DNA of 64,000 nucleotides from Desulfosporosinus youngiae DSM 17734 (GTDB lineage: Bacteria > Bacillota > Desulfitobacteriia > Desulfitobacteriales > Desulfitobacteriaceae): assembly GCF_000244895.1 (NCBI RefSeq), contig NZ_CM001441.1, positions 3,492,226-3,556,225 on the forward strand, written 5' to 3'. Under the pieces are notes generated by a model. It was not told the DNA's origin, ran no database searches, and saw nothing but the letters and a program-made list of their open reading frames with translations. Positions 1-64,000 of this stretch are shown piece after piece. Every line of letters starts with the position of its first letter. Positions within the stretch are counted from its first letter, which is position 1. The translations under genes and the position numbers were made by a program.

Positions 1-43
1 AGTCTGGGAAACTAAGATCTGTGCTAATTAAAATCTTCCCTAA

Positions 44-1423
44 TTACTTAACTCTTTTCTTAAAACGCTCGACACAGTTGATTTCAATATCGAGCAATTT
101 AGCGATATTATGTTTCGCTTCAATGCCCTTAGCAGCGGTGGCGATTGAGTGGATTCTGCCAATATCAAGGTCTTCTCTCACTTCATCCATCACTACCGGA
201 TCAACTAAATCTTCTACAGAAACTTTTAATTTTCCGGCAACATATGCTTTCGCTTCATTTAAGCGCATTCCCTTAGACATTTGCATACGTGCTACCAGAT
301 CTCCGGCAGTACGTACTCCGCCCATGCCTGCGGCCATTGCATGACTTATTGCCATTCCGAAAGGATCGCCCACGCCTACCTATAATCCGTCTAACCGGCC
401 AATCTCGGTCATTGCGACGGAGGCCCGGCTCAAAGCATCGACAGGTGGAGTATCGACAATCGGAATACCTCCAACTCCCATTCCCATGTTGGCATGAACC
501 GGAATACTGGAAGCTTCCGTGCAGGCTTTGCACATGGTTACAGCCCGGGTGATGTCATAAGCGAAGGAGTGACTGCTATTAATGTTAACCACGGGGCCAA
601 AGATGGTTACTCCGGCCTTTTCAGCTAATTTAACCTGCTCATGGGGATATAAGCCAGCCAGTTTTACTCCATCATAATAAAGGTCCCCATGCATACCTAA
701 CACGTATTCTCCAGCCATACCCATTTCAATGCATATATCAGGATATTTCTTCTTTAGAATTTCAGTGGCTTTCAGTGTTGCGTAAAAATCAGCATCACCA
801 GCGGAGCCCGTTGTGTCAAAGTTAATCCCATCTGCACCGGCCTCGTACATCTTGCTCGACGTAAAAACGAGGTCGTGAATCATTAATTCAATGGATTCAT
901 CATAGGCTGCCCGGGCTTCTTTAATTTTACCCTTTGGCAATAGGGTAATCGGGTTAGCAGCGGGTCCGTCAGGGTAGCTGTAAAGTGCCATATTCGGCAT
1001 TGCTCCGTAAAATAAAGGAAGAGTCGTAACAAGTTGTGCTTGTTCCATTGTGGCTTGTTCTTCGTGAATAATGGGCTTCGTGGGTTTATAGCTGTAGTCT
1101 ACGTGAGCCAGCTCAGCAGTATCAGCACCAAAACACCGTTCGTATATTTGTAAGTCTTGAATTCTGCCGATAGAGATTCCCAAGCGCATCAGCTTAACGC
1201 TGCCCTCATCATAGGTCAGAACTAATTCTTTACCAGGTTCAACCCCTACAAACCGGCCTTTTCTAGTGATAATCTCCAGCAAATGTTTTTGATCATCCTC
1301 AGAAAGAGGAGCACAATTGGCACGGTCTGCGGCATCAATGGTGGCATTTTCGATGTCTTTTTTGATTTCGTCCACCGACATTTCTACTCGCAAGCCGTCG
1401 CCTAGTCTGGTTGTAATAGTCAT
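44..1423 (-). CDS. mtbB: Dimethylamine:corrinoid methyltransferase MtbB, UAG read as pyrrolysine
   Basis: Transfers a methyl group from dimethylamine to a cognate corrinoid protein. Two open frames (380-1429 and 44-373) are in the same frame and separated only by one TAG at 380-382. Joined they give about 459 residues, close to the roughly 467 of archaeal MtbB. The context of the TAG ([17 protein letters not shown]) matches, from memory, the pyrrolysine site of Methanosarcina MtbB, and family sequence continues on both sides ([31 protein letters not shown]). The start is the ATG at 1423 because AAAGGAG lies 7 bases upstream; a TTG two codons earlier is less likely. It lies downstream of a methyl-THF methyltransferase gene. 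No pylT/pylS or corrinoid-protein gene is visible in this window. Confidence 0.93.
380..382 (-). other. In-frame UAG, predicted pyrrolysine codon of mtbB
   Basis: TAG at codon 348 counted from the ATG at 1423. It is followed by 111 further family-like codons and a terminal TAA at 44-46. A standard gene caller would split the gene here. Confidence 0.9.
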
Positions 1424-1495
1424 TTTCAAGCTCCTTTCAAATTTTTATGCGATTATCCCCGCTAACGGGAAGACGCCATAGTTATGGACCTAAGA

Positions 1496-2293
1496 TTACG
1501 CGTTGGCAATTCCGCTTCTTACCGCTTTAAGATAAGCCATACATCGTTTATCTCTATCCACGAGGACCTCGGAGGCATAGAGTAAGGCCATTATTTTTTT
1601 ATCCAAGGGATCGATAATTACAGAATCCATTCCTTTAGCAATACACATTACGAAGAACGCCTGATTTAAAAGTTTCCTTTCAGGCAGTCCAAAGGAAACA
1701 TTACTCAAGCCGCAAGTGGTATGAATTCCTTGGTAACGCTTATTAATTTCTTCTAATGTAGTTAATACCTCATTACCAAAACTCGTGTTTACACTAACAG
1801 GCTTAACTAAGGGATCTAAAAATACATCGCCTAAGCCTATCCCGGCACTGGCGAAACTATCACAGAGCTTCTCAACTATAACTAAACGTTCTTCTGCGGT
1901 GTTTGGCATGCCGTTATCATCCATGCATAAGGCAATAACTTTAGCGTTATATTTTTTAATCAGCGGAATTATCGCTTCAAGTTTTTCTTTTTCAGCTGTA
2001 ACGGAATTAATCATGGCCTCCCCTTTATGGGCCATAAGTCCTTTTTGTATAACTTCCGGGTCCGCGCTATCTATTGCTAAAGGAACATCTACGACAGCCT
2101 GAACTGCATCAATTAACCAAAGCAAATGTTCTTCCTCGTCATCAACAAAAGCCCCTGCATTAACATCTATGTAGTTGGCTCCTGCTTCGACTTGTTTTTT
2201 GGCAAGCTCCTGAATGTACAGGATATTTCTTTCTTCAATAGCTTGTTTAATGGCTTTTCGTGTTGAGTTAATTAATTCGCCGATAATAATCAT
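1496..2293 (-). CDS. Methyltetrahydrofolate:corrinoid methyltransferase (MtgA/MtvA-like, pterin-binding)
   Basis: A 265-residue TIM-barrel protein of the pterin-binding methyltransferase family. It probably moves the methyl group from a methylated corrinoid protein to tetrahydrofolate. Visible family features are MIIIGELINS at the N terminus, the barrel strand AGANYIDVNAG, the CMDD segment, DPLVKPVSVN, and the GLSNVSFGLP motif near residue 200. It has AAAGGAG upstream of the ATG, and mtbB follows 72 bases downstream on the same strand, so the two probably form one operon behind the sigma-54 promoter at 2389-2404. It is paralogous to the gene at 48895-49704, and is more likely to serve methylamines because of its partner. 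Confidence 0.88.
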   Translation of the reverse strand: MIIIGELINSTRKAIKQAIEERNILYIQELAKKQVEAGANYIDVNAGAFVDDEEEHLLWLIDAVQAVVDVPLAIDSADPEVIQKGLMAHKGEAMINSVTAEKEKLEAIIPLIKKYNAKVIALCMDDNGMPNTAEERLVIVEKLCDSFASAGIGLGDVFLDPLVKPVSVNTSFGNEVLTTLEEINKRYQGIHTTCGLSNVSFGLPERKLLNQAFFVMCIAKGMDSVIIDPLDKKIMALLYASEVLVDRDKRCMAYLKAVRSGIANA

Positions 2294-2388
2294 ATTAAAA
2301 CAACTCCTTTACTCTCTATTTTTAATACTTCAATTAGAGATCCCCGGACATCATAATCCTCCTTCTCCCCCGCTTATCAGAATTATTA

Positions 2389-2404
2389 AGCAACTTTGAT
2401 GCCA
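2389..2404 (-). promoter_or_regulatory. Sigma-54 (-24/-12) promoter for the mtgA-like/mtbB operon
   Basis: On the minus strand the sequence reads TGGCAT-CAAAG-TTGCT, matching the TGGCAY-N5-TTGCW consensus with the invariant GG and GC at correct spacing. The start of transcription would lie about 85 bases before the ATG at 2293. No activator gene adjoins it here. Confidence 0.75.
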
Positions 2405-2606
2405 ACATTAGACAAGGATGAAAATGCTGATAGTTAGCGGTTCTCAGGAATTCCGGACCAAACAACAGTAACCTTGTTTGTAACTATTTTCTTACAGTCG
2501 GGGCTAAAGAGCGATTATTAAGGTGTAATAAAATTTTCCCGAAAAAAAATATTACATTATAAAGTTGAATCCAAACTGGCTTGTTAGATTTTCAAAGAAT
2601 AAAAAA

Positions 2607-2631
2607 ATGCCGGCTCTCTGAGAACCGGCAT
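2607..2631 (-). terminator. Rho-independent terminator
   Basis: Stem ATGCCGG/CCGGCAT extended by a short inner stem; on the minus strand it is followed by seven T. It would end minus-strand transcripts from the 3-5 kb region before the mtbB operon promoter. Confidence 0.75.
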
Positions 2632-2763
2632 TAGGTATAATACGCGCTCTATTATTTGATGAAGTCAGCTCTCCAATTTGGAAAGTGATTTGATAGGTTC
2701 ATAGTCTACATATGCTGTAATTAAAGCTATTAAAAGGCGGGAACCAAAATGAATGAACCCATC

Positions 2764-2863
2764 TTTGAAGAATATGGAGAGACAAACTGTTTGCTGCCAG
2801 CACTGACGACGACAGGTCAAATTCGTCAGCGCCGACGAATTTGACCTGTTACCAGGCCCTTCT
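2764..2863. repeat. Dispersed palindromic repeat, copy A
   Basis: Begins TTTGAAGAATATGGAG and includes CTGTTTGCTGCCAGC, followed by a near-perfect inverted repeat centred at 2830 with arms ACAGGTCAAATTCGTC. It resembles copies at 8086-8183 and 13063-13116. The open frame at 2665-3003 that crosses it looks spurious. Nothing else is recognisable from 2405 to 2980 beyond the terminator above. Confidence 0.7.
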
Positions 2864-2983
2864 CCTTCCGGGGATTCAGCAGAAGCATCTCGTTTTCTCT
2901 GCAGTAAACGCAGCTGCCCGGCCAATGCCGCTATCCTCTCCGGTTGCGATGGCGGCCTTGTTCTGCATTCCCGGCCGATGTAT

Positions 2984-3130
2984 TCACCTTTTTCTGCGAT
3001 CATATTGTTTTTGAGAATACATTCTTTTATCGGCCTCTTTTATTAATTCTTCAATAATTTGCTCGGAGTGTACTTTTGTTACGGAGCCGAGAGCGATGGA
3101 AGCATTTTGAAAAGAACCTTTCCCCCACCG
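2984..3130 (-). pseudogene. Remnant of a GGDEF (diguanylate cyclase) domain C terminus
   Basis: The last 40 or so residues resemble the end of a GGDEF domain: SIALGSV, then EELIKEADKRMYSQKQ, which corresponds to the family pattern of an ADxAMYxAK helix followed by a basic tail. The upstream part of the open frame (to 3244) is not GGDEF-like and no GG[DE]EF signature is present, so this is a truncated leftover rather than an enzyme. Confidence 0.55.
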
Positions 3131-3216
3131 ATAAACATAGGCTTTTGGGTATAAAAAAAGGTACGAAATACTAGACAGTCCAATAAAACTGTTCAATACT
3201 TCAGCCATGTATCTAT

Positions 3217-3741
3217 TTATTGTAATTGATAGAGCAAGCCCCAATCTTCAAGATCTTTATAGGCTTTCTTAATTTCCAGCTTTTTATATTTAGGTTTAGC
3301 TTGATATGTCTTTTCCAAAACATCTTCAACGGATCCATTGCCTAAAACATATTTTTCATGGTGATCAATAAAGTAAATTGTAGCATATAACTCCAGATCT
3401 GAAGGGCTCTTGCTACCAAAACACTCAATCAATTCACGAATTTTCTCTTGTTTATCTGCATCTAGTTCCTGAAGTGCAGGATCCTGAGACAAATCGTCTG
3501 AAACCTGATATTTATATCTGCTTTTATCAGAAAGACTTACCCGATCGGTTTCCAGCAATTGCTCAAAATCTGCTGCCAGGCTGTCCGAATACGGACCATA
3601 GTAATGAAAGCGGAAAGAATATCCGGTTTCCAATCCAAAGGCCCTTGCCAGATACACCAATTTTTGCAATGATTTCTTGCCGTTGATTTCTTGCAATTGG
3701 TCAATCAAAGCCGTTAAAAAGGCTTTTTTGCCCATATTCAT
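3217..3741 (-). CDS. YwgA-like protein (related to DUF4065/Panacea-type proteins)
   Basis: A 174-residue soluble protein with the N-terminal motif KKSLQKLVYLARAFG and HYYGPYSDSLAADFE, as in Bacillus YwgA and resembling DUF4065 (SocA/Panacea) proteins. The function is not established. The start at 3741 is chosen because GGAGGAGG precedes it closely; an upstream ATG at 3771 would overlap the HD gene by 4 bases. It follows the HD phosphohydrolase gene directly, the same pairing as ywfO-ywgA in Bacillus, which argues that the two act together. The family assignment is from memory of sequence motifs. Confidence 0.65.
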   Translation of the reverse strand: MNMGKKAFLTALIDQLQEINGKKSLQKLVYLARAFGLETGYSFRFHYYGPYSDSLAADFEQLLETDRVSLSDKSRYKYQVSDDLSQDPALQELDADKQEKIRELIECFGSKSPSDLELYATIYFIDHHEKYVLGNGSVEDVLEKTYQAKPKYKKLEIKKAYKDLEDWGLLYQLQ

Positions 3742-3767
3742 ACATACCTCCTCCAATTCATTTCGAT

Positions 3768-5162
3768 TCATTTAAATCGTTTCCCAAATCCCTCCTTTTT
3801 GGTTTGCATTTCTTCATACTCTTTTTCAAGATTCTTCATTTTTTGTACATATTTCAGCCACCGATCATCCATTGTGTCCATATACTCCTTCACTGTCTTA
3901 TAGGCATTCTCACCTTCGGCAAGACAGTGCTCCTTATTGGCATAGATCCGGATAATGTTGATTTTACTATCAGATAAACTCTTAATGGGCAGGGAATAAC
4001 TCTGGACTGGCTTTATACTTTCGGTATGCTTATCCTTTATAGGTACTGCATAAAGTTGCTGCGATCCTTCCCCTACATTTTCATCGGAAAGAAATGTACT
4101 GGGACTTATTTGATATTTAGCAGACGAAGTTTTGGCCTGATCAATATAATAATTTTCAGGCTCCACGTCAATAGGAAAGCTTTTTCTAATTTCATCATCG
4201 ATCCAACCGAGCTTATGATAATCGCTAAAACCATTTTCTTCATCGCTTAACTGATGAGGAGTGGAAACAAAGACCTCACTGATACACTTTCTGTTCAGTA
4301 ACCGCTTTGCCCATTGATTTTTGCGTGCCTTTTCCCTTATCAGTTCTAAAATAAAATTATCAGTATAGCCCAGATATTCCTCAATATCCGTAGGATATTG
4401 GCCTCCCGGAAGGCAGTTTTTCAAAAAGTTAATAAGGTAGCTGTCCAGGATGCGGCGTGTCTTATGAAAATACACCTGAATAAACATCCAATATCGGGAA
4501 AAAACAAACTCCTCCACAGCTTGTACGCCATCAGATTCTACACCCAACTGCCAGATTCCTTCCAGTGAAGGGCAAATTGTTAAGGTATCCAATAATCGGT
4601 TCAAATCATATTCACCGTATTTTACACCGCAATAATAAGAATCCCTTAAAAGATAGTCCATCCTATCCATATCGATCTGACCGCTGATCAGCTCTTTGGC
4701 AAAAAACCATTTAGGTTCAATTATTGTTCCTTTCATAAAAGAAAGGATTGTCGTGATTTTAATATCCATTTTTTTAAAATAGTCATTTTCTTCTATGACG
4801 TCTTTAAAGCACTGTTGAACAATCAGCCTTGAGTACACTTCATGTCCAGATGCTAATTCGCCATCAAAATCCATGAGTAGTGGGAATACTCCACCCTCTT
4901 CCTCTCCCACATGAGAAAATGGAGCATGCCCTATATCATGCAGTAAAGCAACAATCTTAATGATTTGCTTCAGACGTTCATATTCACTGTCCTCCATCGG
5001 TTCCGGTTGCTTTATTTTTAATATATCCATAGCTTGAGCTATTAAATGCATAACACCAAGACTATGTCCAAATCGAAGTCTTGACCTTCGTCCGGTAAAT
5101 GGAACACCCTTCATTGACAGTGAAAGTCTGGCTCTCGATAATTTTAGGAGGACGTATATCAC
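3768..5162 (-). CDS. YwfO-like HD-domain phosphohydrolase (dNTPase-like), chimeric 5' end
   Basis: Contains the signature of SAMHD1/YwfO-type dNTP triphosphohydrolases: RFGHSLGVMH (first metal His near residue 33), LLHDIGHAPFSH (HD at about 75-76) and MDRMDYLLRDSYY with the distal metal Asp. Family members normally have some 60 residues before RFxHSLGV, including a QRLRRIKQLG helix. Here that part is missing and is replaced by about 30 residues read from antisense cheX-like DNA (5073-5180). The start (GTG at 5162) has no ribosome-binding site. The gene may therefore be 5'-truncated and poorly expressed or inactive, although the frame is otherwise intact for 464 codons. Confidence 0.75.
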   Translation of the reverse strand: MIYVLLKLSRARLSLSMKGVPFTGRRSRLRFGHSLGVMHLIAQAMDILKIKQPEPMEDSEYERLKQIIKIVALLHDIGHAPFSHVGEEEGGVFPLLMDFDGELASGHEVYSRLIVQQCFKDVIEENDYFKKMDIKITTILSFMKGTIIEPKWFFAKELISGQIDMDRMDYLLRDSYYCGVKYGEYDLNRLLDTLTICPSLEGIWQLGVESDGVQAVEEFVFSRYWMFIQVYFHKTRRILDSYLINFLKNCLPGGQYPTDIEEYLGYTDNFILELIREKARKNQWAKRLLNRKCISEVFVSTPHQLSDEENGFSDYHKLGWIDDEIRKSFPIDVEPENYYIDQAKTSSAKYQISPSTFLSDENVGEGSQQLYAVPIKDKHTESIKPVQSYSLPIKSLSDSKINIIRIYANKEHCLAEGENAYKTVKEYMDTMDDRWLKYVQKMKNLEKEYEEMQTKKEGFGKRFK

Positions 5163-5180
5163 AGATCAATTGAGCTTACA
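5073..5180 (-). pseudogene. cheX 3' fragment fused to the HD gene
   Basis: About 108 bases match the 3' part of the cheX gene at 8343-8449 at roughly nine bases in ten. Read in the cheX frame the fragment gives AQLICDIRPPKIIE then EGCSIY and KVKTSI, nearly identical to CheX. It overlaps the first codons of the HD gene and the last codon of the chemoreceptor gene, marking a recombination junction. Confidence 0.8.
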
Positions 5181-6006
5181 GTATTTTAGACAATTCAATT
5201 AACTTTTCGGCAATCGATATATTCTGCTGGATCGCAGAAGCGATTTCCTGTGTGGCCTCCGCCTGGTTTTCACTAATCTTTTCAGTTTTTTCCGTGTAAT
5301 CAATGATATTGGCGATGTTTTCATTGATTTTGGCTAGAATCGCTGCTATTTCCTTCGTGGAAACAGATGTATTGAGCGATAATTTTCTTATTTCTTCGGC
5401 GACAACAGAAAAGCCCTTGCCTTGCTCGCCGGCTCTCGCCGCTTCAATGGCAGCGTTAAGACCGAGCAAATTGGTTTGCTTGGAAATACTCTCGATGACA
5501 TTGAGGATTTGGGCTGTATTCTGCAGATCGTTTTCAGCATTACGCGACAGTGCCAATAATTCACGTTGAAAATCACTCAGTTCCTGCGCAGACGCCGAAA
5601 GCTCCTGCGAACTGGCGGCCACGTGCTGAAAAGCGCTGGAGAGTTGTTCAGCGATCCCAATCAATTCGCTCTGAGAAGAAAGATCTATGCCGACGTTGAA
5701 AGTGCCTACGACCCGGCCGGCATGCACGATGGGCGTAACAATCCCCTGAAAAGTGTAACCATAAGCTTCTTTTGGCACTGCGGCCACTATTTTCGTACCT
5801 GTCCTCAGAACCTGGTTAATAATATCCTCGGGCGGTATCGCCGCCCCCACAGTCGCCTTGACATCAATCTTTTTACCGGGATAATAGGCTATAAACTTTT
5901 TTTCATCGGTCACGCTGACCATGCAGTCCAACGGAAAAACATCCTGAATAAATCCGGCGGCAAACGTCATTGCCCCGAGCACTTCTTCTTTTGTCGAGTA
6001 ATTCAT
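5176..6006 (-). CDS. Soluble methyl-accepting chemotaxis protein
   Basis: A 276-residue cytoplasmic chemoreceptor with no membrane segment. Residues 1-110 form a small sensory domain ([29 protein letters not shown]). A coiled coil and signalling domain follow, with the conserved hairpin tip [20 protein letters not shown] and [12 protein letters not shown] near 190-215. The C terminus (ELSKIL) stops soon after the last helix, exactly where the cheX-like fragment begins, so it may have been trimmed by the same rearrangement. It would signal to CheA/CheW encoded elsewhere; CheX at 8.3 kb is a plausible functional neighbour. Confidence 0.88.
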
Positions 6007-6571
6007 GGTTTAAGTACCTCCACATCAACCGTTAAGCTTTTTTAGTGATATTATTGATTATTATTTGCTAATATTGATTGATATTATCAGCCGCCTATTC
6101 AGCCTTATCCGACAAACGCTGAATAATCCATTCAGTGTTTGTACTGGCATCCTCCGGCCTGAGGGCAGGTCTGTTTATCTTTATCACTCATGTACCCTTT
6201 CAAAGTTCGAGATTTAATTGGTCTGTGGAATTAAGGTTTTTCACTGAATTACAGCCAACTAGAGGCAATTAAATCCACGACTTAAAATTTTAAGGATTTT
6301 TTGTCTAATTACCACCTATTATAGCATTTTAGATTGGCAGCTTTTTGTCGAATCGTAATAACTCTTTCCCCATTTTCATCCGCCTTCACAACAAACGTCA
6401 CTTCATGACAAATTCACGTTTAGAAAGAAACCAGCATTCGCTGATCCGCTGTGAAACTCTATTTCCATATCCAAAAAAGACAGAGCAGCTCCAGCACTAT
6501 TCATGTATCTTAGCAATTCGCCGATTTGAGCGTTACCCTTCCGCTGAAGCTGGCGTAGCAACTGTCCCTTG
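6007..6571. other. Intergenic region upstream of the chemoreceptor gene
   Basis: No convincing gene. It contains a hairpin at 6114-6140 (AAACGCTGAAT/ATTCAGTGTTT) and, on the minus strand at 6132-6191, a 19-codon frame MSDKDKQTCPQAGGCQYKH that ends inside this hairpin. The frame has only a weak AAAGGG three bases before its ATG, so it is a speculative leader peptide or gene remnant. Confidence 0.3.
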
Positions 6572-7867
6572 CTACTTATGTCCGGCTTGCCAGCGAAGTC
6601 CCCAATGGAATTCCTGGTCCAGATCTCTATGACCCTTAAAAAATTGAACTAATCGTTTAACGCTTAAAGTTTGGTCATTCACATTTTCTATCAGGGCAAT
6701 GGCACACATCCTCTGAGCTGTACTATATTCATCCAGGGCGACAACAATGTCCGGGCCATTAGGTTGCTTTAAGGTAACAACCCCATCAGCTTGACTCCAA
6801 TCGGCGATACCTTCATAAATAAATGTATAGACCAAGATCCGTTTTATCTTTGCCAGCTCATTCCCATTGATCCTTAAGTTTTCCCCTCTCGAAACAGCTC
6901 CGGTCCGATCGTCCCCATCCAAGGCAACATAGGGCGGTTTATTAAGCTTGCCAAAGGAATTTCCCAAGGCCTGGACCACGCCAATGGTCCCATCTTTAAG
7001 TTCATACAAACAACCCAAGTCCAAGTCGATTGACTTAGCACCACTCCCCATTAAATTAGCTAGGAATCCGCCCGATGGTTTAGTCTCCCGGTTTCGATTC
7101 CAATTCAAATTGACTAAAATCTCCCCGAGTTTAGTGGTCGTTTTGACCAAATTAATAGTCTCGCCTTTTTTCTTAAGCTCGATTTTAGTGAGATTTATCT
7201 TCGGAGAACCTGTTGCTTGGGAATTAAGGTTTTTTTCGGGGTTATCTGTTTCCCTAGGATTTAAGGATTGTTGCGGATTATCTGTTTCCTTAGAAGTAAT
7301 CTTGGTTTGTTTGGGCTGTTCGTTGACCTCAATTCCAAAGTTTTGGCATAGAGCGGCTAAACCGCCGTTAAAACCGCTGCCAATAGCATTAAATTTCCAT
7401 TCTCCATTATGCCTGTAAAGCTCACCCAGAACCAGTGCATTTTCCACTGTCAGACCGTTGCCTAGATTCAGTTTACATATTTCAGTGTTATTAACACCAT
7501 TTAAGATTTTAATATGCAAATCCCATATTTGCCCAAAGTTTTGTTTCCTTACTAAGGCATCATAAATTGTAACACTGAAGGCAATTCTCTGGATTTCCGA
7601 CGGGATGGTATTCAGGTTAATCTTAAGTTGTTTGTTAGCGGAATCTTGATCGACATATAAGACAGAATTGCTCCTATCCTTTGGGTTGCTATAGAAGACA
7701 AAATCTTCATCTTTGGGAACCTTGCCATTAGCCCCCAACAGAAAGGCCGAGGCATCTACTTCCATACCCATGGGGACTTTCCATTCCAGATCTATCACAA
7801 TTGCCTTTAACCCCGGATTAGTTTTCGTAATCTCAGTTTTTTGACCTTTAACGACTTCGATAGGCAT
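6572..7867 (-). CDS. Tandem TerD-domain protein (tellurium/stress resistance family)
   Basis: A 431-residue protein with two TerD-family halves. Residues 1-180 hold a classic domain (GLKAIVIDLEW, DEDFVFYSN, GELYRHNGEWKFNAIGSGF, GGLAALCQNFGI). Residues 225-431 hold a TerA-like second domain (LGEILVNLNWN, IDLDLGCLYELKDG, DDRTG, RILVYTFIYEG). They are joined by a linker with repeated ETDNP/NLNS units typical of a low-complexity hinge. These domains bind calcium and are tied to tellurite, phage and envelope stress, with the biochemical role unsettled. There are no other ter genes nearby, so it stands alone. Confidence 0.88.
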   Translation of the reverse strand: MPIEVVKGQKTEITKTNPGLKAIVIDLEWKVPMGMEVDASAFLLGANGKVPKDEDFVFYSNPKDRSNSVLYVDQDSANKQLKINLNTIPSEIQRIAFSVTIYDALVRKQNFGQIWDLHIKILNGVNNTEICKLNLGNGLTVENALVLGELYRHNGEWKFNAIGSGFNGGLAALCQNFGIEVNEQPKQTKITSKETDNPQQSLNPRETDNPEKNLNSQATGSPKINLTKIELKKKGETINLVKTTTKLGEILVNLNWNRNRETKPSGGFLANLMGSGAKSIDLDLGCLYELKDGTIGVVQALGNSFGKLNKPPYVALDGDDRTGAVSRGENLRINGNELAKIKRILVYTFIYEGIADWSQADGVVTLKQPNGPDIVVALDEYSTAQRMCAIALIENVNDQTLSVKRLVQFFKGHRDLDQEFHWGLRWQAGHK

Positions 7868-8000
7868 GATTATGTATCACTGCTCCTTTGCTACTTTAAA
7901 TGTAGAAAAATAGTCGTTTGTTCTGATGTTTAATACAAGGGCTTCTGTGCTCGGAATTATTGCGAAATTATATATTTTTTACTTGTTCCCGGATATGAAA

Positions 8001-8034
8001 GTGAACTCGTTCAGCTTGAGCGTAAACGAGTTCA
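8001..8034. repeat. Inverted repeat in the TerD-CheX intergenic region
   Basis: Arms GTGAACTCGTT (8001-8011) and AACGAGTTCAC (8024-8034), perfect over 11 bp around a 12-base loop. No T run adjoins it. It sits just before dispersed repeat copy B. Confidence 0.5.
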
Positions 8035-8085
8035 CCTTGCCGGTCAAGGCCCTGCTCCCCCACAACCAGCAGGCTGATGCAGCTA

Positions 8086-8183
8086 TTTGAAAAGTATGGA
8101 GCTAAACTGTTCGCTTCCAGCGATGACGCAGGCAGGTCAAATTCGTCAGCGCTGACGAATTTGACCTGCTGCCAGGACCTTCT
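8086..8183. repeat. Dispersed palindromic repeat, copy B
   Basis: Begins TTTGAAAAGTATGGAG, includes CTGTTCGCTTCCAGCGATG, and contains a perfect 38-bp palindrome at 8132-8169 with no loop (half-site GCAGGTCAAATTCGTCAGC). It is the best-preserved copy of the family also seen at 2764 and 13063. Confidence 0.8.
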
Positions 8184-8227
8184 ACGAAGTCAGACATTTT
8201 TCCTTGTCTCCATCTAATAACCATTTT

Positions 8228-8290
8228 GCCATCAGATAAACTCCTATCCTTTCATTTTCATCGCAAAAATGTACTGGGACTTATTTGAAA
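8228..8290 (-). pseudogene. Fragment of the HD phosphohydrolase gene
   Basis: TACTGGGACTTATTTGA and the preceding TTTTCATCG match the HD gene around 4078-4113, and ATCAGATAAACT matches near 3969. The order is the same but with deletions. This shows that an HD-gene copy once lay directly downstream of cheX here. Confidence 0.6.
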
Positions 8291-8295
8291 CTGCC

Positions 8296-8769
8296 TTAGC
8301 CCGCAGCCTGAATTGTCCGGAGGTTCAGCCCCACATCCCCGATAGAAGTCTTGACCTTGGCCTGGTAAATGGAACACCCTTCATCGACAGTGGAAGTCTG
8401 GCCCTCGATAATTTTGGGAGGACGTATATCACAGATCAATTGGGCTTGCGACAGACCTGACAAAGCATTGCCGCTGATAATATTAGCGATCTCACCTAAA
8501 GCCGATTTAACAAACTCATCGATTTCCTTGAACTCCATACCGCTCATCATTTTCACCATTTCCAGGGTCGTATCTTTGGGAAAGCTATACATGACCTCAC
8601 CATTGAGATCTCCGGTAATTTCTATGACAATATCGATGTTTTCTATGTATTCCTTCTTATCATTGTTTTCCAGGGACGGAACAGTATCAGTGGTTACGTC
8701 CAGATCCAAGAGCAGTTTAAAGGTCTGACTGGCTGCATCAGAAAAGGAGGTTAAAAGTTCGCTTTTCAT
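8296..8769 (-). CDS. CheX-like CheY-P phosphatase
   Basis: A 157-residue CheX/CheC/FliY-type protein that would dephosphorylate CheY-P in chemotaxis. It contains the single catalytic E-x2-N motif in SALGEIANIISGNAL near residue 92, preceded by the VMYSFPKDTTLEMVKMM sheet-helix unit. It overlaps the hemerythrin stop codon (TAATG at 8767-8771), so the two are translationally coupled. About 108 bases of its 3' half are duplicated in antisense at the start of the HD gene at 5.1 kb. Confidence 0.88.
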   Translation of the reverse strand: MKSELLTSFSDAASQTFKLLLDLDVTTDTVPSLENNDKKEYIENIDIVIEITGDLNGEVMYSFPKDTTLEMVKMMSGMEFKEIDEFVKSALGEIANIISGNALSGLSQAQLICDIRPPKIIEGQTSTVDEGCSIYQAKVKTSIGDVGLNLRTIQAAG

Positions 8770-9185
8770 TAGTTAGCCTCCTTACTTCTTGCATATTCCG
8801 CAATCTTCTGATCATCTGCCACCACATGATTGATCAACCAAGCTAAAAGCTTCCCTCCGAATTGCTGCATGAGTTCTTCTTTAAAGCCTTCTTTTTCGTA
8901 TTCATCAGAAACCGCCACCACATAGGCAACCATTCTCTGATGAACCTTCTGATGCTCCTGATAATGGGGATAGCCGATTGCCGCCTGATAGGCTTCTTCA
9001 TCGGCAAAATGGGTCACTACATAACCTTTCATAAATTCAAGGGTTTCATTGACTTTTTCAAGCTTTTCCTCCCAGGGTTTATCGGAACGCAGGGTTTCTA
9101 CAAACGCAGTAACCCGGGAAAACAGCTCTTCATGCTGCTGATCGATCTGGGGAACTCCCACCATATACTTTTCTTTCCAAATCAT
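8769..9185 (-). CDS. Bacteriohemerythrin
   Basis: A 138-residue single-domain hemerythrin that binds oxygen at a diiron site. Ligand positions are seen in order: VPQIDQQHEELF (H and E), HFADEE (H, E), YPHYQEHQKVH (H, H) and the final LLAWLINHVVADD (H, D). It has GGAGAG upstream of the ATG and overlaps cheX by the TAATG junction. The pairing with CheX suggests a role in oxygen sensing or protection of motile cells, which is an inference. Confidence 0.93.
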   Translation of the reverse strand: MIWKEKYMVGVPQIDQQHEELFSRVTAFVETLRSDKPWEEKLEKVNETLEFMKGYVVTHFADEEAYQAAIGYPHYQEHQKVHQRMVAYVVAVSDEYEKEGFKEELMQQFGGKLLAWLINHVVADDQKIAEYARSKEAN

Positions 9186-9574
9186 ATCCTCTCTCCTTTC
9201 ATCTTCTGCAATTCTTCTTGTTTGCTTTAATTATAACACGAGACAAGAAATTAACAAGGAATCATTAAAAAGAGAGTGGTTTTTCTCATTTTAGCTACGG
9301 CGATATGGTTTGTAATGAGCATGGAAGCTTACGAACGCCATCAATTTGAAAATGAATGAAGGCCACCAATACAATCCATAAAATGTATCAGTGGTCTTCT
9401 TTATTTTGATGTAGCTGTTCTAAAAAGAATGCACCAAATTCTACAGTCAGCAGCTATGCATACGATCTCAATGAACGCCTCACTGGTACAGATCAAAGAC
9501 TCTTATGAATTCCATGTCCTTTATATTCTCTCAGATTTGTGAGTTGACTGTTAGCGACAGACTGCGTATCTCGC
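9186..9574. other. Intergenic region without recognisable gene
   Basis: Contains an imperfect hairpin at about 9356-9399 (GAAGGCCAC against GTGGTCTTC) followed on the plus strand by TTTATTTTG, which looks like a terminator but has no plus-strand gene ahead of it. Nothing else is recognised. Confidence 0.4.
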
Positions 9575-10198
9575 TTATTCAAGTACCGGAAATATAAGAT
9601 ATTTTTCCTGTACCCAAAAATACCATCCTCCCGGCGACATAAAGTAGACGTAAGAATCTTGTCTTTTCTCAATCCTTCCTCTTACGTCGTGAGAAATCTT
9701 AGTTGAAACTGTAGATTCAATCTGATTATACTGATCTACTTCATAAATTGGAGTACCTTCTTTAATAAATAAATCTCCCTGAACCAGCTTAATATTGTTC
9801 TCCGTTAATCGAACAGTTTCCGATTCAGGTATCCATCCTTTATAATTTATCGGAGAATCATAAACCGGCACAGATACATGTAACCACAAGCGCTGATCTT
9901 GACATTGAGCAGCATCCAACACTTGAATTACAGTGTTTGCTGCTATTGGACGGATGATTTTATAATTCTGAATTGGAAGCGCATGAATCAGCGATTCTTT
10001 CGCGACAAATCTTTGCTTATCCTTGTAATCTTGGTAGGCCATAGATAATGAATCAACCTGCTCTAACTTTGACCGTAAATCAGCATTCTCATTTTCTAAA
10101 GATTCAATCTTACTTTTTAAATCTAACTGATTAGAACAACCCGTATTTAAAACAACAATAATCAAAATGAAAAATAAGATCCTTAATAATTTCCTCAT
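9575..10198 (-). CDS. Lipoprotein with coiled coil and SH3-like region
   Basis: A 207-residue predicted lipoprotein: a hydrophobic signal (LLRILFFILIIVVLNTGC) with lipobox LNTGC, a coiled coil at about residues 25-55 (KIESLENENADLRSKLEQ), and then a region with two SH3b-like repeats (LWLHVSVPVYDS, GWIPESETVRL; later GWYFWVQEKYL). It is likely anchored to the outer face of the membrane. The function is unknown and no operon partner is evident. Confidence 0.75.
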   Translation of the reverse strand: MRKLLRILFFILIIVVLNTGCSNQLDLKSKIESLENENADLRSKLEQVDSLSMAYQDYKDKQRFVAKESLIHALPIQNYKIIRPIAANTVIQVLDAAQCQDQRLWLHVSVPVYDSPINYKGWIPESETVRLTENNIKLVQGDLFIKEGTPIYEVDQYNQIESTVSTKISHDVRGRIEKRQDSYVYFMSPGGWYFWVQEKYLIFPVLE

Positions 10199-10348
10199 AG
10201 ATATCCTTCCCTTCTCAAATACAATCCCCCCCGGTTAATAGTTTACTGTTCACTTTGTATCCTGTAAGCTAAATGGGAAAGAACTTCCATACCATCTACT
10301 TGTCGAATAACTGATTCAGAATCTGCTTCCTCATGGAGTGTTTTTATT

Positions 10349-11155
10349 TCATAAATTTTTCTTCTTTTTGCCTCTTCCTTTCTGATTAAACGTACTTGCT
10401 AATTTATAATAATAATTTTTTGGCAGCACCTTAGCAATTTTAACGGTCAATTTTGTATGTATTCCCGGTATGGAGATAACCCTGTTTTTCTCAAGGTCCT
10501 TCATGGCTATTTCCACTACCTTTTCCGGAGACAGCCAATGAATTAAACCTTTGTTCCGCTGTTTCGCTTTCTTCATTCCCATTTTTTTATGAAAATCCGT
10601 CTTCGTCAAACCCGGACAAACCACTTGGACTATGACGCCGGTGTTCAGCAAATCCAGGTGAAGTCCTTCAGTGAAACTTAGTAAGAAAGCTTTGGCTCCT
10701 GAATAAACTGAGTTTTTAGGAATACTTAGATAGGCGCTTTCCGAGGAAATATTGATAATAATCCCCTTGCCCCTTTGCACCATGCCCGGCAGCAGGGCAT
10801 GAATGAGCTTCATGGGGGTCGAAACGTTCACTGCCACAACTTGTTCCATGGTATTTAAATCCGACTCCTGATAGAAGCTGTTTATCCCAAAACCGGCGTT
10901 GTTGACTAAGACCTCCACCTGGCGATATCTGATTGCCTCAATAAGTTTCTCCACCCCGTCAGGCTGGGATAGTTCTGCTAACACAACGTCCACTTTCCCG
11001 CCCTGGGTTTGTCTCAGCTTTTGGGCGAACTCCTCAATGACGGCTCTGCGCCTTCCCGTGATGACAAGATCATATCCGTCCCGTGCAAACCTAAGGGCAT
11101 AAGCCGCACCAATCCCGCTGGTCGCTCCTGTTATAACAGCCGTTTTACCTTTCAT
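10349..11155 (-). CDS. Short-chain dehydrogenase/reductase (DltE-like)
   Basis: A 268-residue SDR oxidoreductase. It has the NAD(P)-binding GATSGIGAAYA at residues 9-19, the NNAGFG motif near 86, catalytic Ser in IIINISSESAY, and YSGAKAF with Tyr-x3-Lys near 152-156. A basic tail (GRGKKKKNL) closes the protein. Arg residues after the second strand (TGRRR) suggest NADP preference. The substrate cannot be inferred, and no partner genes are adjacent. Confidence 0.88.
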   Translation of the reverse strand: MKGKTAVITGATSGIGAAYALRFARDGYDLVITGRRRAVIEEFAQKLRQTQGGKVDVVLAELSQPDGVEKLIEAIRYRQVEVLVNNAGFGINSFYQESDLNTMEQVVAVNVSTPMKLIHALLPGMVQRGKGIIINISSESAYLSIPKNSVYSGAKAFLLSFTEGLHLDLLNTGVIVQVVCPGLTKTDFHKKMGMKKAKQRNKGLIHWLSPEKVVEIAMKDLEKNRVISIPGIHTKLTVKIAKVLPKNYYYKLASTFNQKGRGKKKKNL

Positions 11156-11456
11156 GTTTATCCCGCCCTTTACAGTAAACTCTGAGCCTTATCCTCTCCC
11201 GCTGATTGAACTTCCGGGTTTCCCTGAGTGTATTTTATTACCATTTCTTTGCCGCCGTCAATTGGTATTCTCTGAAATAACGATTTCCATATGTTCATAA
11301 TTTGCTAATTTCTGCTCAATGCGGTTTTTTGTATATTGCCTATCCAGCAGATTGGAGGATAAGAGAATTTATTAGATAGTCTCAAAAAAATGTGCGACAT
11401 ATACCTTAATGATATTCTCCTGATTTCAAATTATAGAAGCCGGTACCGGAGAAATG
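11156..11456. other. Intergenic region, no gene seen
   Basis: AT-rich stretch without a credible open frame or RNA motif; it may hold the promoter of the SDR gene. Confidence 0.4.
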
Positions 11457-11491
11457 AAAAGCGTCCCCTTTTACTGTCAAAATAAAGCGGG
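11457..11491. terminator. Rho-independent terminator
   Basis: AAAAGCGTCCC pairs with GGGACGCTTTT, with A and T runs on both sides, so it can work in both directions. It lies just past the stop of the minus-strand gene at 11519. Confidence 0.8.
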
Positions 11492-11518
11492 ACGCTTTTG
11501 GCTTATGGTATTAAGAGT

Positions 11519-12199
11519 TTATCCGTCGGCTTTATCATTCTCGGCCGGGTGCATTGTTTCATTAGCCCAATCGTCAAGTCCTTTCAAAATAGCCTTCTGG
11601 GTCAGTTTGCAGATTTCCGGCAATCCTCCACCCCACGCTTTTTCGGCAGCTTTATAACCTTTTTCTATAGCATCTTTTAATAAAGCTACCTTGGAGGGAT
11701 CACCGCCCGCAAGCGCTTTTGCAAATTCTATTGCCCTTTCCGAAGTCTGCTTTACACCCCAAAAGCCGTCTTCAGAAATTTCCTGTTGCGCATTTAGGCG
11801 AGTCGAATCATTCACTTGCAGATTCTGATAAAACGCCTTCAGTCTGCCATCGTATTTTTTCATGATCTGATCGTAGCTTAGGCCCTTACTTTCACCTGTT
11901 TTCAGACTCTGCATAGCGACAAGGTTTTCCACTATTCCCTGCAAACTACTCAGTTTTAAATCAACTTGCTTGCTGATTTCGCTCAGTTTTGTCGAATCCC
12001 TGGTATAGGTAAGCTTCGTATTGTTGGTCTCTTGCCCTGACGCCTCATATACGGCAGCTTCCGTGACAGGAATTATTGACCTCTTATCAGCGGCGGAGGC
12101 TTTGGAACTATTCTCACTATCAAGAACCTTTACCGCATTAGTGATCCCACTCGGTGTCGATGGTAATACCGGATTAATTGGCATAATACTTCCCCCCAA
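11519..12199 (-). CDS. Conserved hypothetical protein (DUF5610-like C terminus)
   Basis: A 226-residue protein of unknown function. Residues 1-75 are low in complexity and rich in Ser, Thr and Asn. The region at 85-215 is helical and carries EDGFWGVKQTSERAIEFAKA, GGDPSK, and KAAEKAWGGGLPEICK, a motif set I recall from uncharacterised clostridial and proteobacterial proteins. There is no signal peptide or membrane segment. The first residues MGGSIMPI allow an alternative start at the second Met. It is followed by a strong terminator. Confidence 0.7.
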   Translation of the reverse strand: MGGSIMPINPVLPSTPSGITNAVKVLDSENSSKASAADKRSIIPVTEAAVYEASGQETNNTKLTYTRDSTKLSEISKQVDLKLSSLQGIVENLVAMQSLKTGESKGLSYDQIMKKYDGRLKAFYQNLQVNDSTRLNAQQEISEDGFWGVKQTSERAIEFAKALAGGDPSKVALLKDAIEKGYKAAEKAWGGGLPEICKLTQKAILKGLDDWANETMHPAENDKADG

Positions 12200-12424
12200 T
12201 TCTCAATATCCTCTTTCCTTATATATCGTCGCTTTTGATAAAAACTTAACACTCCTGAATGATATTAATGGTCCTGAAGCTACCAAACAAGCTGGGATCG
12301 AAAGCGAATATATTTGGAATAATGATAAAGTATACGATCCTTTTGCCAGGTGAAATATCACTGAAAAAAATACTGCTAAAGGTAAGGACTTATCACATAG
12401 ATTTGTGACTAAGCCTCAAGCCGC
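12200..12424. other. Intergenic region with possible gene remnant
   Basis: No intact gene. A short plus-strand stretch at about 12234-12353 has a coding look (TLLNDINGPEATKQ, YIWNNDKVYDPFAR) but no start, so it may be the 3' remnant of a lost gene. Confidence 0.25.
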
Positions 12425-12467
12425 AGACAAAAAGAGGCTTTACAAAGCGTAATGCCTCTTTTTGTCT
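12425..12467. terminator. Strong bidirectional terminator
   Basis: Perfect 14-bp stem AGACAAAAAGAGGC / GCCTCTTTTTGTCT with A/T runs on the arms, downstream of the HesB-like gene. Confidence 0.85.
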
Positions 12468-12503
12468 TAAAATGAACCGTAAATGCTGCAAAAGTTGTGT
12501 CTA

Positions 12504-12839
12504 TCAGCAGCTTCCTCCGCATCCGCAACTCCCGCCACAGCCTCCGGCATGGCCCTTGATTTCCTTGCGCATTTCAAAACCTTTGCCGTTGTCAGAGTCA
12601 TTATAATCTATGGTGACTCCCTCTAAAACCGTAGCCAGTCCTATGTCCGCGATGATTGATACTCCATATTCTTCATATAACATATCATCCTCAGTCATTG
12701 ACTCCTCAAAAGTCATGCCAAAATTGGGTCCGCTGCAGTCTGCATTTAAGAAATGGATTCTCAGAAATGCGTTTTCCGTATCTTCTGCTTTTTGTCTTTC
12801 CTTAACTTTTTGGGCCGCCGGTTCTGTTATTTTAACCAT
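12504..12839 (-). CDS. HesB/IscA-like protein with Cys/Gly-rich tail
   Basis: A 111-residue member of the HesB/IscA (A-type Fe-S carrier) fold: MVKITEPAAQKVKERQ, then the core LRIHFLNADCSGPNFGMTFEE. The canonical C-terminal CGC of IscA is replaced by a tail GGCGGSCGCGGSC that could bind metal or an Fe-S cluster. The start at 12839 is chosen from GGAGTGG seven bases upstream and because the family begins there; the longer frame to 13001 is not family-like. Confidence 0.82.
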   Translation of the reverse strand: MVKITEPAAQKVKERQKAEDTENAFLRIHFLNADCSGPNFGMTFEESMTEDDMLYEEYGVSIIADIGLATVLEGVTIDYNDSDNGKGFEMRKEIKGHAGGCGGSCGCGGSC

Positions 12840-13438
12840 ACTTGCCACTCCTTCCTGAACTTCATAAAGCAAACGTCCTGTTTTAACCACTTCACCGGAT
12901 AAACTTTTCAAACTAATTATATCCCATCCTGACAGCAAAACATGCCGAAAAAACGAGTTAAACGAAAAGGCCGGCACTCCAACTGTTTCTGCGCTGGGCA
13001 AGGTGCACGGCGTGGTGATTTAAATTCCCGCAATTTGTCGAAAATCCGGGCTGATTCTACTCTTTGAAAAACATGGAGGATACTGTTCGCTGCCAGCGAT
13101 GACGGCGGCAGCTCAAAGAGCGGAACCAAACCGCTCCGGAGAAAGGGTGGGTTCAAGTCGTGCGCTTGCAACGGCGGTAACATGATGACAATCACGAATA
13201 GTATTGCTACTACCGCTTTATTTAAAATCCTTAACATATTTCGTCTTGTGGGATGAGTTTTTGGCTTTTAACAAAGTATCCAGTTGCTAAATTTAAAGCA
13301 ATGTCTTCTGTTATCAGTGTATCATCCGAGGTTCGAACTGCTGACTGTGACATTTTGATTGCTAGTCCCGCAATATGTAGGGGGTTGGATTCACTTCCTT
13401 GTAAGTAAAGATGAAGATATAAATTATGTCCCTAAGTC
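12840..13438. other. Long intergenic region with remnant and repeat
   Basis: Holds dispersed repeat copy C. On the minus strand at about 13165-13237 there is a signal-peptide-like start (LNKAVVAILFVIVIMLPPLQA) that loses coding character at the repeat, suggesting a secreted-protein gene interrupted there. The rest shows nothing recognisable. Confidence 0.35.
13063..13116. repeat. Dispersed repeat, copy C (partial)
   Basis: Begins TTTGAAAAACATGGAGGA and includes CTGTTCGCTGCCAGCGATG, matching the left half of copies A and B. The palindromic right half is missing or replaced. Confidence 0.6.
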
Positions 13439-13993
13439 TTATTTTATGAGATTAATACTTCTAAGAATACTTATTATCTCGTTCTTGTTTTGATTAAAAT
13501 GTTCAGTCTTAATATTTAGATATGCTCCTATGAAACCTTCATCAAGGATTAAATAGATTACTTTTTTTCCGTCAATTTCTTTACTTGATAAAGTTCCCTT
13601 TAAGCCACTATTTGTTGTAAAGTCATCTCTTTGGAAATCAGGTTCTGGAATAACTATATGTCCGACTTGACCATAAACATAGATTATTTCATCTTGTTTA
13701 CCTTCTACAAAAATATTCAGTCCACCATCAGGGCTTGCATTTTGTTCATTAGTACCTGAATTGTAAACGTCTTCATGAACCGTCCATTTTTTAGGATAAG
13801 CAACGCTAAATTTAAATTTATTATTTATATAGATGTTTGTAAATTTATCCAACTCTTTGATAAAACTCATTCTACTTTCAGAATTTCCTGGTTCACTGGT
13901 CACATTTGTTTTAGCTATACTGTTACATCCTGAACAAAAGGCACACAGAATTAAAGGAACTACTAATAAAATAATAAATTTATAAATTTTCAT
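13439..13993 (-). CDS. Predicted lipoprotein, PsbP-like
   Basis: A 184-residue lipoprotein: signal sequence with CSGC as lipobox near residue 23, then a soluble domain containing KFKFSVAYPKKWTVHEDVYN, a pattern seen in PsbP-like or LpqN-type lipoproteins. The function is unknown. It sits just downstream, on the same strand, of the secreted NlpC-like gene at 14080 and could share its transcript. Confidence 0.7.
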   Translation of the reverse strand: MKIYKFIILLVVPLILCAFCSGCNSIAKTNVTSEPGNSESRMSFIKELDKFTNIYINNKFKFSVAYPKKWTVHEDVYNSGTNEQNASPDGGLNIFVEGKQDEIIYVYGQVGHIVIPEPDFQRDDFTTNSGLKGTLSSKEIDGKKVIYLILDEGFIGAYLNIKTEHFNQNKNEIISILRSINLIK

Positions 13994-14079
13994 TATTAAA
14001 TCCTCATTTCTGGTTTTATGATGGCAGAAAGGTTATTAACCATTCTATTCAATAGCTAATAACCTATAGATATTAGTTC

Positions 14080-15069
14080 TTATTTTTTTGAAAAAGGCAT
14101 ATATTTTGCACTAGCCATTTGATCATAGGACCAGGTTGTATACTCAGCATGATATGGTGTTTGTTCATAGGCAGAAATAGTTTTATAGTAAGTACTATTG
14201 TAATCTATTAAGAAAGTATGATCATTCATTACAACAGCATCGCCTGCCTGAAGGTAATTATATGAATTATATAGATCGGTGTAACTAGGGCTGTTAACAT
14301 TGTAACTACCAACCTTCGGATATAGCCCGCTTTTTATCCCTTCTATAAAAGTATAAGTAGTCTGGCGAGATAATCCCATGGAAAAACTAACGAAACCAGA
14401 ACAATCATTACCATATTTAGGCATTTTAATGTCGTTTATTGAGTACGCATTATAAAAATCGGTTTTGCTAAGAGCATTCTTAAATCCAGTATTGTCTACC
14501 TGATAATAGGTTTGGGTATATGGTATTCCTCTATATTCAGTATTTGCAGAAAAAGTATATCTTCCTTTCCATCCAACTAAATTTTTGGTTGGGGTCCAGA
14601 ATAAAGATACCATACTATAACCTTTATCTAAAATTGCCTGTCTTTCTGCAGGGGTAAGAGAAAGAGGTGATATTGATGTATCTGTTGCACTGAGTACATG
14701 AGGTTTGAGTTGCCTTTTACTAGGCCCTTGCACATTTACTTTGATTTTTTCTTCAATGCCATTATAAGAAACTTTTACTACAGTGTTACCTATTCCTTTT
14801 GCAAGAATTCTCCCATCATATGCTATTGCAATATTCGGGTCTTCGGTTTGCCATTCGGCATCTTTTGATACGTTTAGCGAAGTTCCATCATTAAAGATTG
14901 CATCGACATCAATGAACTCAGAAGCCCCTACGGTATCAATTATCGCAACACTTTTTGAAAGGTTTAAGTTTGATAATTTTGTACTTGACGCAAAAGCAAC
15001 ACTATTTGCTAATAAAAATGCTGTTAGTGTTAGAACTAATATTGACTTGATCTTTTCCATTAGTTTCAT
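14080..15069 (-). CDS. Secreted protein with Big_2-type Ig domain and NlpC-like amidase domain
   Basis: A 329-residue secreted protein with a signal peptide (ILVLTLTAFLLANSVAFA), an Ig-like Big_2 domain at about 35-115 (DVDAIFNDGTSLNVSKDAEW, GRILAKGIGNTVVKVSYNG), and a C-terminal papain-like fold. The last has a candidate nucleophile Cys in YGNDCSGFVSFSMG near 222 and a candidate His in DAVVMNDHTFLIDY near 284. It probably cuts cell-wall peptide bonds. GAGGAGG supports the start. The nearest upstream promoter-like element on this strand is the ComA-box promoter at 15449-15504, so it may be part of the quorum response. Confidence 0.78.
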   Translation of the reverse strand: MKLMEKIKSILVLTLTAFLLANSVAFASSTKLSNLNLSKSVAIIDTVGASEFIDVDAIFNDGTSLNVSKDAEWQTEDPNIAIAYDGRILAKGIGNTVVKVSYNGIEEKIKVNVQGPSKRQLKPHVLSATDTSISPLSLTPAERQAILDKGYSMVSLFWTPTKNLVGWKGRYTFSANTEYRGIPYTQTYYQVDNTGFKNALSKTDFYNAYSINDIKMPKYGNDCSGFVSFSMGLSRQTTYTFIEGIKSGLYPKVGSYNVNSPSYTDLYNSYNYLQAGDAVVMNDHTFLIDYNSTYYKTISAYEQTPYHAEYTTWSYDQMASAKYMPFSKK

Positions 15070-15448
15070 AAACTTTCTTCCTCCTCATTTAAATATCTAG
15101 CCTCTCAGAATTCACTCACAGAATAAGATAGCAAAAGCTTTACCTAATCCTATCGAATATAGAACGACTAAAAATAGTTTCTGGGATACGAAACATATTG
15201 CTCTCTCCTTTTCTAAATCTCCCTTCACAAAAATCCTTAGTAGTATTAGTATGTCTTGTGTAGGGGCGAACGCCTTCAGATCATTTATTACCTTACGAGT
15301 ATTGATGATTTGGGACGTCATTATTTAAATGGCAAAACCAATTAAATACAATAAAGTCTACTCGACACCTCACTGGATATCAGCATATATGAACACCAAT
15401 ATCCTCGGATCAACTCTCTTGGAAAATATAACCTTCTTCATGCAAATT

Positions 15449-15504
15449 ACTATACAATAATATAAATACTTTTGCACCGAAAATCATGCTGCAAGATACC
15501 GCAA
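15449..15504 (-). promoter_or_regulatory. Putative ComA-box promoter P1
   Basis: Minus strand: TTGCGG-TATC-TTGCAG (15489-15504), then 34 bases, then -10 TATAGT (15449-15454). A further TTGCGG half-site lies upstream (15519-15524 region). There is no good -35, as expected of an activated promoter. It points towards the secreted NlpC-like gene with a long leader (about 370 bases). The rest of 15070-15448 holds no gene I can support. Confidence 0.65.
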
Positions 15505-15570
15505 TTCTTTTGTGGTCACCGCAAGCCCTATTTTACAAAATATAAGATGCGATGAAAAAAGGGACCTCAC

Positions 15571-16857
15571 GGTCAATGTCATTAAGTTAAGCTCAAAGAT
15601 AAGACCGGGAATAAAACTGGAATTCGAAACGGCATGGGAAAAGCCCTGTGCCGTTTGTTTTTTTGTGCAAGCAGAAAAAAAACGTACAGGAAACAAAGCG
15701 GATGAAATATCCGCTTAAAAAAGTGTTCATGTAAAACGAATATGCTACTCTGTAGACGAAGCTAACGACTGATTTCCAGCGGATTTTGCGCGTATTCTTC
15801 TGTCCTGGGCGAATGGGTCGAATCGGCAAAATGTTTTGCGAATCAACGCTTCAACATCGGGCGGGGATTCATCGTCCCGTGAGCACAGGAAATGTCTGCA
15901 AACGTGAACGGCAACCGTGAAGTTGACTTAGTAGGGGTACCGCCCTGAAAGAGGTTTCAATGCCCCATCACATATTATAAATGGACTTGATTTCATCGGG
16001 TGGGAAATCAGCGGCAGAAAGATCCGTCATGACGGTTTCATAAGGGCCATTAGGCGGGACGAAAGTTCCACCCTTTGCGTTCAAGATGCGCGAGATTGTT
16101 GTAACTTTCATACCCTCTATCGGCCGTAACAATGGTTTTGCCCTTGATGGGAGAACGGTCAACCATAGCAGTCAGCACCCTTCCCTCGTTGCACAATCTT
16201 CGCGGCTGAACAAGGGCATCCACGTAAAGACTATTGCACAAGTCATAGGCTGCATTCAAATGCAGAAGGTTATAGCCTTTCGTGTTCGGTTGACTTTGAA
16301 AATAGGTGTTCGTGTCCGCAGAGTCCGTCGCGATATGCAAATCCGAACCGTCAACGGCAAGTAATCGATACCCTCGGTAGTCCTTAATATCCGTAAACGA
16401 TTGCGTAAATTGATGAAACAAGAATTCCACAGCGGACGGCAAGATTTTATTCCTCTGTTAGACAAAAGCAGAAGTGGTTGCGGTGTTTACGTCATAGCCC
16501 TGCGATTCCAAGAGCTCCTTATATAGGCTGTTGCCCCCCCCATGGAGATTAGGAGTTGCATAACCGTTTCAAAGAGCAGCTTTTTCTTTCGGATAAAATC
16601 TTTTTCAGGGTTTTGACATAAGATGCTGGTGCGGCTGACATTTCTCGTATGAGGGATGTCAGTGTTTCTTTTAGCGAATGTGTGTACCCATTCATTAGCG
16701 TAGCCTCCTTGTTTTTTCAAGGGGCTTCGCTACACAATTTCATCTGCTTGTCAAGTCCTATTTTCTTTTCCATACAAAAAAAGAGCGGGCTATTTTTTCG
16801 ATAACCTACTCTTTTTCTTGATTTTTAGCCCTGCACCTTAACTTAATGACATTGACC
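15571..16857 (-). mobile_element. Decayed IS4-like insertion sequence
   Basis: Perfect 21-bp terminal inverted repeats (outer end GGTCAATGTCATTAAGTTAA) at 15571-15591 and 16837-16857, flanked by TCAC on both sides as a likely 4-bp target duplication. It contains a transposase pseudogene on the minus strand. It is inserted between comA and promoter P1. Confidence 0.88.
15600..16720 (-). pseudogene. IS4-family transposase pseudogene
   Basis: The coding sequence is spread over several frames. The N terminus is at 16487-16720 (GGYANEWVHTFAKRN), the DDE core at 16050-16442 (RLLAVDGSDLHIA with the first Asp, IVTADRGYESYNNLAHLE with the second), and further pieces run to about 15940 (WGIETSFR, with the Glu) and beyond. 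Frameshifts separate them, so no active transposase is made. Confidence 0.82.
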
Positions 16858-16918
16858 TCACGGCCCCTGAGTTTATTTCCCATATTTAAAACCTAATAAC
16901 TATATAAAATCTACATTA

Positions 16919-17086
16919 GTGCGAAGAGATACCTGAGAAACTGCACAAGCTCTATGAAACTGCGAAGGCCTGTCATCTGGAACGCTGGACACGTCAAACA
17001 AGGGATTGGTCCTTATGTGAAATCTTAGTCAAATGCTACAACTATCTTGACAACCGTCGCGACCACCCAAATTGTTATAACTAATA
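16919..17086 (+). pseudogene. Transposase remnant
   Basis: A short coding-like stretch reading KLHKLYETAKACHLERWTRQ then TRDWSLCEI, resembling the HPERWS-x-TRNW region near the C terminus of integrase-type transposases common in Desulfitobacterium relatives. There is no start codon and no other parts. It slightly overlaps the end of comA. Confidence 0.4.
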
Positions 17087-17746
17087 ACTCATGAAATCCT
17101 CATTAGGAATAAGCCCAAGGCGTTTGGCTTCAAATATCGCTTCTGATCGCGACCGAACCTTTAATTTCCCAAAAATTCGAGTCAAATTATACTCAACCAT
17201 ACGTTGGCTCATTAATAAACTATCCGCAATTTCCCTATTGCTTCTACCTCTGGCTACTTCTTGAAGAATTGTTTGCTCCTTTTCATCAATCGATATACCT
17301 TCTAAGTTTACTTCATTCGCCGAAACAATAGCCCGTACATCATTCCTCCTTAGCTGATGTAAAAGGGATATCGGTACAACTGCCTCACCACGTAATACAC
17401 AGCGAATAGCGTTAACAAGCTGCTCTTGGGATGCCGTCTTACTTATGAACCCGGAGACACGTGCTTCTACCAAAATATTGAAATGAGATGAAATATCGTA
17501 TCCTGTATAAATTAAAATAGGAGTATCCGGATTTATTGCGATTGCCCTCCGAGTTAATTCCAATCCATTGATTACCGGCATATTCAAGTCAAACATCAGC
17601 ACATCAAATGTCTCGCTTTTCAAAACCTCTAAGGCTTCCATACTAGAAGTTACAACAGTAACTTTCATTTCAACGTCTTGCTCAATCATGCTTTTTGTCC
17701 CTTCGCCAACTGAGGGATGATCATCGACTAATAATATTTGAATCAC
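17081..17746 (-). CDS. comA: ComA-like response regulator (NarL/LuxR type)
   Basis: A 221-residue regulator. The receiver domain has the acidic pair DD8-9, phospho-acceptor Asp53 (MFDLNMPVING), Thr in ILIYTGYD and Lys in GFISKTAS. A LuxR-type HTH follows at about 155-215 (EKEQTILQEVARGRSNREIA). It overlaps the comP stop by 4 bases (ATGA), so it is the last gene of the comQ-comX-comP-comA order known from Bacillus. Its likely sites are the three TTGCGG-N4-CCGCAA-like boxes at 15.5, 20.4 and 23.9 kb, which match the known ComA box. Confidence 0.85.
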   Translation of the reverse strand: MIQILLVDDHPSVGEGTKSMIEQDVEMKVTVVTSSMEALEVLKSETFDVLMFDLNMPVINGLELTRRAIAINPDTPILIYTGYDISSHFNILVEARVSGFISKTASQEQLVNAIRCVLRGEAVVPISLLHQLRRNDVRAIVSANEVNLEGISIDEKEQTILQEVARGRSNREIADSLLMSQRMVEYNLTRIFGKLKVRSRSEAIFEAKRLGLIPNEDFMSY

Positions 17747-20109
17747 GTTGTCCTCTTCCCCTCTTTAACGCCTTGTTCGTTTACGTTAGTAATCATATCA
17801 ATCGGCAGCCAAATTGAAACTTCAAGCCCCTTGCCTAAACTCGAATAAAAACATGTTTTACCTTCAAGACCCGAAATTCGCTCTTTGATTCCAGCTAACC
17901 CCATATGACTCAAAGAAGATTGCAAATTCTGAAGATCCATTCCAATACCATTATCTCGATAGTCGAAATTGATACTATCATTACTATTGGCTAAGGTAAT
18001 ATTGATTTCCGTTGCCTTGGAATGTTTAGCTGCATTAGTCAATAGTTCTTGTACAATTCGATAAAGTACCAATACATGTTCATAATCCAAATTTATACTG
18101 AAACCTTTTGCATTAAAATTCACAATATAATCATTTCGTAACTGAGCTTTAGCAAATAAATTCTTTAACGCTTCTACAATTCCCGACTCTTTTAATAAAG
18201 GTGGGAGGAGTTCATTGCAGGTTTCACGAATTTGATGAGTGACATCTAACAGCCCTTCGGCCATGTTTTTTAATTGTTTCCTTAGATCTACCGGGATTCT
18301 TTCATCAACCGATATTCTTTCAAGGTTACGATACCACAGCAATTGTTGTTGTAATGCTGAATCATGCAAGTCTGAGGCTAAACGACGTCTCTCTTTCTCC
18401 GCTAAATTAAATAAAAGTCGCAATACCCAAGGATTAGCTGAATCTTTCCGCGTAACCGCTTCCTCTAATTTCTCTATTAGCCCCTCAATTAAGTGTAGGT
18501 TTTCATAAACTATACTTGCATAAGAAGCGATTGTTCTAAGCCATACTCTTTCATCTTGGTTAAATTCAGTCCGATTTAATTTTTCCCTAATCCATACGAG
18601 GCGACTTTTGTCCTTCTCTTTACTTAGTATGAGAAAGACTCCACTTCTACCAATGTCAATTAACTCACCGACCAAAACTAATTCAGTATTATTCTTCAGC
18701 CAATCAATTATTATTGTTTCTGGAAAGTCTGCACTCCCCGTCCCTATCGATAATGAATAATCTGTCAAATCTATTTCTAATAAGGAGATGGATTTGACGG
18801 ATAAAACTTCAGTTACTTCCATAATTAAACGTTCTTCTAAATCGGATATTTTCATTACTTTGGCAATATCCTGAGAAAAGCGATCTAAGCTTGCTTGGAA
18901 ATTATATTTTTCCTTAAATAATTTCGTACGAAAACGGAAATCAAGGTCTTCTTTTACATAAAGAAATGCTATAAGTCCTATATATACAACAAGGATAATC
19001 TGAATCCACTGAACTAAGGTAAATCCCCTTACAAAATTAAAAAGAAACAATATAAAGATTGCAGTGGGTATAAGGGTTAATAGAGAATAATAACGTATAC
19101 GGTCAAGGATAAAATCAATATCGAACAAGCTATTTGCTATAATCAGATATACAAATACTCCGGGCAGAAATATTAAAAAAGTTGCTGCTAAAGCTCCTGG
19201 TATTAGTTCAATTCCAAATAAAACTTTTGGAAGACTCGCTAAGGCAACAAAGGGAAAAAACGACAGTGTAAACCCAATTATTATTATTTTAAAAACTGGT
19301 TTGCGGATGGTATTCCTATAACGAATATAACGAGAGATTAAAATGTAAAGACATAAAAGAATACCTATTGAAAAGACAACAAGGAATAAATGTCTAATAA
19401 TCCATAAATTTCGGCCAAAAATCTGAGATACTGCAAGAATAACCAGAAGAAAACCATTTGTTAAATATAATGCAAACAGGATTTTACGACTATTCAAAAA
19501 AGAAAGCCCATATCGATAGAAATAAGTATTTAGAAATTCCAAAAAAAGTACTGGTATTAATGAGAATGTAATTCGGTTGACGTATATCCCTGGAGTATCT
19601 ATCCTTGACGAAGCCCCAGCACTTAAATAACTTAATCCAATAGTAAGAAAAAAGAGCATTAGAATATGAGCAGACATATCGTTGCTTTTTTTGACATACA
19701 AGACACAGGAAAAAACGAATAAAATTACAAAGACAAGTGTTGGTATCACGATATGATACTGAACTTGCTGCGGAGTCATATTATTTGTCACCTTATGTAA
19801 GATCAACTCTCCGTTTCTATTAATGACAATTGTCTCTGCTTGTTCTATGACACCATACTTTAGAACTGCAAAATACTCACTAGGTTGATTTTGGTTTATC
19901 AGTGAAACAGTATCCCCAACTTTGATTCCTTGTTGTTTCGCCCATCCGAGATGATCCACATAAGATATTTGCCATTTACCTGCTTCATTTTCATCTACAC
20001 TTACTCCAATGTATGGAATGTTTAAAGTGATATACAGCAAGTAATAGGACAACATTAAAATGATTCCTGCTAAAATTAATAACACGAACCTTTTTTTTAA
20101 GTTTCCCAT
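17743..20109 (-). CDS. comP: ComP-like membrane sensor histidine kinase
   Basis: A 788-residue kinase. It has a first membrane helix at 8-28, then an extracytoplasmic PDZ-like loop at about 33-110 (HLGWAKQQGIKVGDTVSLIN), nine or so further membrane helices to about 400, a linker, a HisKA_3 dimerisation helix with LASDLHDSALQQQLLWYRN (phospho-His) near 575, and the ATPase domain (ELLTNAAKHSKA, DYRDNGIGMD, GLAGIKERISGLEG). This matches Bacillus ComP in length and layout, including the PDZ-like loop. GGAAGGAG supports the start. A terminator-like hairpin separates it from comX. Confidence 0.87.
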   Translation of the reverse strand: MGNLKKRFVLLILAGIILMLSYYLLYITLNIPYIGVSVDENEAGKWQISYVDHLGWAKQQGIKVGDTVSLINQNQPSEYFAVLKYGVIEQAETIVINRNGELILHKVTNNMTPQQVQYHIVIPTLVFVILFVFSCVLYVKKSNDMSAHILMLFFLTIGLSYLSAGASSRIDTPGIYVNRITFSLIPVLFLEFLNTYFYRYGLSFLNSRKILFALYLTNGFLLVILAVSQIFGRNLWIIRHLFLVVFSIGILLCLYILISRYIRYRNTIRKPVFKIIIIGFTLSFFPFVALASLPKVLFGIELIPGALAATFLIFLPGVFVYLIIANSLFDIDFILDRIRYYSLLTLIPTAIFILFLFNFVRGFTLVQWIQIILVVYIGLIAFLYVKEDLDFRFRTKLFKEKYNFQASLDRFSQDIAKVMKISDLEERLIMEVTEVLSVKSISLLEIDLTDYSLSIGTGSADFPETIIIDWLKNNTELVLVGELIDIGRSGVFLILSKEKDKSRLVWIREKLNRTEFNQDERVWLRTIASYASIVYENLHLIEGLIEKLEEAVTRKDSANPWVLRLLFNLAEKERRRLASDLHDSALQQQLLWYRNLERISVDERIPVDLRKQLKNMAEGLLDVTHQIRETCNELLPPLLKESGIVEALKNLFAKAQLRNDYIVNFNAKGFSINLDYEHVLVLYRIVQELLTNAAKHSKATEINITLANSNDSINFDYRDNGIGMDLQNLQSSLSHMGLAGIKERISGLEGKTCFYSSLGKGLEVSIWLPIDMITNVNEQGVKEGKRTT

Positions 20110-20130
20110 GCGAAATCTCCTTCCATAAAA

Positions 20131-20153
20131 AGAGTCAGGTGCTATCCTGACTC
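20131..20153 (-). terminator. Terminator/attenuator between comX and comP
   Basis: Minus strand: AGAGTCAGG-ATAGCA-CCTGACTCT followed by TTTT. It lies 11 bases after the comX stop and before the comP ribosome-binding site, so it should lower comPA transcription relative to comX. Confidence 0.7.
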
Positions 20154-20163
20154 TTCGTGTCTT

Positions 20164-20331
20164 TTACCAATACTCTATCGGGATTTCAGAGGTGCTACCT
20201 GAACTTTCAAAAACATCATGAACGGCCTTTTGTTCCATTTCTGTTAATCCTATTAAGCTTGCTGTCCCTTCTTGTACTCTCTCTTTTACATCAGGATTTT
20301 GGATTAAATACTCAACAACATTTTGCAACAT
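20164..20331 (-). CDS. comX: ComX-like quorum-sensing pheromone precursor
   Basis: A 55-codon gene translated by hand. It starts MLQNVVEYLIQNPDVKERVQ, continues EGTASLIGLTEMEQKAVHDV and ends FESSGSTSEIPIEYW. ComX features are visible: 55 residues like Bacillus subtilis ComX, the LI-x-YL-x2-NP-x-V-type N terminus, the ASLIG core, and a Trp in the C-terminal segment that would carry the prenyl group. Here the Trp is the very last residue. AGGGGGG precedes the ATG by 8-9 bases. It lies between comQ and comP on the same strand, with its own ComA-box promoter at 20361-20416. The expected mature pheromone is the C-terminal peptide ending in Trp. Confidence 0.88.
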   Translation of the reverse strand: MLQNVVEYLIQNPDVKERVQEGTASLIGLTEMEQKAVHDVFESSGSTSEIPIEYW

Positions 20332-20360
20332 ACCCTTTTCCCCCCTTAATTTTTATCAAA

Positions 20361-20427
20361 ATTCTATCATAAAAACTACCGCTTGACCCCGCCAACAGTA
20401 CTGCGGTTTTCCGCAATTATATTGCGG
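20361..20427 (-). promoter_or_regulatory. ComA-box promoter of comX
   Basis: Minus strand: CCGCAA-N5-TTGCGG-AAAA-CCGCAG (20401-20427), then 34 bases, then -10 TAGAAT (20361-20366). The central 16 bases match TTGCGG-N4-CCGCAA at 11 of 12 fixed positions, and the extra half-site recalls the tripartite sites of ComA targets. The -35 region (GGGTCA) is poor, consistent with activation. This implies positive autoregulation of comX. Confidence 0.78.
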
Positions 20428-20440
20428 GGGAACAAAAGGT

Positions 20441-21355
20441 CTAAATATATTGCACCAACTTTTCCTTCCATTCTTGAACTATACCTATACTATCTATTAG
20501 ATCAACAGCTTGTAACTGATTTAGCCTCATAATAACGCGTGCATATTCAAGAGCACCGGATTTTTCAATTAACTCTTGAATTTCTACCTTTCTTTTTACG
20601 AGTTCTCCTTTAGTTAGTTTACCGGCAAAATAGTCCCTGGCAAACTGATATTGCGGTTGTTGTTTCTTAAGTAAATATAGGGTAAGAAGAGTCTTTTTCT
20701 TATTGACCAGGTCATTTTTTTCATCCCACCGGCAGATATCCTTAATATCATTCTTGATTTGGGCAATTATCCCGATATGCTCCGCATAGTTATTAACACT
20801 ATCATGATGTTTTCCTCCGGCTAAAACTGTTCCTACCAAACATGCGGCAGCCATAAGTGAACCTGACTTTCCCCTGACCATATGAATATAATCTTCTTCG
20901 GATTCAATCAAATCCATAAGATCCGTGTGTTGACCATTAACCGCTTTTAGTACACACATATTTAGGTGATCGTTTGCCATATCCTTTAGATCTTGTTCAA
21001 ATGACGTTTGTTCTATTGCTTTTGTACTAAGCGCTAGAAGGCCCGTAGCTATATTCATAGCTAATGCCGGGTTAGTAATATGCCAAGGTACTGAAAAATT
21101 GTCTTGGTCCTGCAAGTCATCAAATATATCCAGCGAAAGAATCATCAGCTCAACCGCGGCTGCCGCCAGGAAGATGTCTTTAGACTGGCCGGCAAACATC
21201 CGGTAATGCAAAATAACCAGCTGACCAAAAGGAAAGTCGCCTTTCATTTTGAACATAATGAAGTCTGACATATCATTTTTAAGATCTTTTACTGAAAAAA
21301 ACTGTTGTACTAATTGTAACATGACTTGTCCAATAACATCCCGATCCTCTTGCAT
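20441..21355 (-). CDS. comQ: ComQ-like isoprenyl transferase
   Basis: A 304-residue member of the trans-isoprenyl diphosphate synthase fold as used by ComQ to prenylate and help process ComX. The first Asp-rich motif is LDIFDDLQDQD near 77-87 (DDxxD). A Lys-rich MVRGKSGSLMAAACL follows near 160, and the second motif is IKNDIKDICRWDEKNDL near 205 (NDxxD). It directly precedes comX (109-base gap holding the comX promoter), in Bacillus order. An almost identical copy of codons 55-92 lies at 23174-23280. Confidence 0.85.
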   Translation of the reverse strand: MQEDRDVIGQVMLQLVQQFFSVKDLKNDMSDFIMFKMKGDFPFGQLVILHYRMFAGQSKDIFLAAAAVELMILSLDIFDDLQDQDNFSVPWHITNPALAMNIATGLLALSTKAIEQTSFEQDLKDMANDHLNMCVLKAVNGQHTDLMDLIESEEDYIHMVRGKSGSLMAAACLVGTVLAGGKHHDSVNNYAEHIGIIAQIKNDIKDICRWDEKNDLVNKKKTLLTLYLLKKQQPQYQFARDYFAGKLTKGELVKRKVEIQELIEKSGALEYARVIMRLNQLQAVDLIDSIGIVQEWKEKLVQYI

Positions 21356-21763
21356 AAAATTTGTTCCCTCCTATGTCCCCACAAAAGCGTAAAGGTACAG
21401 AACAACTGCTCCGCTGACGTAGGTTACTCACACCTTTCAGCCTTATTTCTCCAAAGTCCCTTCGCTTATGATGACAAGAAGCATCTTAATGCAAAGAAGA
21501 ATCTCTTGGCACGGTCATTAGCCCTATGCTTACGATCCGAATAGTTCAACAATGTTCGAGACGCACTAGTCCCTTTGGTAAGAAAGACCCTCGAAGATAG
21601 ACTTCGGAGACTTTTTCCGACCCAAGCACTATGTGATTAAAACCATTTAAAAAGCTCAAGAATTAGTCTTTGAGTATATTGGTAATTGTCAAAATGTCTG
21701 CACATAGCAATAGCCATTGGGAACCGAGATAATATCCCAAGATTAAATAAGGAGGAATTTCCC
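21356..21763. other. Intergenic region between comQ and the divergent small gene
   Basis: No ComA box is seen upstream of comQ. On the plus strand a hairpin at about 21588-21609 (CTCGAAG/CTTCGGAG) followed by CTTTTTCC resembles a terminator. Nothing else is recognised. Confidence 0.4.
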
Positions 21764-21973
21764 ATGACCACCCGTAAGGTTAGGAAAGAGCCAGGTTACT
21801 TCGTTGATCCGCCTACTTCATCTCTTTACGTTGAATTCCAATTCCCCCAAACTAAAACTTTTCAATTTCGTTCTGAACTCTATATTATTACTACCTTAGG
21901 TTTAGTTCTCTCCATAAGTACTACAGCTTTAGCAGCTCCGATTACCCCTCCAAACACAATATACGAACTTTAA
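21764..21973 (+). CDS. Small secreted or membrane peptide precursor, unknown
   Basis: A 69-codon gene with an excellent ribosome-binding site (AAGGAGGAATTTCCC-ATG). Residues 1-38 are polar (MTTRKVRKEPGYFVDPPTSS at the start). Residues 39-57 are hydrophobic (LYIITTLGLVLSISTTALA) and end in a signal-peptidase-like ALA-AP site, leaving a 12-residue tail APITPPNTIYEL. It is the only plus-strand gene in the com region. I do not recognise a family; it could be an exported signalling peptide, a leader-type peptide or a small membrane protein. Confidence 0.6.
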   Translation: MTTRKVRKEPGYFVDPPTSSLYVEFQFPQTKTFQFRSELYIITTLGLVLSISTTALAAPITPPNTIYEL

Positions 21974-21994
21974 ATTGGAATAACGTTTAAATTG

Positions 21995-22034
21995 TACTAA
22001 GCAGCAATATCCGTCAAGGAATTGCTGCTTAGTA
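21995..22034. terminator. Hairpin between convergent genes
   Basis: Perfect 14-bp stem TACTAAGCAGCAAT / ATTGCTGCTTAGTA around a 12-base loop. No strong T run follows on either strand, so it is a probable but unconfirmed terminator for the small gene and the NAGPA gene. Confidence 0.6.
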
Positions 22035-22088
22035 TACGTGGACAAGTAAATGGGTTAATAGCTTAACTCTCCTCACTTCTTGATGTAC

Positions 22089-23096
22089 TTATGGCATAAC
22101 CACAAAACCAGTAGAAATATAGCGCTCACCAAAAATATTCCAAAGTTTGTTTAATACTTTACCATCATAAACCATTTCGGAGGAGGATCCACCATCTAGA
22201 TTAGCAGCCGTAACAGCATCGTATTTTTTAAATATATTGTAGACATCACTCATGCCAGCCCCCATACTCCATGTGGGTTGGCGGCCATCAATAACTACAA
22301 AAATAATTGTTCCATCGGCTTTTTGACCTATGGCCGTGCGAGGTGCATATCCATACGGACCGTCAGTAAAATCCGCCCTCTTTCCATCGACGATTAAATT
22401 GGGTTCAAAATGAACTGCTTCTTGAATACCTTTCTCACGTATCTGCGTCGATGACATATTACCCAGTATTAAGTGTCCTTCTTTGTCTAAGCCAATAATA
22501 TTCACAGCATTATCTTCAACATTGTTATGGACAAGTTCCCCATTATGAACCGTAAGCCCGTCCGGCAAAGCTCCATTACCGATGCCATCCGGGTCATAAA
22601 AACCCCCGCCATTTATACCGGCAATGGCCCCTATATTTTTAACTAAATCGCTTAAACGATTCCCATTAACTCCAATATCCTTTGTAACAGCAACTTTAAT
22701 GCGTTTGGGGTCTTTTATTAACATGACTTTCCCATGAAATTTCCCTAATGCGTTCTGACCATTTATATCTTCAACAACGATACCTGATGCTAAATTCACA
22801 GCATTACTGCGATTAGTATTCTCAATGTCCCCCCCCAAACTCTGATTACTTTGACCAATAATCTTTTCAATCTCTTCCTGGGCTAAAAAAAAACGAAGAT
22901 ACTGAGGATGACGGGATGTATAAACCGTACCAACGGCAAGAGATCTAAGCGTGTCGAATGGGCCGTAAAAGATGATAAACGGAGCCATTAACATAGGAAA
23001 AAGGATCTGAAAGATAATAAATAAAATTAATAGTTTAGGCTTAAATTTTCCCCTTTTTTTATTAAAACGTTTAATTCTTTCGTTTGCTATGCTCAT
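22089..23096 (-). CDS. Phosphodiester glycosidase (NAGPA) family protein, membrane-anchored
   Basis: A 335-residue protein with one N-terminal membrane helix (LLILFIIFQILFPMLMAPFI) and a NAGPA (PF09992-type) domain: AGINGGGFYDPDG, GYAPRTAIGQKADG, FVVIDGRQPTWSMGAGMS and NLDGGSSSEMVYDG. Related proteins act on exopolysaccharide or cell-wall sugar phosphodiesters outside the cell. It lies next to the com cluster, and the comQ fragment sits just upstream. Confidence 0.88.
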   Translation of the reverse strand: MSIANERIKRFNKKRGKFKPKLLILFIIFQILFPMLMAPFIIFYGPFDTLRSLAVGTVYTSRHPQYLRFFLAQEEIEKIIGQSNQSLGGDIENTNRSNAVNLASGIVVEDINGQNALGKFHGKVMLIKDPKRIKVAVTKDIGVNGNRLSDLVKNIGAIAGINGGGFYDPDGIGNGALPDGLTVHNGELVHNNVEDNAVNIIGLDKEGHLILGNMSSTQIREKGIQEAVHFEPNLIVDGKRADFTDGPYGYAPRTAIGQKADGTIIFVVIDGRQPTWSMGAGMSDVYNIFKKYDAVTAANLDGGSSSEMVYDGKVLNKLWNIFGERYISTGFVVMP

Positions 23097-23173
23097 TTAA
23101 ATCCCCTCAACCTCGAATTTCAAAATTAATCCTCTAGTCAGGATCGGGGCTTAGCTTAAAGACGGTTATATAG

Positions 23174-23280
23174 TATGCCAAGGTACTGAAAAATTGTCTT
23201 GGTCCTGCAAGTCATCAAATATATCCAGCGAAAGAATCATAAGCTCAACCGCGGCTGCCGCCAGGAAGATGTCTGTAGAC
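23174..23280 (-). pseudogene. comQ fragment, near-identical to part of comQ
   Basis: About 107 bases match comQ 21079-21185 with only a couple of differences. The fragment covers the codons for the DIFDD motif region. It has no start or rest of gene, so it records a recent partial duplication or the loss of a second com locus. The surrounding 23097-23367 holds no other feature. Confidence 0.88.
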
Positions 23281-23367
23281 CGACCAGTAGCAGACATGGG
23301 AATACATTGCAAATAACACACGAATTAAAAAATGAAGCGCATTGTGGTTTTGTTATGCTCCCCTTTT

Positions 23368-23670
23368 TTATTGCGGTTTTTTTCCTATGGTTTCAAAGAT
23401 AGTCCATATCAAAAATAACGAGAATATTATTAGACTAACCCAAGATAAAATCGATCCGTATTCTCCAATTACATTACTTATTCGCTGTCCACTGTCATCT
23501 ATATAATGAGCAATACTTATAAACTGGTAAACCATTGATACCCAAGTGATGATGTATATAAGTAATTTTATGATTTTTCGGGAACGTGCATTGATTTTGG
23601 TATCTAACTTATGCCAAGCAAAATATGTTACAACGATTACGAGTAAAGGTAACCAAAAGAATAAAGGCAC
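23368..23670 (-). CDS. Small membrane protein, unknown
   Basis: A 100-residue protein with three predicted membrane helices (LFFWLPLLVIVVTYFAW; IIKLLIYIITWVSMVYQFI; SILSWVSLIIFSLFLIWTIF). The GTG start is preceded by AGAAGGAGG. No family is recognised. It is the first solid gene downstream of ComA-box promoter P3, about 170 bases from the predicted transcription start, so it is a candidate quorum-controlled gene, for example an immunity or sensor-modulating protein (inference). Confidence 0.7.
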   Translation of the reverse strand: MPLFFWLPLLVIVVTYFAWHKLDTKINARSRKIIKLLIYIITWVSMVYQFISIAHYIDDSGQRISNVIGEYGSILSWVSLIIFSLFLIWTIFETIGKKPQ

Positions 23671-23847
23671 GGCTGACCTCCTTCTGTTTAATTAGTCTGC
23701 ATTTTAGCAAGGATTGCAGCGCGCAAGAACGACTCTTGAAAAACCTATATCAGGACAACCTTCTTCAATATCCCATCCGGCCTCAATGAATGCTTCAAAA
23801 TCGCACCAATATTGATCGGGTAAATTAATCCTTCTTTGTTACAAATA

Positions 23848-23903
23848 ACTTTACTATAATCCAAATATTTTTGCACCGAAAATCGTACTGCGGGATGCCG
23901 CAG
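23848..23903 (-). promoter_or_regulatory. Putative ComA-box promoter P3
   Basis: Minus strand: perfect palindrome CTGCGG-CATC-CCGCAG (23888-23903), 34 bases, then -10 TAAAGT (23848-23853). It shares the block ATTTTCGGTGCAAA with P1. It is directed at the 100-residue membrane protein. Confidence 0.68.
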
Positions 23904-23971
23904 TCTTTTACGATCCACGTAAAATCTATAACAAAGATACTATGAAATTTTTTTACCGCCTTCTATACGTG

Positions 23972-25033
23972 TTACTCACATCTTCCGGAGCCATCCTGAA
24001 TATAAGGCAAAATCACCGGCGGAACAGATTTATCCTTTTCGCGTTCTGCCAACCATTGCTCACTCCGGGCATCCTGAGCATTCCTTAAAGCTAAAAAAGC
24101 ATTTCTCTGCAGAACTCCCTTTCCGCGCCATCCTGCGGCAGTCGCTTTATAGCGTTTTATAAATTCCCCTTTGCTTAAATTAAGAATCTCGTACAAATTC
24201 ACACCTCGGCAGAAGGGAGCCGGGGCTGTCGAGGCTGCGGGCGGACATAAGCCTGGATCTTCAGCCAGCGCTTCCTCTTCCAGCCGTTTTTGATTGTGGG
24301 GGCACACCTCTTGACAGGTATCGCAGCCAAAAATTCTTAACCCAAGGCGGTGCCTCTCTTCAGACGTCAGCACCTCTTTACTCTGAGTTAAATAAGAAAC
24401 ACATTTCTTAGCCGCAAAGGGTTCTTGGCCGATGATCCGGGCAGGACATGCCTGAACACATTTTTGGCAGGTTCCGCATTGCCCGGGGATTAAAGGATCA
24501 TCCTGCCTGATCTCCTGATCTAACAGAAGCAGGGCAAGAGCTGCAAACGATCCGTACCCTGGAATTATCAGGTGCTGATTCCGTCCAATCCAGCCGATTC
24601 CTGCCCGCAGCGCAAAGGCACGCTCGACTAATGGTCCGGTATCCACTTGAAAGCGTGGGAAACCCGGCCAACCATGGTTAACCATCCTATCAATCAGCTG
24701 ATTGATTTTCCGAACAATAACTCGGTGATAGTCTTCCCCCACTGCTGAGCGTGCCATGACACCCTCTCCTTCCTGAGGCGGAACTGTTAAAGGAAGCGGA
24801 AAAGCTAAGGCAGCGACCGTCCGGCAATCTTGCCAGACCGCTTGAGGATCTATCCTTTGTTCAATTACCTTGCTCTCAAAAGGTGTCATCAACCCCTGAT
24901 CAATTCGGGTTTGCAACAATGAGGCCAGGCTATCTATAGGTTCAGCCGCAGTAAACCCAACTGAGACAAAACCCAATTCCCTTGCCCATCTTTTTATGTT
25001 CATTTTCCACTGCGTCTGTTCAACAATATCCAT
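23972..25033 (-). CDS. queG: Epoxyqueuosine reductase
   Basis: Catalyses the last step of queuosine synthesis in tRNA using cobalamin and two 4Fe-4S clusters. It shows the conserved GWIGRNQHLIIPGYGSF segment, ferredoxin-like CGTCQKCVQACP, a lone Cys in KKCVSYLTQ, and CDTCQEVCPHN. A C-terminal HEAT-like tail follows (LRNAQDARSEQWL). The Met at 25033 is chosen as it fits the family N terminus (MNIKRWARELGF follows). A GTG at 25102 with AAGGTGG four bases upstream is a real alternative that would add 23 residues. Confidence 0.88.
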   Translation of the reverse strand: MDIVEQTQWKMNIKRWARELGFVSVGFTAAEPIDSLASLLQTRIDQGLMTPFESKVIEQRIDPQAVWQDCRTVAALAFPLPLTVPPQEGEGVMARSAVGEDYHRVIVRKINQLIDRMVNHGWPGFPRFQVDTGPLVERAFALRAGIGWIGRNQHLIIPGYGSFAALALLLLDQEIRQDDPLIPGQCGTCQKCVQACPARIIGQEPFAAKKCVSYLTQSKEVLTSEERHRLGLRIFGCDTCQEVCPHNQKRLEEEALAEDPGLCPPAASTAPAPFCRGVNLYEILNLSKGEFIKRYKATAAGWRGKGVLQRNAFLALRNAQDARSEQWLAEREKDKSVPPVILPYIQDGSGRCE

Positions 25034-25216
25034 CTTCAAATTCCCCGATTTTGAAAACCGCCTTTCAACGGATGTTTGATTTTTACCCAAATAATAAAGC
25101 ACAAAACCACCTTAATATAATGGCTTTATGCTTTAAGTCTTTTCTCATTAGTTCTTGATAACACCATCAGTCATTGGCAGCACTTAAATTTTCAACCTTC
25201 CTCTTAGCTTAACGGG

Positions 25217-25864
25217 TTACTTAGACGCCCTAAAATAGGCATAGGTCATGGGATCTCCTTCTTGCAGGATCTCCCCTGCCGTAACATCCCCTACGAATAG
25301 GGTATGGGTTCCGCAATCCAGTTGGCCCGTAACCGTCGCCTCCATGGTTACAAGTACATCGTCCAGCAACAGAACTCCCGATTCTCCCCGGTGCACCGCT
25401 AAACCTTCGAACTTATTGACATCTCTTCCTGACCGGTACCCAAACCCCCGGGCATAGTCGTGTCCTGTTTGACTTAATACGGATACTCCAAACTTGCCGC
25501 TCTTTTGAATTAACTCGTGAGTATAGTTTTGTTTGTTAATTCCAATCGCTACTTTAGCCGGTTCAGAGGTGATTTGAAAACATGTATTCGCACATTGCCC
25601 ATTATCTTTACCTTCAGCATGAGCAGTAATAATAAAAAGGCCGTACGAAATTCGATAAAGTGCTTGACGAATAGCCGCTGCTTTATCCGGCTGAACGGTT
25701 ACCGGCTTGGGAACGGATTTTTCCGCGGGCGAAGCTTTCGCCGCTTCCTCCTCAGTCACCTGTTCGAAGAAACTTGCATCAACCCCACAAATCGGACAAA
25801 TATCCGGCGGATTCTCGCCAGTATGTATATACCCGCATACCGTACAACGCCAACGTTTTTCCAT
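25217..25864 (-). CDS. Rubredoxin-flavin reductase fusion (high-molecular-weight rubredoxin, Hrb-like)
   Basis: A 215-residue fusion. Residues 1-35 are a short rubredoxin module (RCTVCGYIHTG and CPICGVD give the four Cys ligands). Residues 60-215 are an FMN-binding flavin-reductase-like domain (YGLFIITAHAEG, NTCFQITSEPAKVAIGIN, FGVSVLSQ, CGTHTLFVGDV). In acetogens this protein (Hrb) passes electrons from NADH to the flavodiiron protein FprA in oxygen and NO defence. It stands alone here. Confidence 0.9.
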   Translation of the reverse strand: MEKRWRCTVCGYIHTGENPPDICPICGVDASFFEQVTEEEAAKASPAEKSVPKPVTVQPDKAAAIRQALYRISYGLFIITAHAEGKDNGQCANTCFQITSEPAKVAIGINKQNYTHELIQKSGKFGVSVLSQTGHDYARGFGYRSGRDVNKFEGLAVHRGESGVLLLDDVLVTMEATVTGQLDCGTHTLFVGDVTAGEILQEGDPMTYAYFRASK

Positions 25865-26036
25865 TAATTAACACCATCCTCTCATTGCAATAATTATAAC
25901 TTTATAATAGATACAGGTCAAGATGAATCCTTTGAAATCCTTTAGAAATCAGCTAATACGATGTTCAATTTAGCTAACCAATTCACGTTGATCATGATCA
26001 TACCTCGGCTTATCTTGTCTGAGAATGATGTAATCT

Positions 26037-27614
26037 TCATTTCTGCCTGGTAGAAAAGAATCTGTATTCTTTTTCAAGAAATTCCTGATCAGTCAAGCAA
26101 TTCTTCGTGTCTATCATGACCTGCTTGCGGACTTGTTCTTTGAACTGGCCGAATCGCTGGGCTTCAAGTCCTTTTCCGCGGGCAAATTCTGCAAAAAGCC
26201 TCCAATCCAAGATGCCGGCCCGCTCAGTTATAAAAGCACACGCATTTCGGATTTCTGCCTGTATCCGATCCAAGCGGATCAAATTTCGTTCAGCATCCTG
26301 CTTGCCTCCAAGAAAATCCGCTTTCCATAAGGTGAGCAGGTTCTCGATCCTCTGGGCATTAAAGATCTGCCCATCCCAGCCAACCTCCCAGGCAAAGCGG
26401 CGGGCTTTAATTCTAAGCTTAGTATTATCCACGTCTCCTTTTAATTCACTCATAAAGGTCAATGTTCCCAGCATATGATGCCCCACTAAAAAGTGCAGTT
26501 CTCCTTCTCCTTTACTCCCTCCGGGAAGGACCATCGACCAGCGGAAGCGGGGCAGGATTCCCGTGACCAAACGTGCACTTTCCTTTTCATGCTGCAAGAA
26601 ATGCCGTTTTCCGTCTGTGACCCACTCAAAATGGTTCCGGCGTATGTTGCGCCAGGGTTTAATTCGCTTAATCACGATCGTATCAGGGTGGTTGTCCAGT
26701 CTTCCCCCATGGACTTCAACCTCTTTATTCCTCCATTTATCCAGGTTTTTCCCAACCAACTTAAATTCATTGACTTTATACCCTTCGTCAGCTAACCTGA
26801 TTGTTCCCCATGTATAACATTCCCGGCTGGCTGTTTCCCATTTCCCCATATCATGAAATAAGGCCGCTAAACGCACTAAAACCCGAGAGGGAGTATTTTT
26901 AACCACATGCCGGGTATGATCCCAGGCATCCTTGGTATGATACCGGTTTTGTACCAGCCCTTTCAGCCTGGCCAGCTCGGGTATATACACCTTAAAATAC
27001 CCTAATTCATCGAGAAGTCCTAACCCTTTATCCACCTCTGTCAAGACGAGAATCCGCCCTAATTCCTCTGTTACCCGTTCTACGGAGACTCTTTCCAGCA
27101 GAGAAAGGTTATCCTGGGCGGCCTGCCAAGTCTCAGGATTGATGGCCAGATTATAACGGACTGCTAATCGAACCAGACGCAGGATTCTGAGGGGATCTTC
27201 CTGATAACGATCCTCCGCCTGTCCGCAGGCGATCAATTTCCCTTCGCTTAAGGCTTGAATCCCACTTAAAGGATCAATGATCTCCTTTGTGCGAACATCT
27301 TGATAAATGGCATTAATAGTAAAATCCCTGCATAGAGCATCCCTTTCGACTTCTCCGGAAAATACCGAGATATCTACCCTGTCCGTTTCCCGAAACAAGC
27401 TGACCGTCGGCTGATGCGCTCCGATCAGGTGAGGATGATACCCCCAATCAGACAGATTCTTCTCAATCTGCTGGAGGGGAAGGCGGGTTACCGCATCCAC
27501 ATCCTTTGAGGGGAGTCCTAATTCCGCATCCCGAACAGCCCCGCCTACAATATAGACTGGGCTTAACTCACTCAGCCTCATCAAGACCTCTTGTTGGAAT
27601 GGTGTACCGATCAT
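26037..27614 (-). CDS. CCA-adding tRNA nucleotidyltransferase / poly(A) polymerase family, with insertion
   Basis: A class II nucleotidyltransferase of 525 residues. It has GGAVRDAELGLPSKDVDAV (GG motif and the DxD metal site), RDFTINAIYQD, GKLIACGQAEDRYQEDPLRI (RNA-binding neck) and an HD motif (ALFHDMGKW) near 260. About 65 extra residues lie between HDMGKW and the downstream HEKESARL helix, including a basic stretch KRIKPWRNIRRNHFEW, where typical CCA enzymes have only a short loop. It probably matures tRNA 3' ends. Confidence 0.85.
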   Translation of the reverse strand: MIGTPFQQEVLMRLSELSPVYIVGGAVRDAELGLPSKDVDAVTRLPLQQIEKNLSDWGYHPHLIGAHQPTVSLFRETDRVDISVFSGEVERDALCRDFTINAIYQDVRTKEIIDPLSGIQALSEGKLIACGQAEDRYQEDPLRILRLVRLAVRYNLAINPETWQAAQDNLSLLERVSVERVTEELGRILVLTEVDKGLGLLDELGYFKVYIPELARLKGLVQNRYHTKDAWDHTRHVVKNTPSRVLVRLAALFHDMGKWETASRECYTWGTIRLADEGYKVNEFKLVGKNLDKWRNKEVEVHGGRLDNHPDTIVIKRIKPWRNIRRNHFEWVTDGKRHFLQHEKESARLVTGILPRFRWSMVLPGGSKGEGELHFLVGHHMLGTLTFMSELKGDVDNTKLRIKARRFAWEVGWDGQIFNAQRIENLLTLWKADFLGGKQDAERNLIRLDRIQAEIRNACAFITERAGILDWRLFAEFARGKGLEAQRFGQFKEQVRKQVMIDTKNCLTDQEFLEKEYRFFSTRQK

Positions 27615-27635
27615 GAAATCCCTCCCCTGATAGTA

Positions 27636-28517
27636 TTAACAAAGCACTGAAATTTTCGGCCCAATTTTTACATGCCATGAGCTTACAGGGCCATATTCTC
27701 CATCAAGATCTGACTTTATAGGCCGATCCGTGTGTATCGTCAGTTCCGTGGTCTGGAATTCTTTAATCTTCCCGTTACCTGCTTTTTCACCGCGCAGAAC
27801 ATTTAACAGCAAGCGGATGGTCTCCGGCCAGCCTGCTGCCGGTACAATTAAAACTTCCAGCTTGCCATCCGTCAGTGAAGCTCTGGGAACCAGCTGCCTG
27901 AGTCCTCCCACTGAATGACCATTCACCGCCAGAAACAAGACAACCTCTTCATTATAATGTTGTCCGTCTTTTTCATACTCAATGTGAAAAGGCCGGAAGG
28001 AAGGAAGAGTTTCGATTCCTTTAAGAATATAGGCTAATTGTCCAAGGGTATTTTTGACACGAGTATCTACTTTTTGGGAAACATCGGTTAAAAGTCCGGC
28101 GCTGGCGACATTGACAAAATAGCGCTCATTAACTTGACCCGTGTCCATTCTGAAGATATTTTCTTTGGCAATAACTTTGCAGGCTTCAGGGATACTTTTA
28201 GGCAAGCCTAAGGCGTAGGCCAGATCATTAGCAGTTCCTACCGGCAGAATACCCAAGGCAGGACGCTGCTCCTCCGGTATTTTCAGCAGTCCATTAACCG
28301 CTTGATGAATACTGCCATCCCCTCCGGCAATCACAAACCGATCAACATCTCTGCTCTGAGAGGCAGCCTGTTCCATATCTTCCGGAGAACAGGCCCGGTG
28401 TATACATACTTCATTGCCGCTTTCCTGGAAAATGCGAATAACCGTATCCAGCTGTGCAGTCAGTTTTCGCCGGCCTGCATAGGGATTATAAACTAAACGT
28501 AATCGTTGACCCTTCAT
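27636..28517 (-). CDS. Diacylglycerol/lipid kinase (DagK/YegS family)
   Basis: A 293-residue lipid kinase. It shows the nucleotide-binding signature VIAGGDGSIHQAVNGLL at about 60-76, GILPVGTANDLAYALGLP near 90-107, and the C-terminal domain with FVNVASAGLLTDVSQ and LTDGKLEVLIVP. It phosphorylates diacylglycerol or a related lipid at the inner membrane face. It lies 21 bases upstream of the CCA-enzyme gene on the same strand, so co-transcription is likely. Confidence 0.9.
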   Translation of the reverse strand: MKGQRLRLVYNPYAGRRKLTAQLDTVIRIFQESGNEVCIHRACSPEDMEQAASQSRDVDRFVIAGGDGSIHQAVNGLLKIPEEQRPALGILPVGTANDLAYALGLPKSIPEACKVIAKENIFRMDTGQVNERYFVNVASAGLLTDVSQKVDTRVKNTLGQLAYILKGIETLPSFRPFHIEYEKDGQHYNEEVVLFLAVNGHSVGGLRQLVPRASLTDGKLEVLIVPAAGWPETIRLLLNVLRGEKAGNGKIKEFQTTELTIHTDRPIKSDLDGEYGPVSSWHVKIGPKISVLC

Positions 28518-28563
28518 GAGCTTAGTAATCGACTCCTTATCCTCTTCTTAAGGTGGGTTTTGT

Positions 28564-29682
28564 CTAAGATTTTAAGTTTTCCGGGTTCAAATCCTCAAGT
28601 TCCGGCAAGACAAAACGCCCATCTTTCCGTACCAATCGATCATCAAAGTAGATTTCACCGCCACCATAATCCGGTCTTTGAATGCACACTAAATCCCAAT
28701 GAATCGCGGATTTGTTTCCATTGCTGCACTCGTCATAACAGGATCCCGGGGTAAAGTGAAAACTTCCGTCAATCTTTTCGTCAAAAAGTGTGTCTTTCAT
28801 GGGAGTACTAATATACGGATTGACGCCTATGGCAAATTCTCCGACATAACGCGCCCCCTCGTCAGTGTTAAACAAGGACTCAATTCGTTCAGTGTCGTTG
28901 GCCATCGCTTTAACAATCTTCCCGTTTTCAAAATCTAAAACAATATTATCGTAAGTGAATCCTTGGTAAAGTGACGGTGTGTTGTAACTGATCCGGCCAT
29001 TGACGGATTCTTTCAAGGGGGCACTAAATATTTCCCCGTCCGGAATATTAAGATGTCCGTCACACTTTATCGCCGGCATTCCTTTTATCGAGAATTGCAA
29101 ATCGGTTCCGGGGCCGACAATACGCACCCGATCTGTTTTCTCCATCAGCTCTTTCAGGGGATCCATAGCCTTCGACATTTTCGAGTAATCTAAATTACAC
29201 ACCTTAAAGTAAAAGTCCTCAAACCCTTCGATGCTTGTATTAGCTAACTGGGCCATTGCAGCATTGGGATATCTCAGTATACACCAACGGGTATGCGCTA
29301 CTCGCTGCTCTGAATGAACGGGTTTTTGGTAGCAGGATGTATAGGTTTTCAGACATTCGTTTGGAACATCTGCCCACTCATTAACATTGTCTCCTCCGCG
29401 AATCCCGATATAGGCCTGCATCTCTTTCATGCGGGCGAGATCCCAGCGGGTCATAGCTTCAGCCTGTTCCACCGAGAATTCTTTTAATAGTTCACGTTGT
29501 AGGGTATGATTAATGGTAGACAGGAATGGCAATCCGCCTGCCCGGTAAGCAGAACCAATTAAAGCTTGAGCGAGAGGGATATCCGGTCCTATCACTTCTA
29601 TCAGGATTTTTTCACCTGGCTGAAGGGCGATTGAGTAATTGATTAAGGAATCGGCAAGTTCTTCTATACGCGGATCTTTCAC
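28564..29682 (-). CDS. M29-family metallo-aminopeptidase
   Basis: A 372-residue aminopeptidase of the thermophilic (M29) family. Conserved segments are LQPGEKILIEVIGPDIPLA, GIRGGDNVNEWADVP, PDGEIFSAPLKESVNG, EFAIGVNPYI and the metal-site motif SAIHWDLVC near 340. Cytosolic enzyme that trims N-terminal residues from peptides. It is the first gene of a possible aminopeptidase-lipid kinase-cca run on the minus strand. Confidence 0.92.
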   Translation of the reverse strand: MKDPRIEELADSLINYSIALQPGEKILIEVIGPDIPLAQALIGSAYRAGGLPFLSTINHTLQRELLKEFSVEQAEAMTRWDLARMKEMQAYIGIRGGDNVNEWADVPNECLKTYTSCYQKPVHSEQRVAHTRWCILRYPNAAMAQLANTSIEGFEDFYFKVCNLDYSKMSKAMDPLKELMEKTDRVRIVGPGTDLQFSIKGMPAIKCDGHLNIPDGEIFSAPLKESVNGRISYNTPSLYQGFTYDNIVLDFENGKIVKAMANDTERIESLFNTDEGARYVGEFAIGVNPYISTPMKDTLFDEKIDGSFHFTPGSCYDECSNGNKSAIHWDLVCIQRPDYGGGEIYFDDRLVRKDGRFVLPELEDLNPENLKS

Positions 29683-29872
29683 ATTAGGGCCTCCTTACAA
29701 CTCGATTATTAAGAACGTGGTTTGGGCAGGATGAAGGATACGTTCATTATGGAATATTCTTCATGCCGCATAATTTTCCTTTTTAAATTTTAGTCTATCT
29801 AAAAGTATGTTCACTGGATTAATTTTTACTCTTATGAATTTAGTGAGCCTCACTGCTTTACTTGGAGGAATT

Positions 29873-30796
29873 ATGAAAACATCATCTAACCTTTGGGAAT
29901 ACCGGCTGCAATCTGAAGACTCCGGTCATAAATATTTGTCTATTCTGCTTCATAAATTTCATTTTTCAGCTAAGTTATTACAGCGCTTGAAACAAGGAGA
30001 ACGAGTTTGGGTTAATGGACAATTCACCTATCTGACCGCACGTGGGAAAGAAGGGGATTTGTTGTCCATTCAACTCGTTTCCGACGAGGAAGCCAACCTT
30101 CAAGGAGAAGATCTGCCCCTTGATATACTCTATGAAGATGACTACCTGTTAGCTGTCAATAAGCCTGTCGGCCAAGTGGTTCATCCCAACCGCCGTTACC
30201 CTGAGCACACTTTAGCAAATGCTGTCACCGGTCATTGGGAACGCAAAGGAGAAAATCGCCTATATCGCCCAATCCATAGGATAGACCGGAATACCTCAGG
30301 CGTCGTAGTCATCGCCAAAAATCAGTTCGCCCATCAACAGCTTGCCTGGCAGCTCGAACGGGGGCATATTCATAAACGATACCTCGGTTTTGTCGAAGGA
30401 GTTGTGCCTGAAGATGAAGGAACGATCGACGATCCCATAGGGTTTGCTCCAAATAGCTTTATCAAACGCCAGATCCACCCCGATGGCATGACAGCCCGGA
30501 CCCATTTCCGTGTCCTCCGCCGCTATTCCTGCGCCACGTTTCTTGAGTTCATCTTAGAAACCGGACGCACCCATCAAATCCGAGTACATTGTGAAGGATT
30601 CGGCCATCCCTTAATCGGGGATGACCTTTATAGCGGTACGAAAACACTTCTTGATCGTCATGCCTTACACTCTTCAATGTATGCCTTTCTGCACCCTTCG
30701 AGCGGCCTCCCCATGGTGATTCGCGCTCCCTTTCCGGAAGATCTTCGCCTGCTAGTCATAAAATTACGGGACTTTGTTGCAACTACTCAGGAATAG
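29873..30796 (+). CDS. RluA-family pseudouridine synthase
   Basis: A 307-residue enzyme that converts uridine to pseudouridine in RNA, probably rRNA. It has an N-terminal S4-like region (SAKLLQRLKQGERVWVNG), LPLDILYEDDYLLAVNKPVG, the catalytic RPIHRIDRNTSGVVVIAKN (Asp), and GRTHQIRVH. The start at 29873 has GGAGGAATT directly upstream; the longer frame from 29807 has a non-family hydrophobic leader. It is transcribed divergently from the aminopeptidase. Confidence 0.92.
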   Translation: MKTSSNLWEYRLQSEDSGHKYLSILLHKFHFSAKLLQRLKQGERVWVNGQFTYLTARGKEGDLLSIQLVSDEEANLQGEDLPLDILYEDDYLLAVNKPVGQVVHPNRRYPEHTLANAVTGHWERKGENRLYRPIHRIDRNTSGVVVIAKNQFAHQQLAWQLERGHIHKRYLGFVEGVVPEDEGTIDDPIGFAPNSFIKRQIHPDGMTARTHFRVLRRYSCATFLEFILETGRTHQIRVHCEGFGHPLIGDDLYSGTKTLLDRHALHSSMYAFLHPSSGLPMVIRAPFPEDLRLLVIKLRDFVATTQE

Positions 30797-30878
30797 TTTG
30801 TGCCCCTTCACATTTTATCCTTCCATATTTAAGTAATTTATTAATTATATACTATTATTATGAAATACCCTAATATCA

Positions 30879-30918
30879 AGAGCCTCCCTCTTAAATCAAA
30901 ACGTTTAAGGGAGGCTCT
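30879..30918. terminator. Bidirectional terminator between rluA-like and mscL
   Basis: AGAGCCTCCC and GGGAGGCTCT, plus TTAAA/TTTAA inner pairs; followed by ATGTTTTTTC on the plus strand. It serves the convergent genes on either side. Confidence 0.85.
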
Positions 30919-30933
30919 ATGTTTTTTCTAAAT

Positions 30934-31359
30934 TTATGGCTGCTTTTTTAGAAGGTCTCTGATCTCCGTGAGAAGCTGAACTTCTGCACTTGGAGTTTCC
31001 GGTTTAACGGCTTCTTCTTGCTTCTTTTTCCTGTTCAGCGAATTCATTAATTTAACCAGTAAGAAAATCGAACCCGCAATAACTAAAAAGTCAAACGTCG
31101 TCTGAATGAAATTACCAATATTTAAGGTAACAGCCGCTTGAACAATCTCTCCCGCACCATCGACTACGGGATCATTAAGCTCCAGCTTTATATCTGTGAA
31201 TTTTATTCCGCCTGCAATAAGGCCAATCGGAGGCATAATAATATCCGCGACAAGAGAGGATACAATTTTCCCGAAAGCGCCTCCGATGATGATCCCTACC
31301 GCCAGATCCACCACGTTGCCTCTAGTGGCAAATTCCTTGAATTCCTTAATAAAGCTCAT
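30934..31359 (-). CDS. mscL: Large-conductance mechanosensitive channel
   Basis: A 141-residue MscL. It has the N-terminal [20 protein letters not shown] helix, the pore-lining first membrane segment ([20 protein letters not shown]), a periplasmic loop, the second helix ([19 protein letters not shown]), and the charged C-terminal bundle ([12 protein letters not shown]). It opens under membrane tension to release solutes during osmotic downshock. AAGGAGTTG supports the ATG. Confidence 0.95.
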
Positions 31360-31532
31360 ATCACAACTCCTTTAAAACTATAGTATCTCATCCTATAATT
31401 CAGTTTACTCATTTCAAGATACATAAGTTTCTCATCACTTTACAAAATATTCAAAGCACCAGCTTATTATTGACTTTTTTTCAGAAATTCGGGAAACATA
31501 ACTTTAATCTTAATATAGGAGGGTACAAATAT

Positions 31533-31628
31533 ATGGATATTTTTTCAAGGATGTTATGGAAATTGACTAAAGCTAGAAATTGGTTGATGTTAAGGTACAT
31601 AATCCTGCGCAAACGTTGGAAAGTGTAA
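31533..31628 (+). CDS. 31-residue basic small protein, unknown
   Basis: An unannotated short gene with AGGAGGG nine bases before its ATG. It begins MDIFSRMLWKLTKARNWLML and ends RYIILRKRWKV. It is strongly basic (nine Lys/Arg) and amphipathic, resembling small membrane-active peptides or type I toxins, but no family is recognised. It is convergent with map and ends only 3 bases before the map stop codon. Confidence 0.45.
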   Translation: MDIFSRMLWKLTKARNWLMLRYIILRKRWKV

Positions 31629-31631
31629 TCC

Positions 31632-32381
31632 TTAGTCCTGCTCGGTTAATACTAGAGGACTATTTTTAGTAATTGCGATGGTATGTTCATATTGAGCGGA
31701 AAGACTGCCGTCTGTCGTTCTGGCCGTCCATTGATTAGAGTCAATTTTGAGATGATATGTACCGATATTGATCATGGGTTCAATCGTAAATACCATCCCT
31801 TCCCGCAGTCTTTCCCCCCTGTGAGGCTTTCCAAAATGCGGGACCTGCAAATCCTCATGCATCATTTGCCCGATTCCATGACCCATAAAATCCCGGACCA
31901 CTGAGAACCCGTGCGCTTCAGCATGACTTTGTATAGCATGGGATATATCCCCGATTCTATTGCCAACGACTGATTTTTCGATACCCAGATAGAGGCATTC
32001 CTTGGTAACCTTAAGCAAGGTTTCGGCTTGTTTAGATATTTGGCCCACAGGATAAGTCCAGGCTGAATCCGCAAGCCAGCCCTTAAGATTGACCACCATA
32101 TCAATACCGACAATATCTCCGTCTTTCAGAGGGTCTTTCGTTGGAAACCCATGACATATTTCATCATTGACGGACGCACAAGTAGCAAATCGATATCCCT
32201 TATACCCTTTTTGCTCGGGAGTCGCTCCATGGGAGCGGATAAAATCCTCTGCGAATTTATCGATTTCCAAAGATGTTATCCCTGGACGAATCAACGAACG
32301 GAGTTCTCGATGGCAGGCAGTAAGAATCTTTCCAGCCTCTGCCATAAATTCAATTTCCTTTTCAGTTTTGATGATAACCAA
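31632..32381 (-). CDS. map: Methionine aminopeptidase type I
   Basis: A 249-residue enzyme that removes the initiator Met. The five metal ligands are in place: GIDMVV (Asp), ADSAWTYPVG (Asp), FMGHGIGQMMHED (His), MVFTIEPMI (Glu) and YEHTIAI (Glu). The start is TTG with GAGGAGG upstream. It is a stand-alone copy, not in the usual ribosomal-protein operon, so it may be a second map gene. Confidence 0.93.
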   Translation of the reverse strand: MVIIKTEKEIEFMAEAGKILTACHRELRSLIRPGITSLEIDKFAEDFIRSHGATPEQKGYKGYRFATCASVNDEICHGFPTKDPLKDGDIVGIDMVVNLKGWLADSAWTYPVGQISKQAETLLKVTKECLYLGIEKSVVGNRIGDISHAIQSHAEAHGFSVVRDFMGHGIGQMMHEDLQVPHFGKPHRGERLREGMVFTIEPMINIGTYHLKIDSNQWTARTTDGSLSAQYEHTIAITKNSPLVLTEQD

Positions 32382-32456
32382 TTTAAGATTTCCTCCTCAA
32401 GATTTAGTTACTAAACTGCTTAGCATTCTTATTATAATACTTTTTTGGCAAATGTG

Positions 32457-32496
32457 CTTGTACTAGGGGCAATTCATGAATTGCCCCTAGTACAAG
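32457..32496. repeat. Perfect 40-bp palindrome
   Basis: CTTGTACTAGGGGCAATTCA pairs fully with its own reverse complement, centred at 32476/32477. It lies between map and the ATPase gene and could serve as a terminator hairpin. Confidence 0.8.
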
Positions 32497-32505
32497 GTTT
32501 ACATA

Positions 32506-32545
32506 AAACGTCCACAATCCCTTTTAGATGAGATTGTGGACGTTT
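32506..32545 (-). terminator. Terminator of the P-type ATPase gene
   Basis: AAACGTCCACAATC / GATTGTGGACGTTT stem, followed by TTTTATG on the minus strand, 9 bases past the ATPase stop. Confidence 0.8.
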
Positions 32546-32553
32546 GTGTCATT

Positions 32554-35226
32554 CTAAGCAGTCTTAGCCCCTGGGAAGGCTCTCATTATTAGTTTCAAGA
32601 CTTCACTGAAAATCACAATACTAAAGGTGAAGCCAATGATCTTGAACCATAATCCCAATTCGAGAGGAACCGTTTTGAACACGTTTCCGCCAAATTGAGT
32701 AACCATAACCTGAACCAGGAAGGTCAAGAACACAACCCCGACCATGGTTTTGTTTTTGAGGAGATTCGGGAAAATGCTCCGCACCCCAAACTCCCGGCTG
32801 TTAAATGCATTCCAAAGCTGGAACAACACAAAGGAAGTGAATACAATGGTGGATTGTTGTGCTGCTGTACCGCCAAGCATTTGTGTGTCCATCAGCAATA
32901 ATAAGCCTGCTACAATAAATAACCCGTTAGCAACAATTTTGAATAGCATATCCTTGGTGACAATCGATGCATTTCTCCTGATTGGCTGCTTTTCAAGCAG
33001 ATGTTCCCGCGGCGGTTCTAAACCTAAGGTTAAGGCCGGAGGTCCATCCATAATAATGTTCACCCATAATAACTGTAAGGTGGTAAAGGGCATCGCATAT
33101 CCCATGACTTCTGCCAAGATGACAGTTACAAAGGCAACAACATTGACCGTAAGCTGAAATTGAATAAACCGCTGGAAGTTTTCGTAGATGCCCCGTCCCC
33201 ATTTAATAGCCTTAACGATGGTGGAGAAAGAGTCATCTAATAAGACGATATCCGAAGCTTCTTTAGATACTTCCGTTCCTGCAATCCCCATCGCAACACC
33301 GACATCTGCCGATTTTAAAGCAGGAGCATCATTAATGCCATCACCGGTCACAACCACTGAAGCATTAATTTCCTGCAAGAGCTTGACAACTCTCATCTTA
33401 GCCGTGGGATTTGAGCGTGCGATGACCACAATATTCGGAAGCTTACTCTTCAACTCCTGATCACTCATGGCGTCAATGTCTGTAACCTCTAATACCAGGG
33501 AGTCATTCTTGACAATTCCTAATTGACCGGCAATGGCCCGCGCTGTATTAATGTTATCCCCTGTCAGGATTTTGACCGTGATGCCTGCTCTTCGGCAATG
33601 GTCAATGGCTTCCTTGACATCCGAACGCAATGGATCTTCAATTCCGACAAAGCCGGTAAATACAAGGTTTTTTTCAACATTATAGATATCTTCCCATTGA
33701 GGTTCTTCCGTAAAATCATTAAAGGCGAACCCTAAAACCCTTCTTGCCTTATCCTGAAGCTGCTTTATTTTAGCCTCAATTTCATTAATGTGCTCTTGAG
33801 TCATCGGAACAATCGTTCCATTGTAGAGAATCCGGTCACAAATACTTAAAACCTTTTCGGGCGAACCCTTTGTATAGAGTCTGAAGCCCTTTTCTGTTTG
33901 ATACGCTGTGGACATCATTTTTCTGGCCGACGTAAAATTGTATTCACTGACAGGCTCACTATACTCTTTGCGATAGTGGAGATAGTTGATATTATTTTTA
34001 TCGGCGCAGACAAGCAGCGAACACTCTGTGGGATTTCCCAGGAATTCATATTTTCCATCTTTTTTAGAAATATCCGCTGTCGAGTTGAGGCAGAAATTCT
34101 GAAGCATCTCTTCATTACGCAGCTGATCGACTGAAACATCGTTGCCATCGGCCCATACCTCAACAACGGTCATCTTGTTTTCTGTCAGAGTCCCTGTCTT
34201 ATCCGAACAGATGACATTAACCGAGCCAATTGTTTCGCAGGCAATAAGCTTTCGAACAAGCGCATTATTCTTAGCCATTTTTTGCATATTAAAGGCCAGG
34301 GTAATAGCAACCATGGTGGGCAATCCTTCAGGCACGGCAGCGACAATCAGAGCTACTGAAGTTACGAATGCATCCTTGATCCCTGGAAGAGCAGCCCCCA
34401 GATTATCCAACACCAGGATCCCCTGGCTGTACATCTTGAAGACTTCGAAAAGGAAAATTCCGGCGGCCACGATCGATCCGATAATGGATATTCGTTTACC
34501 CAGGTCCGCTAATTTTTGTTGAAGCGGGGTTTGTGAGGTTATTTCTCCTTTTAATTCATCAGCGATTTTACCCATCTCAGTCTTATCACCGATAGATGTT
34601 ACAATGGCGATGGCCCTGCCTTCAATCACCATCGTACCGGAGTATAACATGTTTTTGCGTTCTGCCAGAGGACAATTATCCCTTTCGATTTTCAATGAAT
34701 TCTTAGAAGCTGCTTCAGCTTCACCGGTCAACATCGATTCGTCGATTCCAAGATTTGAAGAATGTATGATCCTAGCATCCGCGGGAACTTTATCCCCTGT
34801 TTCTAAATGGATAATGTCTCCAACCGTAAGTTCACTTTGTGCTTGCAACACAATTTTTCCGTCTCTGACTACTTTGACATGCACATCTTCACTTAGCTTA
34901 GAGAGGGCTTCAAAGGCTTTATCTGATTTACCTTCTTGAATAATTGAAATTGAGGTAGCAATTAAAACGGCAACAAAGATCCCTAAACCGTCCGCAATAT
35001 GACCCATCGCTAGTGATATTAACCCGGAAATCAAAAGAATGAGTATAAGGGGCTCTTTTAAGCTTTCGTATATTTTTACCAATATACTCTCTTTTTCTTT
35101 CGGAGTAAAAATGTTTTTCCCATAACGTTGGATTCTCGACTCAGCTTCAGCTGCTGACAGGCCTTTCTCTTCGTTACTCTGCAACTCGGAGATGACTTCT
35201 TCAGCTTCTTTTCGGAAAAACTCCAC
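32554..35226 (-). CDS. P-type cation ATPase (P2, calcium-type)
   Basis: An 890-residue ATPase. It has a cation_ATPase_N segment, the actuator loop SMLTGEAEA, VAAVPEGLPTMVAI in the fourth membrane helix (the P2A ion site), phospho-Asp CSDKTGTLTENKM, a KGSPE nucleotide domain, GDGINDAPALKSADVGVAMG, and six C-terminal helices (NVVAFVTVILAEVMG, LLWVNIIMDGPPALTLGLE). PMR1/SERCA-like, so it most likely exports Ca2+ (Mn2+ possible). GTG start with AGAAGGAGG. Confidence 0.92.
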   Translation of the reverse strand: MEFFRKEAEEVISELQSNEEKGLSAAEAESRIQRYGKNIFTPKEKESILVKIYESLKEPLILILLISGLISLAMGHIADGLGIFVAVLIATSISIIQEGKSDKAFEALSKLSEDVHVKVVRDGKIVLQAQSELTVGDIIHLETGDKVPADARIIHSSNLGIDESMLTGEAEAASKNSLKIERDNCPLAERKNMLYSGTMVIEGRAIAIVTSIGDKTEMGKIADELKGEITSQTPLQQKLADLGKRISIIGSIVAAGIFLFEVFKMYSQGILVLDNLGAALPGIKDAFVTSVALIVAAVPEGLPTMVAITLAFNMQKMAKNNALVRKLIACETIGSVNVICSDKTGTLTENKMTVVEVWADGNDVSVDQLRNEEMLQNFCLNSTADISKKDGKYEFLGNPTECSLLVCADKNNINYLHYRKEYSEPVSEYNFTSARKMMSTAYQTEKGFRLYTKGSPEKVLSICDRILYNGTIVPMTQEHINEIEAKIKQLQDKARRVLGFAFNDFTEEPQWEDIYNVEKNLVFTGFVGIEDPLRSDVKEAIDHCRRAGITVKILTGDNINTARAIAGQLGIVKNDSLVLEVTDIDAMSDQELKSKLPNIVVIARSNPTAKMRVVKLLQEINASVVVTGDGINDAPALKSADVGVAMGIAGTEVSKEASDIVLLDDSFSTIVKAIKWGRGIYENFQRFIQFQLTVNVVAFVTVILAEVMGYAMPFTTLQLLWVNIIMDGPPALTLGLEPPREHLLEKQPIRRNASIVTKDMLFKIVANGLFIVAGLLLLMDTQMLGGTAAQQSTIVFTSFVLFQLWNAFNSREFGVRSIFPNLLKNKTMVGVVFLTFLVQVMVTQFGGNVFKTVPLELGLWFKIIGFTFSIVIFSEVLKLIMRAFPGAKTA

Positions 35227-35345
35227 AGTATAATCCTCCTTCTATTTACCCATTGCTAATTAATAGAGCTGATCGTTCCTTATAGTATTTACGAAATAAT
35301 CACTCCTTACTTCCATTTTAATCAAGTGTTTGAAGAAACAAAAAA

Positions 35346-35384
35346 GACTTTTAACACAGCATAATAGCCATGTTAAAAGTCTTG
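35346..35384 (-). terminator. Terminator of the N-formylglutamate amidohydrolase-like gene
   Basis: AAGACTTTTAACA / TGTTAAAAGTCTT followed by TTTTTTG on the minus strand. The remaining intergenic DNA (35227-35557) holds only the presumed ATPase promoter. Confidence 0.8.
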
Positions 35385-35557
35385 TTACCTCAAACGGTTT
35401 ACAAAGTCAGGTAAGTTACCTTACCGGGTATGTTGCCTTTGTAATTCAACTACTCCCTCTTAACAATTTAAGTGTACCTTAAATTATTCAGCTTGTCAAA
35501 TCCAACTCAGTAATTTAAGTGATCTTTTCTGCTCTTCCCAGGCTGCGTAATCTCGGA

Positions 35558-36250
35558 TCATGCCAACTTGTTAATACTTTCAGCCAAAGCACCCAACAAA
35601 CGATGAAACCCCTGGGGGTTTTGAGCGGGTACCCTATAGTGTTTATTAATCTCTATCTGAATAGCCGGAATTCCCAGCTCTCGTGCCACATAATTGGCAA
35701 CCGTGTTTGGCCCGGAAGCTGCAAAATAATCATGGGAGACTCCGGAGAATCCGAAGTCCTGAAAGCTTCGCTGCAAGGATTCCAGAATTATGGGTTTGCC
35801 TAAAAGATTTTTTCCTCTATTCGAGCCAAAATCCACATCGAATTCTCTTTCACGTGCGGCACCGTGGATGTCAAGTACGAGCTTCACTTTCCTACCGGTA
35901 CACAATTCGGCAATTTTTTCTTTAAAGATACACGGGTCATCAAAATTAGGATCTCCTCCATAAAGTTTAGACGCTGCAATTGCATGGCAGTTCGTCAGCC
36001 GGGCTAATAAGTAGACAATAGAGCCGGTGAATTGATCCGACATTTTAATCTTTTTTTGCCTGTAATGCCTGACGGCATGTGGGGCAGACAGCAAAACAGG
36101 CAGCTTTCCGGCAGAAATCCAGAAAGGCTCCTCCTGCTTAGGATTAACCCGTTTATCTGTTTTATAAAAATAAACTCGTTCTATGTTTACAGCTTCTTCA
36201 TTCAGGCGTGCCCGGCCAAACTCGTTTAGAACCTCTGTCTGTCTATTCAT
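35558..36250 (-). CDS. N-formylglutamate amidohydrolase-like protein
   Basis: About 230 residues. Contains PVLLSAPHAVRHYRQ near 60, KLVLDIHGAAREREFDVDFG near 135, and AIQIEINKHYR near 200, the His/Glu pattern of the FGase zinc hydrolase fold. The substrate is uncertain. The start at 36250 (GGGGG eight bases upstream) avoids a 23-base overlap with the thioesterase gene that the GTG at 36277 would give; with it, the two genes are 4 bases apart and probably one operon. Confidence 0.72.
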   Translation of the reverse strand: MNRQTEVLNEFGRARLNEEAVNIERVYFYKTDKRVNPKQEEPFWISAGKLPVLLSAPHAVRHYRQKKIKMSDQFTGSIVYLLARLTNCHAIAASKLYGGDPNFDDPCIFKEKIAELCTGRKVKLVLDIHGAAREREFDVDFGSNRGKNLLGKPIILESLQRSFQDFGFSGVSHDYFAASGPNTVANYVARELGIPAIQIEINKHYRVPAQNPQGFHRLLGALAESINKLA

Positions 36251-36254
36251 TATC

Positions 36255-36671
36255 TTACCCCCGGTTCTCACCGCCAAAATTCTCTTTAGTCTTTTTATAG
36301 CCCGTTATACTCAGATGGGCAATATGCTCTCTATGTTCGTTAAAAACATCAACATTATAATTGGCAATTTTATGTGAAGCCGAAGCCTCTTTTGCCTCCG
36401 CGATTAATGTTGTTCCAGTTGAAGCTTTATAATACGAAATGTTGGCATTTATAGCTACGGTTATTTGTCCGCAAGCATTAGAGGCTGCAGCAAAGGCAAA
36501 ATCAGCAAGAGTGAAGATCGCTCCCCCTTGAATAATATCCACTCCATTTAAGTGCTTCTCGGAAATATCCAGCTCCGCAACAGCGTACCCGGGCTCAAGT
36601 TTGACTAATTTTATACCGACAAATGCCGCAAAACGATCATTTTCCATCCGTTTTCTCACATTATCATCCAT
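36255..36671 (-). CDS. PaaI-type acyl-CoA thioesterase
   Basis: A 138-residue hotdog-fold protein: FAAFVGIKLVKLEPGYAVAE, HLNGVDIIQGGAIFTLADFA with the family HxNxxGxxxGG-type pattern (here HLNGVDIIQGG), and AINANISYYKAST. It would hydrolyse an acyl- or phenylacyl-CoA. The gene precedes the FGase-like gene. Confidence 0.88.
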   Translation of the reverse strand: MDDNVRKRMENDRFAAFVGIKLVKLEPGYAVAELDISEKHLNGVDIIQGGAIFTLADFAFAAASNACGQITVAINANISYYKASTGTTLIAEAKEASASHKIANYNVDVFNEHREHIAHLSITGYKKTKENFGGENRG

Positions 36672-36826
36672 AGCTATCAGAACCTACTTTCTAGCGTTGG
36701 TTTAAGACGTTCTTTTCGGTAAACCCGTTTGACCGGTCTAAACTGATTGTTGATCTGAATAACTGCTTTAAGTATAGAATTTTTTCCCGGTAGTAGCAAC
36801 GTGTTGTTTTAAGATAAAGGATATTT

Positions 36827-36873
36827 CAAAACCCCCTAAAGATCAGGCTTAAAAGCCTGCTTCAGGGGGTTTA
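36827..36873 (-). terminator. Terminator of the rubrerythrin gene
   Basis: AAACCCCCT pairs with AGGGGGTTT enclosing a second small stem CAGGCTTAAAAGCCTG. Located 58 bases past the rubrerythrin stop. Confidence 0.75.
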
Positions 36874-36930
36874 AGGTTACTTCGAGAGTATTAAGGATTA
36901 GCTTTTCAGTAAAATGAAAGCTTTAAAGAA

Positions 36931-37527
36931 TTAATAAGTCTCTTCGAAAACTTCAAAATAGGCTTGTGGATGGATACAGGCAGGACATTCATCAGGTGCA
37001 CCGGTTCCTTCATGAACATAACCACAATTGCCGCACTTCCAAAGCTTTGTCTCTTCTTTTTTGAATACAGTACCATTTTTAATATTTTCTGCAAGCTTAT
37101 TATATCTTGTTTCATGTCTCTTTTCAGCGGAAGCAATCATTTTAAAAGTATTGGCTATTTCCGGAAAGCCTTCTTCTTCAGCAACTTTTGCAAATGCGGG
37201 GTATAATTCAGCCCACTCTTCATTTTCTCCGCCTGCTGCGGCAAGCAAATTATCTAAAGTCGTCCCCTGAGCCACCGGGAAGTCAGCCGTGATTTCGATT
37301 CCAGCCGGAAGTTCCCCTTGAAATCCCGCCAGTAAAAACTTGTAGAATCTCTTGGCATGCTCTTTTTCATTATCAGCGGTTTCAATGAAAATATTTTTAA
37401 TTTGCTTATAACCTTCCTTATCTGCCACTGATGCATAATAAGTATAACGGTTGCGGGCTTGGGATTCACCGGCAAAGGCTTTCATTAGGTTTTCCGCAGT
37501 CTTAGTTCCCTTTAAATTCATCCTCAA
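36931..37527 (-). CDS. Rubrerythrin
   Basis: A 198-residue peroxide reductase. The diiron four-helix domain covers residues 1-150 (AFAGESQARNRYTYYA, ETADNEKEHAKRF, AEEEGFPEIA, ASAEKRHETRY), and a C-terminal rubredoxin domain follows (WKCGNCGYVHEGTGAPDECP). It reduces hydrogen peroxide in anaerobes. It has a clear sigma-A promoter. Confidence 0.95.
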   Translation of the reverse strand: MRMNLKGTKTAENLMKAFAGESQARNRYTYYASVADKEGYKQIKNIFIETADNEKEHAKRFYKFLLAGFQGELPAGIEITADFPVAQGTTLDNLLAAAGGENEEWAELYPAFAKVAEEEGFPEIANTFKMIASAEKRHETRYNKLAENIKNGTVFKKEETKLWKCGNCGYVHEGTGAPDECPACIHPQAYFEVFEETY

Positions 37528-37627
37528 AACTCCTATCTCTAATTAATCCACATTTTCACTGTAACCACTACACCCAAACATCTTGAATCAAACAAGTAAA
37601 ATAAGGTTTTGTATTGATTACAAAGAT

Positions 37628-37657
37628 ATTATATTTCTAAATTAACCTTGCCGTCAA
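37628..37657 (-). promoter_or_regulatory. Sigma-A promoter of the rubrerythrin gene
   Basis: Minus strand: TTGACG, 18 bases, TATAAT (37628-37633). The transcription start would be about 90 bases before the ATG. Confidence 0.7.
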
Positions 37658-37684
37658 TAGCTAATTAGAATTTATGTCTCTATA

Positions 37685-38380
37685 CTATAACTCACTCATA
37701 GATTTTAATTCTTCTAGATTTAAAAGTTCAAAAGATGTTAAATGAAACTTTATAAGTCCTTCATCTCGCAGTTTACCCATTTCTCTGGACATGGAGGGCC
37801 GGGAAATATTGAGAAAGTCAGCCAGTTCATTGCGGTTTAATGGTAATATTATGTTTTTGTTTCCTGTTGTTTTATATTGATCCAGTAAATACGTACAGAT
37901 CTTCCCCCTGATACTTTTGAGTGTCAGATATTCGACCTTCTTGTTTAACATGATTGCCCTCTCAGAAATTATATGCAAGAAATTCAGGATTAAAATCCTA
38001 TGCCACGAGCACATTCTCTCACAATCACCGACTATTTTTCCCCTCGGCAGGAAGAGAACTTCACATACTTCCTGGGCCTGAACTGTAGCGGGCCATGTCA
38101 TGAAGCTTGAAAAAGCAACAATTTCGCCGAAAATATCCCCTGATTTTAAAAGAGACATGACGATTCTGTTTCCTGCAGCATTTTCTTTACTGACGGTTGC
38201 TGTGCCCTGAAGAAGTATGCCAACGCTTTCATAGGTATCCCCGCCGGTGACAATATAATCATTTCTTTTAAAGCAGCACACTTTGGGCTTCAGACAATTT
38301 AACATAACCTCAAGGGAGTCTCTGGGGATTCCATGAAATAAGCCCACACCTGATACTTTTTCTAAATATTTACCAAACAT
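37685..38380 (-). CDS. Crp/Fnr-family transcription regulator
   Basis: About 231 residues from the Met at 38380 (GGCGG upstream). An N-terminal cyclic-nucleotide-binding-like barrel (RNDYIVTGGDTYESVGILLQ, LKSGDIFGEIVAFS) is followed by a Crp HTH at 165-225 (LNRNELADFLNISRPSMSRE). Several Cys (KPKVCCFK, ERMCSW) could serve redox sensing. It is divergent from a 4Fe-4S protein gene, and the intergenic GTATCC-CA-GGATAC palindrome (38401-38414) may be its operator. A role in nitrosative or oxygen stress is plausible but not shown. Confidence 0.85.
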   Translation of the reverse strand: MFGKYLEKVSGVGLFHGIPRDSLEVMLNCLKPKVCCFKRNDYIVTGGDTYESVGILLQGTATVSKENAAGNRIVMSLLKSGDIFGEIVAFSSFMTWPATVQAQEVCEVLFLPRGKIVGDCERMCSWHRILILNFLHIISERAIMLNKKVEYLTLKSIRGKICTYLLDQYKTTGNKNIILPLNRNELADFLNISRPSMSREMGKLRDEGLIKFHLTSFELLNLEELKSMSEL

Positions 38381-38400
38381 CTTCTTACCGCCTATACTTT

Positions 38401-38414
38401 GTATCCCAGGATAC
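38401..38414. promoter_or_regulatory. Candidate operator between crp-like and ferredoxin-like genes
   Basis: Perfect inverted repeat GTATCC-CA-GGATAC in the 96-base divergent promoter region. Confidence 0.4.
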
Positions 38415-38476
38415 CGACTTAGTTCTTTGATTGTAATATAATGAACCTGTAAAAACAAGATTAAGGGGGAATTACG

Positions 38477-39193
38477 ATGTTAAGAAAGATTGTCAAAATA
38501 GATGAAGAAAAGTGTAATGGCTGTGGTCTTTGTGTCAATGCCTGTCATGAAGGTGCCTTACAGCTAATTGATGGCAAAGCCCGCCTTGTTTCCGAAAGTT
38601 ATTGTGACGGCCTTGGAGACTGTCTGCCGGAATGTCCGACCGGAGCTATCGTCCTTGAAGAGAGAGAAACTGTTGAATATGATGAGGAAGCTGTAAAGAA
38701 ACATATGGAGAAACGGAAGCAGCAACCCGAAGAAGTTCTCCCCTGCGGCTGCCCTGGTAGCCAAGCTAAGCTGCAGGCTAAAAGAAAACCTCAGGCAACA
38801 TCCGTTCTCTCAGAACAAAACGCCCAATCTCAACTTGGTCAGTGGCCTTGCCAGTTAAAACTGGTACCAATAACCGCGCCTTATCTTGATAACGCACACC
38901 TGCTGATAGCAGCTGACTGCACCGCTTTCGCTTACCCCAATATTCACCAAACCTTCATGCGCAATAAGATCACCTTAATTGGCTGTCCTAAACTAGATGC
39001 TATAGATTATTCAGAGAAACTGACCGCTATATTGAAACAGCATGAAATAAAAAGCGTGACGGTTCTAAGGATGGAGGTTCCCTGCTGCGGGGGTATGGTT
39101 CAAGCCGTTAAAAACGCCTTAATCAACAGTCAAAAAATGATACCCTGGAATGTTGTAACAATTTCCACCGACGGACAAATTCTTGAAGATTGA
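38477..39193 (+). CDS. 4Fe-4S ferredoxin-domain protein
   Basis: A 238-residue iron-sulfur protein. N-terminal ferredoxin motifs are CNGCGLCVNACHEGAL and CDGLGDCLPECPTGAI (eight Cys, two clusters). A central Cys motif CGCPGS follows, and a C-terminal domain with WPCQLKLVP, DCTAFAYP, GCPKLD and VPCCGGM. In clostridia this architecture accompanies Crp/Fnr regulators and hybrid-cluster or rubrerythrin genes. It probably acts in electron transfer under redox stress; the exact role is unknown. Confidence 0.85.
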   Translation: MLRKIVKIDEEKCNGCGLCVNACHEGALQLIDGKARLVSESYCDGLGDCLPECPTGAIVLEERETVEYDEEAVKKHMEKRKQQPEEVLPCGCPGSQAKLQAKRKPQATSVLSEQNAQSQLGQWPCQLKLVPITAPYLDNAHLLIAADCTAFAYPNIHQTFMRNKITLIGCPKLDAIDYSEKLTAILKQHEIKSVTVLRMEVPCCGGMVQAVKNALINSQKMIPWNVVTISTDGQILED

Positions 39194-39207
39194 TCCCTCC
39201 GGGTAGC

Positions 39208-39252
39208 AATGCAAAACCCACTGCAATGACACATGCAGTGGGTTTTGCATTG
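39208..39252. terminator. Bidirectional terminator
   Basis: CAATGCAAAACCCACTGCA and its complement TGCAGTGGGTTTTGCATTG around a 7-base loop, after the ferredoxin-like gene. Confidence 0.8.
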
Positions 39253-39298
39253 TTCTAAACGTTTTCGTTTCTATGTTGTCCGGCTCTGAAAGTTATGT

Positions 39299-39493
39299 CT
39301 ATTTTTTAGCCATTTTTTCTGTCAAAAGCTGAGTGCCGCTTCCGATATTATCCGGGTCATTTTCCCGAATAATTGTCACAAAAGCTTCCACTGGAATATT
39401 CAGGGTTTCGCTGGCTTTAGAAGCCAGCTCTTTAACCAGCGTCGCTTTCTGTTCTTTAGACATCTTACCTGCATCAATCGTAATTACGGGCAT
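39299..39493 (-). CDS. 4-oxalocrotonate tautomerase-like protein
   Basis: A 64-residue tautomerase-fold protein. After Met removal it begins with Pro1 (PVITIDAGKMSKEQKATLVK), the catalytic base of the family, and carries VTIIREN with the conserved Arg near 43. The substrate is unknown. Confidence 0.88.
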   Translation of the reverse strand: MPVITIDAGKMSKEQKATLVKELASKASETLNIPVEAFVTIIRENDPDNIGSGTQLLTEKMAKK

Positions 39494-39576
39494 ACATCCT
39501 GCTCCTTTCTCTTAAATTAAAGACCGTTGTCTTCATACTCCTTAGGACTGCCATTCAGTTATCATTCTATCATAGA

Positions 39577-40080
39577 TTACTCACAGGATTTCAAATCATC
39601 GCCATCATCAGGCTTCCATCCTTGTTTGCTATGAGCTCCATCACAAAATGGACGGTTTCCTGTAAGTCCGCAACGGCACAATGCCAGTCTGCTGCCTTCT
39701 TTCATAGGCTTGCCATCCAAACCAATTACAACGGCAGGACCCTCAGTTAACAATGGTCCGTTAGGGATTACTCGTATCTTTACTATAGGCGGGTTTGATT
39801 TTTCGAAATTCATGTTACCTACCCCATTAGCGATTTGTTTATCAACTTTGGAACTCTCGGGAAGGGAGTATCTTAAGGCACCTGATGGACATTGGTCGAT
39901 CGCATCTATTATTTTCTCCGGTTCAGCCGCATTTACATTAACCCAAGGACGTTGTTTTAAACTAAACACTTCTGGCAAAAGCCTTAAGCATGTTCCTGGA
40001 TGAGCACATAGTTCAGGAAACCAGTGAACGATGAGATGATCATTCTTATATTCTTTCAAGGAATTACCAAATCCTTTCAT
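39577..40080 (-). CDS. CDGSH iron-sulfur protein with N-terminal divergent ferredoxin domain
   Basis: A 167-residue protein. Residues 1-75 form a Fer4_19-type domain (CAHPGTCLRLLPEVF, DQCPSGAL), and residues 95-165 a CDGSH domain whose 2Fe-2S ligands lie in CRCGLTGNRPFCDGAH. It is a redox or cluster-transfer protein of unknown partner. Confidence 0.88.
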   Translation of the reverse strand: MKGFGNSLKEYKNDHLIVHWFPELCAHPGTCLRLLPEVFSLKQRPWVNVNAAEPEKIIDAIDQCPSGALRYSLPESSKVDKQIANGVGNMNFEKSNPPIVKIRVIPNGPLLTEGPAVVIGLDGKPMKEGSRLALCRCGLTGNRPFCDGAHSKQGWKPDDGDDLKSCE

Positions 40081-40196
40081 TTTATTTTATATAGTTTATC
40101 ATAAAAGCATTTTGTATTCGACAATAGTTTGCAATTCTCCCCAATCCCGCTAAATCATCAACCATCCAATCCATCTGTACTTTACAAGCCTAAACA

Positions 40197-40222
40197 TGTA
40201 GCGCAACATATGTAGCGCTACA
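40197..40222 (+). promoter_or_regulatory. Candidate enhancer (UAS) of the AcoR-like activator
   Basis: Two tandem sites, TGTAGCGCAACA and the perfect palindrome TGTAGCGCTACA, about 95-120 bases upstream of the -24 element. They fit the TGT-N-ACA pattern expected of AcoR-type activators. Confidence 0.65.
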
Positions 40223-40317
40223 ACCTGTTGCAAATTTTGTAGCATTTATAAAATCAGTCAATCTTAAATTTTGGACATATCCCCGTAATTCCTGCCTTCC
40301 CGGCTAAATTTGATCGC

Positions 40318-40333
40318 TGGCATTATTTTTGCA
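40318..40333 (+). promoter_or_regulatory. Sigma-54 promoter of the alcohol dehydrogenase gene
   Basis: TGGCAT-TATTT-TTGCA, matching the -24/-12 consensus. It leaves a leader of about 180 bases before the ATG at 40527. Confidence 0.82.
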
Positions 40334-40526
40334 ATATACAGAATATTATATAAATTTATATTATCTATAAGAAGGGAGTGACTGGTTATCGGGCATTAGG
40401 TAATATTGCTGGATTTCCCTATCCAAACAACTCTTTGAGATTAAACCCTAGTGGTTTCAAGTTTAAATCAAGAGGCAAGGACTCTTGAATCTAGATTAGT
40501 CAATGAAAAAACAGGAGGGGTTTTCA

Positions 40527-41567
40527 ATGAAAGCATTTGTCTATCATGGTCCCAAAAATATGAGCCTTGACCAAGTACCAAATCCAGTAATCCTAAAACC
40601 TACGGACGCCATAGTAAAAGTAACCACTTCAACCATTTGCGGAACAGACAAACACATTCGAAATGGCGGATTGCCCGAGGTAGAACCCGGAAGAATCATC
40701 GGACATGAATTCTGCGGCGTAGTCGTTGAAACCGGACCAGGGGTTAATAAGTTCAAGGTAGGGGATAAGGTCGCTGTATCCTGCGTTACTCAATGTATGG
40801 AATGTTTCTATTGTAAAAGAGGCCTATATTCCAGATGTGAAAATGGCAGTTGGATCTTCGGCTATATGATCGATGGCTGCCAGGCAGATTACGTCAGAGT
40901 TCCTTATGCTGATTCAGGAATGTATCTTATTCCTGACGGTTTAACAGACGAAGATGTCTTGTTCGTTGGGGACATTCTTTCGACCGGTTATTTCGGAGCG
41001 GAAAATGGCAATATTCAGCCGGGAGATACTGTAGCGGTATTTGGTTCCGGTCCTGTCGGCATGTGTTCCATGGCAGCCGCACGACTATGGGGACCGTCGA
41101 GAATTGTTGCTGTAGACATAGATCAATCCAGGCTGGATTTTGCCATTAAGCAAGGCTGGGCAGACTATGGATTAAATCCCCAAAATGTTGATGTTACCCA
41201 GGCCTTAAAGGATTTCACCAATGGCCGCGGGGCAGACGTAACCATTGAAGCTAATGGGTTTGAGCCAACCTTTAAAGGTGCTATTGAAGGGGTCAGGCCA
41301 GGCGGGACAGTTTCCTTAATCGGAGTCTTTGAAAAACCCCAGATCTTAGAAATGCAAAAGCTCTGGATTCAAAACATTACTATTAAGATGGGACTCGTTA
41401 AGGCCGATCATATCCCTGAGCTGATTGATCTTATTAAAGAGGGCAAGCTTAATATGAAACCGCTGATAACTCACACCATACCCTTATCACAGGTTGCGGA
41501 AGGATATGATATCTTTGAAGAGCGCCGTGACAACGCTATTAAAGTCGTCCTAAAAGGAGATGCTTAA
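40527..41567 (+). CDS. Zinc-dependent alcohol dehydrogenase
   Basis: A 346-residue medium-chain dehydrogenase. Catalytic zinc ligands lie in TICGTDKHI (Cys) and GHEFCG (His, Glu). The structural-zinc lobe is CVTQCMECFYCKRGLYSRC. The Rossmann motif is FGSGPVGMCS, with Asp in VAVDID suggesting NAD preference. AGGAGGGG supports the ATG at 40527. It resembles bacterial secondary or butanediol-type alcohol dehydrogenases. It is controlled by a sigma-54 promoter and by the activator gene downstream. Confidence 0.9.
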   Translation: MKAFVYHGPKNMSLDQVPNPVILKPTDAIVKVTTSTICGTDKHIRNGGLPEVEPGRIIGHEFCGVVVETGPGVNKFKVGDKVAVSCVTQCMECFYCKRGLYSRCENGSWIFGYMIDGCQADYVRVPYADSGMYLIPDGLTDEDVLFVGDILSTGYFGAENGNIQPGDTVAVFGSGPVGMCSMAAARLWGPSRIVAVDIDQSRLDFAIKQGWADYGLNPQNVDVTQALKDFTNGRGADVTIEANGFEPTFKGAIEGVRPGGTVSLIGVFEKPQILEMQKLWIQNITIKMGLVKADHIPELIDLIKEGKLNMKPLITHTIPLSQVAEGYDIFEERRDNAIKVVLKGDA

Positions 41568-41628
41568 ATAATTACCATCTAAGTTGATTTCTTCTTCATT
41601 TCTACTTAAGAAATATGAATCGGTAAAA

Positions 41629-41654
41629 AGGCTCCCGAGACGGGAGTCTTTTTT
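41629..41654 (+). terminator. Terminator after the alcohol dehydrogenase gene
   Basis: GGCTCCCGAGACGGGAGTC followed by TTTTTTATT. Confidence 0.85.
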
Positions 41655-41774
41655 ATTATGGGGTTTAATTACATTCAAGAAAAATACTTGCTATTAACAA
41701 GTGCTTGGCATAAAATTACAGTAATAATCACAATTTTCAGTCTACTTTTAATACTTTATAAAAAGGTGGTTTTT

Positions 41775-43763
41775 ATGAGTTCGCAATTAGCTGTATTTAG
41801 CTCTAAAGGACTTTTCAAACACCGAAAACGATTAGAAGAGACACGAAACCGATTTCTATTTAATTCTAAAGACCCTAGTTCAATACGATCCACAGTGTAT
41901 GACTCTTGGATACGTTGTCTGCAATCGGGCATTGACCCCAGACGAAAACAGACTGATGATCCCCTTAATACTGAAGACACCGCTAATATTATCAGACGTT
42001 CGAAACTCTATGATTATTCTATCGCTACACTAAATGATTTATTGATTCAAGCTCAGGAAACAAACTATATTTTAACCTTATGCGACTCCCAAGGCCGGAT
42101 AATTTTCCTTGGCGGCAACCGTCACGTAAAACAGCAAGCTGAAAGAATTAATTTCGTCTTAGGCTCTTGTTGGAGTGAAGAATCTATTGGAACTAATGCA
42201 ATAGGTACTTGCCTAAAAACAGGTTACCCTGTCCAGATTTTTGCCGCGGAACATTTCTGCGAAGGAATCCATGACTGGGTTTGTTCGTCTTCACCGGTAA
42301 AAGACCCTGTAACAAAGGAAGTTTTAGGGGTAATCGATGTTACAGGTTCTTGGCAAGACGCTCAGGCCCACTCCCTGGGAATGGCGGTTATGGCCTCACA
42401 AGTTATTGAATATAAACTTTATGAGCAAACAATAATAGCCCGATCCCAATTAATGGAGAACTATATATCAGCCATCCTGCGTTATCCGCACAATGGTGTT
42501 ATTGTCCTCGATGCAGCATTTAATCCGATTCAGTCGAACCAATTTGCACGCAGATTTGTCAATCAAATTTCCGGTCAGAATTTGGAACGATTATGGACTG
42601 AGGAAGGACTTAATACCTGCCTGCTGCACTATCACAACTCTGAGCCAAAGAACGATGAATACGAAGTATTCATCGAACAGTTTGGAATTCCGGCAGTTAT
42701 CCAAGAAATCTATCTGAATGCCCAGCGAATAGGTTCCATGCTGATACTCAGCGGATCTAAGCAAAAAACACCCGCTAAATCAGCCCCGGAGAATACTCCC
42801 TGGAACAAAATCCTTGGCAAGTCCGGTAGTATTCGTTCTGCGATGACCCAGTGCAATATGGTCGCCGATACAAACGTTCCCGTATTACTGTTCGGAGAAA
42901 GCGGATCAGGTAAAGAACTTTTTGCCAGAGCTATCCATCAAATCAGTGACCGACGAAAAGGTCCGTTTGTTGCCATAAATTGCGGAGCTGTTCCGAAAGA
43001 ATTACTGGCTAGTGAGCTTTTCGGATACGATCCCGGCACTTTCACGGGGGCCTCTAAAACCGGCAGAAAAGGCAAGTTCGAAGAGGCACATCAGGGCACC
43101 CTCTTCCTTGACGAGATTGGCGAGATGCCTTTGGGATTTCAAGTTCATCTCTTACGAGTTCTCCAAGAGCGTGAGGTTGTAAGACTTGGAGGTTCCCTCC
43201 CCATTCCGGTAGACGTAAAAATTATTGCAGCCACCCATCATAATCTTGAACACCTTGTGAATGAAGGACAATTTCGTGCCGACTGTTTTTACCGGCTTCA
43301 CGTTGTAAGTATTACCATTCCGCCCCTAAGGGAACGCCGGGAAGATATTCCACTGTTAATTGATCATTTTTTGGACCAATTCGCCCGTAAATATGATAAA
43401 CCGCTGCCAAAACTTGAGCAGACGGTCAGAGAATTTCTGGTTAAGGTCTATCGATGGCCGGGAAATGTCCGGGAACTCCAAAATTGCCTTGAGCATGCAG
43501 TGTTATTTTGTATGAATGGAACCATCTTGAGAGAAGACCTTCCTAAAAGTATCCAAGCTAAGTTTATCAACTCCCCTTGGCTTATGGATAACGTTTATGA
43601 CCCGGGCCCAAAAAAGCTTTCAATCTGTCATGAAAAAGAGGTACTTCTCAAACTTTTACAGGATTCCGGCGGCAATCTATCAGCAGCAGCCCGTCAATTA
43701 GGCGTTGCCCGAACAACTTTATACCGGCATCTGGAAAAGTACGGCGTCGGTAAAACAAGATAA
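41775..43763 (+). CDS. AcoR-like sigma-54-dependent activator
   Basis: About 662 residues. N-terminal GAF-like sensory domain (residues 60-215, with [20 protein letters not shown]), then a PAS-like part, the AAA+ domain (Walker [23 protein letters not shown] loop, [26 protein letters not shown]), and a Fis-type HTH at the end ([20 protein letters not shown]). The sigma-54-contact loop has GTFTGA rather than GAFTGA, as in some AcoR proteins. The start at 41775 is chosen because a terminator lies upstream and AAGGTGG precedes it. Probably activates the upstream dehydrogenase gene. Confidence 0.9.
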
Positions 43764-43774
43764 GTTCTTAACGG

Positions 43775-44443
43775 TCAGCTTTCTATATGATTTGTATCAA
43801 AAGCAATAAATGAAATCGCTATAAAAACCAGATCATAGATGCCTAATAAGAGTATTTGCTTCCAAACATCCTGGAGTCCGCCTCCCTTATATAAGTCTAC
43901 AGTGATACTAAGGCCCAGAAATAACGCTGGCAGGAATAAAGGTAAGGAAGTAACATTGGACAGCAGCTCTCTTCCTTGATTGCCGAGGGAAAATAACGAG
44001 ACTAAAAGACCTACAGCTACAAACCCCAGAGCTGCTAAGCAAATAGGGACAAGAGTCAGGACGAATGAACCGGGAAGGTTAAAGAAAAGAAGATAGAAAG
44101 GAAAGGTTATAAGTTCAACCAATATAATGAGCAGCAAATTATAGATGAATTTTCCAAGAAATATCGCTCTGGGTGAAATAGGACAAATCAGAAAAGCGTC
44201 CCAACAGCCGGATTCATCTTCGGTTGCCAGAGATCGGTTAAGAGTCTGGAATAATAAATAGATCAGTATCAACCACATTGTTAAAGCTGCCATTTCGGGC
44301 TTGCTTTCCGGGATTTTCGCCGAAACAAGACTGGACAAAAATATTAAACTAAAGGACAAAGAAATTAAGGAAGTAAACAATCTTAATTTCCCTGATTCTA
44401 TTTGAAAATCTTTATAGGCTATCGCCATTGCTTGTCTAATCAT
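43775..44443 (-). CDS. ccmB: Heme exporter subunit B-like membrane protein
   Basis: A 222-residue protein with six membrane helices (LFTSLISLSFSLIFLSSL, MWLILIYLLFQTL, FIYNLLLIILVELITFPFYL and others) and the family segment DESGCWDAFLICPISPRAI. Together with the ATPase it forms an ABC exporter associated with cytochrome c maturation. Start overlaps the ccmA stop. No other ccm or cytochrome genes are adjacent. Confidence 0.82.
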   Translation of the reverse strand: MIRQAMAIAYKDFQIESGKLRLFTSLISLSFSLIFLSSLVSAKIPESKPEMAALTMWLILIYLLFQTLNRSLATEDESGCWDAFLICPISPRAIFLGKFIYNLLLIILVELITFPFYLLFFNLPGSFVLTLVPICLAALGFVAVGLLVSLFSLGNQGRELLSNVTSLPLFLPALFLGLSITVDLYKGGGLQDVWKQILLLGIYDLVFIAISFIAFDTNHIES

Positions 44444-45132
44444 TATCCCACCATCTTCCGGTAAAACTCTTTAAAGGCCGGAATGGTTTCGATCCATTGC
44501 CCGTCAAACACGATGGAGCCTTTATTAAAGATGATGATCCTCTGCCCTTCCCGAAGACCCGTATCAAAATCGTGGGTTGCGGTTATGACTGTTTTATCCT
44601 TCATGGAGGATATAAAATCGAACAGAAACTCTGATGATTGCAGATCGAGGCCTGAGTAAGGTTCGTCGAGCAATAACAGATGCGGGTCATGGAGCAAAGC
44701 TTTTGTGATAAGAAGTCGTTGTTTCATCCCTTTTGACAATTGAGAAATTTTCACATCCAACTTTGTAAGCAAATTAAATTCCGTTAATAACCAGGTCATT
44801 GTTTTAGTTAATTCCTGTTTCTGCAAACCATACAGTTTTCCGTAAAATTCGAGGTTTTGTCTGACGCTTAAGGCTTCATAAAAATGTCCCTGCTGGGGTA
44901 CCAATCCTAAGTTTTTTAAGATCTCGACTCTCTTCGTAAACGCATATCCCCCAATTGTAAGTGAGCCTGATGAAGGAGTAACAAGGCCTGACAAGATTTT
45001 AAGAAAGGTTGTCTTTCCCGCTCCGTTAGGCCCAAAGATACTAACCTTCTCACCCATTTCAATTGAAAGATTTAAATCTTTTAGAGAAAAGCCCGTGTCA
45101 AACTCTTTACCAACATTCTCCAGACGTATCAT
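44443..45132 (-). CDS. ccmA: ABC transporter ATPase, CcmA-like
   Basis: A 229-residue ATPase: Walker A GPNGAGKTTFLK, Q-loop LVPQQGHFYE, signature LSKGMKQRLLI, Walker B LLLLDEPYSGLD, and the switch His in TATHDFD. Partner of CcmB by 1-base stop/start overlap (both use base 44443). Confidence 0.88.
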   Translation of the reverse strand: MIRLENVGKEFDTGFSLKDLNLSIEMGEKVSIFGPNGAGKTTFLKILSGLVTPSSGSLTIGGYAFTKRVEILKNLGLVPQQGHFYEALSVRQNLEFYGKLYGLQKQELTKTMTWLLTEFNLLTKLDVKISQLSKGMKQRLLITKALLHDPHLLLLDEPYSGLDLQSSEFLFDFISSMKDKTVITATHDFDTGLREGQRIIIFNKGSIVFDGQWIETIPAFKEFYRKMVG

Positions 45133-45318
45133 GTATCCATCCCCCGCTGCCTTACATGCAGTTCCTATAAACCATTAAGTATCCATTCTAATAATACCAT
45201 GTACTTTGGAGTATTTACGAATTACTTAAATTATTAAACAAAGGATTATTATCCTGGTTCTTAAAGAATTTGGCTTACTTATTAAGTTAAAATGAACTTA
45301 GCGGGCTCCAGAAAACGT

Positions 45319-46029
45319 TCATTTTGCTTTGGATTCTCTCGGTTTTCCCCAGGGACAGACACTGATACAAACTCCGCAGATGGATTTGCCGATTTCGGGC
45401 CGTTTTGCGAAGTTATTTACTTTTTCTAAACAGCGCGAAAAGTGAAGGGCCTCATCCCTCGTTTGGGGATGATCTTCCCAGACTCCCCCTTTAATAGCCG
45501 CTGCCGGACAAGCATTCCGGCAGTTTTGACATGTACCGCAGCGATTGGGCATCATGGGATCAGGCTCAAGGGCTGCATTGGTAAGCAGGGTTGCTAAGCG
45601 GACTCGCGGGCCATACCCGGGAGTAACAAGCAAAAGGCTTTTCCCCTGCCAGCCGAGTCCTGCCGCCTTAGCCATTGCTTTATGAGATATATGCCCCATC
45701 CAATCAACCTTATCGACAATTTGTGACGCAGGAATAGCCAGAGCACGAAAGCCTTCCCGAATAATGTTTCTCTGGAGGCGTAAGGTGATATCATCTAGAA
45801 GAATATTCGCGGCCAAATAATGATGAAGGTAGAGAGGGGTTGGTTCATCTTTAATTTGTTCAAAAACATCCGGGGAAAGAGCAACAGCAATAACGATGGC
45901 ATGAGTATAATGCTCAAGGAGTTCCTTTGGTTCAGTGGGAATCCCGGCAACCCGCTGCAAGTCGGCTATTCCAACCAAATCCGCCCCTAGTTCGATAGCC
46001 TTCTGCTTAATTTCTAAGGCACTAATCAC
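45319..46029 (-). CDS. QueG-like 4Fe-4S double-cluster protein
   Basis: A 236-residue relative of epoxyqueuosine reductase and of the corrinoid-interacting part of reductive dehalogenases. It has GLGWQGKSLLLVTPGYGPR, ferredoxin motif CGTCQNCRNACP, a separated Cys (FSRCLEK) and CGVCISVCPWG. It lacks the C-terminal tail of QueG. Its position downstream of corrinoid methyltransferase genes suggests a redox role with corrinoid proteins, which is an inference. Confidence 0.8.
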   Translation of the reverse strand: MISALEIKQKAIELGADLVGIADLQRVAGIPTEPKELLEHYTHAIVIAVALSPDVFEQIKDEPTPLYLHHYLAANILLDDITLRLQRNIIREGFRALAIPASQIVDKVDWMGHISHKAMAKAAGLGWQGKSLLLVTPGYGPRVRLATLLTNAALEPDPMMPNRCGTCQNCRNACPAAAIKGGVWEDHPQTRDEALHFSRCLEKVNNFAKRPEIGKSICGVCISVCPWGKPRESKAK

Positions 46030-46047
46030 AAAATCATCTCCACTCTA

Positions 46048-46725
46048 TCATTGAAACTGTTGACTCATTTCTTCACTATAAGGGGCTCTTCTGTTTGGAC
46101 AATTATCACGGGGACATAATTGGCAGTTTTCGAAGGTGCTTTCTTTGGGAAAACGAATACCTGAAACCGTCTTAACCGGAAGCAGCAGATAACTATTGGT
46201 AAGTTGAACTCCGATTGACTCCTCTACATTCCCTAAAAGCTCAAAAAGTGGTTTTTGTTCCGTGATCGGCCAGTCTGGTAAGGAGCCCGGATTCATATTG
46301 GCAGCATGTCCTAAGCCAAATTCCTGTTCCAAAAAGGACACAAACTCCTGCCGGGCAAAATTCAGGACCATCTCCTTGATCATATCCACACAATAGCTTA
46401 TAAAGAAATCATCAAATTGTTTAGACCAAACCTCCAGCTCCGTCCCGCAGGTAACTATATAAGGAAAGACCATAGAAGCATCTTCTAGATTTACCCTCAG
46501 GATATGACTGGTAAATTTGATTCCGTCGATGACTACAAAATCATCTCCCTTTGCTTCAACCAATGATTTTTTAAACATCACTTTGGGTCTGGCGATTAAC
46601 TCAGCTTCAGCCGCCAGATCTAGTATTTCAGAGAGTTCAGCACTGTTCTCAGCCAAGTGCAGCTTTTCCTGAAGTTTTGCTAAATCCAGTTTACAGCGGA
46701 TATTGTCCAACACAACGGCATCCAT
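46048..46725 (-). CDS. Methionine-synthase-activation-domain-like protein
   Basis: A 225-residue protein resembling the AdoMet-binding activation domain of cobalamin-dependent methionine synthase: MNPGSLPDWPITEQKPLFEL, LTNSYLLLPVKTVSGIRF. The C terminus has a Cys cluster (CQLCPRDNCPNR). Such stand-alone proteins accompany corrinoid methyltransferases. It ends 18 bases before the QueG-like gene. Confidence 0.8.
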   Translation of the reverse strand: MDAVVLDNIRCKLDLAKLQEKLHLAENSAELSEILDLAAEAELIARPKVMFKKSLVEAKGDDFVVIDGIKFTSHILRVNLEDASMVFPYIVTCGTELEVWSKQFDDFFISYCVDMIKEMVLNFARQEFVSFLEQEFGLGHAANMNPGSLPDWPITEQKPLFELLGNVEESIGVQLTNSYLLLPVKTVSGIRFPKESTFENCQLCPRDNCPNRRAPYSEEMSQQFQ

Positions 46726-46932
46726 TCCATTCTAGTCCCCTTCCCCCACTTCATTATTACTTACTTTATTATAACTGAGTATTTTCACAATTAAAGATTA
46801 AACAATATCAGGGCTACATAAGAAACCGTACTTTCACCATTATTATAAGGGATTCCTGAATCTTTGACCAAGGCCATTACATCAATTCCATTGGCTTCAG
46901 GCTATCAAAACAACTAAGCAAACTATTGTATT

Positions 46933-46968
46933 AAAACCAAGGAAGCCGGCATAGTCTTCCTTGGTTTT
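46933..46968 (-). terminator. Terminator of the O-demethylase-type operon
   Basis: AAAACCAAGGAAG / CTTCCTTGGTTTT, 44 bases after the stop at 47012. It separates the operon from the activation genes. Confidence 0.8.
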
Positions 46969-47011
46969 AAACAGTTAGTTCGCTTCTAACTTCAGCACTT
47001 GTGGAGTTATA

Positions 47012-48163
47012 TCAGTATTTGCAGTTATCCTGGAACGTCTCCCACATAGCGATAAAGTTCTCAATAGGGACGTCATCCTGGATATTGTGAACTGCCGAGA
47101 ACACGAAGCCCCCATCTTTAGCGAAGGCATCAATGTTTCTCTTGGTTTCTTCTCTAACTTGCTCGGGCGTTCCGTTGGGAAGGGTGGATTGTGTATTGAT
47201 CCCGCCGCCCCAGAATACAATGTCTTTGCCAAATCTGCTCTTTAACAGCTCAGGGCTCATATCCGCAGCGGCAATCTGTACAGGATTCAGAATATCATAC
47301 CCTGCTTCAATGATATCCGGTAAGGCCGCTGTGACCGAGCCGCAGCTGTGCAGGGTTATTTTAACATCTCCTTTGGATTTAATATACTCATTCAGTTTCT
47401 TGTGAAAAGGAAGGATCATCTCTCTGATAAGTTTTGGAGAAACAAAGGTTCCGCGCTGTGTGCCGAAATCATCAGCTTCACTGGTAACATCGATCAAGCC
47501 GCCGTAAACCTCAAAGATATTGTCGTAAAACTCCATCTTCTTTTCGAGATGCTTTTCCATAAACGGAATACAGCGTTCCGGCTCAGCTATTAACATGGCC
47601 AGCCAGTTTTCAAAACCCCAGATCAAGGGACCGGTTTGCAGAAAGCCATTACCAAACTGTTCGGAAATGGTGGTGGCAAATCCTGCCGCCCGGTAGTCTT
47701 CCAGTTCCTTTCGTCCCGCCTTATCAAATTTGTCCGGTGTAGGCCATACGAATTTTTTGTCGTCTTCCTCATCCTCGGCATCTCCCAAAGCACACCCGGC
47801 TAAATCGTAATATAGCCCTTGAAGCTTTGGCATTCTGTAGACAGTTCCCCAATCATTTCGATAGAAATAACTGTTATCGTCTTCCCACTTCTTAGCATAG
47901 TAACTTTCACCTTGTTTGATGGGTTTGAGTCTGGCGGCACGCACATCACAGCCTAAGAGATCCATTACCTTGTCGGATGCATAGACAAGCTGGTAAGGTA
48001 TATGACACATTTCCAAGGTTTCTTCTTTAATGCCAAAGTAATCTAAAAGCTTTACATAAAAATACTTTGTAAATTTACACGAGCATCCGGCTCCCAGATC
48101 AAGCGGGATACGATCCGGTTCTTTATGATTCAGTGCACATAAAACTCTTTCGCGACGGTTCAT
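47012..48163 (-). CDS. UroD-family corrinoid methyltransferase (MtvB/OdmB-like)
   Basis: A 383-residue methyltransferase with the uroporphyrinogen decarboxylase fold: MNRRERVLCALNHKEPDRIP at the N terminus, EADDFGTQRGTFVSP, LHSCGSVTAALPDIIEAGYD and DIVFWGGGINTQ. This branch transfers methyl groups from methoxylated aromatics or similar compounds to a corrinoid protein. GGAGGTAG supports the start. It is the last gene of the MFS/methyl-THF-methyltransferase/corrinoid-protein operon. The substrate cannot be read from sequence alone. Confidence 0.85.
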   Translation of the reverse strand: MNRRERVLCALNHKEPDRIPLDLGAGCSCKFTKYFYVKLLDYFGIKEETLEMCHIPYQLVYASDKVMDLLGCDVRAARLKPIKQGESYYAKKWEDDNSYFYRNDWGTVYRMPKLQGLYYDLAGCALGDAEDEEDDKKFVWPTPDKFDKAGRKELEDYRAAGFATTISEQFGNGFLQTGPLIWGFENWLAMLIAEPERCIPFMEKHLEKKMEFYDNIFEVYGGLIDVTSEADDFGTQRGTFVSPKLIREMILPFHKKLNEYIKSKGDVKITLHSCGSVTAALPDIIEAGYDILNPVQIAAADMSPELLKSRFGKDIVFWGGGINTQSTLPNGTPEQVREETKRNIDAFAKDGGFVFSAVHNIQDDVPIENFIAMWETFQDNCKY

Positions 48164-48214
48164 TCTTCTACCTCCTGTTATTGCAATTCATCAATCATCT
48201 TAAGCTGCCGCAAG

Positions 48215-48850
48215 TTAAGCAACGAAGGCTTTGGCAATAGCTGCTGCCGATGCCGCATCAGCAGCAAAAGCATCCGCACCAATCTGATCCGCAAATTCCT
48301 GGGTTATAGGTGCACCGCCGACCATTATCTTAACTTGGTCTTTTAAACCGGCTTCAATAATTGCGGCTACCGATTGTTTTAAAGAAGGCATGGTTGTGGT
48401 TAATAAAGCTGAAAGACCAACAAGGTTGCAATCCGGATTGGCTTTGATGGCCTCGATGAATTTTTCCGCTGAAACGTCAACACCTAAATCGATGACAGCA
48501 TATCCGGCACTTTCAACCATCATAGCAACAAGGTTTTTGCCGATATCGTGCAAGTCGCCTTCTACTGTACCAACGATGAATTTACCCAGTACAGCAGTCT
48601 GACCGCCGGCTAAATGGGGTTTTAACAGCTCCACCCCTTCTTTCATGGCACGGGCAGCTACGAGCATCTCAGGGACATAAATCTCATTAGCTTTAAATTT
48701 TTCACCCACAATGCTCATTGCCTGAATCATCCCTTGATTTAAGATATCGATGGGCTGACACCCTTCCGCCAATGCTTCTTCCACAAGAGTTTTCATCATT
48801 TTCTTCTTGCCCGATTCAATTGCTTTTAAGATTTCTTGAATTTTCGACAT
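48215..48850 (-). CDS. Methyltransferase corrinoid protein (MtvC/MtbC-type)
   Basis: A 211-residue cobalamin carrier. A four-helix cap (residues 1-85) is followed by a Rossmann domain with GTVEGDLHDIGKNLVAMM, whose DxHxxG His is the lower cobalt ligand, and LVGLSALLTTTMPSLKQ, KIMVGGAPITQ. GGAGGG precedes the ATG at 48850. It would shuttle methyl groups between the UroD-like enzyme and the THF methyltransferase next to it. Confidence 0.94.
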   Translation of the reverse strand: MSKIQEILKAIESGKKKMMKTLVEEALAEGCQPIDILNQGMIQAMSIVGEKFKANEIYVPEMLVAARAMKEGVELLKPHLAGGQTAVLGKFIVGTVEGDLHDIGKNLVAMMVESAGYAVIDLGVDVSAEKFIEAIKANPDCNLVGLSALLTTTMPSLKQSVAAIIEAGLKDQVKIMVGGAPITQEFADQIGADAFAADAASAAAIAKAFVA

Positions 48851-48894
48851 CTTTAAACCCTCCATTTGTGCTTAAACACTAATTATTTTTTTAA

Positions 48895-49704
48895 TTAAGT
48901 TTTTGGCAAAGGCCCAATTAAACCATCTCTAAATGCGGAGATATATTCCAAGCAGTATTCATCCTTCTCCAGGAGTGCTTTTGCTGCGTAGACCATCCCT
49001 AATAAATCTCTGTTTGTAGGGTCAATAATTGCGCTGTCCATGCCGGCGTTTAGGGCTAATACCATAAATGCCTGGTTAATTAATTTACGAGCAGGCAGTC
49101 CGAAGGAAATATTGCTTAAGCCGCTTGTTACATGGATCGTTGGATATCGTTTTCTTATTTCCCTTGCACATTCTGCGAACGTGGTTAAAGCAGTTTCATT
49201 CGTCGATAAAGTCTCTACCAACGGATCAATATGCAAGCGGGACGGATCAATCTTGAATTCTTTTGCCCTCTTCATAATCGTTTCAAAGACTTCTAAGCGT
49301 TTTTCTACGGAGTTAGGAATCCCCTTGCCATCACATAGCAGCGCTACGCATTCCCATTCGGTATCAGCGATAACCGGGAATATTACGTCTATTTTTTCAC
49401 CCTCCAGAGACACAGAGTTGACCAAGCCTGTTTTTTTACAAAAGGGTATTGCCGCCGCACAGGAATGGGGACTGGGACTGTCAATACAGATGGGTATATC
49501 AGTAACTTCCTGTACTAAATCGATCAGCCATTTCAGGGTCCGGACTTCGTGTTCTACTTCTACCGAAGCACAAACATCAAGATAATCAGCACCTGCTTCT
49601 GCCTGCCTTTTAGCACAATCTCGAATATAATTTTCATCCTTTTCCCGAATAGCTTTAGCCATCGATGGAATAGAGCCGTTTATTTTCTCACCTATAATAA
49701 TCAT
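48895..49704 (-). CDS. Methyltetrahydrofolate:corrinoid methyltransferase (MtvA-like)
   Basis: A 269-residue pterin-binding TIM barrel: MIIIGEKINGSIPSMAKAIR, AEAGADYLDVCASV, CDGKGIPNS, DPLVETLSTN, GLSNISFGLPARKLINQAF. It passes the methyl group to tetrahydrofolate. Paralogue of the gene at 1496. It lies between the MFS and corrinoid-protein genes. Confidence 0.92.
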   Translation of the reverse strand: MIIIGEKINGSIPSMAKAIREKDENYIRDCAKRQAEAGADYLDVCASVEVEHEVRTLKWLIDLVQEVTDIPICIDSPSPHSCAAAIPFCKKTGLVNSVSLEGEKIDVIFPVIADTEWECVALLCDGKGIPNSVEKRLEVFETIMKRAKEFKIDPSRLHIDPLVETLSTNETALTTFAECAREIRKRYPTIHVTSGLSNISFGLPARKLINQAFMVLALNAGMDSAIIDPTNRDLLGMVYAAKALLEKDEYCLEYISAFRDGLIGPLPKT

Positions 49705-49761
49705 TGATTTTTATTTTCCTCCTGCTCATAGGATTTTTGGAGTCTACTTTTATTGGAGAAT

Positions 49762-51135
49762 TTAAGCGGAAATCTCCTCAAGTACTTTTCCTTTGGTTTC
49801 TATACCCAAAACTCCCACGACAAGTGCTGCTAACACGAAGCAAGCTGCTCCGAGGGCGAATACACCTGATTGTCCCGTTACCGGCAGAATTATCGCCACA
49901 ATTGAAGGACCTAAAAGTGATCCTAACCTGCCCACTGCAGAGGCGAAACCAGAGCCGGTCGCCCGCGACCTGGTAGGATAAAGTTCCGGAGTATAAGCAT
50001 ATATGGATGACCACATCCCAAAGAGGAAGAACTGCATACATAGGCCGTAAAGAATCAGTGTGGTAAGAGATGTGGCTGTCCCATAGAAGTAAGCCGAAAT
50101 TGCACAGCCCAGCAGCACCGTAATAATTGTTACTTTACGTCCTTTTGCTTCGATAAAATAAGCAGCCGTGAAGAATCCCGGAACTCCGGCAAGTGAAATA
50201 ACGATTGTATAGAAGACGGATTTAGTAACCGAATAACCTGCTTCCTGCAAGAAAGCCCCCAGCCAAGTCGTTATCCCATAGTATCCCAGTAAGGCAAAGA
50301 ACCACAAAGACCAGACCATAATCGTTCGTTTAACATATCCCGGTGCCCAGAGTTCGAAGAACGAAAACTTCTTTGACCGCGGGGCAGCTACGGAATCCTT
50401 AATGTTTTGAACAGGCGGCAGCTCCTGTCCATAGCTTTTTCTTACTTCTTCTTCAAAGACCAACATAACCTTATTAGCCTCTTCGTGTTGGCCGCTGGCA
50501 TCTAACCAGCGGGGGGATTCTGGCACAATACGTCTAATAACAAGTACAAAAATAGCTGGAATACCTTCACATAGAAATACCATGCGCCAACCACCGATCG
50601 GCAGGATAAAATAAGCTAACAGTCCGGCAGCGATGAAACCAATAGGCCAGAAGCCTTCCAGTAAAGCAATATACCGCCCGCGATTCTTAGCGGGGATAAA
50701 CTCGGATACCAGAGATTGTCCGATGGGAAACTCCATGCCCATTCCAAATCCTAATAGAATTCTGGCGATAGCTAAGGTTTCAACATTTGGAGAGAATGCA
50801 CATAGGAAGCTGGCAGAACCCCACAGGATCATACTGGTCTGGAAAACGATCTTACGCCCAAATTTGTCAGCGAGCATTCCCGCGATAGCTGCGCCCAGAA
50901 ACATTCCCAGGAAACTTGCACTTGAGAGCAGGCCTGCCTGAACTGTCGTCAGCTGAAAATCTGCTTTAATGGATCCCAGGACAAAGGTTAGCATACCTAG
51001 GTCCATCGAATCGAAAAACCAAGCAGTTGCAATGATATAAAAGATCTTTTTTTGGTAACCAGTAAGCGGCAATCGTTCCAACCTTTGAGGTATAGCGAAA
51101 TTTTTACCGTAAATAGTTTCTGCTGGTTGTGCCAT
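49762..51135 (-). CDS. MFS transporter (aromatic acid/sugar-acid type)
   Basis: A 457-residue transporter with 12 predicted helices and MFS motifs GMLADKFGRKIVFQ (loop 2-3), GMEFPIGQSLVSEFIPAKNR (helix 5 region) and AKGRKVTI (loop 8-9). It resembles the AAHS/SP branch that takes up aromatic acids. As first gene of the demethylase operon it probably imports the methoxylated substrate. GGAGG supports the start. Confidence 0.88.
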   Translation of the reverse strand: MAQPAETIYGKNFAIPQRLERLPLTGYQKKIFYIIATAWFFDSMDLGMLTFVLGSIKADFQLTTVQAGLLSSASFLGMFLGAAIAGMLADKFGRKIVFQTSMILWGSASFLCAFSPNVETLAIARILLGFGMGMEFPIGQSLVSEFIPAKNRGRYIALLEGFWPIGFIAAGLLAYFILPIGGWRMVFLCEGIPAIFVLVIRRIVPESPRWLDASGQHEEANKVMLVFEEEVRKSYGQELPPVQNIKDSVAAPRSKKFSFFELWAPGYVKRTIMVWSLWFFALLGYYGITTWLGAFLQEAGYSVTKSVFYTIVISLAGVPGFFTAAYFIEAKGRKVTIITVLLGCAISAYFYGTATSLTTLILYGLCMQFFLFGMWSSIYAYTPELYPTRSRATGSGFASAVGRLGSLLGPSIVAIILPVTGQSGVFALGAACFVLAALVVGVLGIETKGKVLEEISA

Positions 51136-51281
51136 CTAGTAATGCCTCCATTCCATTCAATTTCTATAGATTCTCCGTTCTTATCCATTTCTAACGATTT
51201 GGTCTGAGTTCAATCTAATTATCTCGTCATATTTATTACATATCTCCTTTCATTCGCGTTTTTTCCGGCAATTTAAACCTT

Positions 51282-51297
51282 TGCAAATAGTGTGCCA
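51282..51297 (-). promoter_or_regulatory. Sigma-54 promoter of the O-demethylase-type operon
   Basis: Minus strand TGGCAC-ACTAT-TTGCA, a full match to the -24/-12 consensus, about 135 bases upstream of the MFS start codon after allowing for the transcription start. Confidence 0.9.
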
Positions 51298-51307
51298 ATA
51301 TGAAAAA

Positions 51308-51339
51308 TCAGAGTATTCAGCACTTGCAGAATACTCTGA
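51308..51339 (-). terminator. Terminator of the sigma-54 activator gene
   Basis: Arms TCAGAGTATTC and GAATACTCTGA (11 bp) around 10 bases, followed on the minus strand by TTTTT. It could alternatively be an activator site, but the T run favours a terminator. Confidence 0.65.
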
Positions 51340-51417
51340 TCAGAAAAGTAATCACTCACTATATCCTTAAACAACCCTAAAATCAACGTTTACCACATTT
51401 TATAAGCCTTTAGAGGT

Positions 51418-51456
51418 GATCAATATACTGTTCACTCAGATTCAATACTTGATCAT
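51418..51456 (-). promoter_or_regulatory. Candidate activator (UAS) site
   Basis: Imperfect inverted repeat TGATCAATATACTG ... CAATACTTGATCA about 130 bases upstream of the -24 element, a typical enhancer distance. Confidence 0.4.
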
Positions 51457-51471
51457 TCAGAGGTTCGTTCA

Positions 51472-53202
51472 TCACTCTTTAAAGCTTTTCGCCTCAATTT
51501 TATATTTCCTCATTTTGTTAACCATACTTGATTGACTAATCTTAAGCATTGCCGCCGCTTTTCGTGTACTCCCGGTTTTTCGGTATGCCTCGGCAATCAC
51601 CCGGCATTCCTCACCTTCTAAGTAGGCTTCTAAGGAGGTAATATCCCCGGTCGTTGGCTTTAATGACCGGAGGGAAGTCTCCGCTAATGCATTAATCCCT
51701 ATGCAATCCTCGCGTTGGGTAACCACTAAGCGTTCAATGGTGTTCTCCAGTTCACGGATATTTCCCGGCCAGTCATGCTCCAAAAAAACATCCATTACAT
51801 CCGGGTGAATCCATTTCTGAAATCCATACTTTAGATTAAATCTCCCCAAGAACTCCGCGACAAGAGAAAGAATATCTGCTTTGCGGTCCCTTAAAGGCGG
51901 AATATGAATGGGGACTACATTCAGCCGATAATATAAGTCCTCACGAAACTCCTTTTTTCTGACCATATCTTCCAATTGCCTGTTTGTGGCGGCAACAATT
52001 CTGACATCGAGCAAAATGGGTTTTTTGCCGCCTATTCTGGTAATTTCTTTGTCCTGAATGGCACGTAAAACCTTGACCTGTAAATCAAGGGAAAGTTCTC
52101 CGACTTCATCAAGGAATATGGTTCCGCCTTGAGCCAACTCAAACAGACCTGCTTTCCCCTCTTTTAGAGCCCCGGTAAAGGCTCCTGATTCATAGCCAAA
52201 AAACTCGGATTCAAGCAAATTGGATGGAATTGCACCACAATTAATTTTCATAAAGGGCTGCTTGGCCCGTTTACTTGCCCGATGAATTAATTGAGCGATA
52301 AGTTCTTTACCTACCCCTGTCTCCCCAAGAATCAAAACATTCGAGTCCACATTGGCCACATAATAAGCCATATCTAACTTCTTTTGCATCACTGGATCTT
52401 TGGTGATGATTTTCTGAAAGGATTGCCGGGAACGCAATTGCTCCAGTTCATACAAGTATTTGTCCCTTATCTGTTCACTTTCTGCTAATTTCCCTTTTAA
52501 TTCGTTTAATTGAGAAACATCGCGAACGGCAGTTACTACATGAGAAATGTTCCCATTCTCGTCAAAAACCGGATTCCCGCTCATCAAAAGATCCTTACCG
52601 TTTCTGATATCCATTACATTGACCTTTGACCGCCGTTCCAAGACCATTTCCGTAACCGATTTATTCATATAGCCTTGCTTTAATAAATCACGTACATGTT
52701 TGCCTACAAATTCCTTCACAGTTATCCCTGTCATTTGCTGGTAAGCACCGTTAGCCCGAACAATAATGCCTTGAGCATTCGCGACAACAATTCCGTCATC
52801 TAAAGACTCGATCACATCGTCTAAGCTTTTATTGATGGCTTTAAACGTGTCCAATTTGTGAGATAAATCCTCAAGTTCGGCAATATCCTGAAAGATTGCC
52901 ACCGCTCCAATGATCTCTTTCCCCCGCCGAATCGGGCTCCGATTAGAAACAATCTCCATGCCATTAATTTCTATGCGCTGATTAAGTTCCTTCGTGCCGG
53001 TCTCCATAACCTGGACCAATCTTGTATTGGATATTACCTGCTCGATCTGTGCTCCAATGACCTGGGCCTGAGGAATATTAAGAACTGTCGCTGCAGCTTT
53101 GTTAAAGACAATGACATCTTTGTTTCGATTGATTACAACTACACCATTATGCAGAGATTCAAAAATCTCCTGCCAGTGCCAATCATCTGTTTCGAGATTC
53201 AC
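51472..53202 (-). CDS. PAS-domain sigma-54-dependent activator
   Basis: About 576 residues: two PAS domains (FESLHNGVVVINRNKDVIVF; VIESLDDGIVVANAQGIIVR), a coiled linker, the AAA+ domain (GETGVGKELIAQLIH, GAFTGA, DEVGELS, RLNVVPIHIPPLRDR) and a Fis HTH at the C terminus (STRKAAAMLKISQSSMVNK). GTG at 53202 is chosen because AGAGGTGA lies at good spacing; an upstream GTG at 53211 has none. It directly precedes the demethylase operon and is its likely regulator. Confidence 0.92.
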   Translation of the reverse strand: MNLETDDWHWQEIFESLHNGVVVINRNKDVIVFNKAAATVLNIPQAQVIGAQIEQVISNTRLVQVMETGTKELNQRIEINGMEIVSNRSPIRRGKEIIGAVAIFQDIAELEDLSHKLDTFKAINKSLDDVIESLDDGIVVANAQGIIVRANGAYQQMTGITVKEFVGKHVRDLLKQGYMNKSVTEMVLERRSKVNVMDIRNGKDLLMSGNPVFDENGNISHVVTAVRDVSQLNELKGKLAESEQIRDKYLYELEQLRSRQSFQKIITKDPVMQKKLDMAYYVANVDSNVLILGETGVGKELIAQLIHRASKRAKQPFMKINCGAIPSNLLESEFFGYESGAFTGALKEGKAGLFELAQGGTIFLDEVGELSLDLQVKVLRAIQDKEITRIGGKKPILLDVRIVAATNRQLEDMVRKKEFREDLYYRLNVVPIHIPPLRDRKADILSLVAEFLGRFNLKYGFQKWIHPDVMDVFLEHDWPGNIRELENTIERLVVTQREDCIGINALAETSLRSLKPTTGDITSLEAYLEGEECRVIAEAYRKTGSTRKAAAMLKISQSSMVNKMRKYKIEAKSFKE

Positions 53203-53268
53203 TATCCTCACCTCTCTGAAAAGCTAAGATAAACCAACGCGTCGACGTCAGATTGATATTGTTTGCTG

Positions 53269-54705
53269 CTATCCCTGCCCAAACCCCACTATTTTCCAGC
53301 CGGTTTGCGGAGTTTCATAAACCATGGAGCAGCCCCAGAACTGTACACCGCTGCTGATTATGTTTTCATTAACGTATGCCAGGTTTACAGTTACCCTGTA
53401 TGTTTTATGGTTTTCGTCAGTCTCAGCATTTTTTAATAAATCTGTTTTTAAAAGTGCAGCGGACTTCAAATTACTGAATGGATCTTTTGATTCATGGATG
53501 TCCGCACAAGTGAGCGGCAAACTGATCATTTCATTATACAGCCTATGGTTGAGCATATTTGTTGTTAAGTTTTCCAACATAGTCTGCTTCGAAATGCAAG
53601 CCTCTGCACGTTTACTATCTTTTTTACCAAGGGCTTGGAAATATTCTTCAATAACTTGCTCCGGAGATAGCTTAGCCAGCCTTTGCTCACCGGCGCCGGC
53701 TGTGATTTTGCCTTCAAGCCATTCGTTAAATAAAACGCCGGCTATTTGTTCAAAACCATTGCTCTTTAAGCTGCAGGCAGAAAACACGCTATGCCGGCCG
53801 GCACTGATAAATGCTCCTATGATACCGCTCTGATTCTTGACGACAATCCCTCTGGTATTTTTGTTTGGATTAGATACCGGCGGCATTCCCTCACGGATTC
53901 TATAGATTTCCACATCAACATTTGAACCTGCATATTTGCTGATATCCAGTCCAATGTCCTTTGAAAGTTCATTATTATAAGCGAAATAATATGAGTTGGA
54001 GTTAAAGCCTGAAAAGCTTTCTATATCATTCAGTTTAAGTTTCATACTATTTATTTTATAGTCAAGAGTCCAGCCATACTCTTTAAAGAGGGCAACTGCA
54101 TTGTTATCCATATCGGCACTTATATTGGGGTTTTCCAATAGTGAGTCTGCATAACGGGCATAGTCGGTTCCAATGTCATGCAGTCCGCCGTCTTTTTCCA
54201 AATATGCTTTATCATATAGGGTATTATAAAGAAGTTGGCAAGCGTAACCGCCGCTTTCCGAAGATAATTCAATAATATATTTTTGTATTATACCATTGTT
54301 TGATAAATCAGGCGTTTCCCCTTCATGGCTTTTAGCGGATTTAAGCATAGAATCAATATCCGCGACAAATTTAGGCTCGCTAGTTTCAAACTCATTTGCA
54401 TGTTTAAAGCCCATCATCTCAGAGATATATTTGACCTTCACTTTATTATAATCTGTCTTAAAGCCGTCTAAACGTTCAGGATCTTCTCCATCTTTTTCAT
54501 AGGATTCATACCATACTCTGTCCGAATCAATTTTATCTTGATGATCTGCGCTTACACCATTTGTCAAATATATATCTCCCACCAACACAGCAAGCGCAAT
54601 TGCTGCTGCACTTAACCCAACGGCAGGTTTTTTAAAACTGAGGATGGATTTAATCCTTGATGCTTTAATCTTATCGACCACAGATATGAAACTATCTTTC
54701 AGCAT
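53269..54705 (-). CDS. Membrane-anchored protein of unknown function
   Basis: A 478-residue protein with one N-terminal membrane helix (VGLSAAAIALAVLVGDIYL) after a basic cytoplasmic end, and a large outer domain. The C-terminal 130 residues (LSPEQVIEEYFQALGKKDSK, WKIVGFGQG) resemble DUF4829/4830-type domains attached to clostridial anti-sigma or sensor proteins. No sigma factor gene is adjacent. GGAGGG supports the start. Confidence 0.6.
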   Translation of the reverse strand: MLKDSFISVVDKIKASRIKSILSFKKPAVGLSAAAIALAVLVGDIYLTNGVSADHQDKIDSDRVWYESYEKDGEDPERLDGFKTDYNKVKVKYISEMMGFKHANEFETSEPKFVADIDSMLKSAKSHEGETPDLSNNGIIQKYIIELSSESGGYACQLLYNTLYDKAYLEKDGGLHDIGTDYARYADSLLENPNISADMDNNAVALFKEYGWTLDYKINSMKLKLNDIESFSGFNSNSYYFAYNNELSKDIGLDISKYAGSNVDVEIYRIREGMPPVSNPNKNTRGIVVKNQSGIIGAFISAGRHSVFSACSLKSNGFEQIAGVLFNEWLEGKITAGAGEQRLAKLSPEQVIEEYFQALGKKDSKRAEACISKQTMLENLTTNMLNHRLYNEMISLPLTCADIHESKDPFSNLKSAALLKTDLLKNAETDENHKTYRVTVNLAYVNENIISSGVQFWGCSMVYETPQTGWKIVGFGQG

Positions 54706-54738
54706 GGCTTAGTCCCTCCATTATTGTTTACCACAAAA

Positions 54739-54893
54739 CGAATTAGGTTTATCTAAACAAACCTAACCTTTAGGCTATTCTAATAAGCCTAATTCGTCAA
54801 GAAATTCTGAAAAACTATTTTTAATAACAAACCTCAATTCCAAGCCCTTTCTTGAAAAACAAGTTTGTCAAAAAAGGGCTTGGAATTGAGGTC
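54739..54893. repeat. Nested inverted repeats
   Basis: Two structures: ACGAATTAGG (54739-54748) with CCTAATTCGT (54789-54798), enclosing further AACCTAA/TTAGG copies; and a perfect 20-bp stem at 54832-54851 / 54874-54893 (half-site ACCTCAATTCCAAGCCCTTT). The second may terminate the toxin-antitoxin transcript. Confidence 0.7.
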
Positions 54894-54936
54894 AAAAAGA
54901 TACCACTGCTTCGGTAAACAAAAATAAGTGCAGCCG

Positions 54937-55254
54937 TCAAAGGATATGACGCCAGTCGCGTCTTGCGTAAAGGATTCTCTCAACATCAACGACCTTTGAC
55001 GTTTCATCTATCGTGAAAAAGACAATATAGTTCTTTACGAGCAGCTTTCGATATCCCATTATTGTCAGCCGTTCATCAGTCACAGGCGGGCATTTTTGCG
55101 GCGTAACCGCTAAGCCCGCAATAGCCTCCTCAACGCTGTCCATCATCTTCAACGCAGTCATCGGTGCTGACAGTTGCGCAGAGATATATCGGACAATGTC
55201 ACGAAGGTCGTTTTCGGCAGGTTCCGATACATCAACCTTATATTTTGCCATCAA
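54937..55254 (-). CDS. RelE/ParE-family toxin
   Basis: A 105-residue toxin of the ParE/RelE fold: VDVSEPAENDLRDIVRYISA, GYRKLLVKNYIVFFTIDE, VVDVERILYARRDWRHIL. It overlaps the end of the antitoxin gene by 17 bases. Confidence 0.88.
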   Translation of the reverse strand: MMAKYKVDVSEPAENDLRDIVRYISAQLSAPMTALKMMDSVEEAIAGLAVTPQKCPPVTDERLTIMGYRKLLVKNYIVFFTIDETSKVVDVERILYARRDWRHIL

Positions 55255-55510
55255 TTATCTCCTGCCTGATGTCTCTCATTACCTCTTCAAGCGGACGTTT
55301 TCTTCCCTCTTTTACTGCCGTCCTGCCCTCATCAAGCAAATGGTAAAGTTCGAGTTTGCCCCTAAGCATCTCGTAGGTCTCAATACTCATCACAGCCAAA
55401 TCTCCCCGCCCATTTTTAGTAATAAAAACGGGTTCTCTGCTTTCATGGCAAAACGTCGAGATCTCATTGTAGCTGTTTCTTAAGTCCGTGCTGGATTTAA
55501 TGTTCGGCAT
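55238..55510 (-). CDS. Phd/YefM-family antitoxin
   Basis: A 90-residue antitoxin with the Phd/YefM DNA-binding start (STDLRNSYNEISTFCHESRE), PVFITKNGRGDLAVMSIETYE, and a C-terminal toxin-neutralising tail. It precedes and overlaps the toxin gene. Confidence 0.88.
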   Translation of the reverse strand: MPNIKSSTDLRNSYNEISTFCHESREPVFITKNGRGDLAVMSIETYEMLRGKLELYHLLDEGRTAVKEGRKRPLEEVMRDIRQEIIDGKI

Positions 55511-55733
55511 AAAACCGCCTCCTTACTCAATCTAAAGATATTATACAAGAATTTCTTTAGACCATCAAGGCGCGCCACGCAGGGCGCATTAATTTTCAGT
55601 ATCCGGCAGCCTTATGCCATGGATCGCCAGTATGAGTGAAGTCGCACCGTCTGACAGGGTTGGTGGTGCTGTGCTAATATCCTGTCTGCACGAATAAGCT
55701 ATACCGTACAGATATGCGGAAAGAGGAATGCCC

Positions 55734-56249
55734 ATGAGCGATCATCAAACCAACGCGTGCAACTACAAGGTGTATGCGCCATACCCACCGGTGCGAGTGG
55801 TCGGCCCAAATCCGGTTTATGCCTGTGAGATGCTCAGCAACATGGCCGATGTTGTTTCCGAGATGAACGACGTCACCCGGTATTTCTACATCGCCGTCGT
55901 GACGAAGCCGCAATATAGCTGGATTTCAAGATGCTTCCACCATATTAGCATCGTTGAAATGCACCATCTCAATATATTTGCCGAGCTTGCACTGCTGCTT
56001 GGGGCGGACCCGCGGCTTTGGAGTTGCCGGGAATACACGCACTGGTGGTCGCCCTCGTTTATCGGTTATCCACGCGAGTTACGCGCGTTGATAGCTGAAT
56101 CAATCAAAGCAGAGGAAGCAGCCATCCGCAAGTATTCCGGACAGGCGAATACTATCTGCGATCCGAACATCGTGGCGATCTTAAAACGCATTATACTAGA
56201 CGAGGAACGCCACCTCCGGATTTTCAGCGAGATGTATCGGCAGGTATAA
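55734..56249 (+). CDS. Ferritin-like diiron protein
   Basis: About 171 residues, helical, with Glu/His pairs fitting a four-helix ferritin-like diiron site: MADVVSEMNDVTRYFY, ISIVEMHHLNIFAELALLLG, IKAEEAAIRKYSG, ILDEERHLRIFSEMY. No specific family is recognised. The ATG at 55734 fits GAAAGAGGA better than the ATG two codons earlier. Base composition here (about 55560-56250) is visibly richer in GC than the neighbours, suggesting acquisition by transfer. Confidence 0.72.
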   Translation: MSDHQTNACNYKVYAPYPPVRVVGPNPVYACEMLSNMADVVSEMNDVTRYFYIAVVTKPQYSWISRCFHHISIVEMHHLNIFAELALLLGADPRLWSCREYTHWWSPSFIGYPRELRALIAESIKAEEAAIRKYSGQANTICDPNIVAILKRIILDEERHLRIFSEMYRQV

Positions 56250-56300
56250 TCCAAGCCTTATGGACTTCGGGTGCTTCTTTTGAACAAGATTCCAAATGCG

Positions 56301-56582
56301 TTACTGACATTCATAAATATCCTTCCCGTATAGTGTTTTGTAGAATTTCCTTAACCTTTGTTTGGTACTATCTTCTAATAATTTGTCCGGCACTCCCTCT
56401 ATTGCGCCTTGTATGCCATAGAGCATATGTAGACATGCGCCCTGGTCAACATATGCGCGAATGCGAATAAAGGCTTCTTCTGCTCCCATATCTCGAAGTT
56501 GCTCTGGAGTTTTTATGCCCACTTGCAATAAATTGCTTTCTAACACTTTACCAACATTGGGCAAATGAGATAATGCACTCAT
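56301..56582 (-). CDS. TfoX C-terminal-domain protein
   Basis: About 93 residues with the TfoX_C (helix-hairpin-helix-like) pattern: LSHLPNVGKVLESNLLQVGI, TPEQLRDMGAEEAF, CLHMLYGIQGAIEGV. It lacks the N-terminal TfoX domain. AAAGGAG precedes the ATG at 56582. Last gene of the TetR/zinc-ribbon operon. Confidence 0.85.
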   Translation of the reverse strand: MSALSHLPNVGKVLESNLLQVGIKTPEQLRDMGAEEAFIRIRAYVDQGACLHMLYGIQGAIEGVPDKLLEDSTKQRLRKFYKTLYGKDIYECQ

Positions 56583-56596
56583 AGAACCAACTCCTT

Positions 56597-56848
56597 TCAT
56601 GTGAAGTATTCAGCCCAAACGGGCAGTTTTTTCATCATGGCTTCTGCCATTTTCAAGGCCGCATTTTTATCAAACCCTTGTGTTTTTACGATAAAGTTTG
56701 TCAGCGAACTTCTCTTTTCCTCAAAAGACTGCATTGACCCATCCGGTCGGGAACAATGAACACAATAATCTTTTGAGCTGTCGTTCATTGCAAATTCAGT
56801 TATGTCATTCATAGGCATACCGCAAGCAATACAAGTTTTCATTTTCAT
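56597..56848 (-). CDS. Small zinc-ribbon protein
   Basis: An 83-residue protein with CIACGMPM and YCVHCSRPDG (four Cys, a zinc knuckle), followed by a helical tail. Such proteins often accompany TetR regulators. It ends close to the TfoX-domain gene on the same strand. Confidence 0.78.
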   Translation of the reverse strand: MKMKTCIACGMPMNDITEFAMNDSSKDYCVHCSRPDGSMQSFEEKRSSLTNFIVKTQGFDKNAALKMAEAMMKKLPVWAEYFT

Positions 56849-56859
56849 TCTCCCTAATA

Positions 56860-57444
56860 TTATTTTGAAATGAGTGTAACAAAAGTGTTTATCAATTCAT
56901 CCCGACAGCAATCCAGAACCGATGCACCGGGGGCAAACAAGTCAGCATTTTGCAAATAATAATGTAATAAAGCAATCCAAGTATTGAACAACATATGCAA
57001 GGGGATTTTCTTAATAAGCCCCGCTTTCTGTGATTGTTCGATCACAACGCTAAAATGCCATGACATTGTTGATTGCAGAGAAATAAGGATTTCCCTTGTT
57101 TCGTTTGGTAAAGATGCAATTTCCAAAATCATTTTCCGGTAGAATGCTTCATGTTTTTGCAAAATACTGATATGAGCATAAAGCAATTCGGAAATATCTT
57201 CACTCGTTGTAGAAAGGCCATGCAGCTTATCCCCGACTTCTTTTGCAAACCGTTCCAAGACATGAAGCTGTAAAACTTCTTTTGTGGGAAAGTGAACAAA
57301 GATTGCTCCATGAGATACCCCGGCTTCTTGTGCAATTATATTTGTAGGAGTAGAAAATCCATTTACTGCATATATACGGAATGCCGTATCCATAATCCGC
57401 TGTCGCGTAAGCTCTTTTTGCTCTTGACGTTTTGTTTGCGACAC
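56860..57444 (-). CDS. TetR-family regulator
   Basis: About 194 residues from GTG 57444 (ideal GGAGGTCATTAAA spacing; a longer frame to 57540 runs through the operator). HTH at 12-55: RQRIMDTAFRIYAVNGFSTP, TNIIAQEAGVSHGAIFVHFP. C-terminal ligand domain follows. It probably represses its own operon through the inverted repeat at 57463. Confidence 0.9.
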   Translation of the reverse strand: MSQTKRQEQKELTRQRIMDTAFRIYAVNGFSTPTNIIAQEAGVSHGAIFVHFPTKEVLQLHVLERFAKEVGDKLHGLSTTSEDISELLYAHISILQKHEAFYRKMILEIASLPNETREILISLQSTMSWHFSVVIEQSQKAGLIKKIPLHMLFNTWIALLHYYLQNADLFAPGASVLDCCRDELINTFVTLISK

Positions 57445-57462
57445 TTTAATGACCTCCAACTC

Positions 57463-57480
57463 AATGAGTACAAACTCATT
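57463..57480. promoter_or_regulatory. Putative TetR operator
   Basis: AATGAGT-ACAA-ACTCATT, perfect 7-bp arms, 18 bases upstream of the regulator start. Confidence 0.65.
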
Positions 57481-57539
57481 ATCATTCTTTATACAGGATT
57501 TGTCAAGTAATAAACTCGTATTGAAGCATATTGAAAACA

Positions 57540-57584
57540 AAAAACAAGCGTATCGTCCACTGAGAACAATACGCTTGTTTTAGG
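57540..57584 (-). terminator. Terminator after the spore coat genes
   Basis: AAAACAAGCGTAT / ATACGCTTGTTTT with T runs on the minus strand. Confidence 0.8.
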
Positions 57585-57707
57585 CATTTCACTTGACAGT
57601 TGCCCATTAACAGTTTAAGTTTTTATACTGTCTTATGCAGGACTGCCATATAGCCGAGCTTTTTTAAGTTTGAATTCCAGTTGAATCCGTTTGAAGCTTT
57701 TTATTGA

Positions 57708-57959
57708 TTAGTGGCCGGTAAGCTGGGATTTAGTCTGCTGCACTTCCTCGTCCTTAGCCATGAGAGCGGGCTTATAATACCCTTTAGCCTGTGCCATCTG
57801 GAACAGCTTATACTGCGATGCTTCATCGTTATTACGGATCTGTTGAATGGCGGAACGCAGTGTTGGGTTCGCACACTCGGTGATGGTGTTGGCGTAGCAT
57901 GTCAGATTGCTCTTTACAGAGGAAAGTACATCGTTGACCATTATTTTTTCTTGTATCAT
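57708..57959 (-). CDS. Spore coat protein (CotF-like)
   Basis: An 83-residue CotF-family protein: VNDVLSSVKSNLTCYANTI, LRSAIQQIRNNDEASQYKLF, AKGYYKPA. It is part of the outer spore layers and marks a spore-forming host. It follows a second coat-like gene by 15 bases. Confidence 0.88.
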   Translation of the reverse strand: MIQEKIMVNDVLSSVKSNLTCYANTITECANPTLRSAIQQIRNNDEASQYKLFQMAQAKGYYKPALMAKDEEVQQTKSQLTGH

Positions 57960-57974
57960 TACTTATTTCCTCCT

Positions 57975-58160
57975 TTAGTTCAAAAAGCCTAACAACTGTT
58001 GTTTGGTATTCATCGCAGCTTGTGCACCATCCTGAAAAAACTGCTTAAGTTCAGGATCGGTCGCTTGCTCGGCATAAGCCTGCAATTTTTGGTTGGCGGT
58101 TTCATGAGCGCCAATCAAATGACGCAGGTTCTGCAGTTCAATTTGGTTCAGTTGTGACAT
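57975..58160 (-). CDS. Small spore coat-associated protein
   Basis: About 61 residues, helical (MSQLNQIELQNLRHLIGAHE, TANQKLQAYAEQATDPELKQ), matching the N-terminal helix of CotF-like coat proteins that pair with the gene downstream. AAAGGAG supports the ATG at 58160. Confidence 0.82.
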   Translation of the reverse strand: MSQLNQIELQNLRHLIGAHETANQKLQAYAEQATDPELKQFFQDGAQAAMNTKQQLLGFLN

Positions 58161-58416
58161 AAAAAAAACTCCTTTCAATATATTCCATATTTAGTATTTC
58201 AGAATGCGAACAGAATATGCATAGCTAACAAAATTGACCTTTGGACATAGGTCGGCGCTAGTTCAATCGTTTGTGCCGGCCTTCCTAACGAACGATATTT
58301 TAAGAAACAAAAAACATGATAGTAAAATAACCATCATGTCACCAGCATATTTTTATTGATTAAAAAAATCTACACTTTTTCTTATCTGTTTCAAGAAGAA
58401 GACGTAGCTTTTGACT

Positions 58417-58505
58417 TGGCGGAGGGGGTGGGATTCGAACCCACGGCCCCTTGCGGAGTCACTGGTTTTCAAGACCAGCTCCTTAAACCACTCGGACACC
58501 CCTCC
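58417..58505 (-). tRNA. tRNA-Ser (UGA)
   Basis: 89 bases including an encoded CCA; acceptor GGAGGGG, long variable arm, anticodon loop with TGA. Confidence 0.95.
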
Positions 58506-58513
58506 AAGTATGA

Positions 58514-58589
58514 TGGCGACCCCGATCGGACTTGAACCGACGATCTCCTGCGTGACAGGCAGGCATGTTGACCACTACACCACGGGGCC
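58514..58589 (-). tRNA. tRNA-Asp (GUC)
   Basis: 76 bases with encoded CCA; GGCCCCGTGGTGTAGTGGT start and anticodon GTC in CCTGTCACGC. Confidence 0.95.
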
Positions 58590-58621
58590 GAATTTGTCCT
58601 TACTTTTCTCGCGTGAGACTT

Positions 58622-58650
58622 ATATTAGCACGAAGACTATTTTTTTGCAA
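58622..58650 (-). promoter_or_regulatory. Promoter of the tRNA-Asp/tRNA-Ser pair
   Basis: Minus strand TTGCAA, 17 bases, TAATAT, 33 bases before tRNA-Asp. Confidence 0.65.
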
Positions 58651-58712
58651 CTGTAAAATTCATTTTTCTTTGTGTATCATTCTATCAAGTGTAATCTTAG
58701 ATCCTTACTGTT

Positions 58713-58994
58713 TCATGCAATAACACTCTTTATCAGCTCATTCTCTCTCTTGATAAACTCTTTCTGCTCGTCAAATTGACGTTCACTCTGCTCTCTATGG
58801 GCTGATAAACCTTCAGCTACGGCCTTTACATTATTGTCTACTTTCTCCATCAGAACTCCCAGTTCATCCACCTTTGAATCTAAGGAACTAACTCTCTCTT
58901 CAGTTCTTTGCTGACTAGTCCTAACTTCTTGGATCTCTTGAGACAATTTATCAAATTGCTCTAACAACAATTCTTGAAACTTCTCGTTTTCCAT
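58713..58994 (-). CDS. Small coiled-coil protein
   Basis: About 93 residues, nearly all heptad coiled coil (LLLEQFDKLSQEIQEVRTSQ, VSSLDSKVDELGVLMEKVDN). GGAGATTACTT precedes the ATG at 58994. Function unknown; similar short proteins are common in clostridia. Confidence 0.7.
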   Translation of the reverse strand: MENEKFQELLLEQFDKLSQEIQEVRTSQQRTEERVSSLDSKVDELGVLMEKVDNNVKAVAEGLSAHREQSERQFDEQKEFIKRENELIKSVIA

Positions 58995-59414
58995 AAGTAA
59001 TCTCCTCTCTGTTGCCATTAACTGCAACTCCTCATCATATTATACTCCATGATTCAGACATATTAATATAATGTTGGGGATTGCACTCCCCGATTGGCAT
59101 TTCAAAATTAATACCGGCCTTTTCAGCAATGTGTTTGATTGCTCTTTCACCCTTTATAAAACCCTTTCTGCAAAGTTAGACGTTCAATGCTGATTCTTCA
59201 TAAAATAAACGCAAAAAATACCTTTAACGTTTTAACTAAAAACATACAGTCAAGGGTTGCGAAACGAATTGTAAAATTTTGTTCGCTATTTGACGGTATA
59301 CTTTTTAGCCAATTGACTGTCCTGACTACAATATTTTTTACGTTAAATCAGGCTGTCAAATTCGTTAAAGGTATTCGCAAAAAAATGGCTTAGTAATGCG
59401 GTTTTTAAAGCGTT
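58995..59414. other. Intergenic region with an interrupted palindrome
   Basis: AATACCTTTAACG (59217-59229) is repeated inverted at 59363-59375, with inner partial repeats (CAGTCAA/TTGACTG). It may be a small non-autonomous element. The 68-codon frame inside it has no ribosome-binding site. Confidence 0.4.
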
Positions 59415-59490
<76 letters not shown>

Positions 59491-59498
59491 ATAAAAGT

Positions 59499-59574
59499 TG
59501 GTGACCCGTACGGGATTCGAACCCGTGTAACCGCCGTGAAAGGGCGGTGTCTTAGACCGCTTGACCAACGGGCC
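59499..59574 (-). tRNA. tRNA-Glu (UUC)
   Basis: 76 bases with CCA; GGCCCGTTGGTCAAGCGGT start and anticodon TTC. Confidence 0.95.
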
Positions 59575-59584
59575 GGATAAAAAT

Positions 59585-59658
59585 TGGCAGGGGATGAGAG
59601 AGTCGAACTCCCACCGACGGTTTTGGAGACCGCTGTTCTACCATTAAACTAATCCCCT
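59585..59658 (-). tRNA. tRNA-Trp (CCA)
   Basis: 74 bases with encoded 3' CCA; AGGGGATTAGTTTAATGG start and anticodon CCA in GTCTCCAAAAC. Confidence 0.95.
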
Positions 59659-59664
59659 ATGGTT

Positions 59665-59741
59665 TGGTGGGCCATCCGCGACTCGAACGCGGGACACCCT
59701 GATTAAAAGTCAGGTGCTCTAGCCGACTGAGCTAATGGCCC
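59665..59741 (-). tRNA. tRNA-Lys (UUU)
   Basis: 77 bases with CCA; GGGCCATTAGCTCAG start and anticodon TTT in CTTTTAA. Confidence 0.95.
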
Positions 59742-59746
59742 TTAAA

Positions 59747-59821
59747 TGGCTGGGGTGGGAGGATTCGAACCTCCGAATGCCAGAGTCAAAGTCTGGTGCC
59801 TTACCGCTTGGCGACACCCCA
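59747..59821 (-). tRNA. tRNA-Gln (UUG)
   Basis: 75 bases with CCA; TGGGGTGTCGCCAAGCGG start and anticodon TTG. Confidence 0.95.
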
Positions 59822-59839
59822 ATAATATAGCAGCCTAAA

Positions 59840-59916
<77 letters not shown>

Positions 59917-59927
59917 AAAATATATTA

Positions 59928-60003
59928 TGGTGGAGGTAAGCGGGATCGAACCGCTGACCCCCTGCTTGCAAGGCAGGTGCTCTCCCAGCTGAGCTATACC
60001 CCC
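59928..60003 (-). tRNA. tRNA-Ala (UGC)
   Basis: 76 bases with CCA; GGGGGTATAGCTCAGCTGG start and anticodon TGC. First tRNA of the operon. Confidence 0.95.
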
Positions 60004-60072
60004 ACAATACTTGCTTAACTGTGTACTCTGATTCCAACTTCAGGTGTTAGACTAGTTGTTGGACCGGATTGT

Positions 60073-60101
60073 ATAATAGCATTTTCAAATTACATTGTCA
60101 A
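60073..60101 (-). promoter_or_regulatory. Sigma-A promoter of the seven-tRNA operon
   Basis: Minus strand TTGACA, 17 bases, TATTAT; consensus-quality. The rest of 60004-60319 holds nothing else recognised. Confidence 0.88.
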
Positions 60102-60319
60102 CAACTAATTTAAATGCTGTGTTGCTGCCTCGAATGTGTCGTTTCGGAGCTACGGTTAGTTTTATCCAGACCTTTATTTTTTAATCCCCAAGTTCGGCCC
60201 GACCAATTTCTTCGAAGATCCAGGTTTGCCCCGTTTTGCGCTTAAATCATTGACAAATCAGTAAAGGGATTTAAAATTATGAAAGAGAACTTTCCGTTCG
60301 GATTAATCATTCAAGCTGC

Positions 60320-61075
60320 TTAAATCTTTGAATATTCCTGCTGAATAATTCTTGCCAAAATATCAGCAGTTTGTTCAGGGTTTACTAACTGGTTTTTCGC
60401 AAGGTAAAAACTGACATGCCTTTCGTCAAGGTCCAAATCGTCGATAGCACTGGCGAAAAATCCTCTGACTTTTTTATCAATCTGAAGCATAATATTTATC
60501 CCATCTTCTTGGGCTTCAAAGTAAACTTCAAGCTCATCAAGTTTCCCTTTAAGCAGCTTAGTCGGAACATATTCGAACTCCTGGAACCTCCCATTGAAGG
60601 AACCTGATCCGGCTTTAGACCTGAAACCGAGTAAACTTATGGCATCAAATAAGCATTGGACAAAGTGATTGGGGCGTATGGTAATCCCATCAATATCCTT
60701 TGCATCAACTGCATTGGGTATATCCAGGTTTGTCCTAAACTGGTATCTGGTATACGGCGTTGATACCGGAATATTATAGGGCAGTTCAAACCGAATTGGG
60801 ATGCTGATTTCAGGCGAATTTGCTTTAACCATCAATTGGCTTGCAACAATCCCGCTGGCTATTTCCTGATGTACATGTCTTGTTTGGTCGCCCGCTTTAT
60901 ACTTTGAGAATACCTCTAAGGCAATTGTTATCTCTGTTATAACCTGATCAATCGATCCGCCGCTAATATAGACGTTTCCGCTTACTACACCGCCAAGTTC
61001 TACAACATCATTATCAATGACAAAATTCACGTTTGCGCCATCAATACCTAAGCCAGCCATGATTTTTTTAAACAC
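60320..61075 (-). CDS. spo0M: Sporulation-control protein Spo0M
   Basis: A 251-residue arrestin-like protein: MFKKIMAGLGIDGANVNFVI, LGGVVSGNVYISGGSIDQVI, RFELPYNIPVSTPYTRYQF, LDIPNAVDAKDIDGI. It modulates entry into sporulation in Bacillus. Stands alone here. Confidence 0.92.
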   Translation of the reverse strand: MFKKIMAGLGIDGANVNFVIDNDVVELGGVVSGNVYISGGSIDQVITEITIALEVFSKYKAGDQTRHVHQEIASGIVASQLMVKANSPEISIPIRFELPYNIPVSTPYTRYQFRTNLDIPNAVDAKDIDGITIRPNHFVQCLFDAISLLGFRSKAGSGSFNGRFQEFEYVPTKLLKGKLDELEVYFEAQEDGINIMLQIDKKVRGFFASAIDDLDLDERHVSFYLAKNQLVNPEQTADILARIIQQEYSKI

Positions 61076-61124
61076 TCACACTACCTCCAAACTGTATTTC
61101 AGTATCCACCCTGAAATATTGCAC

Positions 61125-61982
61125 TTAACTGCAGCAAAAGACCATTTCACCAAGTTGAACTCCTAAGTTTTTCGCAACAATCTCACACTTTGCTCTCAGT
61201 AAAAAATACAGCCGTCTATCCTCTTTGCCAAGCCCTTCTAAGGATTCATAATTAGCCTGCCCTTTACTGATCACTAGATCAGCCTTTTTATAAGCTTGTT
61301 TGAATTCTTCCGAACAATCTTTGAGGATGGTTCCTAAAAAACCGCTGCCATTAGAAATTACACGGACTTGCTCAGTCATACCTACATAAGCAGCATCTTC
61401 CATCGTGGCATCATTTAAAATCGGCCGGTCCTTAACCGCATAGGTCACCTTGATCCCGGATTCTAACAGCTGTTCAGCTAATAGTCTATCGAAAGCAATT
61501 TCCCCGCTGTTATCACCCAGAATTAATATCTCCCGAGCGCCTTTTAGTTTTTGCTCGAAAGATGCGTAATCATCCCGGGCAAAATCCTTCACCATGGCCT
61601 CCTCTATAGTCCCCTCAACATCAAACTCCTTCAGGATACCCATATCGATGATATTACCTGCGACCGCAATTTTGAGGGTGATAAACAGCGGATCCGTACT
61701 TTGCCGTATCCGCTCTTTTAACTGGGGCAGAAGTTTAAGGGCTAAGTCATTGGATTCCTTCTTGGCCTTATGAAAAGGGTCCTTAATGCCCAAAAGCTCA
61801 TTGACCTTTCTAAGAATAATCGTCGAATTCTCTGCCGGAGTACCTTGCGGATCCAAATGAGGAAATAGGGACAGGGTCTGATGGATGATTTCCCTCGCTT
61901 TATCCTCAGTAATTTCAGTTTGTGCTAACGTATTAATCGATTGCTTTATATAGCAAGGAATACAATCCAGGACAACGTTCAC
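61125..61982 (-). CDS. DUF89/ARMT1-like damage-control phosphatase
   Basis: A 285-residue protein: N-terminal CIPCYIKQ, FDRLLAEQLL preceded by ILGDNSGEIAFD (the metal-binding DN-x-GE motif), and DLVISKGQANYESL near 240. Family members dephosphorylate damaged or surplus sugar phosphates. GTG start with GAGGAGG. Confidence 0.88.
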   Translation of the reverse strand: MNVVLDCIPCYIKQSINTLAQTEITEDKAREIIHQTLSLFPHLDPQGTPAENSTIILRKVNELLGIKDPFHKAKKESNDLALKLLPQLKERIRQSTDPLFITLKIAVAGNIIDMGILKEFDVEGTIEEAMVKDFARDDYASFEQKLKGAREILILGDNSGEIAFDRLLAEQLLESGIKVTYAVKDRPILNDATMEDAAYVGMTEQVRVISNGSGFLGTILKDCSEEFKQAYKKADLVISKGQANYESLEGLGKEDRRLYFLLRAKCEIVAKNLGVQLGEMVFCCS

Positions 61983-62101
61983 AATTGGAGCCTCCTCATC
62001 AGTTAGTCTTCAACTTTATTTATCTCCAATTTCCTGCAAACCCATTATGCCCAAGACGTAATTGCTATTGAATAACTTACATTTCCAGGGAGGATTATCG
62101 A

Positions 62102-62689
62102 ATGTTAGCAGAGTTCAGAATTATTAATGACCCCCTGCGTCCTAGTATTTCTACGAATCTTTGTGCGGTTTGCTGCCGCAATAAGGAGAAGGACAGCAAA
62201 CAAATCGGCTGCTGTTCTTATGAACCGGAATTTTGTCTCTTCGATTTAGTTTATTTATATCTTCATTATCCTGATATTTACCATTCAGTGTTGGAAAAAG
62301 GTCAGATAATCGAGGGCTATAACGGAATCATGGTGGAAACAAAGGTCGGCTTAAACCATTGTCCCTTCGCAACGAATAGGGGTTGTATCTTACCAAAGGA
62401 TGCTATGACTCCTCTTTGCCGGTTATATATCTGCCGGGAAGCGGCCATTTTTGGACCTGCAATCATTGAAGAAAGGTTTGATGAATACTTTTCGAGTGAA
62501 GAATATCGCTTAAATAAGTATCTGAACAGCAAACTGGTCCATGATCAGAGCTTTACTAGTGCAAAACTACACAACTTTATAGTAGAATTCTCTCAACCTA
62601 TAAATAGCATAATTGCAAAAATCGATAGAATCAACCCACCGATAGAAACGTTCCATAAGGAAATAACTATTGAGACATTCTCAATTTAA
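62102..62689 (+). CDS. Cysteine-cluster protein, unknown
   Basis: A 195-residue protein with a Cys pattern NLCAVCCRNKE, GCCSYEPEFCLFD, CPFATNRGCIL and PLCRLYICRE, reminiscent of YkgJ-type metal-chelating proteins. GGAGGATT precedes the ATG. Its 3' end overlaps the convergent YkgJ-like gene by 9 bases. Confidence 0.72.
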   Translation: MLAEFRIINDPLRPSISTNLCAVCCRNKEKDSKQIGCCSYEPEFCLFDLVYLYLHYPDIYHSVLEKGQIIEGYNGIMVETKVGLNHCPFATNRGCILPKDAMTPLCRLYICREAAIFGPAIIEERFDEYFSSEEYRLNKYLNSKLVHDQSFTSAKLHNFIVEFSQPINSIIAKIDRINPPIETFHKEITIETFSI

Positions 62690-63412
62690 TTCACCAGGCA
62701 GCAGGGCTTTTAGCCGATCCGATCCTAAAGATAGGAGCTTAAAACCAAATTTCATCAGCTGAACATCATCTTGCTTAATCCGCTCAAACCCCTCTTCTTT
62801 TATATTCATTTGTTCAATTAAGGAAGGATTGTTCATTAAAAAATTCCTGAATTGGTCCAGATCGTAGCAGGCCATAAAGGAAAGTTCAGTCATCCTTTCG
62901 TCCGTTTCCTTGTCACCCGTAGGTTTTAAGTAGTTAGCTATCTCTGGAAAACCCTGTTCCATTTCTTCGTAAATCTCTAAACCTTGATCACAAACCCATT
63001 CCTTGATAGTTTGTGACTTTTCCTCATTTAGCCCATGGCAGCGGGAGCTTTCAAAAATAAAAGAATACTTTCCCCCGCCCAGCATGTCCACTGGCGCAAT
63101 CCGGCAGGACCAGGGCCGCTCAAGGTAAACCTGACATCCCTTGGGCGTAATGAACGGACATTTAAGGTCATCCTCCTCGGACATCTTAATATACACAACG
63201 GTGAAGCCTGTTTGAGGCACGTGTAATTTTAAAGTGTATTTTTCCAGAAATTCTCCTGAAGAAAGGCCCAGGAAATTTTTCATCCTTAGGACATCATAAG
63301 GCGTTAAATATATACTGATATCCCGGCAACATTTTTTAAAGCATTCCAGTCCATCATGGCAATGAAATTTAAACTCACTGTCTTCCTTCAGAACTAAACG
63401 TCTGTGATTCAT
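62681..63412 (-). CDS. YkgJ-family cysteine cluster protein
   Basis: About 243 residues. Contains CHDGLECFKKCCRDISIYLT, then CPFITPKGCQVYLERPWSCR, the CxxxCC plus CP..GC..Y..RP..CR signature of the putative zinc/iron-chelating family. AAGGGGG supports the ATG at 63412. The substrate or metal is not known. Confidence 0.85.
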   Translation of the reverse strand: MNHRRLVLKEDSEFKFHCHDGLECFKKCCRDISIYLTPYDVLRMKNFLGLSSGEFLEKYTLKLHVPQTGFTVVYIKMSEEDDLKCPFITPKGCQVYLERPWSCRIAPVDMLGGGKYSFIFESSRCHGLNEEKSQTIKEWVCDQGLEIYEEMEQGFPEIANYLKPTGDKETDERMTELSFMACYDLDQFRNFLMNNPSLIEQMNIKEEGFERIKQDDVQLMKFGFKLLSLGSDRLKALLPGELN

Positions 63413-63628
63413 AAAATTTCCCCCTTTTAAATCCCTTCTCATTATAAATTATCTTGCGGGGTTAAGATAGTTTAACCATAATTATTCGAAGATTGCAATA
63501 ACCAATAAGGCCGCTCATTCTACAATTATAGGGATGGCATTTTTTCAGACGTTGAGGTTTTTTGTTTTACCGGTTAGTCGAATAAAATAAAGGTAAATGC
63601 AGTTATTGGCAAGGAAGGGGAAACCACA

Positions 63629-63892
63629 GTGAATCAAGACGTTAATCTAGGGAAGTATAGCAGACTATGTCGTATCTGCGGAAAGGATTATCGGGTTTAT
63701 GAGAAAGATTATCATGCTAACGAAGAAGAACTCTGTCCATCCTGTGCAAAATTAAAGGAGTTAGAGGTTATCAGACAAGCCCTGATCCATAAACCTTCCC
63801 TTAATGTCTTAACGCTTTCCAAAGAAACAGGCATTCCAGTCTCACACATTTTAAACTATATTAAAGAGGAACATATTATAACACGAGAATAA
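63629..63892 (+). CDS. YvyF-like flagellar-operon protein
   Basis: An 87-residue protein with a zinc ribbon (CRICGKDYRVYEKDYHANEE, CPSCAK) and a C-terminal HTH-like segment (VLTLSKETGIPVSHILNYIK), as in YvyF/TIGR03826 proteins encoded near flagellar and comF genes. GTG start with AAGGGG upstream. Confidence 0.78.
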   Translation: MNQDVNLGKYSRLCRICGKDYRVYEKDYHANEEELCPSCAKLKELEVIRQALIHKPSLNVLTLSKETGIPVSHILNYIKEEHIITRE

Positions 63893-63929
63893 TGTTACAA
63901 GCCTTCTTAAATACTTATAGGTTTTCTTC

Positions 63930-64000
63930 CTATACCAACGCTCTTAGCTCCTGAATACGATTTTGAGCTTGCTGTTTCATTCGCTCATTTCCGCCGTTGA
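63930..64000 (-). CDS. 3' end of a gene running off the window
   Basis: An open minus-strand frame ending in TAG at 63930-63932 and reading MKQQAQNRIQELRALV at its end. It is too short to identify; helical, perhaps a flagellar-type protein given the neighbour. Confidence 0.4.
   Translation of the reverse strand, partial: NGGNERMKQQAQNRIQELRALV

Follow-up and report, generated by a model that had tools for sequence, protein, structure and literature searches.

The genome of the soil anaerobe Desulfosporosinus youngiae DSM 17734 carries a complete comQXPA-type gene set, and the sites around it make it likely that the locus works as a self-contained signalling island, with an autoinduced comX and a set of com-linked promoters sharing a 55-bp element, rather than as a master switch governing competence. 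A second, unannotated system with the gene order X-Q-P-A, built on a different family of precursors, lies at another place in the genome. Loci resembling comQXPA were published for Desulfosporosinus and Syntrophobotulus in 2014 (PMC4008528), so the locus described here is one of a known kind and not new.

The four genes and their products

The window, a 64-kb stretch of the D. youngiae chromosome, contains four minus-strand open reading frames ordered Q-X-P-A (Table 1), where a sequence-only reading had placed all four com parts in Bacillus order. comX appears in the mechanically generated list of open reading frames, and comP shares 4 bases with comA. Four adjacent genes on one strand, a precursor with the ComX profile and a Trp, a distinct ComQ, the domains of ComP and the ComA-type DNA-binding domain together mark the locus as comQXPA.

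Table 1. Features of the com region, in positions of the 64-kb window.
Feature	Position	Strand	Description	Evidence or remarks
comQ	20441..21355	-	304 aa, predicted ComX-modifying prenyltransferase	Pfam polyprenyl_synt 65.4 bits; ComQ clade
comX	20164..20331	-	55 aa pheromone precursor ending ...IPIEYW	Pfam ComX; orthologues
comP	17743..20109	-	788 aa membrane histidine kinase, predicted pheromone receptor	HisKA_3, HATPase_c, DLHD box, hydropathy
comA	17081..17746	-	221 aa response regulator, GTG start	Response_reg, GerE, PDB match
comQ relic	23171..23280	-	110 bp	97.3% identity to comQ bases 171-280
Predicted ComA-type inverted repeat	20401..20416	-	upstream of comX; extra half-site either side	1 mismatch to TTGCGG-N4-CCGCAA
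55-bp com-linked promoter element, copy 1	23849..23903	-		49/55 positions; 69.6 bits
55-bp com-linked promoter element, copy 2	15450..15504	-		50/55 positions; 73.0 bits
100-aa membrane protein	23368..23670	-	first filtered gene after element copy 1	hydrophobic N-terminus
NAGPA-domain protein	22089..23096	-	downstream of element copy 1, same strand	N-terminal hydrophobic segment; Pfam NAGPA 146.9 bits
329-aa protein	14080..15069	-	first larger gene after element copy 2	signal-like N-terminus

The frame that had been read as a 55-codon ComX is confirmed, its product matching Pfam PF05952 over model positions 1-55 of 55 (E 3.7e-29, 100.8 bits against a cut-off of 25) and being the sole match above that cut-off in its own genome (5.66 Mb). 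Its last residue is Trp, and orthologues likewise share a conserved front, a variable tail and a Trp at the end. In ComQ, both Asp-rich motifs named earlier (DDxxD and NDxxD) are present, the first kept as DIFDDLQD and the second altered to KNDIKD, while the six polyprenyl synthases of the same genome and family that were placed in the tree have DD..D at the second position. The tree (46 rows) separates 38 ComQ-type rows from 8 others at 99/96, with the ComQ of the window among the former, grouping with ComQ proteins and not with the housekeeping-type polyprenyl synthases that had been raised as the alternative. With ComX fitting its family profile and ComQ in the ComQ clade, the best reading, and a supported one, is that first put forward, namely that this anaerobe has a prenyl-peptide system of the ComX type, in which the precursor would be prenylated and secreted.

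ComP had been described as a ten-helix kinase with a PDZ-like loop and a HisKA_3 domain. The last of these stands (26.4 bits, cut-off 24), accompanied by HATPase_c (49.2 bits), and about ten membrane helices are compatible with a crude hydropathy scan; the PDZ match, on a stretch between helices 1 and 2, stays below the Pfam cut-off (17.1 vs 23.2). ComA bears out its description as a ComA-like regulator, combining Response_reg (83.8 bits) with GerE (47.3 bits). Among solved structures, its DNA-binding domain is nearest to B. subtilis ComA (2krf; E 2.1e-13, 53.1 bits, the next other protein scoring 33.2), with the recognition region reading msqrmveynltrifgkl in the window and lskrsieysltsifnkl in 2krf.

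It is improbable that the locus is decaying or silent, with intact proteins and no active pheromone made. That reading draws on the comQ relic beside the locus, on nearby frames that by eye resemble transposase remnants, and on comQ being broken in genome G020 and in Desulfosporosinus sp. SRJS8, but it has to be set against four intact frames, a ComX that keeps both family profile and terminal Trp, and retained regulatory sites.

A ComA-type site ahead of comX

The published ComA site is TTGCGG-N4-CCGCAA (PMC4797271), and a close counterpart is located between comQ and comX. Among 22 loci, eight have an inverted repeat with at most one mismatch in the 150 bp ahead of comX, three of the repeats being perfect (the order-mate G407 and two Paenibacillus); for each, the fraction of 1000 shuffles that did as well was no higher than 0.001. 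Another three loci lack such a repeat but have, upstream of comX, between 2 and 4 exact half-sites (equalled in ≤0.001), and at 11 of the 22, including Desulfosporosinus UBA4726 and both Pontibacillus, the repeat has more than two mismatches. Within Desulfosporosinus, five of seven loci have the site at one mismatch. The comX site is the only place in its own genome that matches the longer three-part pattern with two mismatches; when three are allowed, the eight matches barely exceed the four in a reversed control, and single inverted repeats with up to three mismatches are uninformative in the window (18 vs 20.4 expected). At one mismatch or fewer, the genome holds seven other places, every one inside coding sequence.

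Outside comX promoters, exact YTGCGGN4CCGCAR sites number 18 in eight genomes, and 14 of these sites were examined (three in G013 and one in G011 making up the remainder); 11 lie in coding sequence, two in what by eye are terminator-like hairpins, and one in element copy 1. A dispersed ComA regulon acting through canonical sites was rejected on this distribution, with 13 of the 14 falling in coding sequence or such hairpins. These counts bear on the possibility of an ordinary, B. subtilis-like comQXPA, having dispersed ComA targets, a comX that is not autoinduced and, upstream of it, a decayed site or chance palindrome. Gene order and protein families do fit the B. subtilis type, whose direct ComA targets comprise about 20 genes in 9 units (PMC4797271), and a good repeat is missing in half of the 22 loci. 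Since the site nevertheless keeps to one mismatch in most Desulfosporosinus loci and is without any in three from other genera, and the sites examined elsewhere are of the kinds just listed, we regard an ordinary system as unlikely.

Even less probable is an RNA role for the repeats between comQ and comX, as an attenuator or terminator hairpin instead of a ComA site. RNAalifold does predict a 17-pair stem (-20.4 kcal/mol) from seven sequences, and a gap shift in UBA4726 would yield one double change in an alternative hairpin (judged by eye, without a tool count). Both sides are changed in none of the 17 pairs, however, and the covariation term is slightly unfavourable; the attenuator was rejected because the predicted stem lacks covariation. 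Terminator-like matches between comQ and comX amount to none on the transcribed strand and one on the opposite strand, and the words TTGCGG and CCGCAA persist in differing arrangements across several Paenibacillus, Tepidibacillus and Aneurinibacillus loci, which likewise argues against an RNA structure.

A 55-bp promoter element linked to com loci

The com locus is flanked by two copies of a conserved 55-bp element with the pattern CTGCGGCATCCCGCAG-N6-TTTCGG-TGCAAA...TATAGT, including ComA-like half-sites, one copy standing ahead of a secreted-looking protein and the other ahead of a membrane protein. The matrix was built from seven sites outside the window. After the two copies, the next best place in the window reaches 30/55 positions, a level to be read against one mononucleotide shuffle that reached 32, and a 1.6-Mb sample from other parts of the genome (about 30%) contained no element, its top score being 12.6 bits against 73.0 and 69.6. 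In a scan of 205 loci, all matches of at least 18 bits sit in com loci, most of them being source sites of the matrix or repeats of these, and the new ones being two in Tepidibacillus. In D. lacus (L063) the comX site is present and the element absent within 19 kb.

The first listed gene is 27 to 778 bp away from the element (in the window, 178 and 380 bp), and smaller frames may intervene; near one D. fructosivorans copy (L045 14422) there is no clear gene. The 100-aa membrane protein has no Pfam match. For the 329-aa protein, the Pfam match is below cut-off only, phmmer against the PDB gave nothing under E 0.4, and a structure prediction from one sequence had a mean pLDDT of 35.8 and was left unused.

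Predicted signalling pathway

The ComA-type site upstream of comX, taken with the 55-bp elements, predicts autoinduction and a local regulon, and these two features in turn are the reason for preferring a self-contained island to a competence switch. In the pathway that we infer, ComQ would prenylate ComX at its C-terminal Trp, and the ComX tail, once released and secreted, would serve as the signal; ComP would sense it, and phosphorylated ComA would bind TTGCGG-type half-sites. From there it would probably activate the comX promoter itself, unlike in B. subtilis, and probably also the few com-linked promoters with the 55-bp element, which would drive genes for secreted or membrane proteins to either side of the locus and, in certain relatives, comQ as well. 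The effect of ComA at the predicted sites could also be repression. Control of competence, which the sequence-only reading had brought over from Bacillus, is unsupported here; that role was set aside because a Pfam search of the genome gave no ComK above cut-off (17.9 bits at best, cut-off 22.3).

A second system with the order X-Q-P-A

The precursor of the second system, ComX2, has 66 aa and a terminal Trp and falls outside the Pfam and NCBIfam models. No NHLP family was found in the scans of ComX2 with either collection, and none of 20 family members matches Pfam ComX. Profile-profile comparison with ComX nonetheless gives a probability of 88.6, and one sequence, from G129, fits both models. 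Among 73 genomes of the order, 25 encode related precursors. The response regulator has a DNA-binding domain nearer to VraR and NarL than to ComA, and in seven Desulfosporosinus genomes the system adjoins exopolysaccharide genes. On balance, we lean towards two parallel prenyl-peptide languages in the Desulfitobacteriales, one being the autoinducing comQXPA island with its 55-bp promoter and the other the X-Q-P-A system on the ComX2 family.

A Spo0A-box-like TTCGACA was also observed upstream of comX2 in 8 of 28 loci (shuffle mean 0.49, maximum 3 in 500 rounds), an enrichment that is a lead, six of the eight loci belonging to two genera.

Relation to known systems and significance

The locus resembles B. 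subtilis comQXPA in gene order, in its ComX-family precursor, ComQ-type prenyltransferase and membrane HisKA_3 kinase, and in the similar recognition region of ComA. It differs in that Trp is the last residue of ComX, whereas Bacillus ComQ prenylates an internal Trp (PMC10853753); in the ComA-type site ahead of comX, where B. subtilis ComQXPA is without signal-dependent positive feedback (PMC7794433); and in its com-linked promoter elements and the ComK result. With the non-B. subtilis clade of Dogsa et al. 2014 (PMC4008528) it shares genus, gene order, the comP-comA overlap and the variable ComX tail. PalXQP of Paenibacillus alvei is alike in that a histidine kinase adjoins a prenyltransferase with specificity for a C-terminal Trp, but its leader is of the NHLP type and its enzyme shares no more than 25% identity with ComQ (PMC10853753), in contrast to the ComX-family precursor and ComQ-clade enzyme found here.

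In a literature search that took in few subscription journals, PMC4008528 alone was found for ComX with Desulfosporosinus, and no report for Desulfitobacterium with either comQ or ComX pheromone. The accessible portions of PMC4008528 guess that expression of the locus may differ among clades; the ComA-type sites, the regulon of the 55-bp element and the second, X-Q-P-A arrangement are not described for these species in those portions and, to that extent, go beyond it.

As the ComX2 family shows, prenyl-pheromone-like systems in this order escape the current Pfam model. Studies of B. subtilis ComQXPA treat it as a peptide system that lacks signal-driven positive feedback; a relative with a ComA site upstream of comX would offer the same parts in an autoinduced form for comparison. 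Through a regulon that can be read from sequence, consisting of secreted and membrane proteins beside the locus, the purpose of the pheromone in these anaerobes could moreover be tested directly.

The comQXPA locus and its relatives

The sequence-only reading had proposed a complete comQXPA locus in Bacillus order, and the four reading frames lie where it placed them, all on the minus strand. ComX matches its Pfam family at 100.8 bits (cut-off 25), covering all 55 model positions, and is the sole match above that cut-off in the D. youngiae genome (5.66 Mb); an NCBIfam scan of ComX gave no model above its cut-off. ComP, for which HisKA_3 and a PDZ-like loop had been proposed, shows HisKA_3 and HATPase_c above the Pfam cut-offs, but the PDZ match stays under its own. 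The regulator is ComA-like as described, its DNA-binding domain having B. subtilis ComA (2krf) as top match in the PDB at 53.1 bits (E 2.1e-13), ahead of 33.2 bits for the second-ranking protein. The locus is real and intact and belongs to a known kind; all steps from prenylation through regulation are predicted.

Coordinates of the com genes and promoter elements of the window and of the second system
Feature	Position	Strand	Remarks
comQ	21355-20441	minus	reading frame
comX	20331-20164	minus	reading frame
comP	20109-17743	minus	reading frame
comA	17746-17081	minus	reading frame
55-bp element	23903-23849	minus	49/55 positions as UBA4726 copy; 69.6 bits
55-bp element	15504-15450	minus	50/55 positions as UBA4726 copy; 73.0 bits
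X-Q-P-A system	L062 3330-7558 = own genome C1:5098329-5102557		comX2-comQ2-comP2-comA2; amid Wzz and polysaccharide genes
comQ2	G000 (own genome):C1:5101402-5102340		32% identical to first ComQ

Desulfosporosinus are strict anaerobes. The presence of a Bacillus-type system in such a clostridial anaerobe stands but its novelty does not, since comQXPA-like loci were reported in Desulfosporosinus and Syntrophobotulus by Dogsa et al. in 2014 (PMC4008528), the accessible part of which also describes, for the non-B. subtilis clade, comP genes that overlap comA and ComX tails that vary. No description of the regulatory wiring predicted here was found in the accessible parts of the literature searched.

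The window ComQ is 85% identical to that of D. lacus, 80% to Desulfosporosinus sp. UBA4726, 78% to D. fructosivorans and 71% to D. hippei. A tree of 46 rows separates 38 ComQ-type rows from eight others (99/96), of which six are polyprenyl synthases from the own genome and family and two come from Chloroflexota; the window ComQ falls among the 38, apart from the housekeeping-type synthases. The 38 split into two clades, one of 17 rows (99/92) and the ComQ clade of 21 including the window (99/99), within which the six ComQ rows included from the order form a single group (100/100). The second motif reads DD..D in all eight non-ComQ-type rows and ND..D in ComQ rows wherever the automatic reading found the right place, several rows being missed or misplaced. 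ComX exceeds the cut-off in 6 of 45 family genomes, all of one genus, and in 6 of a phylum-wide sample of 398 genomes.

comQ is broken in Desulfosporosinus sp. SRJS8 (L059) and in genome G020 (L067), which keeps comX and comA as if signal making went first. In the window, a 110-bp comQ relic (23171-23280, 97% identical) lies between the NAGPA gene and a 100-aa gene; as a gap of only about 76 bp separates queG from comQ in D. lacus, this stretch was inserted or rearranged. Frames resembling transposase remnants by eye lie downstream of comA (15968-16720).

ComA-type sites and a com-linked promoter element

On the transcribed strand, the comQ-comX gap reads CCGCAA-TATAA-TTGCGG-AAAA-CCGCAG-TACTGT-TGGCGG, the inner part being one base off the ComA site TTGCGG-N4-CCGCAA as given in the accessible part of PMC4797271. 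Inverted repeats in the 150 bp upstream of comX were surveyed in 22 loci, which are related and hence not independent tests. The best one has no mismatch in three (order-mate G407, P. selenitireducens, P. terrigena), one in five (window, D. lacus, D. hippei, G014, G020), two in three (one of them D. fructosivorans) and more than two in the remaining 11, to which UBA4726, both Pontibacillus, G309 and G181 belong. Repeats with at most one mismatch were equalled in at most 0.001 of 1000 shuffles; three of the 11 loci without a good repeat (two Paenibacillus, G260) hold two to four exact half-sites, equally rare in shuffles. The most convincing cases are those of Paenibacillus and G407. The other seven places in the own genome at one mismatch or fewer all fall within coding sequence. 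B. subtilis comQXPA is described, in the accessible part of PMC7794433, as having no signal-dependent positive feedback, whereas the window has a ComA-type site before comX, which predicts a different circuit. G407 also has a three-part ComA-type site with two mismatches just 3' of comA (G407:C1:805952-805989, L176 region).

Two copies of the 55-bp element flank the locus; the next best place in the window agrees at 30/55 positions, and one mononucleotide shuffle reached 32. A matrix built from seven sites, none of them in the window, gives the two copies 69.6 and 73.0 bits, whereas the own genome, sampled in 80 spaced stretches (1.6 Mb, 28%), yielded no score above 12.6 bits. Every match of at least 18 bits among 205 loci (1.12 Mb, overlapping) sits in a com locus, most being the matrix's own source sites; other species were sampled mainly at com loci, so their linkage is partly by design. 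The independent matches both come from Tepidibacillus, at 34.5 and 22.2 bits. Words resembling TTGCGG, (C/T)(C/T)GCAG and TTTCGG suggest that ComA may bind the element.

The element and the first listed gene are separated by 27 to 778 bp. Downstream lie a 329-aa protein, a 100-aa membrane protein and the NAGPA protein in the window, all with hydrophobic, signal-like N-termini, other proteins with N-termini of this sort in D. hippei, G014, G020 and Tepidibacillus, and comQ itself in UBA4726 and D. fructosivorans. One D. fructosivorans copy (L045 14422) has no clear gene nearby, and D. lacus has no element within 19 kb. In Tepidibacillus decaturensis, two copies of the ComA-type element (L047 8942 and 12254) stand in front of proteins that look secreted, one of which has a C92 amidase match under cut-off; comQ is present there and no ComX was found nearby in the partly masked record.

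A second system with a Trp-ended precursor

In the second system of the own genome, a 66-aa frame ending KPTLYWV (comX2) precedes comQ2, behind which comP2 encodes a ComP-like kinase (HATPase_c above cut-off, HisKA_3 just under). ComA2 is a response regulator whose DNA-binding domain is only somewhat nearer VraR and NarL (44.9 bits for a VraR-family chain, 44.2) than ComA (39.9). The system is surrounded by Wzz, a ParA/AAA_31-type ATPase and genes for polysaccharide synthesis. Of 19 loci examined, seven, from seven genomes of one genus, have these Wzz and ATPase neighbours. ComQ2 (at least 41% identity over at least 220 residues, leaving a 58-residue piece in G019 uncounted) was located at 24 places, including a broken one, spread over 18 of the 45 family genomes. 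Immediately upstream, a Trp-ended frame was found directly at 20 of the 24, by profile at two more and in broken form at one; the place in G037 showed none. By eye, radical-SAM peptide enzyme-like proteins (CxxxCxxC) lie downstream of two X-Q-P-A systems (L100 7084-7587, L110 8898-9980), so some may control modified peptides.

Twenty ComX2 peptides share M1, A7, V44, P61 and W65. None matches Pfam ComX, NCBIfam gave chance-like matches only (best E 0.028), and the companion system falls outside present family models. With a profile-profile probability of 88.6 against ComX, and with one sequence in genome G129 fitting both models, ComX2 most likely represents a distant ComX branch. The ComX2 profile finds matches, some weak, in 25 of 73 order genomes, and in 11 of 398 phylum genomes, eight of them within the order. 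Among 12 non-training loci, a count leaving aside nine order-genome places and at least one phylum-genome place, ten adjoin a comQ-like gene (one broken, two already ComQ2 places) and two a comP-like gene only; in the loci L139 and L141, a comP-like gene comes after the comX2-like precursor and comQ is absent. TTCGACA words, which we take to resemble a Spo0A box, occur upstream of comX2 in 8 of 28 loci (L119, L120, L121, L123, L124, L128, L138, L144; shuffle mean 0.49), with AGGAA-type words following in several.

Confidence in the overall readings is slightly tempered because the 205-locus matches are mostly the matrix's own and ComA2 is only somewhat nearer VraR/NarL than ComA. We nonetheless consider it likely that the window holds a complete comQXPA pheromone system in which ComA~P probably activates comX and the com-linked promoters bearing the 55-bp element. 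Somewhat less firmly, we favour the reading that Desulfitobacteriales anaerobes use two parallel prenyl-peptide systems, an autoinducing comQXPA island and an X-Q-P-A system with ComX2.
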